The notes under the pieces: model-generated
Told to the model about the DNA's origin: nothing
What the model saw: only the letters and a program-made list of their open reading frames with translations
Database searches by the model: none
In this document: one piece after another, positions 1 to 64,000 of the stretch
How the letters are laid out: every line of letters begins with the position of its first letter
How positions within the stretch are numbered: position 1 is the first letter of the stretch
Program-made: the position numbers and the translations under genes
DNA from: Alphaproteobacteria bacterium
GTDB taxonomy: Bacteria; Pseudomonadota; Alphaproteobacteria; WRAU01; Hepatincolaceae
Reading direction: 5' to 3'
Length of the DNA stretch: 64,000 nucleotides
Assembly (NCBI GenBank): GCA_009780035.1
Contig: WRAU01000008.1
Location: forward strand, 1 to 64,000

Positions 1-60
1 CAATAATAACACCACAAATATATATAAAACAAATTTCTTTGAAGATTTCTTTAGCAACAT
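1..60 (-). CDS. Possible N-terminus of a secreted or membrane protein, cut by the left edge
   Basis: Reading leftwards from an ATG at 60 gives an open frame to the window edge. It starts with several lysines (MLLKKSSKK) followed by a hydrophobic run (FVLYIFVVLLL), which is the shape of a signal peptide or signal anchor. The next gene on the other strand would start only 7 bases away, and its frame is also open through this stretch, so at most one of the two readings is right here. No clear ribosome binding site is seen. Family unknown. Confidence 0.35.
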   Translation of the reverse strand, partial: MLLKKSSKKFVLYIFVVLLL

Positions 61-67
61 TAGATTA

Positions 68-484
68 ATGGATGTTAATTCTAAGGGAGCTTTATTATTT
101 AAGATTGCAATATTTATTATTGTGATAGATTCTGCCTTATATTTAGGGTTTCGTCTTTTTGGGCATTCATATGCCCCCTTTATCGGTGCTAACGATCATT
201 TTGGGCAGGTGTTATGGGCTTATATGATATTTTCCTATCCTATGAGTTTTATTCTACCTCTTTTAATTAGACATTGGTCAGTTTATATTATTACATTAAC
301 TGCCTTTTTAAGTATAATGAGACGAGTTTTTGATAGCATAGGTATAACTGCTCACTCAGCAATGACTCCTTATAGTCTGTGGATTATTAAAACACTTATA
401 GCTTTAGTTTTAACACTAGGCTACGCTTGGATAGTAAAAACCTACTTAAGAAATCCTCCAAAAACTACAGCTAAAGCTGCTTAG
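68..484 (+). CDS. Small multi-pass membrane protein, family not recognised
   Basis: The 138-residue product is mostly hydrophobic, with likely membrane segments near residues 10-28, 48-66, 70-86 and 105-123, and a short polar tail (NPPKTTAKAA). The ATG at 68 has no good Shine-Dalgarno, and the frame stays open upstream to base 2, so the gene may start outside the window and lack its N-terminus here. The alternative is a true start at 68 with a leftward gene starting at 60. A strong terminator follows the stop. I do not recognise a family and assign no function. Confidence 0.6.
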   Translation: MDVNSKGALLFKIAIFIIVIDSALYLGFRLFGHSYAPFIGANDHFGQVLWAYMIFSYPMSFILPLLIRHWSVYIITLTAFLSIMRRVFDSIGITAHSAMTPYSLWIIKTLIALVLTLGYAWIVKTYLRNPPKTTAKAA

Positions 485-513
485 TTTGCTATACAATAGG
501 AAGTATTATAATC

Positions 514-547
514 AAAAGACCAATTCTTAAAAATTTGGTCTTTTTTT
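514..547 (+). terminator. Rho-independent terminator
   Basis: Ten-base-pair stem AAAAGACCAA / TTGGTCTTTT followed by a run of T. It lies 30 bases after the preceding stop and isolates that gene from htpX. Confidence 0.8.
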
Positions 548-629
548 GTATATAATTTAAATCAATTTGACAAATCCCTGTAATTTATACTATATAATAA
601 GAAATCACTGATAATACTAAGGAAAACTT

Positions 630-1625
630 ATGAATTATTTCAAAACAACAATGTTAATAAGTGCGCTTACGGCGCTTTTTATGGGAATTGGCTATTTAAT
701 CGGCGGGCAAAGCGGGGCAGTAATTGCTTTAGTTCTTGCCGGTGGTATGAATTTTATGGTTTTTTGGAATTCTGATAAAATTGTTTTAAAAATGAACGGA
801 GCAAGTGCTGCCGATAGGAATCAATACCGTGATTTTTATGAAATCGTAGAAAGACAAACTACCAAAGCCAATATGCCAATGCCAAAGCTGTATATTATGA
901 ATACAAGTATTCCTAATGCTTTTGCCACTGGACGCAATCCGCAAAACGCTGCGGTGGCAATCACCACAGGACTGCATGATTTACTTAATACTGAGGAACT
1001 AAGCGGAGTAATAGCTCATGAATTAGCGCATATAGAACATCGTGATACTTTAATAAGCACTATTACTGCCACTTTTGCTGGTGCAATTTCGATGATTGCC
1101 AATATGTTTATGTGGATGTCTCTCTTTGGCGGTCGCGATAATAAACTGCAGCCGCTAATTGCCATTATAGTAATGATAATTGCGCCATTAGTAGCAGTGG
1201 TTATTCAAATGGCAGTTTCAAGAAATCGTGAATATTATGCTGATAGAAGGGGCGGAGAATTAGCTGAAAACCCTTTATACTTAGCAAGTGCTTTAAAAAA
1301 ATTAGAGAGCTATTCACAGTCTATTAAAAAGAATCCTAAATATACCCACGAGCAAGCTCAAAAAACGGCAGCAACGGCGCATATGTTTATTGTAAATCAC
1401 TTTGGAGGCAGCCGAGACGGGCTTTTTTCAACCCATCCCCATACTGCTAATAGAGTTGCTGCTTTAGAAAAACAAGCAGACAGTTTAGGAATTACTATTT
1501 ATAATCCTAGCAATAAAAGCAATAATTCTTCATGGGGGGATTCTATATTTGCTTCGCAAGCTAAACAGGAGGTTTCATCGGTGAAAAAATCTGATGCCAA
1601 TGTTAAAAATAACCCTTGGCTTTAA
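630..1625 (+). CDS. htpX: HtpX-family membrane zinc metalloprotease
   Basis: M48-family membrane protease of envelope quality control that cleaves misfolded inner-membrane proteins. The zinc motif is HELAH at residues 130-134, and the third ligand is the glutamate of REYYAD (E201). Hydrophobic segments lie at about residues 7-45 and on both sides of residue 165 between the two motifs, the HtpX layout with the active site on the cytoplasmic face. At 331 residues it is somewhat longer than the usual 280-300 because of a polar, Ser/Asn/Lys-rich C-terminal tail, which the family does not normally need. It is transcribed alone between two terminators. Confidence 0.95.
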   Translation: MNYFKTTMLISALTALFMGIGYLIGGQSGAVIALVLAGGMNFMVFWNSDKIVLKMNGASAADRNQYRDFYEIVERQTTKANMPMPKLYIMNTSIPNAFATGRNPQNAAVAITTGLHDLLNTEELSGVIAHELAHIEHRDTLISTITATFAGAISMIANMFMWMSLFGGRDNKLQPLIAIIVMIIAPLVAVVIQMAVSRNREYYADRRGGELAENPLYLASALKKLESYSQSIKKNPKYTHEQAQKTAATAHMFIVNHFGGSRDGLFSTHPHTANRVAALEKQADSLGITIYNPSNKSNNSSWGDSIFASQAKQEVSSVKKSDANVKNNPWL

Positions 1626-1648
1626 GAGTTTAAGTTTAGGGTTATTTT
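1606..1648 (+). terminator. Terminator overlapping the end of htpX
   Basis: Inverted repeat AAAATAACCC / GGGTTATTTT with a 23-base loop. The left arm lies inside the last htpX codons. A short T-rich stretch follows. The long loop lowers confidence. Confidence 0.55.
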
Positions 1649-1716
1649 CTTTAAATGTTTTTTATATCAGTAAGAAATATGTTATTATACATAAATAATT
1701 TACAAATGAGGCTGCT

Positions 1717-2700
1717 TTGAAAAAAATTTTAATAACCGGCGGGGCAGGATATGTGGGTTCGCATACTGCTAAAATGTTAAAGCAAAAAGGCTATGAACCG
1801 ATTGTTTTTGATAATCTTGATTACGGGCATCGCTATGCGATTCAATGGGGAGGTTTTATTAAGGGTGATCTCAACAACTTTCACGATATTAACTATGCCA
1901 TTGCTAAAGTTAAGCCTGCGGGAGTTGTGCATTGTGCCGCCTATACTTATGTAGGAGAATCGGTAGAAAATCCTGCTAAATATTATCAAAATAATGTTGT
2001 TGGTTCGCTTAATTTAGCTAAAGCAATGATTGAAAATAATCTTAACAATTTGGTATTTTCTTCTACCTGCGCTACTTTTGGTAATGTTGAAAAACTGCCG
2101 ATTCTTGAAACCACACCGCAAAAACCGATTAGCCCTTACGGCACAAGCAAACTCATGGTAGAAATGATGCTTGCCGATTTTGATAAAGCCTATGGCTTAA
2201 AGCACATTAATTTAAGATATTTTAATGTTTGCGGTGCAGATATCGAGGCAGAAATCGGTGAAGATCACAATCCAGAAACCCATTTAATTCCTTTAGTAAT
2301 TGAAGCAGCTATGGGGACACGCGAAAATATTAAAATATTCGGCAATAATTACGATACTCCTGATGGCACATGTCTGCGGGACTATATTCATGTGAATGAT
2401 TTAGCTAACGCTCATATTTTGGCGCTTGAATATTTATTTAAAAATAATAAATCTAATGATTTTAATTTAGGCAGTGAAAAAGGATACTCTGTTTTAGAGG
2501 TAATTAATGCTGTTGAAAAAGTTAGCGGTAAAAATATTTCTAAAATTTTTGAAGATAGACGCGCAGGAGACCCTGCAATTCTTGTTGCAGATTCAGATAA
2601 AGCTAAAACCGAGCTAGGCTGGGTTGCTGAATACAAAGATATTGTAAAAATTGTAGAAACTGCTTATAAATGGCACAGCAAACCAAAATCTATTGAATAA
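1717..2700 (+). CDS. galE: UDP-glucose 4-epimerase
   Basis: Short-chain dehydrogenase/reductase enzyme interconverting UDP-glucose and UDP-galactose (or the N-acetyl sugars) for surface polysaccharide. The NAD-binding motif GGAGYVG is at residues 8-14, the SST active-site segment at 115-117 and the catalytic pair Y141/K145 in YGTSK. Length (327) is normal. The start is a TTG at 1717, chosen because the ORF opens with KKILITGG at the usual distance and GAGG lies about 6 bases upstream. The terminator at 2802-2839 separates it from the convergent gene. A glycosyltransferase lies two genes on, so a role in LPS or capsule sugars is likely. Confidence 0.95.
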   Translation: MKKILITGGAGYVGSHTAKMLKQKGYEPIVFDNLDYGHRYAIQWGGFIKGDLNNFHDINYAIAKVKPAGVVHCAAYTYVGESVENPAKYYQNNVVGSLNLAKAMIENNLNNLVFSSTCATFGNVEKLPILETTPQKPISPYGTSKLMVEMMLADFDKAYGLKHINLRYFNVCGADIEAEIGEDHNPETHLIPLVIEAAMGTRENIKIFGNNYDTPDGTCLRDYIHVNDLANAHILALEYLFKNNKSNDFNLGSEKGYSVLEVINAVEKVSGKNISKIFEDRRAGDPAILVADSDKAKTELGWVAEYKDIVKIVETAYKWHSKPKSIE

Positions 2701-2713
2701 GTTATTATGTTGA

Positions 2714-2736
2714 TATAAAGAGCTATACTCTTTATA
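2714..2736 (+). repeat. Short perfect hairpin after galE
   Basis: Nine-base-pair stem TATAAAGAG / CTCTTTATA with a 5-base loop just after the galE stop. No T tract follows, so it is more likely a 3'-end RNA stabiliser than a terminator. Confidence 0.4.
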
Positions 2737-2801
2737 GTTCTTTAAGATTTAAGATATTGATAATTGCATTTGCAAGTCTATTTCTAATCTATATTTCTAA
2801 C

Positions 2802-2839
2802 AAAAAAGGATTTAAGAAACACTGCTTAAATCCTTTTTT
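2802..2839. terminator. Bidirectional terminator between galE and the convergent gene
   Basis: Fifteen-base-pair perfect stem (AAAAAAGGATTTAAG / CTTAAATCCTTTTTT) with an 8-base loop. The A run on one side and T run on the other let it work in both directions, which fits the convergent genes. Confidence 0.9.
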
Positions 2840-2858
2840 AATTGGTATTTTATCCTAC

Positions 2859-3959
2859 CTAAAATATTCCTAAGAATCTTTTTCTTGATGTCTGTTCAGC
2901 AGAGTTTCCACGATTCCCTAATCTGCTGGTAGGCTGACTTACTTGAGGCTGCTGTTGCGTCTGTGATTGTTGTTGCTGTGCAGCAGGAACATTTGCAGGA
3001 GCAGGAGTTGCATTTGCATCATTATTAGCTGCTGCTTCTGTTTTAGCAGCTTCTTCCTGTCTTAATCTTTCAGCCTCAGCTTCTGCTGCCGCTTTGGCAT
3101 CTGATTCCGCTTGCTTTTTAGCTGCTTTTTGCTCGACTCTTGCTTGCTCTTCTAATCTTTTAGATTCTTTAACTCTGTTTTTAAAGTTAGGATCTATAGA
3201 TTTAAGAATGCCAATATAAGTTGTATCTTTATTTTCTTTATTAGCTACAATTCTATCACTAAGATAATAAACTACTCCAAATTTCATTCTTCTAATTGTA
3301 GCAACTAGGTCTTGATCTTGCCCTTCAACAGCTCTTAAATCAACAGATACTGTTGACATTTCAGCTACTGCCGCCCAATTTGAATCCATTTTGTAAGATA
3401 AACCTATAGTGTATTGAATAGCACTGTCAAAACTTTCCTGCATATCAAAATTAGATTCACCTTCATAGCCGACTCTCATAAACTGCATACCAAAGTAAGG
3501 AGAAATAATTTCCCCGCCTTTTTTGAATTGATAAGTGTCATATCCCAAATTAAATCCAAAAGAAGGATGTTGGTTAAACATTATAGGGATAGCTTTTGTT
3601 CTATTAGAGTTTCTAGGTTTCAAAATTACTAAAGCAGAATCACGCAAGGGTTCGTAGCTAGCTTTAGGAGCAACCCAAAAATTTTGTAAAAAGTTGGTTT
3701 TATACATAAAAGGATATAGTTGATATTCAACGCTTAAATCATAAAAAACCCCATAAGGACCATAATGCTGCGTGCTAACAACATCGCTATCGCTTCGAGA
3801 CCCTATGGTAATAGATGAAGCGGATATTTTATTAGAAAAAGAATTTTCATTTGTGCTATTGCTTATTTTTACACCAAATCCTGTATTGTAATCAATATCA
3901 GAAAGTGATAGCGTAAAAGGTGTTAACATAGATAAAAATACAACGACTAAGTAATCCAT
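2859..3959 (-). CDS. Exported protein: barrel-like domain plus Ala/Glu/Lys and Gln/Pro tail
   Basis: The product starts with a hydrophobic leader (MDYLVVVFLSMLTPFTLS), unusual in lacking early lysines. Residues 20-210 have alternating polar and aromatic residues like an outer-membrane beta-barrel. Residues 255-310 are a charged helical stretch rich in A, E, K and R, resembling TolA-type linkers, and residues 310-350 are rich in Q, P and N. No named family is recognised. The barrel reading comes from residue pattern only. It is a single gene with a strong terminator downstream; AGAG lies just upstream of the ATG. A surface or periplasm-spanning role is possible but unproven. Confidence 0.7.
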   Translation of the reverse strand: MDYLVVVFLSMLTPFTLSLSDIDYNTGFGVKISNSTNENSFSNKISASSITIGSRSDSDVVSTQHYGPYGVFYDLSVEYQLYPFMYKTNFLQNFWVAPKASYEPLRDSALVILKPRNSNRTKAIPIMFNQHPSFGFNLGYDTYQFKKGGEIISPYFGMQFMRVGYEGESNFDMQESFDSAIQYTIGLSYKMDSNWAAVAEMSTVSVDLRAVEGQDQDLVATIRRMKFGVVYYLSDRIVANKENKDTTYIGILKSIDPNFKNRVKESKRLEEQARVEQKAAKKQAESDAKAAAEAEAERLRQEEAAKTEAAANNDANATPAPANVPAAQQQQSQTQQQPQVSQPTSRLGNRGNSAEQTSRKRFLGIF

Positions 3960-4055
3960 TTATTCTCTAAAAATTTTTATTTAATTCTTTTAACACTATT
4001 GATTATATATTATAATTAACAATATTGGAATAATAAAATCACTAATTCTGCATTA

Positions 4056-5219
4056 ATGAAAATAATTAAAGTTTATCCACATAATTATCCGTTGTCTATT
4101 AAGCAAAACGCTTCTATTGTTTCAGCTTCTATGCCTTATGTGAATTACTCAAAACATGATATTAAAATTATTTCCTCGAATACTGTTGATAAAATAAAAG
4201 ATGAGAATATTATTTATATTGGAGAAAAATTTAAAGAATCAACCCAGCAAGGTAATGCAGATTTATCTGCTAATATTAGTTATTCCATATCTTATAAAAA
4301 TTATTTACAGGAAACGGTTAGTAAAATTCAGCATATTCAGCCAGATTTAATTGAGGTTGAACTAGATTTAGATCTTGCATATGATATTGCCTCAAATGTA
4401 AAAAACATTCCAGTAGTTTTAATATGCCATTTGAATCTTATAAAATCTTCGGTATTTAAAAATATTAAAAGATTCTTTAAAATTAGAAGAATTGCAGGGT
4501 TTATTTTTGTTTCTTGTTATTTTCAAAAAAGATTTAAGCATTTTTATCCTTTTTATGCAAAAAAAACCTATGTGATTCATAATTCTTATAAGCATATAAA
4601 TGAAAATTTAATTTTTGATGTTCCTAAAGAGAATCAAATAATTTTTTTAGGTCGTGCTACCAAAAGAAAGGGAATAAAAGAATTTTTTGAGGGATTAAGC
4701 ATATTTTTACAGCATAATAATGATTGGCATGGGGTTTTAGTAGGATCTCTGGAACAGCAGAAAGAAGTTGACTACTTAAATACAATCTTAGCAATTCCTG
4801 TAATAGATAGCTTAATTAAAAAGAGGCGAATCTTAATTTATAAAAATCTCAGCAATGCTGAAGCTTTTGCTGAGCTGAAAAAATCTAAAATTGCTGTATT
4901 TCCAAGCATTCCTAAAAAACATCAGGAAGGGATTCCTATGGTTGCCCTGGAAGCTGGCATGGCTAAATGCTTAATAATTTCTTCATCTAGTGGCGGATAT
5001 CCTGAGATAAACCCCTTTAAAGAAGCTATTATAGAGAATGTGTCGGCTAAGGCTATTGCTAAAAAGCTAGAATATTTTTCTAATAATACTGAGTTAATGG
5101 AGAATCTACGGCAGCAGCAGCATAAATTTATTAAGCAGGAATTTGTGTTTGGTAAATTAATGGCAGAATTTGACGCAGTGAGAGAAAATATTCTAAAAAA
5201 TTATAGAAAAACACTCTAA
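4056..5219 (+). CDS. Glycosyltransferase, family 4 (GT-B fold)
   Basis: GT4-type sugar transferase probably acting in surface glycan assembly at the cytoplasmic side of the inner membrane. The C-terminal half carries the hallmark segments: a strand and loop FLGRATKRKGIKEF near residue 200 and EGIPMVALEAGMA near residue 290, matching the E-x7-E nucleotide-sugar site. It is 387 residues, typical length. Donor and acceptor cannot be read from the sequence. Galactose is possible because galE is nearby, but this is only context. The nearest upstream gene is divergent and pta follows after 56 bases. Confidence 0.85.
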   Translation: MKIIKVYPHNYPLSIKQNASIVSASMPYVNYSKHDIKIISSNTVDKIKDENIIYIGEKFKESTQQGNADLSANISYSISYKNYLQETVSKIQHIQPDLIEVELDLDLAYDIASNVKNIPVVLICHLNLIKSSVFKNIKRFFKIRRIAGFIFVSCYFQKRFKHFYPFYAKKTYVIHNSYKHINENLIFDVPKENQIIFLGRATKRKGIKEFFEGLSIFLQHNNDWHGVLVGSLEQQKEVDYLNTILAIPVIDSLIKKRRILIYKNLSNAEAFAELKKSKIAVFPSIPKKHQEGIPMVALEAGMAKCLIISSSSGGYPEINPFKEAIIENVSAKAIAKKLEYFSNNTELMENLRQQQHKFIKQEFVFGKLMAEFDAVRENILKNYRKTL

Positions 5220-5275
5220 ATAGCTTTATACTACTTCATAGTAATAAAGTCAACTAACAACGAAAAGGTAGAATA

Positions 5276-6166
5276 GTGGCGGTTAATTTTAAAGAGCTTT
5301 TACAAAAAGCGAAACAAAAAGGTAAAATAAAAGTTGCAGTGGTGAATCCTATTGATGAGGTATCACTAGGCGGACCTCTTGAAGCTCAAGTTGAGGGTTT
5401 GATAGATCCCGTATTATTCGGCAAAAAAAACGAAATAGAAGCAGTTGCCAAAAAATATTCTTTTGATATTTCAAAATGTGAAATTGTAGATTGTTCCGAC
5501 GAGCCTGCAACCATTCAAACAGCGGTAGATTATGCAAGAGAAGGTAAAGTGCAAGCCTTAATGAAAGGTAAAATTCATACAGACCATTTAATGGGGGCGG
5601 TAGTTAAGCGTGAAACTGGTTTAAGAACGGATTCGCAGGTAAGCAGCGTTTTTGTTTTTTCAATACCAACTTATCATAAACTATTATTTATAACCGATCC
5701 GGCAATTAATATAACTCCTACTTTAGAACAAAAAGAAAAAATTATTATCAATGCTCTTAAACTTATTAAAAATATTGGTATAGAAAACCCTAAAGTTGGT
5801 GGATTATCAGCAGTAGAATCACCGAATCCTAAAATATTGGGCTCTCAAGAGGCATTTGAATTAGCGCAAAATGCTAATTTAAAATCACAATGTATTATTG
5901 AAGGACCATTTGCTTTTGATAATATTATTTCTAAAAAAGCTGCAGAAATTAAAGGAATAAAATCATCAGTAGCCGGTGATGTAGATTTAATTTTAGTGCC
6001 GAATCTTGAGGTGGGCAATGTGCTGTTTAAATCTCTTGTTTATATGGCAAAAGCCGAAGTGGCTGGGATTGTGCTAGGTGCAAAAGTGCCGATAATTTTC
6101 ACAAGCCGTGCCGATGATGCTAAGGCAAGATTAATGTCTTCTGCTTTGGCTTGTTTATCTATATAA
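5276..6166 (+). CDS. pta: Phosphate acetyl/butyryltransferase
   Basis: PTA/PTB-family enzyme converting acetyl-CoA (or another short acyl-CoA) and phosphate to acyl phosphate. At 296 residues it is the short single-domain form, without the N-terminal DRTGG and P-loop domains of E. coli Pta. The C-terminal half has the family's SAVESPNPK and EGPFAFDNI segments. The start is a GTG at 5276 with AAAAGGTAG shortly upstream. Acetate kinase begins 12 bases after the stop, so the pair forms a substrate-level ATP pathway. Butyryl specificity cannot be excluded. Confidence 0.9.
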   Translation: MAVNFKELLQKAKQKGKIKVAVVNPIDEVSLGGPLEAQVEGLIDPVLFGKKNEIEAVAKKYSFDISKCEIVDCSDEPATIQTAVDYAREGKVQALMKGKIHTDHLMGAVVKRETGLRTDSQVSSVFVFSIPTYHKLLFITDPAINITPTLEQKEKIIINALKLIKNIGIENPKVGGLSAVESPNPKILGSQEAFELAQNANLKSQCIIEGPFAFDNIISKKAAEIKGIKSSVAGDVDLILVPNLEVGNVLFKSLVYMAKAEVAGIVLGAKVPIIFTSRADDAKARLMSSALACLSI

Positions 6167-6178
6167 GGAGAAAAATTT

Positions 6179-7354
6179 ATGAATAAAGAATCTATGATTA
6201 TTATTAATGCCGGGTCTTCTAGCATTAAATTTAAACTGTTTGATAAAGCCAAATTGCAAGAATTTTCTTACGGACAAATTACTGGAATCGGCACAGAAAA
6301 AGTAAAAATGGTGATTAAAAAAAGTGAAGACGGCTCTAGTGTTAAAGAAGAAATTTTAGATAACAAATTAAGCCGCGATGATATTTTAGTTCATCTAATT
6401 ACTACCCTTACTACAATTTATACAGATATTAAAATTGTTTCTGCCGGTCATAGAATCGTGCATGGAGCAGATAAATATATTGAGCCAACAGTGGTAAATG
6501 CTGAAGTAATTGCGTATTTAAAATCTATTGAACATTTAAGCCCAATTCATTTGCCGCACAATATTCGCCCGATGGAAGTTTTGCAGTCTAAATTTCCTGA
6601 TATTAAACAGGTTGCTTGTTTTGATACAGCTTTCCATGCTACTAATCCTAAGCATACAAAGCTATATGCCATACCTCGCGAATTAAGTGAAAAAGATAAA
6701 ATTATCCGCTATGGGTTTCATGGAATTTCTTATCAATATATTGCTGAGAATCTTAAAGAAAAATATCCAGAGCTTTACAAAGGTAAAGTTGTAATTTGCC
6801 ATTTAGGAGCTGGAGCATCTTTATGTGCATTGAAAGAAGGAAAAAGTTTTACCACAACTATGGGATTCACACCGCTAGAAGGTCTTGTGATGGGTTCTCG
6901 AACTGGAGATATAGATGCAGGAATTTTACTGCATTTAATGAATCACAAAGGCTATAGTGTTAAAGAATTAACTGATATGCTTTATTATAAAAGCGGCGTG
7001 CTTGGCTTAAGTGGCATCAGCAGCGATTTTTATGTGCTTGAAACCTCAAGCGAGCCAGCTGCAGCGGAAGCCTTAAAAGTTTATAACTACAATTTAGTTA
7101 AATCTATTGGCAGCATGATTGCTGTTATGGGCGGAGTTGATGCTATGGTGTTTACTGCAGGTGTAGGTGAAAACTCTGTGGGTGCTAGAAAATCTGTTGC
7201 TAATGCTTTTGCTTATTTAGGAGTTGAATTTGATGATGAAGCTAATAAATCTAAAAAAGAGCTTATTACTAAATCTTCTTCAAAGGTAAAAATGTTAGTA
7301 ATGCCAACTAATGAAGAGTTGATGATTGCTAAAGATGTTGCTAAATTAGTATAG
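6179..7354 (+). CDS. ackA: Acetate kinase
   Basis: Acetokinase-family enzyme that makes ATP from acetyl phosphate, or the reverse. Motifs seen are NAGSSSIKFKLF near the N-terminus, GHRIVHG near residue 98, CFDTAFH, YGFHGISYQYI, and the nucleotide site HLGAGASLCALK. Length 391 is typical. It is co-transcribed with pta (12-base gap, AAGGAG before the ATG). A strong terminator follows. Butyrate kinase is a related alternative, but GHRIVHG and FDTAFH favour acetate. Confidence 0.93.
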   Translation: MNKESMIIINAGSSSIKFKLFDKAKLQEFSYGQITGIGTEKVKMVIKKSEDGSSVKEEILDNKLSRDDILVHLITTLTTIYTDIKIVSAGHRIVHGADKYIEPTVVNAEVIAYLKSIEHLSPIHLPHNIRPMEVLQSKFPDIKQVACFDTAFHATNPKHTKLYAIPRELSEKDKIIRYGFHGISYQYIAENLKEKYPELYKGKVVICHLGAGASLCALKEGKSFTTTMGFTPLEGLVMGSRTGDIDAGILLHLMNHKGYSVKELTDMLYYKSGVLGLSGISSDFYVLETSSEPAAAEALKVYNYNLVKSIGSMIAVMGGVDAMVFTAGVGENSVGARKSVANAFAYLGVEFDDEANKSKKELITKSSSKVKMLVMPTNEELMIAKDVAKLV

Positions 7355-7379
7355 CTTTTATTAAATTAGTATTGTTAAA

Positions 7380-7416
7380 AAAAGAATCACAATCTAAATT
7401 AGGTTGTGATTCTTTT
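7380..7416 (+). terminator. Terminator after pta-ackA
   Basis: Thirteen-base-pair stem AAAAGAATCACAA / TTGTGATTCTTTT, extendable by several more pairs with one G-U. It ends the acetate operon. Confidence 0.9.
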
Positions 7417-7468
7417 AATTTAATAGGTATAATATTATTAAAAATAATAGGAATGAAGTGTTCTCTTT

Positions 7469-8401
7469 ATGAACGACGAGGAATATAAAAAACCGAAAAT
7501 GGAGATGGGGAGTTTTTCTATGAGATTCCTAAAATCTTTATTTTTGAAAGAATCCAGAAATAAGATTCCCGAGTTGGCAAAAGATTTTGTCAAGAGAAGA
7601 TATTATCAAACTGACAGTGAAGTATATAGATTAAATGTGCCTGAAAGAGATACTTCTCATGAAAAGTTAACAGAGATATATATATCTGATATTAGAAATG
7701 TCACGAAAGAAAAAACCAGTGAAATTAAGCAATTGCTGTCAGCATATGGTGCTGATAGTGATTTTGATTTTTTTGTAGAGAAAAACTCAAAAGAATATGT
7801 GCCTCTCCCTAAAAAAGAACCAAAAAAAAGAACAAAAAAGCAGCCGAAGCAGATAGAAGAAGTAGATAATTCATATGAAGAGCAATATGAAGAAGTTGAA
7901 GAACTGCCGGAGGTTGTTCAGCCCCGCAATAAAAGAATCGATGGCAGTAAAGTTAAAACTTATGATGATTCTTATGATTATGCATTGCAAAAATCATCTT
8001 CACGAGGAAAAAAATATACTAAAAGCGAGAATTTGCAGCCCGTAAAAAGAAAAGTAAGCGATGGCAGAAAGGTTAGAGCCTATGCAGATCAAGATGTTTC
8101 TTCTAAAAAGAAAGCTAAAAACTATGAAGCTCAAGATTTGCAAAACAGTTCATACAAACATCAACACAATAATACAGGATATGCTAAAAATTATATGGAA
8201 GATTCTTTTATTTCTAAATCTAAAAATCTCCCTAAAAATCCTAATAATAAAAAGAAAGATAGATCTTATACCTTAGATGATTTTAAAAATGATTTCGCCG
8301 ATGATGACGATGATATTAATGAATTTTTAAATATGGATAAAAACACCCGTAAATCCTTTGAAGAAATGAGTAGAAATTTTCTTAAAGAACTAGATGACTA
8401 A
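7469..8401 (+). CDS. Lysine-rich, mostly disordered protein of unknown function
   Basis: This 310-residue product is highly charged, with no signal peptide or membrane segment. Residues 1-110 look partly folded; residues 110-280 are rich in K, E, D, S, N and Y. Two copies of a short unit are visible: KRIDGSKVKTYDDSYD (about 150-170) and KRKVSDGRKVRAYADQD (about 190-210). An acidic stretch near the C-terminus contains FADDDDDINEFL. It stands alone between a terminator and a convergent operon. No known family is recognised. Nucleic-acid binding or a scaffold role would fit its charge, but nothing shows it. Confidence 0.7.
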   Translation: MNDEEYKKPKMEMGSFSMRFLKSLFLKESRNKIPELAKDFVKRRYYQTDSEVYRLNVPERDTSHEKLTEIYISDIRNVTKEKTSEIKQLLSAYGADSDFDFFVEKNSKEYVPLPKKEPKKRTKKQPKQIEEVDNSYEEQYEEVEELPEVVQPRNKRIDGSKVKTYDDSYDYALQKSSSRGKKYTKSENLQPVKRKVSDGRKVRAYADQDVSSKKKAKNYEAQDLQNSSYKHQHNNTGYAKNYMEDSFISKSKNLPKNPNNKKKDRSYTLDDFKNDFADDDDDINEFLNMDKNTRKSFEEMSRNFLKELDD

Positions 8402-8462
8402 ATTCAATTGTTGTATTTAAACTTTCACAGTATTCTTGCTGCAGGTTAGTTTTGTTATGCTG

Positions 8463-9173
8463 CTAATACAAACTTTTGCCGTAATTTTTTAGCCAAATAC
8501 CAGCTTCATTTCTATATGGAGTAAGTTTATTTAAGATATTCCAGAAATTTGCACTATGGTTAAACTCTATTAAATGCGCTACCTCATGGGATATTACATA
8601 ATCTATCACAAAAATCGGTGCCATTATTAACCTATAATTATATTGCAGTTTTTTCTTGGCAGAGCAACTGCCCCATTTTGATGTTGTATCACTAACATTT
8701 AGTCCGCTAAAATTTGTATTGATTTTTTGAGCTTTTGTTAGTGATAATTGATGAAAATAAACGGCAGAGATTTTTTTTAAAAATTTAATGAAAGTTTTTT
8801 CAATTAGAGATTCTTCAGCTAGATCTTTAAAATCTAAGTATATTTCCCGCTCTTTCATATTAATGGTAATTTTATTTTTTTTAGCGGTGCGTTTTATAAT
8901 GCGGTAAGATTCTCCGTAAATAGAAATTGCAGACAGGTTGGCAAAAAAGTATAGCTGTTTAATGCTAGAGGTTTTTGCCAATTGATTTTCTATCCATAAA
9001 TGATTGCTTTTTAAAAAATCTATAGCTTCGAAGTAGCTTACACTAAAAGGAATAGAAATAGTAGGCTGCTTTGTTTTTAAATTTACCCGTAAGGTAATCC
9101 GCTTGGAGTTTCTTCGCTTAATAATCTTTACACTGTAAAGATTCCCTTGTATTTCAATATTAAATATCTTCAT
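8463..9173 (-). CDS. YgjP/SprT-like zinc metallopeptidase (DUF45/M48-like)
   Basis: The C-terminal zinc site reads HEVAHLIEFNH, i.e. HExxH plus a third histidine six residues later, preceded by WGSCSAKKKLQYNYRL, the typical DUF45/YgjP signature. Length (236) is normal. It is the last gene of the leftward eight-gene run and its start overlaps the end of the YcgN-like gene by 14 bases, a sign of translational coupling. The substrate of this family is not established. Confidence 0.88.
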   Translation of the reverse strand: MKIFNIEIQGNLYSVKIIKRRNSKRITLRVNLKTKQPTISIPFSVSYFEAIDFLKSNHLWIENQLAKTSSIKQLYFFANLSAISIYGESYRIIKRTAKKNKITINMKEREIYLDFKDLAEESLIEKTFIKFLKKISAVYFHQLSLTKAQKINTNFSGLNVSDTTSKWGSCSAKKKLQYNYRLIMAPIFVIDYVISHEVAHLIEFNHSANFWNILNKLTPYRNEAGIWLKNYGKSLY

Positions 9174-9612
9174 CTATAATGTAGTCTATAATTTCTCCGC
9201 GCATTTGTGATGGGTGAATTACAAATTCACATGCGCTGTTGCCGCTGGCAATTGTAGAATTTGGATTATTAGTAATTAAAGGATGCCACGCCGGTAAATC
9301 TTTTTTCTCTTTAATAAGGCGATAGGCGCAGGTTTTAGGAAGCCATTTAATTTCATAAACTTTTTTTGGAGTAATTTTTATGCAGTCTTCCATATATTTA
9401 AAGCGATTGTCATAGGATGCGCACCTGCAAGTATCAGGATTTAGCAATCGGCAAGAGACAGCAGAAGTATAAATCTCACCAGTATCAATATCCTCAATTT
9501 TTTCTAAACAGCATTTACCGCAGCCATCACATAAAGATTCCCACTGAGAATCGGTCATTTTTTCTAAAGAAGTATGCAGCCAAAATTTATCCAGCATTAT
9601 TTTAAACGCCAA
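9160..9612 (-). CDS. YcgN-like cysteine-cluster protein (UPF0260)
   Basis: A 150-residue protein with a cysteine cluster: CDGCGKCCLEK near residue 29, then further cysteines in SCRLL and TCRCASY. This is the UPF0260/YcgN pattern (CxxCGxCC), thought to bind metal; the function is not established. It overlaps cysS by 16 bases upstream and the YgjP-like gene by 14 bases downstream, so all three are coupled. Confidence 0.88.
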   Translation of the reverse strand: MAFKIMLDKFWLHTSLEKMTDSQWESLCDGCGKCCLEKIEDIDTGEIYTSAVSCRLLNPDTCRCASYDNRFKYMEDCIKITPKKVYEIKWLPKTCAYRLIKEKKDLPAWHPLITNNPNSTIASGNSACEFVIHPSQMRGEIIDYIIDEDI

Positions 9613-11000
9613 GTAGTATTATTAGGGGAATCTTCAATAATAACACCCATAGAGTTTAGATAGTCTCTAATTTTATCAGCTTCTATAAAATTTTTATTTT
9701 TTTTTGCAAGATTGCGGAGGTCAATAAGCTGTTCTATCTCATTTTCAGTAATCTTTGCCTGTGAGAGTTTTAAATCAAACCAAGTCTGCGGATTTTCATA
9801 CAGTAATCCCAGCATATTGCCGCTAGCAATTAATTGTGATTTTACTTCAGCTGATGAGTTATTCTTAGCTTCATTAAGCATTTTATGAAGAATAGTGATT
9901 GCTAGATGGGTATTTAAATCATCGCTTAATGCAGCTATAAATTCTTTGTTAGGACTACAAGGCTGGGTTATGATATTTTGGCTTTGCATAAGAAAGTCAT
10001 AAAATTTATCAAGAGTTTCTTGGGATTCTTGCAAAGACTGCTGTGAAAAATCTAATGGGCTGCGGTAGTGGGTTTTCAGCAAAGTTAAGCGCACTGTTTC
10101 GCCATGATGTTTTTTAAGAGCTTCGTTTAAGGTAGTAAAATTACCAAGGCTTTTTGACATTTTCTGTCCGTCAACTACCACAAAATCATTGTGAATCCAA
10201 TAATTAGCAATAAAATTATGAGTGTGAGAAGTTGCAGGGCTATGCAAATGCGGGTTTTCAGTAAAATAACAAACGCTTTGAGCAATTTCATTTTCATGAT
10301 GCGGGAATATTAAGTCTTTTCCGCCGCCATGAATATCAAAATGTTTTCCTAATAAATCTCCCGCCATTGCCGAGCACTCCATATGCCAGCCCGGACGTCC
10401 ATAACCCCAAGAAGAATTCCAGCCGCAGTTATCTTTGCTATTCGCAGGCTTCCATAATACAAAATCCTGCGGATTCCTTTTTAAGCTGCTAACATCTATC
10501 CGCACGCCATGAAGAATTTCTGCCATAGCAATGCCGCTAAGTTTACCATAGTTAGAGTAAGATTGAACATCAAAATAAACATGTCCACTGACCGTATAAG
10601 CATAACCTTTATTAATAAGCTCCTCTATCATAGCAATCATTTTTGCTATATAGTCTGTTGCTTTAGGCTCAATAGTTGGTGAAAGGGCATTAATTTTTTT
10701 AATATCATCATGGAAGGATTTAATAGTCCGCTTAGTGAGCTCATTTGGCAATTCCTTATTATCAATAGCTCTATTGATAATTTTATCATCTACATCAGTG
10801 ATATTTCTAACATACATCACATCTTTATAAAAATGCTGCAGCAAACGAAACAGGGTATCAAAAACCACAATAGGACGAGCGTTGCCGATATGAATATAAT
10901 CATACACCGTAGGTCCGCAAACATACATTGTAATGCGGTTTTTATCTATAGGAGTAAATAATTCCTTAGTTTTTGAAAGTGTATTAAAAAGATGCAGCAT
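9597..11000 (-). CDS. cysS: Cysteinyl-tRNA synthetase
   Basis: Class I synthetase charging tRNA-Cys. HIGN is at residues 37-40 and KMSKS at 280-284. The zinc ligands that select cysteine are present: C28, C209, H234 and E238. Length 467 is normal. The start is the ATG at 11000, which overlaps the gltX stop by one base (TAATG arrangement), so the two synthetases are translated as a coupled pair. Confidence 0.97.
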   Translation of the reverse strand: MLHLFNTLSKTKELFTPIDKNRITMYVCGPTVYDYIHIGNARPIVVFDTLFRLLQHFYKDVMYVRNITDVDDKIINRAIDNKELPNELTKRTIKSFHDDIKKINALSPTIEPKATDYIAKMIAMIEELINKGYAYTVSGHVYFDVQSYSNYGKLSGIAMAEILHGVRIDVSSLKRNPQDFVLWKPANSKDNCGWNSSWGYGRPGWHMECSAMAGDLLGKHFDIHGGGKDLIFPHHENEIAQSVCYFTENPHLHSPATSHTHNFIANYWIHNDFVVVDGQKMSKSLGNFTTLNEALKKHHGETVRLTLLKTHYRSPLDFSQQSLQESQETLDKFYDFLMQSQNIITQPCSPNKEFIAALSDDLNTHLAITILHKMLNEAKNNSSAEVKSQLIASGNMLGLLYENPQTWFDLKLSQAKITENEIEQLIDLRNLAKKNKNFIEADKIRDYLNSMGVIIEDSPNNTTWRLK

Positions 11001-12337
11001 TAAATTAAATCTTTTAACCGATTTCTTAGTTTATCTTTGCCAATTAAATTAATAAGTGATTTAAAATCTGGACCATTTTCAACGCCGCTAAATGCTATAC
11101 GCAGCGGATGGAATAACTCTTTGCCTTTTAAGCCGCTTTTATCTTTGATTGCAGTCAGCCAAGTATCCCAAGCAGTTGCATTAAAAGTTTCCGGCATTGT
11201 TTCCAGTGCAATTTTTATAATAGCATGATTCTCAACCTTTGGTTCTATATTGCCATAGATAATATTATGCCATACAGCTATATCAGCAAATGAAGTAATA
11301 TTATGCTTGATAACTTCCCAGAAGTTTTCACTGACCTCAAGATTTAATAAATTTTTTATCATGGCGTACATTTCAGCAAAACAACGGGTTTGCAAAATCT
11401 GCAGGTTAAGTTTTAGCAGTTTTTCTTCATCAAATTTTGCAGCTGCGCTGTTATATTTTTCTAAATCAAAATCTTCAACAATATCTTCCATATAAAGATA
11501 AACTTTATCGCGTTCGCCAAGCCCTAGCATAAACAAATAATTATTAATTGCCATCGGGTGAATACCCGCTGCCCGTAAGTTTTTTAAAGATAAAGCTCCG
11601 TCTCTTTTAGAAAAACCCTCGCCCTCGTTATTAGTAATAAGCGGCAAATGAGCGAAAGTAGGCACTGGTGAGCCTAGATATTGAAACATTTGAATTTGCA
11701 CAGCGGTATTTACCACATGATCTTCCCCTCTGATAATATGAGTAATTCCTGCATCTATATCATCAATTACTGAAGTTAAAATATATAAAAAACTGCCATC
11801 TTCACGCACTACTACCGGATCACTGATGTGCTCGCCTTTAAAATTTATATCGCCTTTAATTAAATCGTGCCAGGCAATATCTGTGTAATTAATTTTTAAG
11901 CGGTAATAAGGTTTTCTACCCTCATCTTCAAATTTAGCTTTGTTTTCTGCTGTTAGTTTTAGCATTGCCCTATCATAAATAGGTGGTTTTTTCATAGCAA
12001 TCTGCAGCTTTTTTTTGTAGGCTAGCTCTTCAGCAGTTTCGTAGCAAGGATACACAAGATTTTCTTTTTTTAGTTTTTCTAAAAATTCATTGTAAATATT
12101 TAAACGATCTGATTGTTTAAATTCATGCACCCATGCAATGCCAAGCCAGTTTAAATCATCATGCACACCGTCAATATATTCCTGCTTAACCCTGCCAATA
12201 TCGGTATCATCAATCCGCAGAATATAGTCAGCGTTAATTTTTTTAGCGAGAAAATAGTTTAGGACAGCCATTCTGGCATTGCCTAAATGTAGATAACCGG
12301 TTGGACTTGGTGCGAATCGCACTTTAAATTTTGTCAT
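11000..12337 (-). CDS. gltX: Glutamyl-tRNA synthetase
   Basis: Class I synthetase for tRNA-Glu. HLGN is at residues 17-20 and the KMSKS-type loop is SKRDG at 243-247. Length 445. Alphaproteobacteria usually carry two gltX genes, one of which may mischarge tRNA-Gln for GatCAB; which one this is cannot be decided here. It lies between nadE (5-base gap) and cysS (1-base overlap). Confidence 0.95.
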   Translation of the reverse strand: MTKFKVRFAPSPTGYLHLGNARMAVLNYFLAKKINADYILRIDDTDIGRVKQEYIDGVHDDLNWLGIAWVHEFKQSDRLNIYNEFLEKLKKENLVYPCYETAEELAYKKKLQIAMKKPPIYDRAMLKLTAENKAKFEDEGRKPYYRLKINYTDIAWHDLIKGDINFKGEHISDPVVVREDGSFLYILTSVIDDIDAGITHIIRGEDHVVNTAVQIQMFQYLGSPVPTFAHLPLITNNEGEGFSKRDGALSLKNLRAAGIHPMAINNYLFMLGLGERDKVYLYMEDIVEDFDLEKYNSAAAKFDEEKLLKLNLQILQTRCFAEMYAMIKNLLNLEVSENFWEVIKHNITSFADIAVWHNIIYGNIEPKVENHAIIKIALETMPETFNATAWDTWLTAIKDKSGLKGKELFHPLRIAFSGVENGPDFKSLINLIGKDKLRNRLKDLI

Positions 12338-12342
12338 TTTTA

Positions 12343-13959
12343 TTAATTTCCTTTAAAACTATCACTAATATTGTATAAATAAGCTCTGCCAAGTGGTCGT
12401 GTGCTAATATTAACACCAGGTGCACTTTGCAGTCTTTTATAGTGCGAATTTTTTAGTAGTTTAATGGTTTTATCCACTAAGTTGTTATCAAATAATTTAT
12501 AAAGATGCGTTTTAGAGGCATTTTTTTCTATAATTTCATATAGTATAGCATCTAAGATATTATAATCCATTAGGGAATCTTCATCGTATTGATTTTCTTT
12601 TAGTTCTGCTGAAGGGCGGCGCTCAATTGCTTTTGCAGGAATTACAGCAGACTGCTGATTCCGCCATTTAGACAGCTCAAAAACTTCCGTTTTATAAACA
12701 TCTTTCAGCAGATTATAGCCGCCGCAGGTATCACCGTAAAGAGTGCAGTATCCTGTTGCAAGCTCTGACTTATTTCCGGTGGTCAGCACCATAAAATCTT
12801 TATGCTGGTTGGCATATGCCATAAGAATTTGCCCGCGGATTCTTGCTTGGATATTATCTAGCACATTGTTTTCATTTAAAATTAACTTATTGCCAAGTGA
12901 TACTTCATAAGCAGCGGCTAAAGAATCTATGGAAATTTCTATGATTTTAATTCCCAAAGTATTTTTTATTTCATCAATAATTTCGTATGATAATTTTGAT
13001 GTATATTTAGATGGCATAGAAATGCCTAAAACATTGTCCTTTCCCAGTGTGTCAGCAGCAATAGCAGCAGTAAGGGTAGAATCAATACCGCCGCTTATGC
13101 CGATAATTACGCCTTTAAAACCTGCTGCCTTAAGAAAGTCGTTTAACCCTAACTGCATTGTTTCATAAATTAATTGATTTTTATTGTCTGAATATTGTGA
13201 AAGCTCTTTTGTAAGGGTTGTTTGCTTATTATCTACTGTAAAAATTATAGAATCCTCAGCAGCATGCTGCAAACAGCCTATTACATTTCCTAGTGCATCC
13301 ATCATAAAAGAGGCGCCATCAAAAACAATATCATCAACTCCGCCTATGGCATTAAGATACAAAAGCGGGGCAGCAAGTTTTTGCGCCGCATATTTTGCCA
13401 TACTTATACGGGAATCATTCTTAGTAGATTCTTTAGATATTTCAAAAGGTGAGGCATTAATGCTGATTATTAAATCAATATTTGTGTTTTGCAAGGAATC
13501 TACATTTTCTTTATGCCACATATCTTCGCAAACAAAAAGAGCGATGTTTTTATTATGAAGGCTAATAATATTGCCGGATTCTTTCACGCTAAAATAACGA
13601 TGCTCGTTAAATACGCCATAATTAGGAAGTTTATTTTTATAAATAATCTCTATAATGTCTCCCTCTGCGATAATAAGGGCAGCATTATAGATTTTACCGT
13701 TCTCAAATATAGGAGTCCCTAGTATTAGGGTGTTTTTTTTGCCTTTAGTGTGATTTTTAATAATTTCTATATATTTTTTAATAGCCGTTTGAAAACCTGC
13801 AGAATATAAATTATCCATTGGTGAATAACCACTGAGAGCTAATTCCGGAGTTATAATAATGTCGGCATCGCAGCTATCGTAGAAATTTAAAATTTTTTCA
13901 GTATTGACTTGCAGGTTTCCCAATAGGGAGTGCATTTGCAAAGCAGATATTTTTAGCAT
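12343..13959 (-). CDS. nadE: Glutamine-dependent NAD+ synthetase
   Basis: Final step of NAD synthesis: amidation of deamido-NAD using glutamine. The N-terminal nitrilase-like glutaminase domain has its triad at E39, K110 and C144 (FVCEDMW). The C-terminal synthetase domain has the pyrophosphate-binding loop SGGIDS at residues 289-294. Total 538 residues, the usual two-domain form. It follows pncB by 11 bases, so nicotinate salvage and the last NAD step are made together. Confidence 0.96.
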   Translation of the reverse strand: MLKISALQMHSLLGNLQVNTEKILNFYDSCDADIIITPELALSGYSPMDNLYSAGFQTAIKKYIEIIKNHTKGKKNTLILGTPIFENGKIYNAALIIAEGDIIEIIYKNKLPNYGVFNEHRYFSVKESGNIISLHNKNIALFVCEDMWHKENVDSLQNTNIDLIISINASPFEISKESTKNDSRISMAKYAAQKLAAPLLYLNAIGGVDDIVFDGASFMMDALGNVIGCLQHAAEDSIIFTVDNKQTTLTKELSQYSDNKNQLIYETMQLGLNDFLKAAGFKGVIIGISGGIDSTLTAAIAADTLGKDNVLGISMPSKYTSKLSYEIIDEIKNTLGIKIIEISIDSLAAAYEVSLGNKLILNENNVLDNIQARIRGQILMAYANQHKDFMVLTTGNKSELATGYCTLYGDTCGGYNLLKDVYKTEVFELSKWRNQQSAVIPAKAIERRPSAELKENQYDEDSLMDYNILDAILYEIIEKNASKTHLYKLFDNNLVDKTIKLLKNSHYKRLQSAPGVNISTRPLGRAYLYNISDSFKGN

Positions 13960-13970
13960 CTTTTTACCCT

Positions 13971-15122
13971 TTATTTGGTTTTATTTAATTGCATTAATTT
14001 ATTCTGCCATTTTTTTACTAAAAACTCTCTTCCAACTTTCACTGATAATTTGCCGTTATAAGAAACAATATCAGCGGTAGTATAGATATCGCTCCAATTC
14101 TGCGGAATGTAAGATCCAGTGCCGACTGCTGAAATAGGGGCATTAATTTTGGACATCAGCAGGCATTTTTTTAAATTGAATCCGCTTGAAACAATTATTT
14201 TTACATTTTTAAAACCAGCTTCATCTAACTTTTCCCTTAAATAAAAAATTGCTGCACCCGATACACCCATGCCGGCTAAATAGTCAATTTCTTCCTCATC
14301 TTTATATTCATGGAAAGCAGTAGTTGAATATTTATCGATAACCGCATAAGATTTATCAGAATCAAGACCTTCTAAATAACGGGCTCCATGAGTATCAATG
14401 CGGACGCTTAAACTGCCTTTTTCTGCCATATCTTTAAAGTTTTCACATAATTCAAGAGTATCAGTAATCTCTTTGCCGAAATAATCTACTAAGACGGTCA
14501 TCTGTTTTGGTTTAAAGGTATCGTAATACATTTTTGCGGCATTAAGCGTAGAGCCAGCATAGCCAATAAGTGAATGTGGCATGGTGCCTAAGCCTTCTTG
14601 ATTGCTAAAAAAATGGGCTGAGGAATCTACGCTGCCGCCAATAAAGCCACAAGCTCCTTCTTTTTGTGCTACCCTAGATCCTACGGATGCACCGTATTCG
14701 CATAATAAAACCATATCCTCATTAACACAATGTCTTGCCAGCATGGAAATAAATGCAGATTGCGGCAGAGCTGCTGCCATATTATAAGCATTCCACGCAC
14801 ATAAACAAGAAAGCCCTACTTTTTGCAGGATAAGAGTTTCCAGCTCAGAAAGTTCAGCAAAAGATCCTTTTATAAAAAACAAAGGATCACCAGCACCGAC
14901 TTTATCTCCCTCTTGAAAGTTTTCAATAATTGTGAATTTGTATCCTAATGATTTTTGCACTTCATTTAAAAAATCCATAGCTAGTTTTACAGAATAAATT
15001 GCAGGTTTTCTAACAAAAAATCCATAAACTACCTCTAAATCTCCATTTTTTTTCACAATCTGCGAGGTGCGGCTGAAATATTTATCGGTATTTTTTTTTA
15101 TAAAATCAAGGGTTATTGTCAT
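13971..15122 (-). CDS. pncB: Nicotinate phosphoribosyltransferase
   Basis: Makes nicotinate mononucleotide from nicotinate and PRPP, the entry to the Preiss-Handler NAD route. Family signs include the N-terminal YFSRTSQIV segment, the GASVGSRVAQKEGACGFIGG stretch near residue 145 and RIDTHGARYLEG in the second half. At 383 residues it is the compact form. It stands 4 bases after the DAHP synthase and 11 bases before nadE. The fused hydrolase domain at 26471-28777 resembles nicotinamidase, so together a full salvage route from nicotinamide may exist (NadD not seen here). Confidence 0.9.
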   Translation of the reverse strand: MTITLDFIKKNTDKYFSRTSQIVKKNGDLEVVYGFFVRKPAIYSVKLAMDFLNEVQKSLGYKFTIIENFQEGDKVGAGDPLFFIKGSFAELSELETLILQKVGLSCLCAWNAYNMAAALPQSAFISMLARHCVNEDMVLLCEYGASVGSRVAQKEGACGFIGGSVDSSAHFFSNQEGLGTMPHSLIGYAGSTLNAAKMYYDTFKPKQMTVLVDYFGKEITDTLELCENFKDMAEKGSLSVRIDTHGARYLEGLDSDKSYAVIDKYSTTAFHEYKDEEEIDYLAGMGVSGAAIFYLREKLDEAGFKNVKIIVSSGFNLKKCLLMSKINAPISAVGTGSYIPQNWSDIYTTADIVSYNGKLSVKVGREFLVKKWQNKLMQLNKTK

Positions 15123-15126
15123 ATTT

Positions 15127-16239
15127 TTATACCTGTGTAATTAGTTTTACCAGCAATTCAGCAACTACGAAAGACTGGTTTTGGTTTAATCTGGGATCGC
15201 AAAGCGTTTTATATTTTTCAGGCACAAGCGGTTTGTTGTTTTCTATACATTCGTAAATTTGCTTTGGTGAGTTTTCTAAATGAATGCCGCCAAATTTTAC
15301 TCCTTGTTTCTGCAAAATTACAGCAAAATCAGTAATTTCTTGCAGTATATCTTGGAGATTTCTAGTTTTATAATTGTTTTCTTTATAAGTGTTGCCGTGC
15401 ATAGGGTCAACTATCCATATTACAGATAGTCCAGCATTTTTAACGGCTATCAGCAGATTTTCTAAAAACATAGGAGTATTTTTAGCCCCCATGCGGTTAA
15501 TTAAAATTATTTTTCCTGCTGCATTTTGCGGGTTTAACAATTTAATTATGGTAATTAAATCTTCTGTATTAATATTGCTGCTGATTTTAATTCCTATGGG
15601 ATTCTCAATGCCTCTTAAATATTCAATATGAGCCGATTTTAAAAATCTCGTTTTTTCACCAAGCCACAGCATGTGGGCAGATACATTATAATGCTTGCCA
15701 TTTATTAATTTGGTTAATCCTGCCTCAAAGTGTAAATTCAAAGCCTCATGAGAGATGAAGATTTTCTTGCCGGAATTTTTAATTATTTCATAAGATTTTT
15801 GTGCAGCCTCATAAGCTAAAAGCATACGCTGCGGATTTATTACGCGATTATTATAATCATGAAACATATCGCCCTTATAAACGGAAATTTTTTTGCCGTC
15901 CACTACCTCGAAATCTTCACTTCTAGGCTTAGAATACTGACCGGCAATTCTGCCGATTTTTATAATGTTGTCAATTGGCAGATATTCGCAGAATTTTTCC
16001 ATAAAATTAATGCGGCTGGTTATATCTTCAACTGTGGCATCAGCGAAAGTCTCGGCACATTCTCCCATTTGAACAATAAAGCCATTGCCTTTTAAAAGAT
16101 TTTTTAATTCATTAATACTTTTAGCATCAACAATATCTTCCTTATGGGATAGCTGCTTTTTTACATCAGCAATATCTTCATTATATACGGGCATATGAAT
16201 TGCGGTAAAGTTTTGCCAAGAATTATTAGACCAAGTCAT
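15127..16239 (-). CDS. Class II (plant-type) DAHP synthase
   Basis: First step of the shikimate pathway: condenses phosphoenolpyruvate and erythrose 4-phosphate. All class II metal ligands can be read: C61 in GECAETF, H281 in DPMHGNT, E322 in GGIHLE and D348 in LCDPRLN. The GRIAGQYSKPRS and RGIENPIGIK segments are also intact. At 370 residues it is clearly shorter than the usual 440-470: the N-terminal part that carries regulatory contacts in plant and mycobacterial enzymes is reduced, so feedback control may be lost. Its setting among NAD genes is unusual; no other aro gene is in the window. Confidence 0.92.
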   Translation of the reverse strand: MTWSNNSWQNFTAIHMPVYNEDIADVKKQLSHKEDIVDAKSINELKNLLKGNGFIVQMGECAETFADATVEDITSRINFMEKFCEYLPIDNIIKIGRIAGQYSKPRSEDFEVVDGKKISVYKGDMFHDYNNRVINPQRMLLAYEAAQKSYEIIKNSGKKIFISHEALNLHFEAGLTKLINGKHYNVSAHMLWLGEKTRFLKSAHIEYLRGIENPIGIKISSNINTEDLITIIKLLNPQNAAGKIILINRMGAKNTPMFLENLLIAVKNAGLSVIWIVDPMHGNTYKENNYKTRNLQDILQEITDFAVILQKQGVKFGGIHLENSPKQIYECIENNKPLVPEKYKTLCDPRLNQNQSFVVAELLVKLITQV

Positions 16240-16242
16240 TAG

Positions 16243-17154
16243 TTAGTATATCTCGTATTCTTCAAAATCTTCAATATCCAAATCGCTTGGCTTATTATCC
16301 TTATACTTGCTTAGCATACATAGCAGAGAATGTTTTCTTATATTTAGAGTTTCTAAATTTAAAGAATTTTTTGAGGTTTTTTTCACTGCTTTTATAAAAT
16401 ATAGATACTTCCTACTAAAGGAATCCAACTTTTTTTTATAAATAAAAGATAATAAACACAAGCGCAGCCAAGAAATAGAAGATATTTTCTGCAGTTGTTT
16501 GCTATCAATTATAACACTATCATTTACATAGTCAATATTTGTGCTGGCGTAATTGCCAATTTCAAAGTTTTTCTTATTGTAGGCATTGTCTTCTATAAGG
16601 GTTATTATAGCATCTACTAGGTCATCTCTATCTACATAAGAGAAATTTTCCTGATAAGAAAAAATTTTATTAGAAATTCTATATAATTCTTCAATATCTT
16701 GCAGCAGGCTATCTTGCTGAGAGAATATAACTGGCGCAGCTAGGGAAAGATAATTTTCAAAATTTTCACGGGCAAAATTTTCACATTTTTTAATTTCTTT
16801 GTAAAAAGATTTAGACATATTTTCTTTAATTAGTGGGGTAATATCAATCAGCTTTGTTTTTTTATTAATAGATTTCACTATATTCTTATAGTGAGAGATA
16901 TGCTTTTTAATCTTTTTAATGCTGTTGGGTGTAATTATAAAGGTAGTGTTAATAACCGCATCGGCATTTTTAAAAATTTCTTTATCGTTGATGCTATAAT
17001 AGCTTACGCGATTGAGGGTATCTTTTATGGCGATGCAGCTCTGCTCGTAAAGCATAATGCTTACCGCACAATTCTGCACTAATAAACTGGCAGCTAGTTT
17101 ATTTAAGATAGGTTCACTGCCTCCGATAATAACTACATGTTTTTTAATAAACAT
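16243..17154 (-). CDS. Diverged NDUFA9-like / NAD(P)-binding Rossmann protein
   Basis: The N-terminus KKHVVIIGGSEPILNKLA looks like a Rossmann dinucleotide loop with a weak glycine motif. SFYKEIKKCEN and SYVDRDDLVDAIITLIED sit where the complex I assembly NDUFA9-like epimerases of alphaproteobacteria have Y..K.E and the PVYVDDVAxAI segment. The rest is poorly conserved and lysine-rich. Length 303 fits. It is the first gene of the leftward operon, 3 bases before the DAHP synthase. A role in complex I assembly or quinone binding is inference; it could simply be a degenerate SDR protein. Confidence 0.5.
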   Translation of the reverse strand: MFIKKHVVIIGGSEPILNKLAASLLVQNCAVSIMLYEQSCIAIKDTLNRVSYYSINDKEIFKNADAVINTTFIITPNSIKKIKKHISHYKNIVKSINKKTKLIDITPLIKENMSKSFYKEIKKCENFARENFENYLSLAAPVIFSQQDSLLQDIEELYRISNKIFSYQENFSYVDRDDLVDAIITLIEDNAYNKKNFEIGNYASTNIDYVNDSVIIDSKQLQKISSISWLRLCLLSFIYKKKLDSFSRKYLYFIKAVKKTSKNSLNLETLNIRKHSLLCMLSKYKDNKPSDLDIEDFEEYEIY

Positions 17155-17231
17155 CTTTTTGATTCATATTTAATTAAAATATATACTATAATATAACTAC
17201 AATTTTTTAATTAAACAAAGGTTAAAATTAA

Positions 17232-17861
17232 ATGCAGGAAATTAAAATTTTATTCCATAAAAATGATTTGCCAAATGAAACGGCTATAGTTGGGAAAAGC
17301 ATTGCTATAGATACAGAAACTATGGGGTTAGAACTCTCTCGCGATAGATTATGCTTATTGCAGCTGAAAGACGAAAGCAATACCATTCATTTAATTCAAT
17401 TTGAACGCGGCAAATACGATTGCCCTAATTTAAAAAAAATTCTTAAAGATAAAACAATTAATAAAATTTTCCATTATGCTAGATTTGATGTTTTAGCCAT
17501 TTATACCTATTTAGGTGTGCTTTGTGATAATATTTTCTGCACGAAAATTGCTTCTAAACTATCACGAACCTATAGTAATAAACACGGTTTGAAAGAATTA
17601 TGCAAAGAGCTTTTGAATGTAGATCTGCAAAAAGAGCAGCAATCATCAAACTGGGGAGCAGCTGAAATTAATACAAAGCAGCAAGCCTATGCTGCCGATG
17701 ATGTTTTATATTTGCATGAGCTGAAAGATAAATTAACTGCTATGCTGAAACAAGAAAACCGCTTGAATATTGCCTCTTCCTGTTTTAATTTTCTACCGAC
17801 CAGGGCAGTATTAGATGCACTGCGTTTTGATAGTGAAGATTACGATATTTTTAAACATTAG
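17232..17861 (+). CDS. rnd: Ribonuclease D
   Basis: DEDDy 3'-5' exoribonuclease for tRNA 3'-end trimming. Exo I is AIDTETMGLEL, Exo II is FHYARFDVLA and Exo III is YAADDVLYLHEL with the Y and D of the DEDDy site. At 209 residues it has only the nuclease domain, without HRDC, as is common in alphaproteobacteria. It opens the rnd-kdsD-lptC/A-lptB run; kdsD starts 10 bases after it. Confidence 0.93.
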   Translation: MQEIKILFHKNDLPNETAIVGKSIAIDTETMGLELSRDRLCLLQLKDESNTIHLIQFERGKYDCPNLKKILKDKTINKIFHYARFDVLAIYTYLGVLCDNIFCTKIASKLSRTYSNKHGLKELCKELLNVDLQKEQQSSNWGAAEINTKQQAYAADDVLYLHELKDKLTAMLKQENRLNIASSCFNFLPTRAVLDALRFDSEDYDIFKH

Positions 17862-17871
17862 AGTTAAATAA

Positions 17872-18831
17872 ATGACTGAAGAGCAAATTTTAGATTTAGG
17901 TAAAAAAATTATTCAAACCGAGCTAGATGGTATTGTTTTGCTGAAAGACAGTCTTGGGGCAGATTTTGCTAAAGTCTGCAATTTATTATTAAACAACCGC
18001 GGTCGGGTAATTATTACAGGCATGGGAAAATCTGGGCATATTGGTGCAAAAATGGCGGCAACATTGGCTTCTACAGGAACGAGTGCGCTTTTTGTGCATC
18101 CGGCTGAAGCCTTGCATGGCGATTTAGGAATGATAGAGAAATCTGATATTGTTATTGCACTGTCTAATTCTGGCAATACGGTAGAGCTGCAAGGAATTAT
18201 TAATTATACCCAAAGATTCAATATTCCTCTGGTGGCAATAACTTCAAACCGTGATAGCGAATTAGGAAGAAATGCTAAGTATGTTTTAGAGCTTCCTCAC
18301 GCAGCTGAGGCATGCTCACTTGGCTTGGCTCCAACCACTTCCACCACTAATACTTTAATATTAGGTGATGCTATTGCTATTGCTTTGCTTGAAATAAAAG
18401 GCTTCTCTGCAGAAGATTTTAGAGTATTTCATCCGGGCGGCAGCTTGGGCTCTAAATTATTAAAAGTTGCCGATATTATGCACACGGGCGAGTCAATTCC
18501 TTTAGTAAAAATGGGAGTCAGTATGGATAAAGCTATTATTGCTATAACCTCTCATAGTTTTGGCTGCGTTGGCATACTTAATGAATCAGGGGAAATTATT
18601 GGAATCATAACCGACGGTGATATTAGACGGCATATGTCAGCAGATTTTTTAGCTAAAACAGTGGACGAAGTTATGACTAAAAACTTTGTTTCACTTACCC
18701 AAGATACCAACACCTCTAAGGCGCTGCTAGCGATGGAAAATAATAAAATTACTAGTCTTTTTATTATTGATGATAAAAAGCCGATTGGCATAATTCACAT
18801 TCACGATTTATTAAAACTAGGAGTAATGTAA
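17872..18831 (+). CDS. kdsD: Arabinose-5-phosphate isomerase (KpsF/GutQ family)
   Basis: Converts ribulose 5-phosphate to arabinose 5-phosphate, first step of Kdo for LPS. The N-terminal SIS domain shows ITGMGKSGHIGAKMAATLASTGT and ALSNSGNT; FHPGGSLGSKLL leads into two CBS domains (about residues 205-255 and 270-319). Length 319 is normal. It stands directly upstream of the LptC/A and LptB genes (2-base gap), tying Kdo supply to LPS export. Confidence 0.95.
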   Translation: MTEEQILDLGKKIIQTELDGIVLLKDSLGADFAKVCNLLLNNRGRVIITGMGKSGHIGAKMAATLASTGTSALFVHPAEALHGDLGMIEKSDIVIALSNSGNTVELQGIINYTQRFNIPLVAITSNRDSELGRNAKYVLELPHAAEACSLGLAPTTSTTNTLILGDAIAIALLEIKGFSAEDFRVFHPGGSLGSKLLKVADIMHTGESIPLVKMGVSMDKAIIAITSHSFGCVGILNESGEIIGIITDGDIRRHMSADFLAKTVDEVMTKNFVSLTQDTNTSKALLAMENNKITSLFIIDDKKPIGIIHIHDLLKLGVM

Positions 18832-18833
18832 TT

Positions 18834-20213
18834 TTGAATAAGCCGAAAGAGCACCACAAATATTTACGGCGAAAAAAAATAATAAGCCGCAGTTTGAAGG
18901 TTTTTTTAGCAGTTATTATTTTAGTTTTATGCGTCTGGATAGGGGTTAGTTTATTTTTTGGGAAAGGGAAATCTTTATTTTTTAATTTAATTGCCTCTAA
19001 TTTATTAAACATAGAGGTAAAGCCGGCAGTTATTGCAGGCATAACCGATAACGGCTTAAAATATAATATTACATCTGAAAGTGTAGAGAATTACATCTCT
19101 AATTTTTTCTATAAAAACAATATAGATTTTGCAAAACCGCTTATTAAATTAGAACTAAATGATGGCAATACCATTAATATTAGCGCCAGAAAAGGACTGT
19201 TTGACGAACAAAAAAATCTTTTTTTTCTAAAAGATAGGGTAGAAGTATTAAGCAGTGACGGAGCATTTTTAGAGTCATCTATTGTAACCCTAAATATTAG
19301 CAAGGGAGAAATTTTTACAGATCAAAAAACTGTAGCCCGTGATTCTAACAACTTTTTGTATTCTAAGGGTTTTATTTTATCTAATAATTTTAATAATCTA
19401 ACAATTTATGGTCCTATTGTTATTTCAGATACTAAAATTATGGAAGAAAATCTTTATAAATACGATATTTTCAATGAAATTTATTTTAGAACTACTAAAA
19501 ATATTTTTATTAATAATAAAAATAAAACTGTTTTTGCCGATAGTCCTTTTTTTGGTTGGCGAGCTAATATAAAATATTCAGCAGATTCTTTTAAAGCTAA
19601 TTACATTAATGTGGGGAATTTTAAAAATTCTAAAAATGTTCTTGATAATTTTTCCCGCATTGAAATGGCTGATAATGTGCGTGTGTATAATAGTAAAAAT
19701 AATGGACTCTTGCAGGGTGATAAATACATCTATGATGTTCTTAAAAAAATTATGGTGCTAACCTCTAAAGGCTTAACCACCTACGAGGATGACAATTATT
19801 TTTTAAGCGTTCAAGATAGGATTGAATTTAATGTTGGAGATAATACTGCAGTGGCAAGAGGGAATCCGCATCTTACTACAAAGAATGAAAACGGCAAAAA
19901 CTATGATATTACAGCTAAACTAGCTTATGCACAATTAGAGCCGATTAGTAAAAATATTCTGTATGCAGAAATTTTTGATAACATTGTAGTAAAATCTTAT
20001 GATAACTCTACAATTTCTGCGAACTATGGCTATTTAGATTATGTAGAAAATATTTTATACTTAGAAGACAATGTAAAAATTAGAGATTCTCAAGACAACA
20101 TCATTGAGAGCTGTAAATTAATTTTAGATATTGCCAGCGGTAATACTAAACTAGTTAAGTGCGATGATCAAACTGGATTTCAAGCAACAATTAATAGAAC
20201 AAACAGACAGTAA
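18834..20213 (+). CDS. LptC-LptA fusion: LPS export periplasmic bridge
   Basis: One 459-residue frame combines two proteins of the Lpt bridge that are normally separate. Residues 1-45 have a lysine/arginine-rich start and one membrane helix (VFLAVIILVLCVWIGVSLFF). Residues 50-200 fit LptC. Residues about 250-459 repeat OstA-like beta strands (GDKYIYDVLKKIMVLTSKGL, ARGNPHLTTK, NYGYLDYVENILYLEDNV), as in LptA. LptA normally has its own signal peptide; none is seen inside, so it would be tethered to the inner membrane. The start is a TTG at 18834, two bases after kdsD; lptB follows after 6 bases. The domain reading is from motif resemblance. Confidence 0.8.
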   Translation: MNKPKEHHKYLRRKKIISRSLKVFLAVIILVLCVWIGVSLFFGKGKSLFFNLIASNLLNIEVKPAVIAGITDNGLKYNITSESVENYISNFFYKNNIDFAKPLIKLELNDGNTINISARKGLFDEQKNLFFLKDRVEVLSSDGAFLESSIVTLNISKGEIFTDQKTVARDSNNFLYSKGFILSNNFNNLTIYGPIVISDTKIMEENLYKYDIFNEIYFRTTKNIFINNKNKTVFADSPFFGWRANIKYSADSFKANYINVGNFKNSKNVLDNFSRIEMADNVRVYNSKNNGLLQGDKYIYDVLKKIMVLTSKGLTTYEDDNYFLSVQDRIEFNVGDNTAVARGNPHLTTKNENGKNYDITAKLAYAQLEPISKNILYAEIFDNIVVKSYDNSTISANYGYLDYVENILYLEDNVKIRDSQDNIIESCKLILDIASGNTKLVKCDDQTGFQATINRTNRQ

Positions 20214-20219
20214 ATTTAA

Positions 20220-20942
20220 ATGGATAAAAGACAGATAGTTATTGAAGGCATTAAAAAAAGTTTTGGCAAAAGACAAATTCTGCGCGGCATTGATGCACAG
20301 CTAGATAATACAGAAGTGGTAGGACTTTTAGGTCCTAATGGTTCTGGAAAGACTACGCTTTTTTATATTATTGCCGGATTATTATACCCAGATAGCGGAA
20401 GGGTTTTGCTAGACAGCTTTGATATTAAAGAATATCCTATGTATAGGAGAGCAAGACTAGGCATTGGCTATTTGCCGCAGGATGTTTCAATTTTTCGCGG
20501 TATGACAGTGGAAGAAAACATTGATACCATCTTGCAGATTTACTATAAAAATAAAAAAGAAAGGCAGGAAAGATTAGATAAAATTATTGAAGATTTTTCC
20601 ATTTCCCATATTCGTAAATCTTCAGCTCTTGCGTTAAGCGGCGGCGAACGCCGCAGAGTAGAAATTGCACGAACTATATCTTCTTCCCCTAGCTTTGTGC
20701 TGTTTGATGAACCTTTTGCTGGTGTTGACCCTATTGCTGTGGGTGATTTGCGAGATTTAATTATTTCGCTCAAAAAGCAAAATATCGGTGTTTTAATTAC
20801 CGACCATAATGTGATTGAAACTCTAAATATTGTAGATAGAGCCTATATTCTGCACGATGGCAAAATTATTTTTCAAGGCAATAGAGAAGAGATTCTATCC
20901 CATCCAGAAGTTAGACGCGTCTATTTGGGGGATAGTTATTAG
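20220..20942 (+). CDS. lptB: LPS export ABC transporter ATP-binding protein LptB
   Basis: Cytoplasmic ATPase that drives the LptB2FG extractor. Walker A is GPNGSGKTT near residue 39, the Q loop is YLPQDVSIFRGMTVEENI, the signature is LSGGERRRVEIAR and Walker B is FVLFDEPFAGVDP. The SIFRxxTVEEN and ADHNV-like (TDHNVIETL) segments are specific for LptB. Length 240 is normal. It ends the operon. In many alphaproteobacteria rpoN and hpf follow; here the next thing is a palindromic repeat and a leftward ParA gene, so the locus is broken at this point. Confidence 0.96.
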   Translation: MDKRQIVIEGIKKSFGKRQILRGIDAQLDNTEVVGLLGPNGSGKTTLFYIIAGLLYPDSGRVLLDSFDIKEYPMYRRARLGIGYLPQDVSIFRGMTVEENIDTILQIYYKNKKERQERLDKIIEDFSISHIRKSSALALSGGERRRVEIARTISSSPSFVLFDEPFAGVDPIAVGDLRDLIISLKKQNIGVLITDHNVIETLNIVDRAYILHDGKIIFQGNREEILSHPEVRRVYLGDSY

Positions 20943-20956
20943 GTGTCATAGCCATC

Positions 20957-20983
20957 GTCATAGCAGCAAAAGCTGGTATTCAT
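20957..20983. repeat. Degenerate palindromic repeat after lptB
   Basis: Inverted repeat ATAGCAGC / GCTGGTAT around AAAA (7 of 8 pairs), in a frame GTCAT...GGTATTCAT that resembles the palindromic elements at 42411, 52239 and 61279. Weak copy. Confidence 0.4.
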
Positions 20984-21013
20984 GAGGTTATTATACAAAG
21001 TAGTTGCAATAGT

Positions 21014-22051
21014 TTACAATTTTAATAAACTTTCACATATATATTTGTTTATTTTTTGAATACTTTCCCAAGATTTAAAATATCTATCATCTTTTGCTTT
21101 CTTAGCTGAAAAAATGGGTAAATCTTCTTCAGTTAAAGCTACAATTGGAAGACCTTGCTTATCACAAATGGCTCTTAAATTATCTGTAAAATGATTATAA
21201 GTAGCTATAATGTATGGATTACTCTCACTAAATATACGTCTAAATTCACTTTCAGTAATACTTTTGCTCAATTGAGATTGAGTAAACTTCTTAATTCCAT
21301 CATTAACTATAGCTTTCCATTCTTCTGTATGCTTAGCGTTACCATCTTTAAACTTTTTACCTTGTTGTATAACAACTCCTAAAAATTTTGAATGTAAGTC
21401 AAGCCCTTTGGTGTTTACAGTAGATTGGTGTAAACTAAATAACTTATGCCACTGTGTCCATATATCTATTAAATTATTAACAGCTTGCAAACAAAAGAAA
21501 GTTGGCGTGCTAGGAACTATTACATAGTTAGAGGTGAGTGCAAAAATAGCATTTATTATGCTAGCAGCGGAAGGTGATTGGTCTATTAAAACAAAATCAT
21601 AATCTTTATAAATTTTATTTAAACCTCCTCCTAGTAAAGCTATTTGGTCATTTGTGATATTATTATTACTTTTGATTATTCCCATAATATCTGCGTCTAA
21701 TGAATTAAGTTCTATACTTCCTCTTAATAAATCAAAGGTGATATTCTCTTTAGGATTGCTATATTGATAATACGCAACTTCATTTGGCTCTTTAGTAATA
21801 ATATTCCACAAGCAAGAGTATAATGATGTATATTTTTCATTATACTCTTGCCATTTTGATTCTTCTCCATTCCCATAATAAGAATCTGTTGATAATCCAT
21901 AAACGGCAGCTGTTAAATTCATTTGCGGGTCAGCATCTACTAGTAGCACTTTTTTCCCCAATCTTGCTAAACCATATCCAATGTTATGAACAGTTGTAGT
22001 TTTTCCAACTCCACCTTTATGATTAAAAAAAGATATTACTTTTGCACTCAA
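21014..22051 (-). CDS. Orphan ParA-like ATPase
   Basis: ParA/MinD-type ATPase with the deviant Walker A motif KGGVGKTTT at residues 12-20, LLVDADPQMNLTA (switch region) and FVLIDQSPSA (Walker B). Length 345 is longer than chromosomal ParA/Soj because of insertions near 75-100 and a C-terminal extension. No ParB gene or parS-like site is adjacent, so chromosome segregation is unlikely. It stands alone on the minus strand between lptB and fruK and looks like an inserted accessory gene, as seen for plasmid and island ParA homologues. Confidence 0.85.
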   Translation of the reverse strand: MSAKVISFFNHKGGVGKTTTVHNIGYGLARLGKKVLLVDADPQMNLTAAVYGLSTDSYYGNGEESKWQEYNEKYTSLYSCLWNIITKEPNEVAYYQYSNPKENITFDLLRGSIELNSLDADIMGIIKSNNNITNDQIALLGGGLNKIYKDYDFVLIDQSPSAASIINAIFALTSNYVIVPSTPTFFCLQAVNNLIDIWTQWHKLFSLHQSTVNTKGLDLHSKFLGVVIQQGKKFKDGNAKHTEEWKAIVNDGIKKFTQSQLSKSITESEFRRIFSESNPYIIATYNHFTDNLRAICDKQGLPIVALTEEDLPIFSAKKAKDDRYFKSWESIQKINKYICESLLKL

Positions 22052-22109
22052 TTGTATTCTCTCTAATATACTGCTAATTAAACTATTTTAGTATTTCTTT
22101 ATAAAAATA

Positions 22110-22138
22110 TCAACATCTTTGGCGAAATTTGGTATAAT
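22110..22138 (+). promoter_or_regulatory. Candidate sigma-70 promoter of fruK
   Basis: TCAACA (22110-22115), 17-base spacer and TATAAT (22133-22138), about 30 bases before the fruK ATG. The -10 is perfect, the -35 matches four of six. Confidence 0.45.
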
Positions 22139-22170
22139 TATTATAAGAATTTTATATATAAGACACCACA

Positions 22171-23091
22171 ATGATCTACACACTAACCCTTAATCCGGCG
22201 GTTGATTATTTTATTCATGTGGATTCTTTTGCAGAGGGGGAGCTTAATTTAGCTAATTACAGTAATATACTCTGCGGCGGCAAGGGAATTAATGTTTCTC
22301 AGACGTTGGCTAATTTAGGCGTTGCCAGTATGGCTACAGGATTTATAGGCGGAGAGACTGGCGGTATAATTTTAAAATTCCTTGCAGAAAAAAATATTGC
22401 AGCTGATTTTATGGCAGTAAAAGATAATACTAGAATAAATATTAAACTTTATAATAAAAATACTTCCGTAGAAACTGAAATAGCCGGAATATCTCCAAAA
22501 ATCACGGCAGCACAAGAGAAATCTCTATTTAATAAAATTGTTAATGTTGTAAAAAAGGATGATATTTTAGTATTATCAGGGTCAATTCCGCCAAGTGTTT
22601 CTAAAAATATTTATAAAAAAATTGCTGAGAATATTAATAAGCAGGCTAAAGTTGTCCTTGATACTAGAGGCAGCTGTTTGAAAGAAAACCTTCATAATAA
22701 TTTCTTAATAAAACCAAATAAAGCTGAACTAGAAGAAATGTTCTGCCAAAAATTTAAAACAACTGAAGATATTATCAAAGCCTGTGATTATTTTTTTAGG
22801 GGAGATATTGATAATATTATAGTTTCAATGGGAAAAGATGGTTCAATTTATCTTAATAAAAATCATGTTTATAAGGCACTGCCCATGGAAATGAATGTAA
22901 AAAACTCTGTAGGAGCTGGAGATTCTATGGTAGCCGGTTTTATTTATGGCATTATGCAAGGCTGCGAACTGCCAGACTGCTATAAATTAGCTGTCTGCAC
23001 TTCCCTTGCCACCGTTGCCGCCCCATCTTTTGCAACATTAGCAGGAATAGAAGTTTTTTATAAACAAGTTGAAATCCAGCAAATAAAATAA
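22171..23091 (+). CDS. fruK: 1-phosphofructokinase family (PfkB) sugar kinase
   Basis: PfkB-family kinase of hexose phosphates, FruK/LacC-like. TLNPAVDYFI at the start, CGGKGINVSQTLANLG near residue 35 and the anion-hole/catalytic motif VGAGDSMVAG (base D251) are all present. Length 306 is normal. No PTS fructose transporter gene is adjacent, so the substrate could be fructose 1-phosphate, fructose 6-phosphate or tagatose 6-phosphate; the symbol is a family-level guess. Confidence 0.85.
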   Translation: MIYTLTLNPAVDYFIHVDSFAEGELNLANYSNILCGGKGINVSQTLANLGVASMATGFIGGETGGIILKFLAEKNIAADFMAVKDNTRINIKLYNKNTSVETEIAGISPKITAAQEKSLFNKIVNVVKKDDILVLSGSIPPSVSKNIYKKIAENINKQAKVVLDTRGSCLKENLHNNFLIKPNKAELEEMFCQKFKTTEDIIKACDYFFRGDIDNIIVSMGKDGSIYLNKNHVYKALPMEMNVKNSVGAGDSMVAGFIYGIMQGCELPDCYKLAVCTSLATVAAPSFATLAGIEVFYKQVEIQQIK

Positions 23092-23138
23092 TATCAACTT
23101 TTTCCACTTGATAAGTTCTTTTTCAGTAAACAATACTT

Positions 23139-23312
23139 CTATTCTGCAACCGCACAGTTTTTAATTAGCATTAGAATCCCGTTCTCTATTGGAAAAAATA
23201 CTTTTGCTGCAGGTGAATAAAACATATTCTTTTCCTTGTTGTAAACCAACTTGCCGCCGCTTATAGGACATTGGATAATTTTTTCTAATTCTAAAAATTC
23301 AATTTGCTGCAT
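23139..23312 (-). CDS. Trm112-like small zinc-ribbon-type protein (YcaR/UPF0434)
   Basis: A 57-residue frame with a good Shine-Dalgarno (AAGGTG 5 bases before the ATG at 23312). It reads IIQCPISGGKLVYNKEKN then FFPIENGILML, matching the bacterial Trm112/YcaR pattern (LvCP..kg.L.yd... ypI.dGIP.ml). Only one cysteine remains of the zinc ligands, as in many bacterial members. In eukaryotes Trm112 activates methyltransferases; the bacterial role is not established. It faces fruK tail to tail. Confidence 0.8.
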   Translation of the reverse strand: MQQIEFLELEKIIQCPISGGKLVYNKEKNMFYSPAAKVFFPIENGILMLIKNCAVAE

Positions 23313-23416
23313 TTAATCACCTTATGATTTATTTTTATGTATAAAATTATAAGGATAATTAAAACATCTTGCAATTTTAATTTTTTTCTATTATTCTAAT
23401 AATAGTTTTCTATTAA

Positions 23417-23491
23417 GCGGGTATAGCTCAGAGGTAGAGCGCAACCTTGCCAAGGTTGATGTCGAGGGTTCAAATCCCTTTGCCCGCTCCA
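23417..23491 (+). tRNA. tRNA-Gly (GCC)
   Basis: Full cloverleaf: acceptor GCGGGTA / TGCCCGC (one G-U), anticodon stem CAACC / GGTTG with loop TTGCCAA, anticodon GCC at 23449-23451, T arm GAGGG TTCAAAT CCCTT, and encoded CCA at 23489-23491. Confidence 0.95.
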
Positions 23492-23579
23492 GTTTTTATT
23501 AACAGCTAGCTTAATTTTCATCGCTATATTTTATATAATAATCATATTATTAGTTTAAACTAAAAATTAGGAATTAATT

Positions 23580-23621
23580 ATGAGTGCATTTAATAGGTTA
23601 GCAGTAAGTGCAAGGCAGTAA
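23580..23621 (+). other. Possible 13-residue leader peptide upstream of ubiE
   Basis: AGGAATTAATT precedes an ATG that opens MSAFNRLAVSARQ and a TAA. The rest of the 225-base gap between tRNA-Gly and ubiE is AT-rich with nothing else recognisable. It may be chance, a gene remnant or a leader. Confidence 0.2.
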
Positions 23622-23716
23622 TTTTTCATTTCTGTAAAAAATCTTCAACTATAACATTTTTAATGTTATTATTAGATATATATTCTATATTTACTTAACA
23701 AACAAGAGTAGCAAGA

Positions 23717-24475
23717 GTGGCAGACAGCAAAGATAATAAAGATTTTTTTACCAATTTTGGATTCAAGAAAGTTCCATTTAAAGAAAAAGCCAAACTTGTG
23801 AAAGATGTTTTTGACGGAGTGGCAAATAATTACGATCTTATGAACGATGCCATGAGCTTAGGAATTCACCGTTTATGGAAAAAAGAATTTGTCAAAATTA
23901 TAATGCAGTCAAATCCTAAAACTCTGTTAGATGTTGGCGGGGGCACGGCAGATATTTCGCTGGAATTCATAGAACACGGTGGTAAGAAAGCCTATGTGGT
24001 AGATATTAACGAAAATATGCTGCTAAAAGGCAAAGATAAATCCCTTAACAAAGGATATGTATCTTCTCTTGATTTTATTTGTGCCAATGCTGAAGAGTTG
24101 CCATTTAAAGATAGCTCTATGGATGCTTATGCCACTGCTTTTTGTATCCGCAATGTTAGCGATATTCCTAAAGCCCTTGCAGAAGCCTATCGCGTTTTAA
24201 AACCTAATACTAAATTCTTTTGTTTAGAATTTTCTCATGTTGAAAATCAGCATATTGCTAAGGCTTATGATTTATGGTCTTTTAAGGCAATTCCTCAAAT
24301 TGGCAGACATATTGCTAAAAATGAAGATGCTTACCAGTATTTAGTAGAAAGCATTAGGAATTTTCCTAGCCAAGAAGAATTTGCAAATATGATTCGCAAT
24401 GCAGGTTTTAAATCTGTCGGCTACAAAAATTTAAGTTTTGGGATTGCCTGCATTCATTATGCCGAAAAAATCTAG
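23717..24475 (+). CDS. ubiE: Ubiquinone/menaquinone biosynthesis C-methyltransferase
   Basis: SAM-dependent methyltransferase of the quinone ring. VKDVFDGVANNYDLMNDAMSLG near residue 27, the SAM loop LDVGGGTADIS near 75, and AYATAFCIRNVSDI near 140 are all UbiE signatures. Length 252 is normal. The start is a GTG at 23717 (AAGAGTAGCAAGAG upstream is weak). ubiB starts 12 bases later, as in most alphaproteobacteria. Confidence 0.96.
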   Translation: MADSKDNKDFFTNFGFKKVPFKEKAKLVKDVFDGVANNYDLMNDAMSLGIHRLWKKEFVKIIMQSNPKTLLDVGGGTADISLEFIEHGGKKAYVVDINENMLLKGKDKSLNKGYVSSLDFICANAEELPFKDSSMDAYATAFCIRNVSDIPKALAEAYRVLKPNTKFFCLEFSHVENQHIAKAYDLWSFKAIPQIGRHIAKNEDAYQYLVESIRNFPSQEEFANMIRNAGFKSVGYKNLSFGIACIHYAEKI

Positions 24476-24487
24476 TGTAGGTTAAAC

Positions 24488-25954
24488 ATGGCTTTGTTGC
24501 GATTTATCTATTTAGGTTTATTATTTACGCGTTATAATTGCTTTTTTATATTAGGACTGCTTAACTTTAAGTGGCTGTTTTTTTTCAATGCCATATATAA
24601 TAAAAATTCCTCTAAGCAAGCTCAAAGATTTGCGAAATTTTTATCTTCCGCAGGACCGGTATTTATTAAGCTGGCACAAATTATGTCAACTCGTGTAGAT
24701 TTATTCAGCGAGGCTTATATTGAAGAGCTTAAAAAGTTGCGGGATAAAGTCAGTCCTGTAGATTTTAAGCAGATTGCCCGTGTAGTAGAAAACGATTTTG
24801 GCATTGCCGTTAATGAAATTTTCTTAGAAATAAATTCAGAGGCACTTGCCTCGGCTTCAGTAGCACAAGTGCATAGGGGAAAACTATTAAGCGGCGAAGA
24901 TGTAATTCTTAAGGTTATTAAACCAAAAACCGCCAAACTTTTTAAGCAGGATATATCATTATTAAAAATAATTTTTTCCATACTTCAGGCTGCCTCTAAA
25001 AGAGGACAAACTTCAAAACCTCTGAAGCTAATTACTCATTTAGAAGATACCATGAAGCTAGAGCTAGACTTGCGTTTTGAGGCTGCTGCTATGGATGAAC
25101 TGCGGGAAAATTTTAAAAACGAACCCACTCTTTATATTCCTAAAATTTATTGGAATTATGTAAGCAGCTCATGTCTTGTAGAAGAATTTATTAATGGAAT
25201 TTCTTTAAATAAAATTGATGCTTTAAAACTTAATAACTACAATTTAGAAAAAATTACTAAAAATCTTGCGAAAATCTTTTTTTTACAAGTGCTGCGCGAT
25301 GGCTATTTTCATGGCGACATGCACTCTGGGAATATTTTTATCTTGCCGGGTGAAGTAATCTGCTTTGTTGATTTCGGCATTATGGGAAGAGTATCTCCTA
25401 CACTAAGAAAATATCTTTTTGATGTGTTTTTAGCTTTTGTAAATAAAAATTATAAAAAAGCAGCGGAAATTCATTTTAAAGCCGGCTGGGTATCAAGCAA
25501 ATATAATGTGGATGATTTTGCCCTTGCCTGCCGCTCCATTATGGCAAAACTTTTAGATAAGCCGCAAAAAGATATTAAAATCGGCGAGCTTTTACATCAG
25601 CTTTTTATAATTGCCGGCAATTTTGAAATGGAAATTCAAGAAGATTTGCTATTGCTGCAAAAGAATCTTATGTATTTAGAAAATCTTGGCAGAAATTTAA
25701 GCCCTGAGCAAAATCTGTGGCTTATGTCTAATGAAATTATTTCAAAAAACATTGATAAAAATGCAGCTTTTAAAGAATCTGTTAAAGACAAATACTATGA
25801 TTTTTTACAAGATTTAAAAAATATAAAAAATAGCTTTATGCAGAAAAATCAAATACTGCAAGAGCGTAATAATATTTTATTAAATAACTCTAAATGGGTT
25901 AAAATCTTAGTTATAATAGGGATTATTATCATTGGTCTATTAATTTTTAAATGA
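24488..25954 (+). CDS. ubiB: UbiB/ADCK atypical kinase for ubiquinone synthesis
   Basis: Membrane-bound protein-kinase-like ATPase needed for ubiquinone synthesis or transport. GPVFIKLAQIMSTR carries the family's KxGQ motif at residues 61-64, here KLAQ with alanine for glycine. VILKVIKP holds the nucleotide-binding lysine, DGYFHGDMHSGNIF the catalytic loop and CFVDFGIMG the metal-binding DFG. A C-terminal hydrophobic helix (ILVIIGIIIIGLLIF) anchors it. Length 488. dut follows 6 bases on; the coaBC gene that often sits between is absent. Confidence 0.94.
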   Translation: MALLRFIYLGLLFTRYNCFFILGLLNFKWLFFFNAIYNKNSSKQAQRFAKFLSSAGPVFIKLAQIMSTRVDLFSEAYIEELKKLRDKVSPVDFKQIARVVENDFGIAVNEIFLEINSEALASASVAQVHRGKLLSGEDVILKVIKPKTAKLFKQDISLLKIIFSILQAASKRGQTSKPLKLITHLEDTMKLELDLRFEAAAMDELRENFKNEPTLYIPKIYWNYVSSSCLVEEFINGISLNKIDALKLNNYNLEKITKNLAKIFFLQVLRDGYFHGDMHSGNIFILPGEVICFVDFGIMGRVSPTLRKYLFDVFLAFVNKNYKKAAEIHFKAGWVSSKYNVDDFALACRSIMAKLLDKPQKDIKIGELLHQLFIIAGNFEMEIQEDLLLLQKNLMYLENLGRNLSPEQNLWLMSNEIISKNIDKNAAFKESVKDKYYDFLQDLKNIKNSFMQKNQILQERNNILLNNSKWVKILVIIGIIIIGLLIFK

Positions 25955-25960
25955 GGAAAT

Positions 25961-26404
25961 ATGCAAATAGATGTTAAAATAAATATTGAGGATTCTGCCA
26001 GTGATTTAGGAATTCCTGCCTATGCTACAGAAGGTTCTGCCGGAGTTGACTTAAAGGCTAATATACTCACGGATATAACCTTAAATGCAGGGCAAAGGGT
26101 TTTAATTCCCACAGGCATAGCTTGTGAGCTGCCAAAAGGGTTTGAAGCGCAGATTCGTTCCCGTTCAGGGTTAGCAATTAAAAATGGCGTGGTAGTGCTG
26201 AATTCACCGGGAACAATTGACAGCGATTATCGCGGCGAAATTAAGGTTATTTTAATTAATCACGGACATGAATCTTTTCTTATTAAAAGAGGAGATAGAA
26301 TTGCCCAAATGATTATATCGCAGCATGCTAAAGCAAATTTTTTGCAAGATGCGCTGAATTCAACCCAAAGAGGTAATGGAGGATTTGGCTCAACAGGGGT
26401 TTAA
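25961..26404 (+). CDS. dut: dUTP diphosphatase
   Basis: Trimeric dUTPase that removes dUTP and makes dUMP for thymidylate synthase ThyX (also in this window). Motifs 1-5 are visible: [37 protein letters not shown] and the C-terminal [10 protein letters not shown] that closes the site. Length 147 is normal. It is the third gene of ubiE-ubiB-dut. Confidence 0.97.
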
Positions 26405-26470
26405 ATAGATTATCAGCCCTAATGCACTACTGAAGGCAAAGGTTTTAGCTCCGCAAGGTTAAGAGGATGA

Positions 26471-28777
26471 ATGTTTAATAAATTACTGAATGTTTTTTTT
26501 CGCAGTTATTTTTATAGGAAATTATTTTTAAATAAAAAATTCAATTTATTTGAAAGCTCTATAGATTTGTCTATTTTTGATAGTATTAATTATACTGGAT
26601 ACTCTATTTTATATGATGAAATTGATGTTTTTGGTAAAAAATATACTATCAAAGAATTTCTAAATATTAAAATTCTATCTCCTGCAGTGTTAGAATATCT
26701 GCATAGTTTTTTTTGGCTGTCTAATTTAAAAGCCCTTTCTACACCACAGGCATCTATTAAGGCTTATAGCTTGATTGATGCTTGGAGCTCAAAATTTAAA
26801 AACTTTAATGCCGTAGTTTATAATGAAGAAATACTAGCCGAGCGGGTTTTTCATTTAACTACTTATGGTGCTTTTGTTATAAAAGATAAAGATGATATTC
26901 AAAAGGCAAAAATTAAAGCCATTGTTAATGCTAATGTTAATCATTTAATAAATTTATATAGCCTTCATAAATTTAAACTTTATAAAATGAAAAACAAACT
27001 GAAAATTTCTAAGGCTTTGCTTGCGGTAATTTTTTCTAGTAAGCCCGCTTACTTAAATAAAAAGCATATTGTAGAAAAGTTAATAAAAAATGTTGAATTA
27101 GATATTAAAGAAAATATCTTTAATGATGGCGGGCATATTTCAAGAAATCCTAGTTTGGCTTTGGCTTATTTAGAAAATTTGCTGCAGGTATATTATATTA
27201 TTAAAGATAAGGACGGCTATAATATTGATTTTATCCGCACAACCATTGATAGAATCTCTCTTTTTATTAGAAGCATGCGCCATCCTGACGGTCGGCTAGC
27301 CATATTTAACGGCGGATACGAATCTACAAAAATAAAAATAGATTATCTTTTAGCGCTTAGCAATGTTTCTACAAAGCCGTCTATGGTTTTAAGAGACAGC
27401 GGTTATACGAAGTTGATTGCAGCTAATACTTCAATAATTTTTGATGTCGGTGCTAGGGTAAAAAATAATAATTCTCTATTATCTTGCGAATTGGTTATTA
27501 ATAATAAAAAAATTATCACAAACTTGGGCAATAATATTTTTGATGTGAATTATCCGTTTTTAAACAATGAACAAATGGCAAGAATGTATAATTCGTGCTT
27601 GGTATTAAAGATTAATAATAGAATATTATCATTTGATTTAAATGAATCTAATTTAAAAATTGAGCGAAGATATGAAGATAATTGGGATATTATTAAGTTT
27701 GTTTATACCGGCTTTAAAAATCTAGGCATAACCTACTATAGAACTATCTATGTTTCAAAAAAAGACTACACCTGCATTTTAGGTGAAGACATGATTTCCC
27801 TAGAGAAAAAATCAGAAACCATTATTCAAGAAGCGTTTTTAAGATTTCATCTATCTCCAGAGATTAAATCTGTAGAATTATATAAAAAATCTAAGGTGGT
27901 TTTATTTCCTCTTGATGGGCATAGATATATTCTATCTTCAAGCGATAACAAAGTTAATTTGTCTAAAAATATTTATTCGGCAATTGAGGGTGAACTTATC
28001 AATTGCTACACTATAGATATTCCCTTTAATTTGAATAATAAAATTATTAAAAATGAATGGAGCATTGCTATGGAAGACGATATGAAAAAGTTTTCTGCAA
28101 TGAGAGATACAGTTAGAATCTTAACAGTGGTAGATATGCAGAATTCATTTTTAAAAGAAAACGGCAGGCTAAGCGTAAAAAATGCTAGTTCTTTAATTTC
28201 TAAAGCTAATAATTTTTTTAATGCCTTAGATAATAATTTTTTTGAAGCAATTATTTTTACTCAAGATACGCATTTTGCTAATGAATATAAAAATTCCCAA
28301 GAAGCAGAAAGCTTTCCTTTGCATTGTGAATTTAATACTGAAGATTGGCAAATGGCTTTGAATATGGAAAGTTTTAAAGAGAAACCTCAAGTTTATAAAC
28401 TTTATAAAAATAAATTTGATATGTGGGGCAGTGAAATTAACCGTAATAATAACATAGGGCTTGATTTCAAAAATTACTCTGTTTATAAAAATTTATATAA
28501 AATATTAGATATTAATGATGATGTAATTTTTGAAAGCATGGAAGATTTTCTTCTTACTTATAAAAATAAAAAAGTAGAAATTTACATAATGGGGGTAGCG
28601 TCAGATTATTGTGTTAAATATGCAATTGACGGCTATTTGAAAAAAGGATTTAATGTGGCGATTATTCAAGATTTAACTTGCGGCATAAACAAGGAAATTA
28701 TTGATGTTATAAAGGATGATTATGCTAAAGGCTCTGATCTTTTAAATATTAAATTAGTTAAAGCAAGCAATTTATAA
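26471..28777 (+). CDS. Fusion: heparinase II/III-like protein with C-terminal nicotinamidase-type cysteine hydrolase
   Basis: A single 768-residue frame. Residues 1-540 resemble the alphaproteobacterial heparinase II/III family: AERVFHLTTYGAFV, FNDGGHISRNPSLALAYLEN and MRHPDGRLAIFNGG. Residues 544-768 are a complete isochorismatase-like hydrolase: catalytic D555 in VVDMQNSF, TQDTHF and PLHC, lysine near 646-648, and nucleophile C714 in GVASDYCVKYA, the pattern of nicotinamidase PncA. An internal ATG at residue 544 has no Shine-Dalgarno, so separate translation is unlikely. Substrates are not known. The gene follows dut by 66 bases, and the stop of neither half is visible between the domains. 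Confidence 0.75.
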   Translation: MFNKLLNVFFRSYFYRKLFLNKKFNLFESSIDLSIFDSINYTGYSILYDEIDVFGKKYTIKEFLNIKILSPAVLEYLHSFFWLSNLKALSTPQASIKAYSLIDAWSSKFKNFNAVVYNEEILAERVFHLTTYGAFVIKDKDDIQKAKIKAIVNANVNHLINLYSLHKFKLYKMKNKLKISKALLAVIFSSKPAYLNKKHIVEKLIKNVELDIKENIFNDGGHISRNPSLALAYLENLLQVYYIIKDKDGYNIDFIRTTIDRISLFIRSMRHPDGRLAIFNGGYESTKIKIDYLLALSNVSTKPSMVLRDSGYTKLIAANTSIIFDVGARVKNNNSLLSCELVINNKKIITNLGNNIFDVNYPFLNNEQMARMYNSCLVLKINNRILSFDLNESNLKIERRYEDNWDIIKFVYTGFKNLGITYYRTIYVSKKDYTCILGEDMISLEKKSETIIQEAFLRFHLSPEIKSVELYKKSKVVLFPLDGHRYILSSSDNKVNLSKNIYSAIEGELINCYTIDIPFNLNNKIIKNEWSIAMEDDMKKFSAMRDTVRILTVVDMQNSFLKENGRLSVKNASSLISKANNFFNALDNNFFEAIIFTQDTHFANEYKNSQEAESFPLHCEFNTEDWQMALNMESFKEKPQVYKLYKNKFDMWGSEINRNNNIGLDFKNYSVYKNLYKILDINDDVIFESMEDFLLTYKNKKVEIYIMGVASDYCVKYAIDGYLKKGFNVAIIQDLTCGINKEIIDVIKDDYAKGSDLLNIKLVKASNL

Positions 28778-28843
28778 GGGAGTGCTTGCAGTTATTAAAA
28801 AATTTATTATAATTAAATTATATTTAACTTAGAGGATTCTATA

Positions 28844-29917
28844 TTGAAAGAACCAAGAACTAGAAGAAGCAGAAGAAGCAGCCAAAACTTAGACAGTCTT
28901 ATAGGCTCATCTGGAGAGTTTGATATTGACAGCATATTGGGTGAGGCAGATTCTGACGCCTCTTCACTAGAAGATGTTTTTAGAAGAAAAACTAATAACC
29001 CTTTTGATAACAGCGCAGTTTTTCAAAAAGCTGTGGAAGAAAACGAGCTGGAAGAATTAGCAAGAAGAGATACGAATATTGTTTATGCCACAGGATACAG
29101 CATTCATCTGCTAACTCCTTATATTCTTACGGTTGCTGCAATTGCATTGGGGTTCATTATTACAGATAAATATTTTTTTAATATTGTTGAATATCTATCA
29201 CAGGATATTAGATACAAATTACCGGCATATGGCATTCTTACTCTAGCGCTAGTAGTGTTTACATGGTTTTTTATTAAAAGATGTTTTGACTATATAAATT
29301 TTGTAATGTCTATGACTAAATACAAACTTATCTATGGTTTGAAGTTTCTTAAAAAGAAAAATGAAATTACGCTTTTCTCTGTAGCTGAAGCCTTAATAAA
29401 AAGGGGGATTTTTGGTTATATTTTAAATTATGGCACTTTAATTTTTTTCACAAATACTAGAAGAAAATATGTTTTTGATAAAATACATGGTGCGCGCTAT
29501 ATCTATGAAATTATCCAAGAATTACAGCATGGAGAAAGCAGAGGGCTAGAACAAAATGAAACCATTACAAATATCCTTAGCGGCGGTAAAGGGAATGGAG
29601 AATTTGATGATAAGAAATCTCAAAAAAATGATTCTGATACTGTAGATTTTAACGATTTAAGCAGTTTAGGTTTTTCTCAAGAAGAGCTGATGGAATTTGG
29701 CTTGCTTCCTAAAGCAAAAAGGCAGGCGGAAGAAAACAAAGGACCTTTTAGCGACGACGAAGATGATGTTAAAGATTCTGCCGCAAGTGTAGAGCATGAA
29801 GTTGAGGCTGAATCTGTAAGCCATAACGAAAGATCTCGCGGGTCAAGAAGATCGCACAGAGAAAGTCAAGAGTCCTCTTCTAGCAGTAGCGGAGCAAGAC
29901 CAGTGAGAAGAAGATAA
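28844..29917 (+). CDS. Membrane protein with bacterial PH-like (DUF304-type) domain
   Basis: Arginine/serine-rich N-terminus, two membrane segments near residues 90-110 and 125-147, then TKYKLIYGLKFLKKKNEITLF...GYGTLIFF-like strands (about 155-225) matching bacterial PH (bPH_2/DUF304) domains. The C-terminal 120 residues are acidic then arginine/serine-rich and disordered. The start is a TTG at 28844 with AGAGGA about 8 bases upstream. It lies between the heparinase fusion and mutM. The function is unknown; the PH assignment is by pattern only. Confidence 0.6.
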   Translation: MKEPRTRRSRRSSQNLDSLIGSSGEFDIDSILGEADSDASSLEDVFRRKTNNPFDNSAVFQKAVEENELEELARRDTNIVYATGYSIHLLTPYILTVAAIALGFIITDKYFFNIVEYLSQDIRYKLPAYGILTLALVVFTWFFIKRCFDYINFVMSMTKYKLIYGLKFLKKKNEITLFSVAEALIKRGIFGYILNYGTLIFFTNTRRKYVFDKIHGARYIYEIIQELQHGESRGLEQNETITNILSGGKGNGEFDDKKSQKNDSDTVDFNDLSSLGFSQEELMEFGLLPKAKRQAEENKGPFSDDEDDVKDSAASVEHEVEAESVSHNERSRGSRRSHRESQESSSSSSGARPVRRR

Positions 29918-29932
29918 CAATAGGCTTTAACT

Positions 29933-30748
29933 ATGCCGGAACTGCCTGAAGTAGAAAATACCCGTCTTTCGCTTTTACCGCTTAAAGATAGCAAAATAGT
30001 TAGTGTTTATAGTGATGGTAAAAAACTCCGCCAAGAGATTCCTAAAAATCTTAACAAAGTTGTTAATTCCACAGTATTAGATATAAAAAGGAAAGCAAAA
30101 TATCTGCTTTTTCATCTTTCTAATCAAAAAACCATAATTGCCCATTTAGGAATGAGCGGTAAATTTTCTTATTCGCAAGAAACAAATATTGCTAAGCACG
30201 ACCATGTGATTTTATATTTTGAAAATATGTTTAATTTAAAATATAACGATCCTCGCCGGTTTGGAATCTTTTGTTTAGAAGATACGGCAGATGTTATGCA
30301 AAAATTTTTTTCACATATGGGGGTTGATGCCATAGAGAAAGAATTTACCGCCGATTATTTATTAAACAAAGTGCACAAAATATCTTCTAATATTAAAAAT
30401 ACTCTGCTTAATCAAGAAATAGTTGCCGGAATTGGCAATATTTATGCCAGCGAAGCGCTTTTTGCAGCTAAAATTAATCCAAAAAGAGATGCGAATTCTT
30501 TAAGTTTAATTGAGGCAGAAGTTTTAGTAAATGCAATTAAAGAAATTCTTCAAAAGTCTATTGTTCTTGGCGGTTCTACGCTTAAAGATTATCGTAAAGC
30601 TGATGGAGAAGCAGGAGATTTTCAAAACCACTTTTTAGTATATTCTAAAGAAAATCAACCTTGCCGGCACGATGGCTGTAATGGCACTATTAAAAAAATT
30701 ACCCAAAACGGACGCTCTACTTTTTACTGTCCTCTTTCACAGAAGTAA
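29933..30748 (+). CDS. mutM: Formamidopyrimidine-DNA glycosylase
   Basis: Removes 8-oxoguanine and FaPy lesions and nicks the DNA. MPELPEVE at the start supplies catalytic P2/E3 and GGSTLKDYRKADGEAGDFQ precedes the zinc finger. Zinc ligands C244, C249 and C266 are present, but the fourth position is S269 (CPLSQK instead of CxxCQ), and the first pair is spaced C-x4-C rather than C-x2-C. Length 271 is normal. It stands at the end of the co-directional run and before the Abi module. Confidence 0.93.
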   Translation: MPELPEVENTRLSLLPLKDSKIVSVYSDGKKLRQEIPKNLNKVVNSTVLDIKRKAKYLLFHLSNQKTIIAHLGMSGKFSYSQETNIAKHDHVILYFENMFNLKYNDPRRFGIFCLEDTADVMQKFFSHMGVDAIEKEFTADYLLNKVHKISSNIKNTLLNQEIVAGIGNIYASEALFAAKINPKRDANSLSLIEAEVLVNAIKEILQKSIVLGGSTLKDYRKADGEAGDFQNHFLVYSKENQPCRHDGCNGTIKKITQNGRSTFYCPLSQK

Positions 30749-30791
30749 TTTGCATCCCGCCTCATTTTTTTACAAATAACAAAAGATTTCT

Positions 30792-30819
30792 TTACGAATC
30801 TTAAAAATTTATCTATACT
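30792..30819 (+). promoter_or_regulatory. Candidate promoter of the Abi-associated RNA and gene
   Basis: TTACGA (30792-30797), 16-base spacer, TATACT (30814-30819). Predicted start is about 30826, which places the hairpin at 30848-30884 within 20-25 bases of the transcript start and about 80 bases before the Abi start codon. Confidence 0.5.
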
Positions 30820-30825
30820 GTATTT

Positions 30826-30884
30826 AGTCCTTAGATAAGGTAAGGTGATATATGGGAGGCATTAAATTAAGTCCTCCCATTTTC
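30826..30884 (+). ncRNA. Candidate structured RNA upstream of the Abi/HEPN gene
   Basis: Between the promoter and the TTG of the Abi gene lies a strong stem ATGGGAGG / CCTCCCAT (30852-30859 with 30873-30880, 13-base loop), extendable by a flanking ATATAT pairing and followed by TTTTC. A weaker CCTT/AAGG stem precedes it. The GC-rich arms stand out in an AT-rich gap. It could be a separate small RNA, an attenuator, or a leader that controls the gene. Homology is not tested. Confidence 0.45.
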
Positions 30885-30904
30885 ATATATAGAGAAGTAA
30901 AAAA

Positions 30905-32017
30905 TTGAAAGTTTATAAAACAATAAAAGAGCAAATTAATCTTCTTGAAAGTAGGGATTTAATAATTAATAATAAAGATTTTGCTGAAAATCTTCTCGGT
31001 AATGTTTCTTACTATAGGCTTGTTGCTTATAGACACGATACTCCATTTTATGATAAAAACTCAAAAAAATATAATAATAACGCCACCATAGAAGATTTAA
31101 AAAAAATTTATGAACAAGATAATTTTTATAAATCGCTTTTATATTATATTTTGCAAATGATAGAGGTTTCTTTTAGAACGCAGCTTATTTACAATTTTTC
31201 TAAAAATGATTCTTATTTCTATATAAAAGAAGATAATTTTAAGTTCACAGGTAAAGGTAGCGATAAAAGAAAAACAGAATTTTTTAATAAAATCTGTAGG
31301 GCAGTTAGGAATGATAACAATATACATATTTGTTTTTATCAAGAGCAACATGATGTAGAAGTAGAAGAAAATAAACTTGATGAACATTGTAATTATCGTA
31401 AAGATAATTGCAAAACTTCTTATACTAAATGCAACTGTAAGCCAGAATCTTGGGTAGCATTTGAAGATTTTGATTTTGGAACATTAATTGAATTATATTC
31501 AAAATTAAATGACGATATTTATAAAACAGAAAAGGAAGTGGTTGCTAAATTTTTTGGAGTAGAAAAAGCTAAATATTTAACCCAAATTTTAGAAGATATA
31601 AGAAGAACTAGGAATATAGTAGCTCATCACGATAAGATTATATCACGCTACTCTTTTAAGGAGTCGTGTTCTATTAAGTTTTTAAAACAATACTATCTTA
31701 ATAATCATAATCAAGAAATAGTATCTTTATTAGATAAAGAAATACAATTAAATACAGATAAAAGAAAAAACAATGTAAATCAAAGAATAACTACTAGGCA
31801 AAGTTCAACATTCCTACCTTATTTTTTGGTTATTAAATATTTTTTAGATGTGTTGTATTCACAAGGGCTAATCTTAGAGCATTTAGGGTTAGATAAAGAT
31901 ATAGTTCAAGAATTTTTAGATATTTCTAAAGATAGTCATTACAAAGATTTTTTATCGCTTGATGGTTTAAGCGATAATGTTTTTATACTGCAAAATCTTA
32001 ATATAAATAAAAATTAA
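30905..32017 (+). CDS. Abi_2-family (AbiD/F-like) HEPN protein
   Basis: Abortive-infection-type protein of 370 residues. The N-terminus IKEQINLLESRDLIIN and NVSYYRLVAYR, the EVSFRTQL helix and SWVAFEDFDFGTLIELYSKL are typical of the Abi_2 family. RRTRNIVAHH holds the HEPN RNase motif R-x4-H (R236, H241). Between about 160 and 180 a cysteine-rich insert (H161, C162, C169, C176, C178) may bind metal; I do not know it from the family. The start is a TTG at 30905 with AGAGAAG upstream. Expected role: RNA cleavage causing growth arrest on phage infection; not shown here. Confidence 0.8.
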   Translation: MKVYKTIKEQINLLESRDLIINNKDFAENLLGNVSYYRLVAYRHDTPFYDKNSKKYNNNATIEDLKKIYEQDNFYKSLLYYILQMIEVSFRTQLIYNFSKNDSYFYIKEDNFKFTGKGSDKRKTEFFNKICRAVRNDNNIHICFYQEQHDVEVEENKLDEHCNYRKDNCKTSYTKCNCKPESWVAFEDFDFGTLIELYSKLNDDIYKTEKEVVAKFFGVEKAKYLTQILEDIRRTRNIVAHHDKIISRYSFKESCSIKFLKQYYLNNHNQEIVSLLDKEIQLNTDKRKNNVNQRITTRQSSTFLPYFLVIKYFLDVLYSQGLILEHLGLDKDIVQEFLDISKDSHYKDFLSLDGLSDNVFILQNLNINKN

Positions 32018-32019
32018 GA

Positions 32020-32841
32020 TTATTTCCACAAATCATAAAAATGGTGCAGTGCCCCATTGCCTTGTCCCATTTTTAAAATATCAGCCTTTTTAAGGGCATG
32101 AAACACATAGGTTTTAGCATTTTTGCAGGCAGTTAAGCTATCATTGCCTAAAGAAATATAGCTCGCAATTGCAGCAGAAATGGTGCATCCGGTGCCATGA
32201 GTATTAGAGGTGGCTATTCTTTTTGAATTCAGCCATAAGGAGTTATTTTTATTATCTGTATAAAAATCGTTTGAATTTTCATTCTCTAAATGACCGCCTT
32301 TAAGAAGAATTGCTCCAGCTCCCATCTGCAGCAGTATTTTTCCAGCTAGTTCCATTTCCTTAATGGTATTGATTTCTTTATTCAGCAAAACGGAAGCTTC
32401 TGGTAAATTAGGGGTTATGACAGTTGCCTGCGGTATTAAATACTCTTTAATGCTGCTGATAGCTTCTGGCAATAGTAAATTATCGCCGCTTTTAGCTACC
32501 ATTACGGGATCTAAAACTATGGGGATTCCTTTAGCATTTTTTTCTAAGAATTCAGCAACAATCTTAATAATTTCTGTATTAAACAGCATTCCTATTTTTA
32601 TAGCACTAGGAATTACATCCTCAAACATGCAGTTTAACTGCTTTTCTATAATATAAGGAGGGATTTCGTAAATTTTCTGCACTCCCTTAGTATTTTGTAT
32701 GGGTAAACTTGTAAGCACAGTCAAGCCATAGCAATGCAGAGCTGAAAAAGTTTTTAAATCGGCTTGCAAGCCAGCGCCGCAGCTGCCGTCAAAGCCAGCA
32801 ATGCTTAATACTTTCGGTGGAGTTTGATAGTTATTTTCCAT
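32020..32841 (-). CDS. thiD: Hydroxymethylpyrimidine (phosphate) kinase
   Basis: Ribokinase-fold kinase phosphorylating HMP and HMP-P for thiamine. IAGFDGSCGAGLQADLKTFSALHCYG near the start, DPVMVAKSGD in the middle and the anion hole/base NTHGTGCTISAAIAS are all present. Length 273 is normal. It is the third gene of the thi operon and overlaps thiM by 11 bases. It ends tail to tail with the Abi gene, 2 bases apart. Confidence 0.96.
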   Translation of the reverse strand: MENNYQTPPKVLSIAGFDGSCGAGLQADLKTFSALHCYGLTVLTSLPIQNTKGVQKIYEIPPYIIEKQLNCMFEDVIPSAIKIGMLFNTEIIKIVAEFLEKNAKGIPIVLDPVMVAKSGDNLLLPEAISSIKEYLIPQATVITPNLPEASVLLNKEINTIKEMELAGKILLQMGAGAILLKGGHLENENSNDFYTDNKNNSLWLNSKRIATSNTHGTGCTISAAIASYISLGNDSLTACKNAKTYVFHALKKADILKMGQGNGALHHFYDLWK

Positions 32842-33613
32842 AATATATTTCCTTAATTTTATCTAAAGGCTGTTCAAATAATGTATCTATAAATTTTGTT
32901 TTAAAACTGGCGGGTGATTGAGCTTTTTGATAAGCTATTTCGGCACAAATGGTATAATATAAAACAGCTAGTCTAGCTGCTTCAAAATAATTATTTGAAA
33001 CTGCTGTAAAAGCTGCGGTAATTCCGCCTAAGCTGCAGCCCATGCCGGTAATTTTACTCATTATTTCACTGCCGAAAGATAGGCTGGCATTTTGACTGTT
33101 ATCAACAATAAAATCAGTCTTACCGCTTATGCTTATACAAATATTATGCGCTTTCACAATTTCCATAGCGATATTTTTAGCTGATTCAACACTGTAAGAG
33201 CTTTCTACGCCTAAAGATTGTTCAAGATTTTTTTGTAAAGAAATAATTTCTGAAGCATTGCCCCTAACAATATCTACGGATTTTAAAATACCTCTTACAA
33301 AGTTAGTTCGTAGTTCTGTTGCCCCGCTGCCTACAGGATCTAAGATTATAGGAATATTGTATGTTTTAGCAGAAGCTATAGCAGATTCTGCCATAACTAT
33401 AAAATCTTTATTAAGAGTGCCGATATTAATATATAAAGCCTTAGATAGTTTTATTAAATCGTCTGTTTCTTCAGGCGAACAACTAACAATTGGAGCAGCG
33501 CCAATACTTAGCAAAGCGTTGCAGATAAAATCTACGCTAACTATATTGGTTAAGCAGCAGACCATTGGTTTATTTTTTTTAATATTCTGCAGGTAATAGC
33601 TTATTTTTTCCAT
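32831..33613 (-). CDS. thiM: Hydroxyethylthiazole kinase
   Basis: Salvages thiazole by phosphorylation. The MVCCLTNIVSVDFICNALLS start, LDPVGSGATELRT and GMGCSLGGITAAF active-site segment (with the catalytic cysteine in MGC) are clear. Length 260 is normal. It overlaps thiE by 13 bases and thiD by 11, so the three are coupled. No thiazole biosynthesis gene is in the operon: this is salvage. Confidence 0.95.
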   Translation of the reverse strand: MEKISYYLQNIKKNKPMVCCLTNIVSVDFICNALLSIGAAPIVSCSPEETDDLIKLSKALYINIGTLNKDFIVMAESAIASAKTYNIPIILDPVGSGATELRTNFVRGILKSVDIVRGNASEIISLQKNLEQSLGVESSYSVESAKNIAMEIVKAHNICISISGKTDFIVDNSQNASLSFGSEIMSKITGMGCSLGGITAAFTAVSNNYFEAARLAVLYYTICAEIAYQKAQSPASFKTKFIDTLFEQPLDKIKEIYYGK

Positions 33614-34227
33614 GATGTTTTCTCTAAGGCTTGATTAAATTTAGCGATAGCTGCATCTAAATTTTGGGAATCATGCAGTGCAGAAATAACTGCTACACCT
33701 GCTGCCCCATTTGCTATAATTGAGTCAGCGTTATTTTCGTCAATACCGCCAATGGCAATTACCGGATGAATGGATTTTTTACACATATCAGCTAAGCCAT
33801 TTAATCCCCATATTTTTTTAATATTATTTTTACTTTTTGTAGGGAATACAGCACTGCAGGCGACATAATCAACATTTAATTGATTGGCTGTATCTATTTG
33901 CGGGTAATCTTCTAAAGATAAACCGATAATCTTCTTATCGCCCAATATTTTACGAGCAACCGATACATCAGTATCATTTTGCCCTAAATGAACGCCGTCG
34001 GCATTAACTTCTTTAGCTAAATTAAGATTATCATTAATTATTAAAGGAACATTATAGGGCTGCAATAACTTTTTTAAATCAAGAGCAAAATCTATGGATT
34101 CCTTAGTGATATGTTTTTCTCTAAACTGAATGCAGTTTACGCCAAGACGGACTGCTTTAGAGATAAAACTTAAATAATCTCCGTTAAAGCTATGTCTTTG
34201 GGTAAGCATCATGAAATTAAAAATCAT
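33601..34227 (-). CDS. thiE: Thiamine-phosphate synthase
   Basis: Joins HMP-PP and HET-P to thiamine phosphate. VNCIQFREKH, NLAKEVNADGVHLGQND, GLSLEDYPQ and HPVIAIGGIDENNADSIIANGAAGVAVISAL are the TIM-barrel phosphate and pyrophosphate motifs. Length 208. It is the first gene of the operon; its ATG follows the riboswitch, and the GGAGGA at the riboswitch end is its ribosome binding site. Confidence 0.96.
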   Translation of the reverse strand: MIFNFMMLTQRHSFNGDYLSFISKAVRLGVNCIQFREKHITKESIDFALDLKKLLQPYNVPLIINDNLNLAKEVNADGVHLGQNDTDVSVARKILGDKKIIGLSLEDYPQIDTANQLNVDYVACSAVFPTKSKNNIKKIWGLNGLADMCKKSIHPVIAIGGIDENNADSIIANGAAGVAVISALHDSQNLDAAIAKFNQALEKTSWKK

Positions 34228-34228
34228 T

Positions 34229-34303
34229 CTTCCTCCGCTAGTATTAACTAGATCAGGTTATAAGGGTATTTCTCAGCTCGTTTTTACACAAGCACCCCTG
34301 TTG
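34229..34303 (-). promoter_or_regulatory. TPP riboswitch (THI element) controlling thiE-thiM-thiD
   Basis: Reading leftwards, the leader contains GGGGTGC, GCTGAGA, ACCC, ACCTGATC and AATACTAGCGGAGGAA in the order and spacing of the THI box. The 3' conserved CGGAGGAA is also the thiE Shine-Dalgarno, ending just before its ATG. Thiamine pyrophosphate binding would therefore hide the ribosome site and stop translation of the coupled operon. Confidence 0.95.
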
Positions 34304-34338
34304 ATGTATTATTAAGTATATAATATAAAAATTTAGTA

Positions 34339-34365
34339 TTGTCAAAATACTAATTATAGTATAAT
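34339..34365 (+). promoter_or_regulatory. Candidate promoter of rpsT
   Basis: TTGTCA (34339-34344), 15-base spacer, TATAAT (34360-34365). A perfect inverted repeat TTAGTATT / AATACTAA (34333-34340 and 34346-34353) overlaps the -35 and could be an operator. The spacer is short, so confidence is moderate. Confidence 0.45.
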
Positions 34366-34398
34366 AATTAGATGTGTTAATTTAATTAAAGGATTATA

Positions 34399-34662
34399 AT
34401 GGCAAATACAGAAAGTGCTAAAAAAAGAATTCGTCAAGATGATAAAAAAACTCAAAGAAACAAAGCTAGAATGAATAGACTTAGAACAGCAGTTCGTCGG
34501 GTGGAAGATTTACTGAAAAATGGTAAAAAAACTGAAGCTGAAGCTGCTTTCATTTCAGCGCAGTCAGTAATTGCTGAAACTGCACAAAAAGGAACTATCC
34601 ATAAAAATGCTGCCAGCCGTAAAATTTCAAGATTATCTCTTCGGGTAAAAAAATCATCTTAA
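34399..34662 (+). CDS. rpsT: 30S ribosomal protein S20
   Basis: Small basic 16S-binding protein: MANTESAKKRIRQDDKKTQRNKARM and the C-terminal NAASRKISRLSLRVKK are S20 signatures. Length 87. AAAGGA lies 9 bases before the ATG. rpsT directly before dnaA is the standard alphaproteobacterial order; the gap to dnaA is 21 bases. Confidence 0.97.
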   Translation: MANTESAKKRIRQDDKKTQRNKARMNRLRTAVRRVEDLLKNGKKTEAEAAFISAQSVIAETAQKGTIHKNAASRKISRLSLRVKKSS

Positions 34663-34683
34663 TTTTTACCGTTTGAGCATGCT

Positions 34684-36066
34684 ATGACAGAACCTTCTAT
34701 CATTGAAAAAAATTTCAATTGGGAGTTTTTTTTATCGCACCTAGAGAATCATCTAAACGATAAGCTATCTTTTGAAAGTTGGATTAAACCCTTAGAATTT
34801 AATAAGTGTGATGGCGGGCTTTTAGTTATTAATGCCCCGTCAAAATTTATTAAAGATTGGGTTTTAAATTCATTTTCTGCAAACATTATGGAGGTGCTGG
34901 CGGTTAATTATCCAATGGTTAAAAATATTGAAATTATCGTTTCAACTTTTTCAAATGCAGAAGATGTTTTAGATTTATATGAAATTATTAATCAAAAAAT
35001 TGATCAGAGTTCTTTTGATGCAAAGTATTTCCATGAAAATGTGGGGATTCCTTTAAACGAACAATATACTTTTGAAAATTTCGTAGTAGGCAAACCTAAT
35101 GAATTTGCCTATGAAGCATCTTTAAAGGTTGCACGCGACGATAATACTCAGTTAAATAATCCTTTGTTTTTATATGGCGGCGTAGGTTTAGGTAAAACCC
35201 ATTTAATGCACTCAATTGCTTGGGAAATTACCAATCTTAGCAACCGTAAATTTTTATATTTAACTGCCGAAAAATATACATCAATGTATATTACTTCTCT
35301 AAGAGAGCATACTACGGATAGCTTTAGGGAAGTTTGCCGATCTCCCGATGTATTAATGATTGATGATATTCAATTTATTAGCGGTAAAGAGGCAACTCAG
35401 GAAGAATTTTTTAACACCTTCAACGATTTATATTCACGCGGTAAGCAAATAATTATCTCTGCCGATAGACCTCCCAGCGAGCTGGATAGAGTAGAAGAAA
35501 GAATTACCTCGCGTTTAAATGCTGGACTTTCTATAAATATTCACGCAACTACCTATGAATTAAGAGTGGGAATTTTAGAATCTAAAGCAAAAATTATTGG
35601 AGTTAAACTGCCGCCAGATGTGCTGAATTTTTTAGCCCATACTATTACCTCTAATGTTAGAGAATTAGAAGGAGCGTTAAAAAGAGTAATTTCTTACCAT
35701 CGTGTGGTTAATGTAAAAATTGATTTAGATATGGCGATGTCTGTGCTGGAAGATATTCTTAAACATAAAAATAAAATTATTAACATTGAAGCCATTCAAA
35801 AAAAAGTAGCAGAGCATTATAAAGTTAAACTGGCAGATATGAGCTCGCCGAAAAAAGATAAGCATACCGCTCATGTGCGGCAAATCGCCATGTTCATTGC
35901 CAAACAGCTAACCAGCAACTCATTGCCGGAAATTGGCAGAAAATTTGGTGGACGCGACCACACCACCGTCATGTATGCCGTTAATAAAATCTCTAAACAA
36001 ATACTAGAAGATGCTAACCTAGAAGATGAAATTAATCTTTTAATTAGAATTATCCAACAGGGTTAG
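34684..36066 (+). CDS. dnaA: Chromosomal replication initiator DnaA
   Basis: AAA+ initiator that opens the origin. Domain I covers about 1-90, the AAA+ core has Walker A GGVGLGKT at 165-172 and Walker B VLMIDDIQFI, followed by arginine-finger region. The domain IV helix-turn-helix signature GGRDHTTVMYAVNKI lies near residue 425. Length 460 is normal. It is followed by dnaN (112-base gap) in the same direction. Confidence 0.97.
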   Translation: MTEPSIIEKNFNWEFFLSHLENHLNDKLSFESWIKPLEFNKCDGGLLVINAPSKFIKDWVLNSFSANIMEVLAVNYPMVKNIEIIVSTFSNAEDVLDLYEIINQKIDQSSFDAKYFHENVGIPLNEQYTFENFVVGKPNEFAYEASLKVARDDNTQLNNPLFLYGGVGLGKTHLMHSIAWEITNLSNRKFLYLTAEKYTSMYITSLREHTTDSFREVCRSPDVLMIDDIQFISGKEATQEEFFNTFNDLYSRGKQIIISADRPPSELDRVEERITSRLNAGLSINIHATTYELRVGILESKAKIIGVKLPPDVLNFLAHTITSNVRELEGALKRVISYHRVVNVKIDLDMAMSVLEDILKHKNKIINIEAIQKKVAEHYKVKLADMSSPKKDKHTAHVRQIAMFIAKQLTSNSLPEIGRKFGGRDHTTVMYAVNKISKQILEDANLEDEINLLIRIIQQG

Positions 36067-36178
36067 GTTGTTTTTAATTTGCCTATCTATCTTTAGCGGA
36101 ACTAAAGCAAAAAATCATTGAATTAATTCCATATCTAAAGTAAAATTTAATACAGGAAAAATTACCTAAAGGGAAAAC

Positions 36179-37294
36179 ATGAAATTTGTTATAAATGTGG
36201 CACAGCTTAGTAAAGCCTTAGATAATGTGCAAGGTGTTGTTGATAAAAGAAATATAACTCCAATTTTATCTAACATTAGAATAAGCAGCACAGACGATAA
36301 ATTAATCATCAATGCTACGGATATGGATTTAGATATTGTGGAAATTCTCCATATTACGCCAAGCGAAAATGGCTCTACCACTGCTCCGGCTTTTCTTTTA
36401 AGTGAAACTATTAAAAGACTGCCGTCTAATGCTAATGTGGAAATATCTTTAGTTGAAGATAAACTTAATGTTTTGTGCGGCAAATTTAAAGGCACGCTTA
36501 GCACGCTTCCGGTAGATGATTTTCCGATTATCCAAACTGATAATCTGCCTTCTACCCTAAAAATTAAAAAGGAAGATTTCAAAAAACTTATGGAAAATAC
36601 TAAGTTTGCCATTTCTACCGATGAAACTAGATATTATCTCAATGGAGTTTATCTACACACCACTAAAAACAATCAAGAACAGCCTATTCTGCGGGCAGTA
36701 TCAACCGATGGACATAGATTAGCTCTTGCCGAATCTGTATGCAGCGAGAATATTAAAATTGAAGAGGGAATAATTATTCCTAAAAAAGCGGTTGAGGAAA
36801 TCTCTAAACTTATAGATAAAGTGAATGACGAAGAATTAGAAATTTCTTGCAGCAGTTCAAGAATCTGTTTTAAGTTCCCGAATATTATTTTAACCTCAAA
36901 ACTTATTGACGGCAATTTCCCTAATTACGACAGGGTAATTCCTAAAGATAACGATAAAATTTTAGAAGTGAACCGTGATGAATTTGTAAAAGCCATAGAT
37001 TTAGTATCTATGTATTCTGATGATAAATTAAAATTTGTTAAAATTAATTTAGACGGCAACAAAATGATTCTTAGTGCCGATAAAAATGTAGGAGATGCTA
37101 ACCAAGAGCTAGAAATTATCCGCGCTATAGAGCCTATAAGTATTTGTTTTAACGCCAAATATATTAAAGAAATCTGCAGTTTAATCTCTACAGAAAATGT
37201 TTTGCTGCAATTGCAGAATGAAACTTCGCCAGCTCTTGTTAAACAAGTTGGCGACAGCAGCGAACTTTTTGTAATTATGCCAATGCGTTTGTAA
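36179..37294 (+). CDS. dnaN: DNA polymerase III beta sliding clamp
   Basis: Ring-shaped clamp holding the polymerase on DNA. MKFVINVAQLSKALDNVQ at the start, VSTDGHRLA in the second domain and the C-terminal VIMPMRL are clamp signatures. Length 371 is normal, three repeated domains. AAAGGGAA lies 6 bases before the ATG. recF follows after 25 bases. Confidence 0.97.
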   Translation: MKFVINVAQLSKALDNVQGVVDKRNITPILSNIRISSTDDKLIINATDMDLDIVEILHITPSENGSTTAPAFLLSETIKRLPSNANVEISLVEDKLNVLCGKFKGTLSTLPVDDFPIIQTDNLPSTLKIKKEDFKKLMENTKFAISTDETRYYLNGVYLHTTKNNQEQPILRAVSTDGHRLALAESVCSENIKIEEGIIIPKKAVEEISKLIDKVNDEELEISCSSSRICFKFPNIILTSKLIDGNFPNYDRVIPKDNDKILEVNRDEFVKAIDLVSMYSDDKLKFVKINLDGNKMILSADKNVGDANQELEIIRAIEPISICFNAKYIKEICSLISTENVLLQLQNETSPALVKQVGDSSELFVIMPMRL

Positions 37295-37319
37295 TAGCAA
37301 AGGCTAATAAACATTTTTT

Positions 37320-38429
37320 ATGAGTAATATTAATTCGTATTTTATTAGCCGACTGGTATTAAATACTTTTAGGAATTATCAGCATACTGACTTTAATTTT
37401 AACAACCGTTCCCATATTATTTACGGCGAAAACGGTGCAGGCAAAACGAATATTCTTGAAGGGGTATCCCTGTTAAGTGCTGGTCGGGGCTTGCGGTCGG
37501 CTGCTGTTGAAGAAGTTATTAAAAATGGTTGTAATGTTTCTGGTGTTGAGGGAAGAATCACTAGCCTTTTAGGTGAGTATGATTTAAATTTAAGCATTGA
37601 TTTTGCAGCAGACACCCAGTCTTATAAAAAAAAATATTTTTTAGATGGCAACCAGCTGAAAAATAAAAATCTGCTAGATTACTATTTAAGCTGCCTATGG
37701 CTGATTCCGCAAATGGATAACTTCTTTCTGCAGGATAACTCCCTTAAAAGAAAATTTATTGATAGGCTGATTTTTAACTTTGATAAATCACATTTAACTA
37801 GGCTGAATGAACACGATAAATTAATCCGCGAAAGAAACAAAATTCTTTCTCAGCAAGGCTTTAATAGCAAATGGCTAGATTTAATAGAAGAAAAATTAGT
37901 AGAAATTACTGTGCCGCTGGTGGTATCAAGGTTAGATTTTCTTAATAGTCTTAATGAATTTACTATAAAAGATAATAAATATCCTCTGCAATTAACTTTT
38001 ATCGGTGAAATTGAAGATTTACTGCTATTGCATACATATTCATTAAAAGTAGAAAATATTTTAAAGGAAACCATCAAAGAAAACCGCAAAAACGATTTAA
38101 TAATAGGACAAACATCAATTTCTGCCCATAAAAGCAAACTGCTATGCAAATATATAGCAGCAAATAGCGGGGCAGAAAACTCCTCTACAGGAGAGCAAAA
38201 AATGATGCTGATTAGTATTATTATTGCTTTTATTAAATTATTGAAAAGCATTAAACAAATTAGTCCAATTTTATTATTAGATGAACTTAATGTGCATCTT
38301 GATAAAAATAACACAGAATATGTGATAGAAAAAATTATGCAGTTTGGTTCGCAGGTTTTTATAACCACTACCAATCAAGAAATTTTTGCAGATTTTCAAG
38401 AAAAATTTGAATTTTTAAAACTAAATTAA
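37320..38429 (+). CDS. recF: DNA repair ATPase RecF
   Basis: SMC-like ATPase loading RecA at gaps. Walker A GENGAGKT is at residues 36-43, FRNY precedes it, and the signature STGEQKMMLISI and Walker B ILLLDELNVHLD are in the C-terminal half. Length 369 is normal. It sits in the classical dnaN-recF-gyrB order, interrupted by a MATE gene. Confidence 0.95.
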   Translation: MSNINSYFISRLVLNTFRNYQHTDFNFNNRSHIIYGENGAGKTNILEGVSLLSAGRGLRSAAVEEVIKNGCNVSGVEGRITSLLGEYDLNLSIDFAADTQSYKKKYFLDGNQLKNKNLLDYYLSCLWLIPQMDNFFLQDNSLKRKFIDRLIFNFDKSHLTRLNEHDKLIRERNKILSQQGFNSKWLDLIEEKLVEITVPLVVSRLDFLNSLNEFTIKDNKYPLQLTFIGEIEDLLLLHTYSLKVENILKETIKENRKNDLIIGQTSISAHKSKLLCKYIAANSGAENSSTGEQKMMLISIIIAFIKLLKSIKQISPILLLDELNVHLDKNNTEYVIEKIMQFGSQVFITTTNQEIFADFQEKFEFLKLN

Positions 38430-38505
38430 AAAGAAAATAGCAGTATTTAAAAATATTGCCAAATAATTAAGCTGCATTCGCTTTACTAAAAGGAGAGCAA
38501 ACATT

Positions 38506-39870
38506 ATGACATCAGCTAATACTTTACACAAGCCCGATGAAGAGAGTTTTTATAAGCGATATTTTGTTATTGTAATTCCGCTGATATTGCAGCAGTTCAT
38601 ATCTATCTCACTGAATTTTGTAGATAATATCATGGTTGGGCAGCTGGGTGAAGCTAACATTGCCGCTGTAGGAGTGGCTAATAAGCTATATTTTGTGTAT
38701 ATTCTAATGCTTTTTGGTGCATTAGGCGGGGCAAGCATATTTTTAGCCCAGTATTACGGTAAAAAAGATTTCCGCAATTTCCGCAGAGTTTTTGCTATCA
38801 GTATAATTGTGTCAATATGTTTTGGCGGACTTTTTGCTCCTTTTGCTATAATATTTGCAGAAAATTTTATGGAGTTATTCTCTGCAGACAACGAGGTAAT
38901 TACTATCGGCACCGGATTTTTACAAATTATTGCTATTGCTTTTCCTATCAATGCCGTATCTATTGCCATTGCTACATCGCTGCGGTCTATGGGAAAAACT
39001 AAACAAGCTCTTTATATTGTGGTGATAGCAACCATTGTTAATACTATTTTAAATTATGGTTTAATTTATGGAAATTTAGGATTGCCAAGACTAGAGGCAA
39101 AAGGATCGGCTATTGCTACCCTAATTGCCAGAACTGTAGAATTTGGTGTATGTGTATACTTCTTTTTTAATAAAAAATATCAAATGAAAACCGCATTTAA
39201 GAAATATTTCGGTTTTCCTAAAGACAAAATTAATTCCCTTATTAAAATTTCCATTCCAGTGTTTTTTACTGAAACCGTATGGGTAGTGGCAACCACAGTT
39301 TTATATATTGCTTATGGCTATTTAGGAACTTATGCTTTGGCAAGCGTGAATATTGCAGAATTAGTAATTAATGCTGGATCTATTATATTTTTCGGCATTG
39401 CTGTTGGTGCTAATATTTTAGTAGCCCAAACCATCGGAGCAAATAAACTTGATGAAGCCTTTGATATGTCTAAGAAAATTCTGCGCATGGCGTTTATTAT
39501 ATCTTTTGCCGTAAGTGTATTGGCTTTATTATTTAGGGGAGAAATTCTTAAAGCCTACTCTTTAACTCCTGAAGCTATCGTCCTAACCGATAAGGTTTTA
39601 ATTGCTTTTTCCATAGCCATGTTTTTTAAATTTATTAACTGGACGGTGATTGTCGGCATATTAAGGGCAGGCGGCGATACCAAAGTAGCGTTCTTTATTG
39701 ATGCTATTCCGGTGGTTTTTATAGCCATTCCCCTGGCTTTCTTTAGTGCAGTGGTTTTAAATTTAGAAGTTTATTGGGTGGTTTTAATTGCCAATATTGA
39801 AGAAGTGGTAAAATGTTTTATTGCTATATGGCGCTTTAAAACTAAAAAGTGGATTAAAAATTTAACTTAA
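38506..39870 (+). CDS. MATE-family multidrug/sodium antiporter
   Basis: Twelve hydrophobic segments over 454 residues. The opening IPLILQQFISISLNFVDNIMVGQLGEANIAAVGVANK and GGASIFLAQYYGKKD, repeated in weaker form in the second half (ISIPVFFTETVWVVATTVLYIAYG, GANILVAQTIGANK), show the two MATE six-helix bundles. AAAGGAGAG gives a good ribosome site. It lies between recF and gyrB, an unexpected place. Substrate unknown. Confidence 0.92.
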   Translation: MTSANTLHKPDEESFYKRYFVIVIPLILQQFISISLNFVDNIMVGQLGEANIAAVGVANKLYFVYILMLFGALGGASIFLAQYYGKKDFRNFRRVFAISIIVSICFGGLFAPFAIIFAENFMELFSADNEVITIGTGFLQIIAIAFPINAVSIAIATSLRSMGKTKQALYIVVIATIVNTILNYGLIYGNLGLPRLEAKGSAIATLIARTVEFGVCVYFFFNKKYQMKTAFKKYFGFPKDKINSLIKISIPVFFTETVWVVATTVLYIAYGYLGTYALASVNIAELVINAGSIIFFGIAVGANILVAQTIGANKLDEAFDMSKKILRMAFIISFAVSVLALLFRGEILKAYSLTPEAIVLTDKVLIAFSIAMFFKFINWTVIVGILRAGGDTKVAFFIDAIPVVFIAIPLAFFSAVVLNLEVYWVVLIANIEEVVKCFIAIWRFKTKKWIKNLT

Positions 39871-39924
39871 AAAAATCATAAATTATGCTATAATAATACG
39901 TTGAAAAAATTAATATTTAAGTGA

Positions 39925-42372
<2,448 letters not shown>

Positions 42373-42377
42373 ATCTT

Positions 42378-42434
42378 CATGCTGCTTGTTTAAACAGCAT
42401 GAGCTATTCAGTCATGCCGTGCTCGACACGGCAT
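42378..42434. repeat. Two hairpins after gyrB, the second a palindromic repeat element
   Basis: CATGCTG / CAGCATG (42378-42401) then ATGCCGTG / CACGGCAT (42414-42434) around CTCGA, preceded by GTC and followed by CCAT. The second has the same core as the element at 52239-52267. Confidence 0.65.
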
Positions 42435-42471
42435 CCATTTACTGCAAATAAGAAGATTTTAAGGTAATCTC

Positions 42472-43047
42472 ATGTTAAAAACTTATATAAAATTCTTTAT
42501 AGCTTTTATTTTACTATTGTTTATTGCATCTTGCAGCACTAAAACTATAGATAACAAAGAAAAAATTATGAAAGCAATTCCTAAAAGCAAAAAACAGAAT
42601 GATAACCAAAGATTTGGCGCATGGGTTTTTTCTAAAGAAGCGGACCGCTGTTATATCTATTCTTTCCCTGTAAGTTCTTATGGTTTTTATTTAGAAAGAA
42701 ATATCCACTATATCCAAATTAATGATAAAAAAGAAATCTCTGTGTTAGGGGGGCTGCCTTATAAAAATGGTATTCGTGTAAAAATTGATATTGCCGATAT
42801 TAACATATTTTTAGAAACCGTTGATAATAAGGCATGGGCGAAAGATGAAGATTTTATTATCAATTATTTTTTAGACCACGAAGATAGTATCTTCTTTATT
42901 TATAACGAATTCACTGATACCGATAATAAAGATTATTCTGCTGTTGATAAATATACCATGCAGGGCTTTACAGCTGCTTGGCAGTATATGAACGATAACT
43001 GTAAAGTCTTGCCTTTAGATAAAACTGAGGATAAGCAAAAACAGTAG
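42472..43047 (+). CDS. IalB-like lipoprotein
   Basis: Lipoprotein signal with hydrophobic core and lipobox FIASC; the lipidated cysteine is C21. The mature part has FGAWVFSKEADRCYIYSFP, GGLPYKNGIRVKIDI, AWAKDED and YTMQGFTAAWQYMNDNC, which match the order of the invasion-associated locus B family (W...C...S.P, GYP..., D.YSL.GF..A...C). The cysteine pair would form a disulfide. Length 191. It follows gyrB by 99 bases. Family assignment is by pattern; a role in host interaction is only suggested by the family name. Confidence 0.65.
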   Translation: MLKTYIKFFIAFILLLFIASCSTKTIDNKEKIMKAIPKSKKQNDNQRFGAWVFSKEADRCYIYSFPVSSYGFYLERNIHYIQINDKKEISVLGGLPYKNGIRVKIDIADINIFLETVDNKAWAKDEDFIINYFLDHEDSIFFIYNEFTDTDNKDYSAVDKYTMQGFTAAWQYMNDNCKVLPLDKTEDKQKQ

Positions 43048-43079
43048 TAGAGTAAAGAGAATATTGTTTTACAAAACTT

Positions 43080-43992
43080 CTAAGATTTTGTTATAATAGC
43101 ATATTTATGAATTTGCTTAGTCCACCAGTTAGATTTAAAATAGAAATCTTTTTTTCGTAAAATATATTTATGCCAAAACCAACGAACTCTTTTTTCAAAG
43201 GAATTGGTAAGATGACCAAAATTAAGAATATAAAATTTTGCTAGTTTATATTTTTGCATATATCTTGGGTCTATGAAGTCTTCCAAATATGGATAATAAT
43301 TTAATATTCCCCTTGATGTTAAGTGTTTGCGTTTAAATCCCTGTAAAACATAAGGTTTTTGAGATACAAAGTGAATAATTTTTGTAGAGGAGGATATATC
43401 TTTGGATAATCTTCTTGTGGTATTAATATATTTATCGGGTGCTTGCTGCACTTTTCCTTTATATGTATGGATAATAAATTGCTCTTCATTTAGCTTGGGG
43501 TTTAAAGTAAATTGCCGCTTAAATTCCTCTAAGATATTATCATTTCTTAAATCCTTAAGATTTATTAGCATTACGCCTACACAATTATCATCTACACAAA
43601 ATAGATTGTTTCCCATATTGGTTTCAAAAAAATCTTTAATATTTCCCAGCACTAAAACATTGGTATCTAAATGAAGAATTCTATCAACATTAGGGAGTAT
43701 TTGCGGCAGAAATAATTTAAAATATATCTCTTTAGACCAGTGCATTCTTTCTGGCAGCTGCTTTATTATTTCAAATGCCGAAATATCTATAAGATGAATT
43801 TTAAAATTATTAAATTGATTTAGAGGAAATTTATTGCAAATATCTGCTATTTCATCTTGATTTAAACAGGCATTATGAAGAAAAAAACACTCTACCCCCC
43901 CCCTTCAATTTAGAGTTGTTTTTTAGAAGGGAGTATAAAGTAATCATAGCAAATAACAAATATTCTCGGTTTATAGAAAAGGTTATATTCAT
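43080..43992 (-). pseudogene. GT8 glycosyltransferase split by a nine-G tract (phase-variable or decayed)
   Basis: The frame begins at ATG 43992 (MNITFSINREYLLFAM), three bases after the preceding gene's stop, with AGG 8 bases upstream. It meets nine G in a row (43895-43903 on the + strand as C) and stops at TAG directly after. With eight G it would read on through KGGVECFFLHNACLNQDE into the main body (LPERMHWSKEIYFKLFLPQILPNVD, then HLDTNVLV as the DxD-like metal site, here D-T-N, then HFVSQKPY), giving about 303 residues, the GT8 size. As sequenced, only the part from about 43745 could be translated. Family GT8 makes LPS outer sugars. Confidence 0.8.
43895..43903. repeat. Nine-base homopolymeric C/G tract inside the GT8 gene
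   Basis: Nine C on the + strand (nine G in the coding strand). It puts the gene out of frame by exactly one base. Such runs are very unlike the AT-rich surroundings. Confidence 0.9.
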
Positions 43993-43995
43993 TTT

Positions 43996-45648
43996 TTACC
44001 TGTTAGCCTCAAAAAAAGTTAGAATATTATTGATAAAATCTTCATTGCATTTTTCAACATCTGCCATAGTCCAATCGCCTTGTTTGCTGGCCAATTCTTT
44101 AGCTTTTAGAGATTTTGAATTTTTATAACCATCTTTTTTGTAGTTAAAACTTGAGTATTGGAGTGATTTGTTTATACTCTCTTCTAATAGAATTTTGTTG
44201 CCAAACATATTCATAGCTTTGTCAGCATCTTCTTTTTGCCAATTTGTAAAATTTGCTTTTTCCCATTTTTTTGGCAGTATATGTTCTATATTTAAGCTAT
44301 CCGTTAATTTTGCTTGGTTATTATTGGAGTAAGCATTTAGTAAAAGCAAGGCAAAAGTTAGTTTGCCCTTGTTAAAATCATTCAACCTATTTTTTATATT
44401 TTCTAAATCTTCTTGTGGAAAATTAACAGCTTCGCCTTTCCATATATTTACACATAATTTAAAAATATCATTTTTAACGGCATTAACTGTTGGATTATTA
44501 ATGAATCTTGTAAGCAAAAAAGTAATAAATTTTTTCTGAAAAACTAAAAATTCTTCATTAAAATTAGGGTTGTTCTTATTTTTTAGATAAAATAAGCTAA
44601 TAGGATGTTTCCAATAATCATTAGCATAACTATATAAAACTTGAATCTGTTTCCAATTTTCTTCTGTAAAATCTACAGGGATAGATTCTGCTTTGAATTC
44701 TCCGCCTGTGTGCAAGTATTGCCAAAATTCCACTAATTCTAAAAGATTAGGCATTATGGTTATATTTAAAATATCAGAATTATTTTTTTTGTAAAAATCT
44801 CTTAGATTGATTTCTTTTGAGGTATCATTGGTTTCAGCTCTAACTACATGGGAATATAGCCTAAATATACCGGTAATACCCATTCCGGCTTTTTCACAAA
44901 TAGATGTTAAATTTTTCCAGTCTTCTATGAAATCATTTTTATTTTCTTCTTCCGTAATATTTCTATAAATTGTGGCTTTAAAAATATCGGCATCCTCTAG
45001 TGGCAGCCCCCTGTCATTTAGCGTTTCAAAAATCTTTAATGCTGTATCTTCTTTATCGCACTCAATTGGCAGAACTACACATCTTTCTAAAACAAATAAG
45101 CATACATCCTGCCATTTTTCTGGATTAGTTTCAGCATATTTATTTAAGGCTGATAAGAAATAACTATAATTTTTGGAGTAATTATCTCTGGCATTATCTT
45201 TAGCTTTTCCGTTTGTGAGAATGCTATCAAATATCTCAATCTTATCTTCAAGAGCTACTAAAGATTGCAATTTATTATTATTTAAAAATACTTCATCTGA
45301 TAATTTATCAACCTCATATAAGCACTTTGCAACATTAGAACTAAGCCCTTTTAATACATCTTTATTTGATACTTTAAAATACATTGCTCTTAGCAATAAG
45401 AAGAATGAGGTGATTCTTTGCTACCCGTCAATGATATAAGTCTCTTTGTTATGGTTGTAAATAACTACAGAACCAAGAAAATAGTCATCTTCAGGAGAAT
45501 CATCAAAAGCATCTTCTATATCTTTCCAAAGCTGTTCGCATTTTTCAAAATCCCATTTATAAGGTCTTTGGTATTCTGGGATTGTAAACTTTTCTGTTTT
45601 GCTAAAAAAATCAAAGATACTTTTTCTTTCTGCTTTTAATTCTGCCAT
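43996..45648 (-). pseudogene. DUF262/DUF1524 (GmrSD-like) restriction protein with an in-frame TAG
   Basis: The ATG at 45648 opens MAELKAERKSIFDFFSKTE and IPEYQRPYKW, the DUF262 start; an upstream TTG at 45690 lies in a hairpin and is less likely. The frame reads YIIDG then TAG then QRITSFF. The stop replaces the first glutamine of the catalytic DGQQR motif (CAG to TAG). The same frame continues for about 470 codons to IEHILPKKWEKANF (DUF1524 HNH-like) and ends at 43996. The full protein would be about 550 residues, a fused GmrS/GmrD type IV-like system against modified DNA. As sequenced it is inactive unless the stop is read through. Confidence 0.85.
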
Positions 45649-45719
45649 TCTTTTGCCTACTATGTTGATTTTCTCCCCATTGACAGTCAATGGGTTTCTT
45701 TATATTATATAATATAAAG

Positions 45720-45746
45720 AAAAAACCTAGCATTACTGCTAGGTCT
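45720..45746 (-). terminator. Leftward terminator after the tRNA pair
   Basis: Stem ACCTAGCA / TGCTAGGT with a 4-base loop (45725-45744), followed leftwards by TTTTT. It would end tRNA-Arg transcription before DUF262. Confidence 0.8.
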
Positions 45747-45768
45747 CATCAAAAATTGCAATAATAAG

Positions 45769-45846
45769 TGGAACAACCTAAAAGACTTGAACCTCTATAC
45801 CTGTTGCCTCTAGGGGCAACGCTCTATCCAGTTGAGCTATTTGTAA
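45769..45846 (-). pseudogene. Decayed tandem copy of tRNA-Arg
   Basis: 26 bases of D arm and anticodon stem are identical to the intact tRNA-Arg just upstream, and a 14-base T-arm block is shared. The anticodon loop has only six bases (CCTAGA), lacks U33, and the acceptor arms do not pair over seven bases; T-stem is mostly G-U. A CUA-type anticodon can be read in one alignment, but the missing U33 and acceptor argue against function. Confidence 0.75.
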
Positions 45847-45866
45847 TAATAAAAACATAAATAAAA

Positions 45867-45943
45867 TGGCGTAGCTGGGAGGACTTGAACCTCTAACCTT
45901 TGCCTTCGGAGGGCAACGCTCTATCCAGTTGAGCTACAGCTAC
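45867..45943 (-). tRNA. tRNA-Arg (CCG)
   Basis: Leftward cloverleaf: acceptor GTAGCTG / CAGCTAC perfect 7 pairs, discriminator G and encoded CCA, anticodon stem TTGCC / GGCAA, loop CTCCGAA, anticodon CCG. T arm AGAGG TTCAAGT CCTCC has one mismatch. Confidence 0.93.
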
Positions 45944-45955
45944 AAATATAAAAAC

Positions 45956-46372
45956 TTAACCTATTATTTTCGCAATTATATCATAAATCTCAGATATTTT
46001 CGCCCGATTTGTGCTAATGCAGATTTTTTCACCAAAACCATCCACATTAATTCCGATATAATACTTTGTTCTTTTTACCAAGAATAAAATTACAGAAAAC
46101 AGCACAGGAAACAATGCTAATCCTAAAAAAATTAAATACCGAGATATACTTCTAAAAAAACTTTCGCTTGGCGGTAAAATTGCCGATATATAATAAAGAA
46201 ACGAATACACGACAATTGCCATAATAAAACTCAGCACTACAGATTCCATAATGTAAGAATCTCTGCCTTTGTATATGCTTTTTATACTAGCAAGAGAATA
46301 TCTCCGTCCATTATAAATCAACTCGCTGTCATTAATTTCAAGATTATGTTTGCCAACTTTTCCTTTATACAT
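45956..46372 (-). CDS. Small two-helix membrane protein, DUF6232/PH-like
   Basis: A 138-residue protein: a short soluble strand segment (LEINDSELIYNGRRYSLASIKSI), two membrane helices near residues 45-65 and 80-100, then KRTKYYIGINVDGFGEKICISTN, a strand-rich C-terminus. The flanking halves of a split PH-like domain around a helical hairpin resemble DUF6232. Function unknown. It starts 13 bases after the ABC ATPase stop, so the two are probably co-transcribed. Confidence 0.6.
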   Translation of the reverse strand: MYKGKVGKHNLEINDSELIYNGRRYSLASIKSIYKGRDSYIMESVVLSFIMAIVVYSFLYYISAILPPSESFFRSISRYLIFLGLALFPVLFSVILFLVKRTKYYIGINVDGFGEKICISTNRAKISEIYDIIAKIIG

Positions 46373-46385
46373 ATCGCCTATCCTC

Positions 46386-47282
46386 TTAATGAGTTAATTT
46401 TAAGAAAACTTCTTCTAAATCAGACTCAATCATTTTAATTTTATTAAGATTATATCCCATTTTTACAAGATTCTCTAAAATAATACCAACATCAGCTTCT
46501 TCCGTATATGCCACCACGATGGAACTATTTTCAGCCTTTTTAACAGGGAATCCTGCAATATCAACTCCTGTAAATTCTTTATTTAAATTTAGTTCTAAAT
46601 GTTTCGAGCCGATTTTAGCAAGCAGCGAATCTTTATCTTCATAGGTAATAAGCTGTCCAGCATCAATAATTGCAATTTTTTCACATAAGTGCTGAGCTTC
46701 TTCTAAATAGTGGGTAGTTAGAATGATGGTTTTTCCCTCAGCGTTCAACTGCTGCAAAAAAGCCCATAACTGTGCCCGTAAATCTACATCTACGCCGGCG
46801 GTTGGCTCATCTAAAATAATAATATCAGGGTCGTGAATAATAGCTTTAGCTACCAGCAGTCTTCTTTTCATACCTCCAGATAGGCTTCGTGCATAGGCGT
46901 GGGCTTTATCAGTTAAACCCACATGCTCTAAAATATCAAATATCCTTTTCTCATCATATTTTAGCCCCCACAAGCCTTGCTGCACCTTTAAAACTTCAAA
47001 TGGTGAGAAGAACGGGTCAAAATTAACCTCCTGCGGCACAATGCCGATGTGTCTTTTAAAATCTAGCCTTTGTGTATCCATATCAAAACCGCAGCCAATT
47101 ACCTCGCCCGATGTTTTCATTACAACGTCCGATAAAATATTAATAAGCGTAGATTTTCCAGCGCCATTAACTCCCAACAAGCCAACGAATTCACCTTTGT
47201 TAATGGTTAAGTTTATGCCTTTAAGGGCTTCTTTACCATTTTTATAAACCTTTTTTAAATTTTTAATCTCAAGAATTTTCAT
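46386..47282 (-). CDS. ABC transporter ATP-binding protein (drug/CcmA-type)
   Basis: ABC ATPase. Walker A is GVNGAGKST, the Q loop is GIVPQEVNFDPFFSPFEVL, the signature is LSGGMKRRLLVAKA and Walker B is IIILDEPTAGVD. The start is taken as the ATG at 47282 (MKILEIKNLKKVYKNG); an upstream Met at 47381 would add a hydrophobic stretch before the domain and is not supported. Length 298 from that start is normal for the DrrA/YadG type. No permease gene is adjacent; a partner must be elsewhere. It is divergent from the zf-CHCC gene. Confidence 0.9.
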   Translation of the reverse strand: MKILEIKNLKKVYKNGKEALKGINLTINKGEFVGLLGVNGAGKSTLINILSDVVMKTSGEVIGCGFDMDTQRLDFKRHIGIVPQEVNFDPFFSPFEVLKVQQGLWGLKYDEKRIFDILEHVGLTDKAHAYARSLSGGMKRRLLVAKAIIHDPDIIILDEPTAGVDVDLRAQLWAFLQQLNAEGKTIILTTHYLEEAQHLCEKIAIIDAGQLITYEDKDSLLAKIGSKHLELNLNKEFTGVDIAGFPVKKAENSSIVVAYTEEADVGIILENLVKMGYNLNKIKMIESDLEEVFLKLTH

Positions 47283-47349
47283 TTTTTCAGCACAATATGA
47301 TATATTTACTAATAGTAGTATAAATAAGATATTTAGGAATTGCAACATA

Positions 47350-47517
47350 ATGGAAAATAATAAGCCCATCCCTACAAACACTAAGAAGGTTTCCTGCAGC
47401 GGGGATTCTTACTCTAAGCACCCTCATATTTATTTAAAAATTGCTGCCGATAAAAAAGATGTGGTGTGTCCTTACTGTTCACGGACTTTTACATATACTG
47501 AAACTAAAGTTAAATAA
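47350..47517 (+). CDS. Small zinc-finger protein, NDUFS6-like (zf-CHCC)
   Basis: A 55-residue frame: VSCSGDSYSKHPHIYLKI and VVCPYCSRTFTYT. The Cys...His...CPYC pattern matches the zf-CHCC family, related to complex I accessory subunit NDUFS6, and alphaproteobacteria often have it beside polA. polA starts 3 bases after the stop. The role in bacteria is not established. Confidence 0.85.
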   Translation: MENNKPIPTNTKKVSCSGDSYSKHPHIYLKIAADKKDVVCPYCSRTFTYTETKVK

Positions 47518-47520
47518 ATA

Positions 47521-50157
47521 ATGGCAAAAATCTGTTTAATAGACGGCTCTGGTTTTATTTTCAGAGCCTTCCACGCTTTGCCTCCGCTGCATACGCCAGA
47601 CGGCACTCCGGTTAATGCAGTGTATGGCTTTGCAAAATCTATTATGGCTCTTCAAGAAGATCATGATGTTGAATATATGGCGGTAATTTTTGATGCCAGC
47701 CGTTTAACTTTCCGTCAGGGAATTTACAGCGAATATAAGGCACAGCGTCCGCCAGCTCCGCAGGAGCTAATCCCGCAGTTTCCTTTGTTTAGGCAAATGA
47801 CAGAGGCATTGAATATTGCCTCTGTTGAAATGGATGGTTTTGAAGCCGATGATTTAATCGCCACCTATGCAAAAATGGCGGCAGATCAAGGTATTACTGT
47901 TGAGATTGTTTCTTCCGATAAAGATATGATGCAGCTGGTAGATGACAGCAAAGATATTTATATGTATGATGCACTAAAAAAAAGAACCATCCGTGAGGCA
48001 GAAGTTTGGGAAAAATTTGCGGTAGCACCTAACAAAGTAGTAGAAGTGCAGGCTTTAATGGGTGATTCTATAGATAATGTTCCTGGTGTTAAAGGAGTTG
48101 GTCCTAAAGGGGCGGCGGAATTGATTAATCAGTTTAATAGCCTTGAGGGAATCTATGAAAATATTGAGTTAATTACCAAAAAGGCGTTAAAAGAAAATCT
48201 TATCCGTGATAAAGAAATGGCCTTTGTTTCACGCCAGCTTGTTTGCTTAAAAAAAGATATTTCTGTGGGAATAGGGCTAGAAGAGCTAAAAACCCGTGAT
48301 GCAGATCCGCAGAAACTTTGCAGCTTTCTGCAGAAACTATCCTTCAATTCTCTTGCCGCTAAAATTTCCAGCAAGCATAATTTATCCCTTAAAAATACTA
48401 TAGGTGATTTATTTATCCATCAAAAAAATGAAAATGTTTCAAATGAAGCACTATCCTTGCAAAAAAAGAATATTACCTCTGCTGCCGATTTAAAAGCAAT
48501 AGCAGAGAAACTATCACAATATCGGCAGATTGCTTTGCAGATTTCTATAAAAAATAAAAAAATCTCAAGCATTAGCATTTATTTGCAAGATGATGGGATA
48601 AATTATATTATCGGCATTGCTGAAGAAAATTTATTAACTGATGAAACCATAATTACTGAAAAAGCTTTTTTTGAGTGTTTAGCTGAAGTTTTCAGCAATC
48701 CTGCTATTCTTAAAATATCTTACGATGTTAAACCGCTATTGCATATTGCAGCAGAATATAGCATTTCTATTAAGGCAATTGAAGATATTCAGCAGGTGGC
48801 TTATCTTGTTGACGGCGCTAATAATAGTTTAGAAAATATTCTGCAAAAGCATTTATTTATAGAAAATCAAGAGATTTTACCTAGTTTTTTAATGGATTTA
48901 TACAATATTTATTTCCAAAAAATTATTGCTAATAAGCAGAAATATCTGTATGAAATTTTTGATAAACCTCTTTTAAATGTGCTTTTTATTATGGAAAAAG
49001 CTGGCATAAAAATGGAAAGCAGCATTTTAAAAGCCTTATCGGCTGAGTTTGAAACTGCTTTGCAGCAGATTGAAAAAGATATTTTTACTCTTAGTGGTGA
49101 GGAGTTTAATGTGGGTTCGCCGAAACAGCTTGGCGAGGTGCTTTTTGAAAAAATGGGAATTAAAGGTAAAAAGAACAAATTAGGTTCTTGGAAAACTGAT
49201 AGTGATGTTTTAGAGCTCCTTAAAGAAGAAGGTTTTGCCATAGCAGAACCAATATTAAAATGGCGGCAGGTGGCAAAACTTAAAAATACTTATACCGATA
49301 AGCTGCCGGAAAAAATTGATTCTAAAACCGGCAGGATTCATACAACTTATCTGCCTTGCGCTACATCTACCGGCAGGCTTTCATCTATTGAGCCGAACCT
49401 GCAGAATATACCTGTGCGGGGCGAAATGGGAAAAAATATCCGCAAGGCTTTTGTTGCAAAAAATGGCTACAAAATTATTTCCTTAGATTATTCTCAAATT
49501 GAATTGCGGATATTGGCAAGTATTGGCGAGGTTAATTCACTTAGCCGAGCTTTTGAAAGAGGAGAAGATATTCACAAAGCTACAGCCAGTGAAATGTTTA
49601 ATCTTCCGCTTAGTGCTGTGGATTCAGGCATGCGGCGGCAGGCAAAAGCAATTAATTTCGGAATAATTTATGGGCAGACTTCCTTTGGTTTGGCTGCAGC
49701 TTTAGGAATATCTCGTGAAATTGCCAAAGCCTATATTGAATCTTATTTTCATAAGTATCCAGAAATTAAACAATATATGGAAAATACTATTGCATTCGCA
49801 AAAAAATACGGCTATGTGGAAACTTATTTTAACCGCCGTTGCTTTCTTGAGGGTATTAACAGCAGTAATTTTAATATTAGAAACTTTGCAGAGAGGGCAG
49901 CTATTAATGCCAGAATTCAGGGCACAGGCGCCGATGTTATGCGGAAATCTATGATTGATGTTTATAAATTTTTAAATAAAAATAATATAGATGCCAATAT
50001 TCTGCTGCAAATTCATGATGAAATATTAATTGAAGCATCGAGCAATATTGCCGAAAACTTGGCGGAAGAATTACAGCAGATTATGGAAAACTGCTGCGAT
50101 ATTGGCATAAAACTTAATGTTGACTTTGGTATCGCTGATAATTGGTTTGATGCTTAA
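47521..50157 (+). CDS. polA: DNA polymerase I with degenerate proofreading domain
   Basis: The 5'-3' exonuclease domain (1-290) is intact: FEADDLIATYA, SSDKDMMQLV and GDSIDNVPGVKGVG. The 3'-5' exonuclease region (about 320-470) lacks the DxE of motif I (LQISIKN) and the tyrosine-aspartate motif III; only a D near ISYDVKPLL remains, so proofreading is probably lost. The polymerase domain has GRLSSIEPNLQNIPVR, SLDYSQIELRILA, RRQAKAINFGIIYG and LQIHDEILIE. Length 878. It follows the zinc-finger gene. Confidence 0.95.
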   Translation: MAKICLIDGSGFIFRAFHALPPLHTPDGTPVNAVYGFAKSIMALQEDHDVEYMAVIFDASRLTFRQGIYSEYKAQRPPAPQELIPQFPLFRQMTEALNIASVEMDGFEADDLIATYAKMAADQGITVEIVSSDKDMMQLVDDSKDIYMYDALKKRTIREAEVWEKFAVAPNKVVEVQALMGDSIDNVPGVKGVGPKGAAELINQFNSLEGIYENIELITKKALKENLIRDKEMAFVSRQLVCLKKDISVGIGLEELKTRDADPQKLCSFLQKLSFNSLAAKISSKHNLSLKNTIGDLFIHQKNENVSNEALSLQKKNITSAADLKAIAEKLSQYRQIALQISIKNKKISSISIYLQDDGINYIIGIAEENLLTDETIITEKAFFECLAEVFSNPAILKISYDVKPLLHIAAEYSISIKAIEDIQQVAYLVDGANNSLENILQKHLFIENQEILPSFLMDLYNIYFQKIIANKQKYLYEIFDKPLLNVLFIMEKAGIKMESSILKALSAEFETALQQIEKDIFTLSGEEFNVGSPKQLGEVLFEKMGIKGKKNKLGSWKTDSDVLELLKEEGFAIAEPILKWRQVAKLKNTYTDKLPEKIDSKTGRIHTTYLPCATSTGRLSSIEPNLQNIPVRGEMGKNIRKAFVAKNGYKIISLDYSQIELRILASIGEVNSLSRAFERGEDIHKATASEMFNLPLSAVDSGMRRQAKAINFGIIYGQTSFGLAAALGISREIAKAYIESYFHKYPEIKQYMENTIAFAKKYGYVETYFNRRCFLEGINSSNFNIRNFAERAAINARIQGTGADVMRKSMIDVYKFLNKNNIDANILLQIHDEILIEASSNIAENLAEELQQIMENCCDIGIKLNVDFGIADNWFDA

Positions 50158-50179
50158 AGGAATCAGTATTATCAACCTC

Positions 50180-50245
50180 CGTCATACAAGGCTATCAGTC
50201 GGTATAAACCATTGTTATATTGCGCTGCGATACGGCATCTATTTG
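50180..50245. repeat. Degenerate palindromic repeat after polA
   Basis: GTCATAC, GGTATAAACC and ATACGGCATCTATTTG recall the GTCATrCCGTG...GGCATCCAT elements, but pairing is broken. The 138-base gap holds no gene I can see. Confidence 0.3.
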
Positions 50246-50295
50246 AAAAAATCTAAAATATATAAAATTCCTTCTTTACAATATTTAATTCTATT

Positions 50296-51201
50296 TTAAA
50301 TTTTATTTTTCATCGCAATAGAAACATTTCTTAATAAATTTTTTAAGCCTAATCTTTTAATAGGGGTTTTCTTGAAAATGCTGGCGAAAGATTCTTCATT
50401 AAGATTGGTAAATTCATTTAAAGATTTAGGGAATCTTTCATTATAAGAAGTTTCAAGGTGAGAGCTTTGCACCGCGAATTTATTAAAATGGCAGGCACGC
50501 AGACAGTCGTCGCAGCCGAATATTTTATTGCCGAATTTTTTTTGAAGCTCAACGGGAATTTCGCCTTTATGTTCTACAGTTAAATAGGCTAAACATTTGC
50601 TAACCTCTAAATGATATGGTGCAAGCGCTTTTGTTGGGCAAGCATCAATACATTTTGTGCATGATCCACAGAAATTTTTATGCGGAACATCCGGTTCAAT
50701 TTCTAAGCTGGTTAGAATACTTCCTAAAAACAGCCAGCTGCCGAAATGCCTAGATACTACACAAGTATGTTTGCCGGTCCAGCCGATTTGTGTTTTTTTG
50801 GCAAAAACTCTTTCAAGAATAGGGGCAGAATCTACAAAATATCGGGAATCTCCTCCTAATGTTTCTAAAAATTTTGATAAACCTTGCGCTTTTTCCCACA
50901 CCCAAGAGTGATAATCTAGCTGTTGATTGGCATAAATGCTGATTTCATAATCATACGGAGGTTTTTGGCAGTCATAATAATTTACGCCAATCATAATAAC
51001 TGTTTTGACTGGTGGATGTAAAAGCAATGGATTTAAACGCAGATCTTTACGAGTTTCCATCCAAGCCATATCGCCGTAGTTTTTATCGGCAATAAACTTT
51101 AGGTATTCATCAGCATCTTCCTGTGGAATTACAGGCGTTGTAAAACCTACGGCATCTATACCAAGAGATTTTGCGTAGTCAATAATTTTTTGTTTCATCA
51201 A
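50296..51201 (-). CDS. queG: Epoxyqueuosine reductase
   Basis: Last step of queuosine in tRNA: cobalamin-dependent reduction of epoxyqueuosine. Two [4Fe-4S] motifs are seen: CGSCTKCIDACPTKAL and, after a gap, CDDCLRACHFNKF. The cobalamin-binding N-terminal half has LGIDAVGFTTP and GVNYYDC. Length 301 is on the short side of the family (about 340-380). It is a single leftward gene facing the Gfo/Idh gene. No cobalamin synthesis genes are in view. Confidence 0.92.
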   Translation of the reverse strand: MMKQKIIDYAKSLGIDAVGFTTPVIPQEDADEYLKFIADKNYGDMAWMETRKDLRLNPLLLHPPVKTVIMIGVNYYDCQKPPYDYEISIYANQQLDYHSWVWEKAQGLSKFLETLGGDSRYFVDSAPILERVFAKKTQIGWTGKHTCVVSRHFGSWLFLGSILTSLEIEPDVPHKNFCGSCTKCIDACPTKALAPYHLEVSKCLAYLTVEHKGEIPVELQKKFGNKIFGCDDCLRACHFNKFAVQSSHLETSYNERFPKSLNEFTNLNEESFASIFKKTPIKRLGLKNLLRNVSIAMKNKI

Positions 51202-51248
51202 ATTTATTTGTTATACTTTATCCAAAGTATATCTTTAAAGAGGATAAA

Positions 51249-52208
51249 ATGGAAGAAGCTGCTTTAAAATTTGGAATAGTCGGTGCAGGATTTATTGTGA
51301 AAGAGTTTTTAGAAAATACAAAACTGCTGCCCTTTATATCTGTAGAGGGAATCTACTCACGAACTTACGCCAATGCGGTTGAAATTGCTAAAAAGAATGA
51401 TATTCCTAATGTTTATAGCAATTTTGAAGATTTGCTAAAATCTGATGTTGATGCTATTTATGTAGCAACCCAAAATAATACCCATTTTATGTATTCTCAA
51501 AGGGCACTGCTGGCTGGCAAGCATGTTTTATGTGAAAAGCCTGCCTGTGTAAATTTTTCACAATTATTTGAACTTCTTAATCTTGCAGAAGAAAAAAAGC
51601 TGAAATTTATGGAAGCTATGCGATTTTTATACATTCCAGCTTATTTAGAATTAAAAAAAATTCTTGCTTCTAAAATTTTTGGTGAAATTATTTCTATTGA
51701 AGGCAGTCTTGGCAAAATCTCTACAAGAACCTATCGCCACACGAAAGATCTACAAGGCGGCGCTACTTTAGATTTAGGAATTTATCCTATTACAGCAATT
51801 ATTGATATACTAGGATTTCCTGATAATATTACATCCGCGTGTATTAAAAATGAAGACGGCGTAGATTCTAGCGTATCGGCAATTTTTACTTATAAAAGCG
51901 GCACAATTGCAAATATTCATGCAAGTTTTACCAGCCTAACACGGGGAGAATTAAGAATTTGCACCAATAAGGGTGTAATTACTATCCCAAAATACTGGAC
52001 AACCGCTGATAAAATTATTTTAGACAATCCTCAAGGTAAAAAAGATTCTCTTAATTTTACTCTGCAAGGAACGGGCATGGCTGCTGAAATAGAGCACTTC
52101 CGCCTCGCAACACGAGAAATGCTGCGAGGTGATTTATCTATCCAAGTAGTAAGAGCTATGGATAAGATAAGAGAGCAGATAGATGTTATTTTTGATTCTG
52201 ATAAATAG
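51249..52208 (+). CDS. Gfo/Idh/MocA family oxidoreductase
   Basis: NAD(P)-dependent sugar or polyol dehydrogenase of about 320 residues. The Rossmann part has FGIVGAGFIVKEFLENT and HVLCEKPACVNFSQL, where K of EKP is the catalytic lysine. GGATLDLGIYPI (near 170) is the second-domain family motif. The substrate is unknown. AAAGAGGATAA precedes the ATG. Confidence 0.9.
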   Translation: MEEAALKFGIVGAGFIVKEFLENTKLLPFISVEGIYSRTYANAVEIAKKNDIPNVYSNFEDLLKSDVDAIYVATQNNTHFMYSQRALLAGKHVLCEKPACVNFSQLFELLNLAEEKKLKFMEAMRFLYIPAYLELKKILASKIFGEIISIEGSLGKISTRTYRHTKDLQGGATLDLGIYPITAIIDILGFPDNITSACIKNEDGVDSSVSAIFTYKSGTIANIHASFTSLTRGELRICTNKGVITIPKYWTTADKIILDNPQGKKDSLNFTLQGTGMAAEIEHFRLATREMLRGDLSIQVVRAMDKIREQIDVIFDSDK

Positions 52209-52227
52209 AGAAAATTAAATACAAAAA

Positions 52228-52289
52228 AGACCTAAACTCGTCATACCGTGTCAAGCACGGTATGACGACAGGCTGTTTTAAAATGGTCT
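52228..52289. repeat. Palindromic repeat element after the Gfo/Idh gene
   Basis: Perfect 12-base-pair stem CGTCATACCGTG / CACGGTATGACG around TCAAG (52239-52267), nested inside an outer AGACC / GGTCT pair (52228-52232 and 52285-52289). Best-preserved copy of the family. It lies between convergent genes and could also aid termination. Confidence 0.85.
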
Positions 52290-52308
52290 ATTATATATAT
52301 ATAATCAC

Positions 52309-54054
52309 CTAATTTTTAGAAGAAATAAAGTTTTTTAACCAAATTTTTTCCTCTTCACTTAGATGCGGAGATAATGTTCTATAAACTTCTTGGTGATAAT
52401 TATTTAGCCAGTTTATTTCTTCTTGGCTAAGCAGGCTAAAATCGATATTCTTTACATCATATGGTGCAAGAGTTAAAGGCTCGAAACACAAAAATCCGTC
52501 AAAGTTGCTTTGTTTTATTGCATAAAGGTTTTCTAAGCGAATGCCATATTGATTTTCAAGATAATAGCCCGGTTCAATAGATACAACCATGCCAGGCAAA
52601 AGTTCAGCACTATTAGCAAAAGAAATGCTTTGCGGTCCCTCGTGGACGCATAAAAAGAAACCTACGCCGTGTCCTGTGCCATGACCATAATCAAGACCAT
52701 GTTCCCAAAGCGGAGCTCTTGTAAGAATATCAATATTGCTGCCGCGACTGCCTTTTTTAAAAACTGCTGAAGCTAAACTAATGTGTCCTTTTAAAACTAA
52801 GGTATAATGCTTTTTAAAATTATCACTTATCTTATTAAAGCTAAAAGTTCTGGTAATATCTGTGGTGCCGTCTAAATACTGGCTGCCGCAGTCTATTAAC
52901 AAATAGCTGTTTTCAGTAAGGTTTTTAGAAGTCTGTTCGGTAGCTCTATAATGCACAATAGCTCCATTGGAATCTATACCCACAATAGAAGGAAAACTTG
53001 CGCCAACATAAAGTTTATCCTGCTGTTTAATTTGGTTTAGGCGGGCATCTATAGATATTTCATTAAAAGCTGTAGGGTTTTGATAAAGCTCATAATAAAA
53101 TTTAACTAAATATATGCCATCGCGCGTATGTGCCTGCTTGATAGAGTTTATTTCAGCAGGTGTTTTAATCGCTTTCTCGTTCACACAGAAATCTTCTGTG
53201 AAAACAACTTGAAAATTATTCTGCAATATATTGCGGTAATAAATCGGCGAATTATTAGATAAACCAAAAGTTTTAACATTTGATAAATTACTTAAATAAT
53301 CCTCAAGGTATTCTTCCGCATAAAAATTTACTAGAGGAAAGAACTTTTTAATATCGGCAATTTTTTCTTTATCAATGAACCAAGAAATCTCACCATTCTT
53401 CATAATTATCAGTTTTGATAAACTTAAGGGATTGCACGGAATATCATTGCCTCGAATATTTAAAAGCCAAGCAATGCTATCAAGCGCAGTTATTAAAAAA
53501 GCGTCAAGATTGTTTTCTTTTAACTGTGCAGCAATAGTTTTTATTTTAGTTTGATAATTGAGAGAGCCGTATTTAGTATCATGCAAATAAACCTGAGTGC
53601 TTGGCTTACTAGGGCGGTTTTCCCAAATTTCATCTACAAGATGAGAATTTATAAGAGTTGCCTGCATGTTTAAATTATGCAGTAAATCTTCATACATTTT
53701 ATAGCCGCCAATAGATGTAGTTTTAGCATTAAGGGCAATATTTGCATTAGAATTAAGTTTAGGTTTCAACCAAGCAGAAATATTTGCAATAGAAAAAAGA
53801 TTTACCTCAATATTAGGATAAACCTGCTTGCCAGCAGCTAGTGTATAGCGAGAATCTGTAAATAGGCATACAGAATTCTGCAGCACAACAAGCACCCCAA
53901 AACTACCTGTAAAATTAGAAATATATTTAATTCTATTATTATACTCTGGCACATATTCATTAAGATATTCATCGGCGGTAGAAAAAATAAAGCCATCTAT
54001 TTTTTTACTTGCTAAGAGTTCTTGTAAATTATTTACTTTCATAACAAATACCAT
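52309..54054 (-). CDS. pepP: Xaa-Pro aminopeptidase (M24B)
   Basis: Cleaves N-terminal residues before proline. The creatinase-like N-terminal domains are followed by the pita-bread metal site: LIDCGSQYLDGTTDITRTF with D ligands, HGTGHGVGFFLCVHEGPQSI and GMVVSIEPGYY. Length 581 matches the three-domain form found in alphaproteobacteria and eukaryotic cytosolic APP. The C-terminal DUF (residues 540-581) is also in place. Cytosolic; no signal peptide. Confidence 0.95.
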   Translation of the reverse strand: MVFVMKVNNLQELLASKKIDGFIFSTADEYLNEYVPEYNNRIKYISNFTGSFGVLVVLQNSVCLFTDSRYTLAAGKQVYPNIEVNLFSIANISAWLKPKLNSNANIALNAKTTSIGGYKMYEDLLHNLNMQATLINSHLVDEIWENRPSKPSTQVYLHDTKYGSLNYQTKIKTIAAQLKENNLDAFLITALDSIAWLLNIRGNDIPCNPLSLSKLIIMKNGEISWFIDKEKIADIKKFFPLVNFYAEEYLEDYLSNLSNVKTFGLSNNSPIYYRNILQNNFQVVFTEDFCVNEKAIKTPAEINSIKQAHTRDGIYLVKFYYELYQNPTAFNEISIDARLNQIKQQDKLYVGASFPSIVGIDSNGAIVHYRATEQTSKNLTENSYLLIDCGSQYLDGTTDITRTFSFNKISDNFKKHYTLVLKGHISLASAVFKKGSRGSNIDILTRAPLWEHGLDYGHGTGHGVGFFLCVHEGPQSISFANSAELLPGMVVSIEPGYYLENQYGIRLENLYAIKQSNFDGFLCFEPLTLAPYDVKNIDFSLLSQEEINWLNNYHQEVYRTLSPHLSEEEKIWLKNFISSKN

Positions 54055-54092
54055 TATTATTTTTATATGAATTATATTATGGATAATTTTAA

Positions 54093-54218
54093 ATGTTTAT
54101 AAAATATATCTCTTTATTTTTAGTGCTGCTGCTAATTGCTGGCTGCGGCTATAAACTTGCTAATAAAAAAGTGCCTACAAGCAGGAATATGGAATATCCT
54201 AAAAGAACTACTCCTTAG
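54093..54218 (+). CDS. LptM-like small lipoprotein
   Basis: A 41-residue frame with hydrophobic leader and lipobox LIAGC (C18), mature part CGYKLANKKVPTSRNMEYPKR. The small lipoprotein after a CG and ending near YPKR resembles the LptM/YifL family of LPS-transport lipoproteins. Its stop meets the stop of the leftward giant gene. Too short for firm homology. Confidence 0.55.
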   Translation: MFIKYISLFLVLLLIAGCGYKLANKKVPTSRNMEYPKRTTP

Positions 54219-54219
54219 T

Positions 54220-56928
54220 TTATAATACAGCAGCATCTTTAATTTTTACATAGGCCTTAGCAGCTAAAGGCGGGGCTTTAGGGATTCTTATGGTAGAATT
54301 AATAGTTTCTTTGACGCGGACAATAATATCAGGGTGAATTTCTCTAGTAGCAATTACATTACCTGATATATCTAAAATAGTTATTTCAAGAGTTTTTACT
54401 TTGTAAGATTTATTAGCCACTTTATTAGATAAATCAACATTGATTTCAAAATATTTATTAGCACCGTCGGTCGTCCATTTGCTTGAAACTACTTTTGGGC
54501 TTACATCATTAAAGAACTGTTCTAGTTTATTTCCCATATATCTTAGAGTTTTATCAAATGTAGATGTTGGCTGTTTCGCATCTGCTATTTTATTTTCATT
54601 ATTAAGCAATTGTTTTTCTTTTAGTTCTTCTAAAGATAATCCTGAGGCAACGCTCTTTTTACTTTGTGATAGTATTTCCTGCCGATCTTTATCTTCTGTA
54701 GCTTTTATAGAAGTTCCATTGGAATCAGCACCACTGAGATTTTTATTAAGCACTAGGCTGTCAGATTCTCCAGCAGCAGCTTTAAATTTAGGACTAGAAT
54801 CAATGGTAGGAATTTGATTGACAAAATCTTGCTCTGTTTTAATCTCTTTTTCATCTTTTATATCATTGACGCTGTGTGTAAACATTTGCGACAGAATGCC
54901 AAAGAATCCAAAAATGATAATAATAACCACTAAATTAAAAGACATTTTATCTTTGTTGATTCTTTTTTTAAGCTCCTCAATAATTTGTTTGAGTGTAAAT
55001 TTCTTTTTTCCTTGAGGAAACTCGTTGTTTTTAAAAAATTCATTATAATTTTGGTTAAGCCCTAAAGGGTCTTCTTTAATTGTGCCGTCAGAATTAATTT
55101 TTAAATTTTCAAAAAAACTTAATCTTGGATTTTTTCCAAAAACACCATGCTGAATATTATTATGCAGTAAATTTTCATCGAATTTCTGTGAATCAATAAT
55201 TTCATCAATATTAGAATAATGCTGAGGTTTTGCTGGCATTTGTGAATGTGCTGTATTTTCTTTTTTATTATAAAAATACTCATATTCTTCTACTGCAGAT
55301 ATGTGGTCTTTTTTATCAAAAGATTCTTCTTTTAATTTTTTAGAAACAACATTATTTTCTAAAAATTCCCTGCTGAATTTTTCTTTATTAAAGAAGCTGC
55401 CAATAGGAGATTTATCCATATTAGAATATCTTTCACGATAATTTATTGCATTATCTTCTTCAAAAGATTCTTCAAATTGATTTTGAGAACCGCCATCTTG
55501 AAGATCGCTATTCTTACGGCTATATTTTTTTTCTTCAGATCTTTGATATTTTTTTAATAACCTTTTAGGAGCATAATCCTTAGTTTTTAATCTTTCACGA
55601 CGGGCTTTCTGCTGTTCTTTTAACTCGATAAAATTTTTAGTTCTTTGTTCTTGATATTCTTCATAGGTTAAATAAGGATTCTCGTCTCTGGTTAGGAAGT
55701 CTGCTTCTTCTATATCCTTAATTTCTTTTTTATCTCTTGTTCTTAGCTGAGAATCTCTTTCCTTTTTAGGCATCCGTGAGTTTTCTTGCGGAAAATTATT
55801 TTGCCTGTCTAAAATTGTTTCTTCATTAGGATTATATGGCTGTATAAAATCTTGATTTGCATTATAAGTTCTTTCATCAAAAGTATTTAATGAATCATAA
55901 GTTTTAAAAGGATTAGGAATTATATTTGCTAAAGAATCGCGTTCTTCATAATTAAAATTTTTTACGCCTTTTTCTCGATGGCTGTCTTTTATAAAATTAT
56001 TATGCTCTGCTAAAGAAGTATGTTCTTCTCTTTGATTATAACCGTCTTTTTCTGTAAAGTGATTTTCTTTTTCCAGAAGATTATGACGAGTGTTTTTTTC
56101 AAAACTTTGGTTCATTCTTGGTTGAACTTCAATAGAATCATCATTATTAACTTTAACAATTTCATATTCTCTAAAAAAGGCTTCTGGATTTCTTTCAGCA
56201 TAATTATTAAGATAATTATTATCCCTATTTTCCCTATGTTGATTAGTAATACGCTGGTTGCTGAAGTCTTCTCGGTCTCTTTCTTTAAAAACATTTCCGC
56301 GAGGTTGATGGGAAGCTGTGGAACGATTTAGCTGATTATCTCTATAATCACTATCTTGAACTTCAGACCGATTATGTTGATGAGAACGCTCTTTATCTAT
56401 ATGTTCACGATGCTGCGAGTTATGCTCTCTAACAGATCCATGTTCTCTATTTTGGCTGTCCCTGTGTATCTCATATTCTTGATTGCTTCTATCGCTAACA
56501 ACCCTTTGCGGAGAGTTTCTATAAACAGACATATCTACATTATCATCATAATGAATGCGGGGATGCTTAGAATTAGGTTTAAATTTATTAATTCCTACAT
56601 AACCTTGATTAACAAAATCTTCATCCACATGGTGAACTTTCAGCAGGCGGTTTTTATTGCTGTTTTTACTTTCAATAAAATGATTGTCAATAGCATAAAA
56701 AGGGAAAGTGTTATCTTCACCGGTATAATTATTCAATGTATATTTGTAATGATTGATACTATCCATTACCACTTTAATTTCTGATGATTTAATATTAGAA
56801 TTAGATACACTAACCCAAGAATAACCGCACTTACTGCAAATGGTTATTTTATCATTGGTGTTTAAATTTTTATTATTGCCGCAATTAGGACAGCTTAATA
56901 TTTTTGCCATATAGTATATATTCTTCAT
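54220..56928 (-). CDS. Zinc-ribbon (MJ0042-type) membrane protein with DUF3426-like domain, enlarged
   Basis: An N-terminal zinc ribbon (C13, C16, C31, C34) is followed by about 600 residues of charged, low-complexity sequence rich in N, R, E, H, Q and S, then one membrane helix (NLVVIIIIFGFFGILS, about 666-683) and a C-terminal strand domain (YKVKTLEITILDISGNVIATREI) resembling DUF3426. The zinc-ribbon-TM-DUF3426 layout beside ftsE is typical of alphaproteobacteria, but there it is 250-350 residues; here it is 902. The ATG at 56928 or a second ATG 18 bases later may be the start. The function in the family is unknown. Confidence 0.75.
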   Translation of the reverse strand: MKNIYYMAKILSCPNCGNNKNLNTNDKITICSKCGYSWVSVSNSNIKSSEIKVVMDSINHYKYTLNNYTGEDNTFPFYAIDNHFIESKNSNKNRLLKVHHVDEDFVNQGYVGINKFKPNSKHPRIHYDDNVDMSVYRNSPQRVVSDRSNQEYEIHRDSQNREHGSVREHNSQHREHIDKERSHQHNRSEVQDSDYRDNQLNRSTASHQPRGNVFKERDREDFSNQRITNQHRENRDNNYLNNYAERNPEAFFREYEIVKVNNDDSIEVQPRMNQSFEKNTRHNLLEKENHFTEKDGYNQREEHTSLAEHNNFIKDSHREKGVKNFNYEERDSLANIIPNPFKTYDSLNTFDERTYNANQDFIQPYNPNEETILDRQNNFPQENSRMPKKERDSQLRTRDKKEIKDIEEADFLTRDENPYLTYEEYQEQRTKNFIELKEQQKARRERLKTKDYAPKRLLKKYQRSEEKKYSRKNSDLQDGGSQNQFEESFEEDNAINYRERYSNMDKSPIGSFFNKEKFSREFLENNVVSKKLKEESFDKKDHISAVEEYEYFYNKKENTAHSQMPAKPQHYSNIDEIIDSQKFDENLLHNNIQHGVFGKNPRLSFFENLKINSDGTIKEDPLGLNQNYNEFFKNNEFPQGKKKFTLKQIIEELKKRINKDKMSFNLVVIIIIFGFFGILSQMFTHSVNDIKDEKEIKTEQDFVNQIPTIDSSPKFKAAAGESDSLVLNKNLSGADSNGTSIKATEDKDRQEILSQSKKSVASGLSLEELKEKQLLNNENKIADAKQPTSTFDKTLRYMGNKLEQFFNDVSPKVVSSKWTTDGANKYFEINVDLSNKVANKSYKVKTLEITILDISGNVIATREIHPDIIVRVKETINSTIRIPKAPPLAAKAYVKIKDAAVL

Positions 56929-57039
56929 TATTAGGTGAATGTTAAATTATACCATAAAACTATAAAATACAATAATAATCTTTACTAAAATTAGGATTAT
57001 GCTACTCTAATTGAGTAAAATAGTAATTTAGAATCGCAT

Positions 57040-57714
57040 ATGGATGTAAAAAATCTTATTACTTTTGAAAATGTAGGACTAAGGTATGGACTTAATCCTG
57101 AGATTTTAAAAGATATTAACTTGCAAATTAACAAAGGCGATTTTCTCTTTTTAGGAGGTGAAAGCGGAGCGGGAAAATCTTCACTGCTTTCACTTATGAA
57201 TCTATCCGTTGTTCCCAGCCGAGGATTTTTATCTGTGTTTGGCAATGATTCCCACAATCTAAGAGATAAAAACATTGCAGATATTCGCAGGCAGGTAGGA
57301 ATTATTTTCCAAGATTTCCGTTTGATTAACCATCTTAATATTTTTGACAACATCGCACTGCCATTAATTATTGAAAATATCCAGCAAGAAGAAATTGCCT
57401 CTAGGGTGGAAGAAATGCTTAATTGGATTGGGTTAAAAGATTATGCTAGCTCCACACCGCTTTCTTTATCTGGAGGGCAGCAGCAAAGGGTAGCTATCGC
57501 CCGTGCCATTATTAAAAAACCCCGTTTAATTCTTGCCGATGAACCTACCGGCAGTATTGATAACAAAATGGCGGCACGTATTCTTATTATGTTAGAAGAA
57601 TTAAACTCTCATGGAATGGCTGTGGTTTTTGCCACCCATAATAATGAGCTGTTAGACAGCAAGAAACATAAATTAGCTGTAATCAAAAACAAAAAACTAG
57701 AAATATTAAGATAA
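57040..57714 (+). CDS. ftsE: Cell division ATP-binding protein FtsE
   Basis: ABC ATPase of FtsEX, which controls septal peptidoglycan hydrolysis. Walker A is [10 protein letters not shown] at about residues 39-48, Q loop [23 protein letters not shown], signature [17 protein letters not shown] and Walker [13 protein letters not shown]. Length 224 is normal. FtsX starts 4 bases after it. Confidence 0.96.
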
Positions 57715-57718
57715 AACC

Positions 57719-58609
57719 ATGCGGATTAATTTGTTTAAATATCATAGAGATATTTTTGGTTTTTCCAAAATTAAGTTTTGGAATAAGTTCTTCGTAAGTA
57801 TTTTTGCTATAATTATATGGCTTTGTCTGCTTTCGATTTTTAGCACAATTATACTTGAAAAAACTTTAAATCCCTTAAAATTTTCTTCAAATAGCAGTGC
57901 AATTATTGAAATCCATCCAGAAAATACAATTGAGAAAACTAGAATGAAAACAGAGGTTGTTTTAGAATTCTTAAAAACACAAAAATATATTTCTGATTTT
58001 GAAAAATTAGAAGAGGAAAAAATCCGCAGCTTAATTAATACTTTTACTGGTCAAAATGAGAAACTTTTAGGTATTCCTTTGCCAGTATTAATTCTAGTAA
58101 ATGTTAATCCGCCTTATGATTCTAGTTTGCAATCTTTAAAACTTGGGCTTTCACAAAAAGTTAACAATATTTATTTAGATACTGAAACTGAATTATTAAA
58201 AAGGTTTCTCAACCCAATCAGCCTTACTAAATATATTTCAATGCTAGTGCCAGCCTTAGCTTTAGTATTATTAAGCACTACCTTATTTTTAATAATTTAT
58301 GCTATTTTATTTTCTAATAAAAGTTTTATCAGTACCTTAGTTTTACTAGGAATTTATAAAACTGCCCTTTATAAAGAGCTATCTAAGTGGCTTTTTTTTA
58401 ATTCGGCAAAGTCTTGCATTATTGCTGCAGTTTTATTCCTTATTACACTTTTTATAATATATATTTTTAAAATAGTCAGCATAGATATGCTATTTCTTTA
58501 TTTTGATTTAATTTTATATTTTTTATTATCAATACCAATTCTAACCGCCATATTGGGAGTTATTTTTTTAAGAAAATTAACCAAGAAATATTTCTATGCC
58601 AATGAGTAA
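57719..58609 (+). CDS. ftsX: Cell division protein FtsX
   Basis: FtsX permease with four membrane helices (about 24-45, 180-205, 225-250 and 262-285) and a periplasmic loop of about 130 residues between the first two. Sequence is strongly diverged, as usual for FtsX, so the call depends on topology and the ftsE neighbour (4-base gap). Length 296. It is followed by plsC after 14 bases. Confidence 0.88.
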   Translation: MRINLFKYHRDIFGFSKIKFWNKFFVSIFAIIIWLCLLSIFSTIILEKTLNPLKFSSNSSAIIEIHPENTIEKTRMKTEVVLEFLKTQKYISDFEKLEEEKIRSLINTFTGQNEKLLGIPLPVLILVNVNPPYDSSLQSLKLGLSQKVNNIYLDTETELLKRFLNPISLTKYISMLVPALALVLLSTTLFLIIYAILFSNKSFISTLVLLGIYKTALYKELSKWLFFNSAKSCIIAAVLFLITLFIIYIFKIVSIDMLFLYFDLILYFLLSIPILTAILGVIFLRKLTKKYFYANE

Positions 58610-58623
58610 TTAAAGGAACATTC

Positions 58624-59349
58624 ATGCTGATATTAAGAAACATTATAGCTCAAACTTTTATGCTACTTATGATTCTTTTCATAACTTTTTTTTGTTATAT
58701 TGCAAGTTTTATTGTATCTACAAGGGTTATGAATTATATTCTTTATAAAATCTTTGATATATTGCGGAGTGTTGTTTTTAAAATTATCGGCATTAAAATT
58801 GAATACCGCGGACTTGAAAATATTCCTAATGGAGCGGTAATTTTTGCCTCAAAGCATCAATCAGCTTTTGAAACATCTTTCTTTTTCAATAAATTTAAAC
58901 GCAATACCATCTATTGTTTTAAGGCTGAAATTGCGAAAGTGCCGCTTTGGGGCAGAATTGCTACAGTTAATGGCGGTATTGCTATTGATAGAGGAAACTC
59001 TGCATCGTTTAGAAAGTTTATTAGCGAGGTGCAGGAAACCTTAAATATCGATAAAAGCATAGCAATTTTTCCAGAGGGCACAAGAGTATCGCTGAAGTCT
59101 CGTCCTAAATTTAAAAAAGGGATTGCCAAAATTTATAGCAATACCACAGCTCCTATTGTGCCTGTTGCTTTAAATACTGGAGATTGCTTGCCGCGTGGCA
59201 GTAAACTTATTTATCCTGCCCATGTGATAATAGAATTTCTGCAGCCAATTGCTAATAGAGATTTATCCGAAGACGAATTCATGGAGTTTTTGCATAAGCA
59301 GATTAATGATAAATCTGATGAATTAAGCAATTTAGCTAAATTACGCTAA
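58624..59349 (+). CDS. plsC: 1-acylglycerol-3-phosphate acyltransferase
   Basis: Makes phosphatidic acid. The catalytic motif is SKHQSAFETS (H-x4-E rather than the more common H-x4-D), the substrate motif FPEGTR and IVPVAL follows; N-terminal hydrophobic helix (about 8-30) anchors it. Length 241 is normal. Its stop overlaps the thyX stop by 4 bases, so the genes converge. Confidence 0.94.
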   Translation: MLILRNIIAQTFMLLMILFITFFCYIASFIVSTRVMNYILYKIFDILRSVVFKIIGIKIEYRGLENIPNGAVIFASKHQSAFETSFFFNKFKRNTIYCFKAEIAKVPLWGRIATVNGGIAIDRGNSASFRKFISEVQETLNIDKSIAIFPEGTRVSLKSRPKFKKGIAKIYSNTTAPIVPVALNTGDCLPRGSKLIYPAHVIIEFLQPIANRDLSEDEFMEFLHKQINDKSDELSNLAKLR

Positions 59350-60209
59350 ATATCTGCCAACTCAAACACTTGTTTTAAGTTAGCTAATTCTCTTTTAGAT
59401 ATTTTATAATCTTCTAAATTATAAGATTCACCTTTAATAATTTTTTTAATTAAAGCAATTTCATCAGCTGAAAAAGTTTCCGCATTTAGAGAGTAATCTA
59501 CAAAAGCCTGATAAGTAATTGGCACCCAATTTTTTACGAGCTCTAAAATTGCCTCAGCATAAACTCTAATTTCATACTGGGCGTGATGATCAGCCCTTAG
59601 TCTTAAAAAATGCAGCAAATTATGTAGATCGATTTTCCAATAGAATTGGGTGTAAACATTAACTGGCAGCACGCCTCTTGCAATTTCTTTAGCTAAATTT
59701 ATTTCATCGCTAATAAATTCGTCATAAACTGCAAAAGACTGCTCGCTTATATTCTTAATTTTATTACGCAATGAAGTGTTTAAGGGTTCTGCAATAATTT
59801 CGCTGCGTCCTTGTTTATTAGATTTTGACTGATGGCATATTTGCTCAAATTTAGGCAGATAATAATCGTGCTCCATAATGGAATATCTTGCAGAGTATTC
59901 ATTTACATTGGCGGTGCGATGCCTTAGCCATTGCCGGGCTACAAAGATAGGCGCTTTAATGTGCAGTTTAATTTCACACATTTCAAAGGGGGTAGTATGC
60001 TTGTGGCGCAGCAGATAGCGGATAAGAGCGGTATCATCATTTAAGGTTTTTGTGCCGGCGCCGTAAGATACTCTGGCTGCCTGAGTAATGCTGCTATCGT
60101 TGCCCATGTAGTCTATCAGTCTAACAAAGCCTTTGTCTAAACAAGGAATACTTTGCTGCAGATAGTTTTCAAGAGGCTTAGAAGAAGTTCTATTAGTGGT
60201 ATTATTCAT
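59346..60209 (-). CDS. thyX: Flavin-dependent thymidylate synthase
   Basis: Makes dTMP from dUMP using FAD, NADPH and methylene-tetrahydrofolate. The ThyX motif RHRTANVNEYSAR is at residues 96-108, and RADHHAQYEIR provides another active-site segment. Length 287 fits the alphaproteobacterial form. It complements Dut in this window. It faces plsC. Confidence 0.97.
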   Translation of the reverse strand: MNNTTNRTSSKPLENYLQQSIPCLDKGFVRLIDYMGNDSSITQAARVSYGAGTKTLNDDTALIRYLLRHKHTTPFEMCEIKLHIKAPIFVARQWLRHRTANVNEYSARYSIMEHDYYLPKFEQICHQSKSNKQGRSEIIAEPLNTSLRNKIKNISEQSFAVYDEFISDEINLAKEIARGVLPVNVYTQFYWKIDLHNLLHFLRLRADHHAQYEIRVYAEAILELVKNWVPITYQAFVDYSLNAETFSADEIALIKKIIKGESYNLEDYKISKRELANLKQVFELADI

Positions 60210-60311
60210 AGGTTTTTAACATTTTATATATTACAGGTAGAATTTTTAAAGAAAAAATTACATTTCTATAAATATATATTTTTTTTTAGAATATTTCCAT
60301 TATAATATAGG

Positions 60312-60599
60312 AGCACTTAGGTGATATTAAGATAAACCTCTATGCAATTACTATTTTGGACTCGGGGGCAGTACCCGACACCTCCACCAACTTTACTTAC
60401 GGGGGTGATATAGCTTCGACAGGGTAGGAAAAATAGAGCTTCTTACGGTATAATTCCACCGTTATCGGGTTATTTTTATAAATGCCAATGATAACAATCA
60501 GGCAATGGCTTACGCAGCTTAGTTCTTGAGGGCATTAGCCCTTTAGTCTAATTGCATAGTCATAGGGGTTTGGATAGCACCCGGCAACAGAAGCTATCC
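60312..60599 (+). ncRNA. ssrA: Permuted two-piece tmRNA (ssrA)
   Basis: Order is acceptor piece, 11-base intervening segment and coding piece. The 3' acceptor strand CACCTCC plus ACCA ends at 60389; the 5' strand GGGGGTG starts at 60401. They pair over seven bases with G3-U70, the alanine identity pair. T arm TCGGG/CCCGA (60362-60378) has a 7-base loop. Helix 2 pairs CTATTTT (60351-60357) with AAAATAG (60430-60436). The tag frame is 60484-60522, reading ANDNNQAMAYAA before TAG; with the charged alanine the tag is AANDNNQAMAYAA. A -10-like TATAAT is at 60301-60306. 5' and 3' ends are approximate. Confidence 0.93.
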
Positions 60600-60606
60600 A
60601 TTTTTA
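60572..60606 (+). terminator. Terminator or end hairpin of ssrA
   Basis: Stem GGATAGC / GCTATCC (60572-60578 with 60593-60599) followed by ATTTTTATTT. It closes the ssrA transcript before sspB. Confidence 0.75.
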
Positions 60607-60635
60607 TTTAAGAAATCTAATTTATATTGATAACT

Positions 60636-61130
60636 ATGAAAAAAGATCCCTTTGATTTTACAACTTGGATTGCCGAATCCGTATCTCTTGCCTCTATTGA
60701 AGTGGTTAAAAAAGCTATAACACTGCTGTCAGAGTTAAGTGCTGTCAAAGTATTTAGCAATTACAAGCATAGTTTTTACATTAGCTTTATAACAAGAGAT
60801 AAAGAGGCTGTCTTGCCAGAGTTTCTTTTAGAACAATATCCTGATGCTATTACCATTGTTTTAGAAAATCAATTCGAGAACCTTAAAGTTTCTAGTAAAG
60901 GCTTCTTTGTTAGCCTTAGCTTTAGCAATAAACTTTACGATTTATTTGTGCCGTTTAAAGCTATTGTTAATTTTTCTGATAAATCACTGAATTTGAATAT
61001 CCCTATAATGTATGACAGCAGCCGGCTGTCAGCAAAAGCCAAGAAAGAAAAAGCAAATAAAGCTAAAAATAAATTAAAAGCTAAAGGATTTGATGATTCT
61101 AATATCATAGAATTTAAAATAACCAAATAA
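60636..61130 (+). CDS. sspB: SspB-type adaptor for ssrA-tagged proteins
   Basis: Alphaproteobacterial SspB fold: FYISFITRDKEAVLPEFLLEQYPDAITIVLENQFENLKV then LFVPFKAIVNFSDKSLNLNI, matching the family's FxITFxT...YPEEMTIVLQxxFxxL...IPFxAxxxFxDPSV. It delivers ssrA-tagged proteins to ClpXP. The ATG at 60636 is preferred over a TTG at 60627. The 164 residues end in a lysine-rich disordered tail without the XB motif seen in E. coli. It stands 30 bases after the ssrA terminator. Confidence 0.88.
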   Translation: MKKDPFDFTTWIAESVSLASIEVVKKAITLLSELSAVKVFSNYKHSFYISFITRDKEAVLPEFLLEQYPDAITIVLENQFENLKVSSKGFFVSLSFSNKLYDLFVPFKAIVNFSDKSLNLNIPIMYDSSRLSAKAKKEKANKAKNKLKAKGFDDSNIIEFKITK

Positions 61131-61278
61131 GAAAAGAAAAAGAAAAACAAGACTCAAAGCACAAAAGATAGAAGCAAGAACTATTTCTAACAAGAACAAA
61201 AGAATAAATCCCATCCGGAATGCTTTCTACGGGAACATATAAGACAAAAGACTAAAGTCGTGTATTTTATTATCTATT

Positions 61279-61401
61279 GTCATGCCGTGCTTATTTTTAG
61301 GGTATTGCAATTGCGTAATTGTGTTTTGTTTGATAACCCTATGGATACCAGCTTTTACAGGTATGACGATTTTAGAAAAATGCCGTGTCAGCAGAGGCAT
61401 G
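61279..61401. repeat. Palindromic repeat element, longest copy, between sspB and the AsmA-like gene
   Basis: GTCATGCCGTG (61279-61289) and ATGAC (61363-61367) form the ends. Inside are AGGGT / ACCCT (61299-61303, 61336-61340) and CAATT / AATTG (61308-61321), and a partial copy ATGCC / GGCAT follows at 61380-61400. The rest of the 320-base gap is AT- and A-rich with no gene seen. Confidence 0.7.
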
Positions 61402-61452
61402 AGAATATTATGTAAGTTTTAATATAAACCTAGGAAAAACAAATGCTACTAT

Positions 61453-64000
61453 CTACTGATTTCCATAATGGGTTGTATTATCTTTTCCCTTAGTAATACC
61501 GTCATTATTTGGTTTTCTATTTTCAGGGTTAGGGTAGGTGGCTTTACCTTTCGTATTATCTTCCAGCATATCTTCATAGAGCTTATTTTTTAAGTTATCG
61601 TAAGATTTATTGGCAATATTAGAATTATAGGTATTATTAAAATTGGTTTTAGATTTGGTATCATTTAATCCATCAACCACTTTGTGAGTTTTATTATTTA
61701 ACAGCGATATTTCTTTTTCTTTTGGTTTTACACCAGCCGAAGATTTTTCTCCCTTATAAAAATTAGTTTTAATAGTAGGGTTTAAAAAATCGCCTGCTAT
61801 ATCAAAACGCATTTTATTTCTAGTATCTGCAGTTTGCTCACCTTCGCCAGATCCCCGCATATTCTGCAGTCCTAAGTCGATATTAAGCTGCATTACTCCG
61901 CGATATTCTTTGTTATTATTATCAATATATAAAAGGGCAATTGGATAAAGTTCTATAATATTGTTTTTAATATTAGCACGACCGTAAATATCATTCACAT
62001 AAATAGTTTCAACACCATTAAGTTTCTTTTTAGAAAGGGTTAAGAACAATCCGTCAGTAATTGCCAGTCTATTTACCAATATGCGTTCCTGTTTGATAAA
62101 ACTTAAATCACCGTCAATATTAGAAAAAGGTTTGTCAAAGGTGTCGCCATTAAATTTAATTTTGCCGTTTAAAACCACATTGCCAACTATTGGCGTGGTT
62201 TTAAGAAATAGATTCTTCGTGTCTTCAAAATTCAGCACTAAATCTTCTAAATTAATATGTCCGGCAATTACTGGCAGAACAATGCTATCGGCGCTAATTG
62301 CTCCGGAAATGCTGCCGCCTCTTTCGCCCACTGCACTGAATTTGTTAATATTGAAGCCAGTTTTAAAAAGTGAAATATCTAAGCTCGCATTCTTCAAAGG
62401 CACGCCGCGCAGCTTAGATTTAGCTATATCCATATTAATTTTTACTTTAAAATTATTCGGCAGCCCGAAAATATTTATATCTTCAATTTTTTCGTAGGTT
62501 AAATTGGCGATTTGCCGTGCGTAAATATCTGCAATATCTTCAAAATTAAACTCTTTGATTTTTGTGGATACTAAAATATCGGAATCTTCAACCCTTTGTG
62601 AATAAATAATATAGGTGTCATTAAGCTGCAGATCTCCTAAGAATCCTACAAAATCGCTTAGCAGCAGTTTATTATTTTCTAACCTTAATTTTGAGGAAAT
62701 GCTGTATGCATCTTTATTTTTGCCAATATTTTGCAAAAATTCTATGCTAGCAGGACTAAATCCCATAGTTTGCCCTACAACAGAAATACTTCCTTGCGAT
62801 TCTAAAGCCAGTAAGGCGGTTTTGTTTTCAAGATCTACTCTGCCGACTACTTCAGCATTATAATTTTTTGTTTTAACTGATGTATTATAAATATACAGTT
62901 TATCGAAACTATCTAATAAAAAGCCAATATTTAAACTATCAATAGTGATATTATTAATAGCGGTATCCGCCGCTTTGAAATTTACTATAAAATGCTGCGG
63001 GCGGAAAATACTCATTTTGGAATTTTTCCAATTGGTAATTTCTTCAATGCTTGCTAAAAATGTAGAATCTTTAATAACGCTATTATTTAGTGTAGAGGTG
63101 ATTCCTTGCAGGAAAGGCGACATATCTTTCATTTCTGCTAGGATATCAATAATTATATTTCTACTGCTGCTGGCGTAATCCCAAGTAAAACTGCCTTGAT
63201 AGCGGTTATCATTTAGGATCATATTTATATTGTCAATTTTTAGAAAATTGGAATTTATAAGTAATTTTCCTTCAAAGCTGCTGTTTTGAATTTTTTTGCT
63301 GTTAATTTCAAAGAGGAATTTATTAATAAAAAGCAGAATCCCTTGATTTTTCATAGATAAATCAGCAGATATGTCGCCGTTTTCTGTATTTTTATAGCCA
63401 GACAATGTAATTAAATCGGCGTTGCGCCCATCAAGAATGAAATCTACAGTAAAATTGACTTTATCTTCCTTATATTGCAAAGTTGAGTTGTATTCAATAT
63501 TGCTGTCAGCAAATCTTAAGCCTCCACCTGCAGAAACTTTGCCGGTAAAAGAGGTTGTAATTTTAGCGCTAATATTTTCTGCGCTTATAATCTTTTGACC
63601 TTGATTATTAATAATGTTAATTTTAGAGCGTCTAAGTGTAAAATTATCTACATCATTAAAGCTGAACTTTATATTGTTTACAACGCTAGATAAAGCACGC
63701 GAAAGAAAGCCGTAATTAACAGAGCTGTCTTCTTTTGGAGTAATTAATGCCTCATTTGGTGCATCATTAAATTCTTGCGAGCTGATTGGCGCATTGCTTT
63801 CTTGATTTTCTTCTGTATTTTGAGATTTTTCAGCCGAATCTGTATCCAATAGTGCTTCTTTCTTCGGTGCAGCAGAAGTGCCATTAGTTATTAGGCTGTC
63901 AAGATTATCCAGCATATCTAAAACTTCATTAGCATTGCTGGCTGGAACTGCCGATGTATTTTGGGCGGTAATTTCTTTAATTTTATCGTTAGAGACGCTG
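61453..64000 (-). CDS. AsmA-like envelope protein, N-terminus beyond the right edge
   Basis: The frame is open to the window end: reading leftwards from 64000 it runs through SNDKIKEITAQNTSAVPASNANEVLD into LDNLDSLITNG, so the ATG at 63913-63915 is internal and the gene is cut. The visible part of about 850 residues has repeated short beta strands, with the AsmA C-terminal signature FNGDTFDKPFSNIDGDLSF and GVMQLNIDLGLQNMRGSGEG; the C-terminus is Asn/Lys-rich. AsmA proteins bridge lipid between membranes in Gram-negative bacteria. An N-terminal membrane helix is expected beyond the edge. Confidence 0.85.
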   Translation of the reverse strand, partial: SVSNDKIKEITAQNTSAVPASNANEVLDMLDNLDSLITNGTSAAPKKEALLDTDSAEKSQNTEENQESNAPISSQEFNDAPNEALITPKEDSSVNYGFLSRALSSVVNNIKFSFNDVDNFTLRRSKINIINNQGQKIISAENISAKITTSFTGKVSAGGGLRFADSNIEYNSTLQYKEDKVNFTVDFILDGRNADLITLSGYKNTENGDISADLSMKNQGILLFINKFLFEINSKKIQNSSFEGKLLINSNFLKIDNINMILNDNRYQGSFTWDYASSSRNIIIDILAEMKDMSPFLQGITSTLNNSVIKDSTFLASIEEITNWKNSKMSIFRPQHFIVNFKAADTAINNITIDSLNIGFLLDSFDKLYIYNTSVKTKNYNAEVVGRVDLENKTALLALESQGSISVVGQTMGFSPASIEFLQNIGKNKDAYSISSKLRLENNKLLLSDFVGFLGDLQLNDTYIIYSQRVEDSDILVSTKIKEFNFEDIADIYARQIANLTYEKIEDINIFGLPNNFKVKINMDIAKSKLRGVPLKNASLDISLFKTGFNINKFSAVGERGGSISGAISADSIVLPVIAGHINLEDLVLNFEDTKNLFLKTTPIVGNVVLNGKIKFNGDTFDKPFSNIDGDLSFIKQERILVNRLAITDGLFLTLSKKKLNGVETIYVNDIYGRANIKNNIIELYPIALLYIDNNNKEYRGVMQLNIDLGLQNMRGSGEGEQTADTRNKMRFDIAGDFLNPTIKTNFYKGEKSSAGVKPKEKEISLLNNKTHKVVDGLNDTKSKTNFNNTYNSNIANKSYDNLKNKLYEDMLEDNTKGKATYPNPENRKPNNDGITKGKDNTTHYGNQ

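What the first reader, a model, noticed from the sequence alone, without database searches (positions are those of the whole stretch)
43895..43903. Nine-G tract leaves a GT8 glycosyltransferase one base out of frame
Seen directly: the coding strand reads nine G in a row between LKGG and VECFF. With nine the frame stops at TAG immediately after; with eight it continues without a stop for about 300 residues matching GT8 (start MNITFSIN, 82 codons before the internal Met at 43745, distance 247 bases). Long G runs are rare in AT-rich DNA but are the classical slippage tracts of phase-variable surface glycosyltransferases in Campylobacter and Helicobacter. Phase variation in an alphaproteobacterium like this would be unusual. 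Simple decay or a sequencing error remain possible.
Basis: partly seen in the sequence, partly recalled or inferred. Interest (0 to 1): 0.78.

Follow-up and report, generated by a model that had tools for sequence, protein, structure and literature searches.

The report
Poly-G frameshift in a glycosyltransferase homologue
A run of nine G's puts a sugar-transferase-like gene out of frame in a small-genome alphaproteobacterium, and it belongs to a genome-wide set of unusually long G runs placed in or just before surface and (in relatives) DNA-methylation genes, which looks like an unrecognised on/off switching (phase-variation) repertoire in this lineage, although this particular gene may already be decaying.

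Summary
Nine C on the + strand (43895-43903) form a G9 on the coding strand of a GT8 homologue; the 30-codon N-terminus and the 274-codon remainder are one base out of register. One tract is not significant within the window alone (6 of 100 shuffles), but genome-wide tracts of 8 or more number 8 against about 1.3 expected, and of 9 or more 4 against about 0.2. Five of the others lie between -35- and -10-like hexamers upstream of genes, including two paralogous outer-membrane proteins; one is in frame in a surface-type acyltransferase; one is in glmU. The three held relatives, each another genus, also carry G8-G11 tracts, several in or before DNA methyltransferase genes, two of them also out of frame but otherwise open. 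This is the anatomy of simple-sequence contingency loci. Against a working switch here: the GT8 copy has lost its DxD motif (LDTN) and other conserved residues, and the adjacent GmrSD gene has a nonsense codon. No reads or same-species genomes were available, so length variation is untested. Best reading: a poly-G contingency locus in the OFF state, possibly already decaying, inside a family-wide phasome-like set.

The parts
43895..43903 (-). G9 homopolymer on the coding strand (C9 on +), at the junction of two reading frames of the GT8 homologue
43904..43992 (-). N-terminal piece of the GT8 homologue: ATG at 43992, MNITFSINREYLLFAMITLYSLLKNNSKLK; frame ends at TAG just past the tract
   Evidence: N-terminus resembles intact own paralogue L022 (YNITFSINRAHLLFASVTLYSLLKNN)
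43080..43903 (-). Main part of the GT8 homologue, open 274 codons in the other frame; PF01501; DxD motif reads LDTN
43996..45690 (-). GmrSD-type (DUF262/DUF1524) restriction gene directly upstream of GT8, interrupted by an in-frame TAG at IIDG*QR
45867..45943 (-). tRNA-Arg(CCG) at the upstream edge of the GmrSD-GT8 block
45777..45852 (-). degenerate tRNA-Arg-like copy (19 bits, below the Rfam cut-off of 29; anticodon loop containing CTAG), probably a tRNA pseudogene

Best explanation
The G9 tract is a poly-G simple-sequence contingency tract in the 5' part of a GT8 homologue, captured in the out-of-frame (OFF) state. Slipped-strand mispairing at replication would change the tract length and so toggle whether the 274-codon body is translated. 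It is one of a genome-wide set: other tracts sit in the spacer between -35 and -10 hexamers of surface and other genes, where a length change would alter promoter strength, and in related genera they sit in DNA methyltransferase genes, where a change would switch methylation (phasevarion-like). Shown: tract, frames, genome-wide excess, placement in promoter-like spacers, family-wide recurrence. Inferred: actual slippage, reversibility, expression change, surface role of the GT8 product. The GT8 locus itself may have begun to decay while OFF, since catalytic-motif residues are altered.
For: Genome-wide excess of long G runs: 8 of length 8 or more against 1.3 expected, 4 of length 9 or more against 0.20. 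All five intergenic tracts lie between promoter-like hexamers in the direction of the downstream gene: TTGCCT-16-TATTCT, TTAACT-20-TATACT, TTGATT-15-TAAACT, TTGACT-18-TAGAAT, TTGCTA-18-TATTCT; summed score 40.9 against a shuffled-flank mean of 12.7, reached by 0 of 2000 shuffles; opposite-strand scores at most 3.1. Two of these are paralogous OMP genes (one just over the Surface_Ag_2 cut-off; paralogy) whose close paralogues keep a C-rich spacer, pure C only in two of five. A second coding G9 is in frame in an Acyl_transf_3-SGNH gene; homologues encode the same site with mixed codons, so tract purity is not required by the protein. Relatives G001-G003 (three other genera) have G8-G11 tracts, in or before: type III Mod genes (G002:C48 and G003:C5 with offset frames and open bodies; G003:C21 in frame), a fused type I M-S gene (G001, in frame), a IIG-type methyltransferase plus S gene (G003:C17), and a weakly IIG-like gene with TTGACA-14-TATACT (G002:C18). 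The GT8 body is still open for 274 codons and its codon-usage score is highest in that frame. Tract lengths fit published practice: Campylobacter G tracts of 7 or more, mostly 9 or 10, are catalogued as phase-variable (PMC6321876); promoter-spacer homopolymers are known at Neisseria porA, fetA and opc (PMC2791445).
Against: No length variation has been seen: no reads, and no genome of the same species or genus was held. The GT8 copy has LDTN where the other family copies and PDB GT8 enzymes have LDxD, plus changes at further invariant columns such as G161V and N221I. The neighbouring GmrSD gene has a nonsense codon. Neither intact GT8 paralogue in this genome nor the nearest relative has a tract at this site. 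MutS is present, which damps but does not exclude homopolymer slippage. One 8-G tract lies in frame in a housekeeping gene (glmU), and the six 7-G runs look like background.
Confidence: 0.6

Rival explanations
1. Ordinary pseudogenisation: a one-base slip in a G run broke a gene already losing function; the GmrSD-GT8 block beside tRNA-Arg is decaying and the tract is a mutational hot spot, not a switch.
For: DxD reads LDTN, and N221I and G161V occur at columns invariant in homologues; GmrSD amber codon; GT8 homologues in G001 and G002 also carry nonsense codons without G tracts.
Against: The body is still open for 274 codons with no second break after the tract; a run of nine G at this site is not explained by the protein (paralogues lack the insert); the same kind of tract recurs in intact genes and promoters of this genome and family.
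Confidence: 0.3
2. Sequencing or assembly error in the homopolymer: the true tract has another length and the gene is simply intact.
For: Homopolymers of nine are error-prone in some technologies and the read type of this assembly is unknown. Frameshifts in homopolymers have been suspected as errors in a published alphaproteobacterial genome (Ehrlichia muris AS145, PMC7789307).
Against: Other long tracts (acyltransferase 9, glmU 8, G001 M-S 10, G003 Mod 10) leave frames open, so lengths are not randomly wrong. The excess of long G runs, which one-base errors do not create, remains. The DxD change is independent of the tract.
Confidence: 0.1

Closest known systems
Poly-G phase-variable surface genes of Campylobacter and Helicobacter (translational contingency loci)
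   Same: Pure G tract of 8-11 near the 5' end of a surface-type enzyme gene, frame decided by tract length; tract lengths in the same range (PMC6321876: peak at 9 and 10); several loci per genome.
   Different: Unrelated alphaproteobacterial lineage; few tracts (8 of length 8 or more); this GT8 has lost its DxD; no variation data.
Promoter-spacer homopolymer phase variation of Neisseria porA, fetA and opc
   Same: Poly-C or poly-G lies between -35 and -10 of outer-membrane protein genes, so length sets spacer length (PMC2791445 for the known system; here).
   Different: Different OMP family (Surface_Ag_2-like paralogues), no expression measurements; promoter hexamers are predictions.
Phasevarions: phase-variable type III Mod and type IIG methyltransferases (Haemophilus, Neisseria, Helicobacter, Campylobacter)
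   Same: In relatives G001-G003 long G tracts fall in or before type III Mod, fused type I M-S and IIG-type methyltransferase genes.
   Different: Found in sister genera; none of the window genome's own tracts of 8 or more G was found at a methyltransferase; methylation never measured.
Ehrlichia chaffeensis p28-Omp gene 19 promoter G-rich region
   Same: Alphaproteobacterial OMP paralogue family with a G-rich element upstream of one gene (PMC2694197).
   Different: The paper does not mention phase variation or a homopolymer tract.

Membership tests
Simple-sequence (poly-G) contingency locus | Homopolymer of at least 7-8 G/C inside an ORF or core promoter | tested here: met
   G9 at 43895-43903; criterion from PMC6321876
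Simple-sequence (poly-G) contingency locus | Tract length decides between an open and a truncated frame | tested here: met
   Upstream and downstream frames are offset by one at the tract
Simple-sequence (poly-G) contingency locus | Long tracts in excess of chance in the genome and concentrated in surface or RM genes or their promoters | tested here: met
   8 against 1.3 and 4 against 0.20 expected; five of eight in promoter-like spacers; relatives
Simple-sequence (poly-G) contingency locus | Tract length varies within a population, reversibly | not testable with these tools
   No reads and no same-species genomes; one pattern scan of viral contigs found nothing
Glycosyltransferase family 8 (sequence family) | Profile match above Pfam cut-off | tested here: met
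   PF01501, 56.9 bits, cut-off 24.3
Glycosyltransferase family 8 (catalytically competent enzyme) | DxD metal-binding motif | tested here: not met
   LDTN in the window copy; DxD in the other family copies and in PDB hits 3tzt, 5gvv and 6u4b
Promoter-spacer phase-variable OMP gene (porA/opc type), for the sibling tracts | Homopolymer lies between -35 and -10 of the gene | tested here: met
   (consensus-based, not mapped transcripts)
Promoter-spacer phase-variable OMP gene (porA/opc type), for the sibling tracts | Expression changes with tract length | not testable with these tools
   needs reporter or transcript data
Phasevarion methyltransferase (relatives) | DNA methyltransferase gene with a frame-controlling repeat tract | tested here: met
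   G002:C48, G003:C5, G003:C21, G001:C1:124398
Phasevarion methyltransferase (relatives) | Switching methylation changes expression of a set of genes | not testable with these tools
   needs methylomes and transcriptomes

The most novel reading that the evidence does not exclude
A whole family (all four held genera of what is, in the data held, an order containing only this family) of small-genome alphaproteobacteria, two of them MAGs of environmental origin, runs a poly-G phasome: frame-switched surface-modifying enzymes, porA-like spacer-tract promoters of an OMP paralogue family, and tract-switched methyltransferases (phasevarions). I found no description of such a set in alphaproteobacteria in the papers searched.
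Probability: 0.55. Interest if true: 0.68.

Novelty: new member of a known kind. Interest (0 to 1): 0.55.

Why it matters
SSR-driven phase variation is best known from mucosal pathogens such as Campylobacter, Helicobacter, Neisseria and Haemophilus. Finding its full anatomy (coding tracts, promoter-spacer tracts and methyltransferase tracts) across several genera of small-genome alphaproteobacteria would suggest that bet-hedging of surfaces and restriction, for example against phages or protist hosts, is used well outside those pathogens. It also yields a concrete list of loci whose length polymorphism can be read off existing metagenomic reads.

Tried and rejected
(1) Window-only statistics: not convincing, so genome-wide counts were used. 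(3) Naming the organism: the genome-contig scan returned only relatives, two MAGs (CANHGT010000013 and CAMCZU010000020); the own record stayed unnamed. The TLC nucleotide-carrier search found nothing, but the control genomes did not ring either, so it says nothing. (4) 7-G runs: most lie in open ORFs, one beside or in a tRNA-like stretch; treated as background. (5) glmU 8-G: in frame in an essential-type gene; not counted as a contingency candidate. (6) Viral-contig scan for the tract flank: none. (7) The tRNA-like copy with a CTAG anticodon loop was considered as a suppressor of the GmrSD TAG or of a frameshift: only 19 bits and an irregular loop, so taken as a pseudogene. (8) Class-wide 9-G counts vary widely (0 to over 300 per genome) and GC is not given, so they are not used as a significance test. 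(9) Literature: searches for poly-G phase variation in Rickettsiales or Alphaproteobacteria found no direct precedent in the library held; absence there is not proof of absence.

Full report
OBSERVATION. The + strand carries C9 at 43895-43903, G9 on the coding strand. ATG at 43992 opens MNITFSINREYLLFAMITLYSLLKNNSKLKGGG followed by TAG; the other frame is open for 274 codons from the tract and is a GT8 homologue by Pfam. Inside the window one such tract is only marginally unusual.

GENOME CONTEXT. The window lies on contig 8 of a 1.42 Mb, 17-contig genome with an alphaproteobacterial-type permuted tmRNA. The genome has 14 G/C runs of 7 or more: six of 7, four of 8, three of 9 and one of 10. 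From the decay of run lengths in the window, 1.3 runs of 8 or more and 0.20 of 9 or more are expected; 8 and 4 are seen. This is the main evidence that the tract is not a chance run.

WHERE THE OTHER TRACTS ARE. In the own genome: C10 upstream of an OMP gene (C1), C8 upstream of its paralogue (C17), G9 upstream of a multicopper oxidase (C7), G8 upstream of a 156-aa gene of unknown family (C4), C8 upstream of a 554-aa gene of unknown family (C1), G9 in frame inside an Acyl_transf_3-SGNH gene (C4), G8 in frame in glmU (C7), and ours. All five intergenic tracts fall between -35-like and -10-like hexamers in the direction of the downstream gene (spacers 15-20); the summed score was reached in none of 2000 sets of shuffled flanks and the opposite strand scores much lower. 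I chose the spacer model after seeing some of these sequences, so this p-value is somewhat optimistic; individually two of the five are strong (p of 0.002 or less), one moderate (0.02) and two weak (about 0.07). The OMP paralogues share a recognisable promoter, TTG(C/T)(C/T)T - C-rich spacer - TATGATATTCT; the C-rich element is a pure tract only in two of five. This is the porA/fetA/opc arrangement (PMC2791445).

RELATIVES. Only four genomes of the family, one per genus, are held, and the order contains no others in the data. All have tracts of 9 or more: G001 has 10, 10, 10, 10 and 9 (plus an 8), G003 has 11, 11 and 10, G002 has 9 (plus two 8s). Several lie at DNA-modification genes: type III Mod with G10 in frame (G003:C21), type III Mod with G11 near the start and frames apparently offset (G003:C5; the upstream start is a TTG and is inferred), type III Mod with G9 and frames offset but an open body (G002:C48), a fused type I M-S gene with G10 in frame at the junction region (G001), G11 upstream of a IIG-type methyltransferase with an S gene (G003:C17), and TTGACA-14-TATACT with G8 in the spacer before a weakly IIG-like gene (G002:C18). 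G001 tracts near Abi_2, ComEC and elsewhere are less clear. Of six coding tracts at candidate switch genes in the family, three are in frame and three out of frame with the rest of the gene open: the picture expected of switching genes rather than of simple loss, though the sample is tiny.

THE GT8 ITSELF. Own paralogues L019 and L022 (316 and 321 codons stop to stop) and the G002 relative L016 are intact and lack the tract; our protein has a short insertion there (SLLKNN-SKLKGG-VECFFLHN against SLLKNN-AKYYFNVYILHN). The body is codon-biased in the expected frame but weakly (0.035 against 0.07-0.09 for paralogues). It differs at 12 columns, outside the missing N-terminus, that are invariant in the other four, against 4-9 for each of them in turn; the telling changes are the second Asp of DxD to Asn (LDTN), G161V and N221I (alignment columns). 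PDB GT8 enzymes 3tzt, 5gvv and 6u4b show DxD here. So as a GT8 enzyme it fails a defining feature. Directly upstream a GmrSD-type gene carries TAG at the conserved IIDGQQR motif. Decay is therefore a serious alternative for this locus even if the tract class is real.

MECHANISM. Most likely: slipped-strand mispairing changes the tract by one G, toggling the frame of the GT8 homologue; sibling tracts modulate promoter spacing. MutS is present in all four genomes, which lowers but need not abolish slippage (that Neisseria also has MutS is from general knowledge). Shown by sequence: tracts, frames, placement, recurrence. Inferred: slippage, reversibility, phenotype.

COMPARISON AND NOVELTY. It works like Campylobacter/Helicobacter coding tracts and Neisseria promoter tracts; tract lengths match the Campylobacter distribution (PMC6321876). 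Membership as a contingency locus is met on sequence criteria; population variation is untestable here. Literature searches found no such set described in alphaproteobacteria; the nearest was a G-rich region upstream of Ehrlichia p28-Omp gene 19 (PMC2694197). Long G tracts are also abundant in two other small alphaproteobacteria sampled, so the phenomenon may be wider than one family. I file it as a new member of a known kind in an unexpected lineage.

Noticed in passing
window 43996-45690 (-): GmrSD-type restriction gene with a single in-frame amber codon replacing the first Gln of the conserved IIDGQQR motif; the rest is open.
   Followed up: partly
window 45777-45852 (-): Degenerate copy of tRNA-Arg just downstream of the intact one, with an anticodon loop containing CTAG; below the Rfam threshold, probably a tRNA pseudogene, but it sits next to a gene with an internal TAG.
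   Followed up: partly
L085-L108 (genome G057): Another small alphaproteobacterium (about 1.0 Mb, GC about 0.39) has at least eight G10-G11 tracts in a conserved context (TTGCC..GGGGGGGGGG..CCTCTAAGGCAAA), most just before or in the N-terminus of paralogous proteins with a TadE-like RRGAIIIEFAFSIPVF segment: looks like a repeated switchable pilin-like family.
   Followed up: partly
L086-L114 (genome G109, single contig 1.39 Mb): G10-G14 tracts, one in a promoter-like spacer (TTGACA-20-TATTTT, L093).
   Followed up: partly
L018 (G001) and L020/L023 (G002): GT8 homologues in relatives interrupted by nonsense codons without any G tract: this gene family is often broken in the lineage.
   Followed up: partly
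L058-L066 (own genome): Nine homologous OMP-like genes (one matches Surface_Ag_2), several arranged in pairs, five of them with a shared C-rich promoter spacer.
   Followed up: yes
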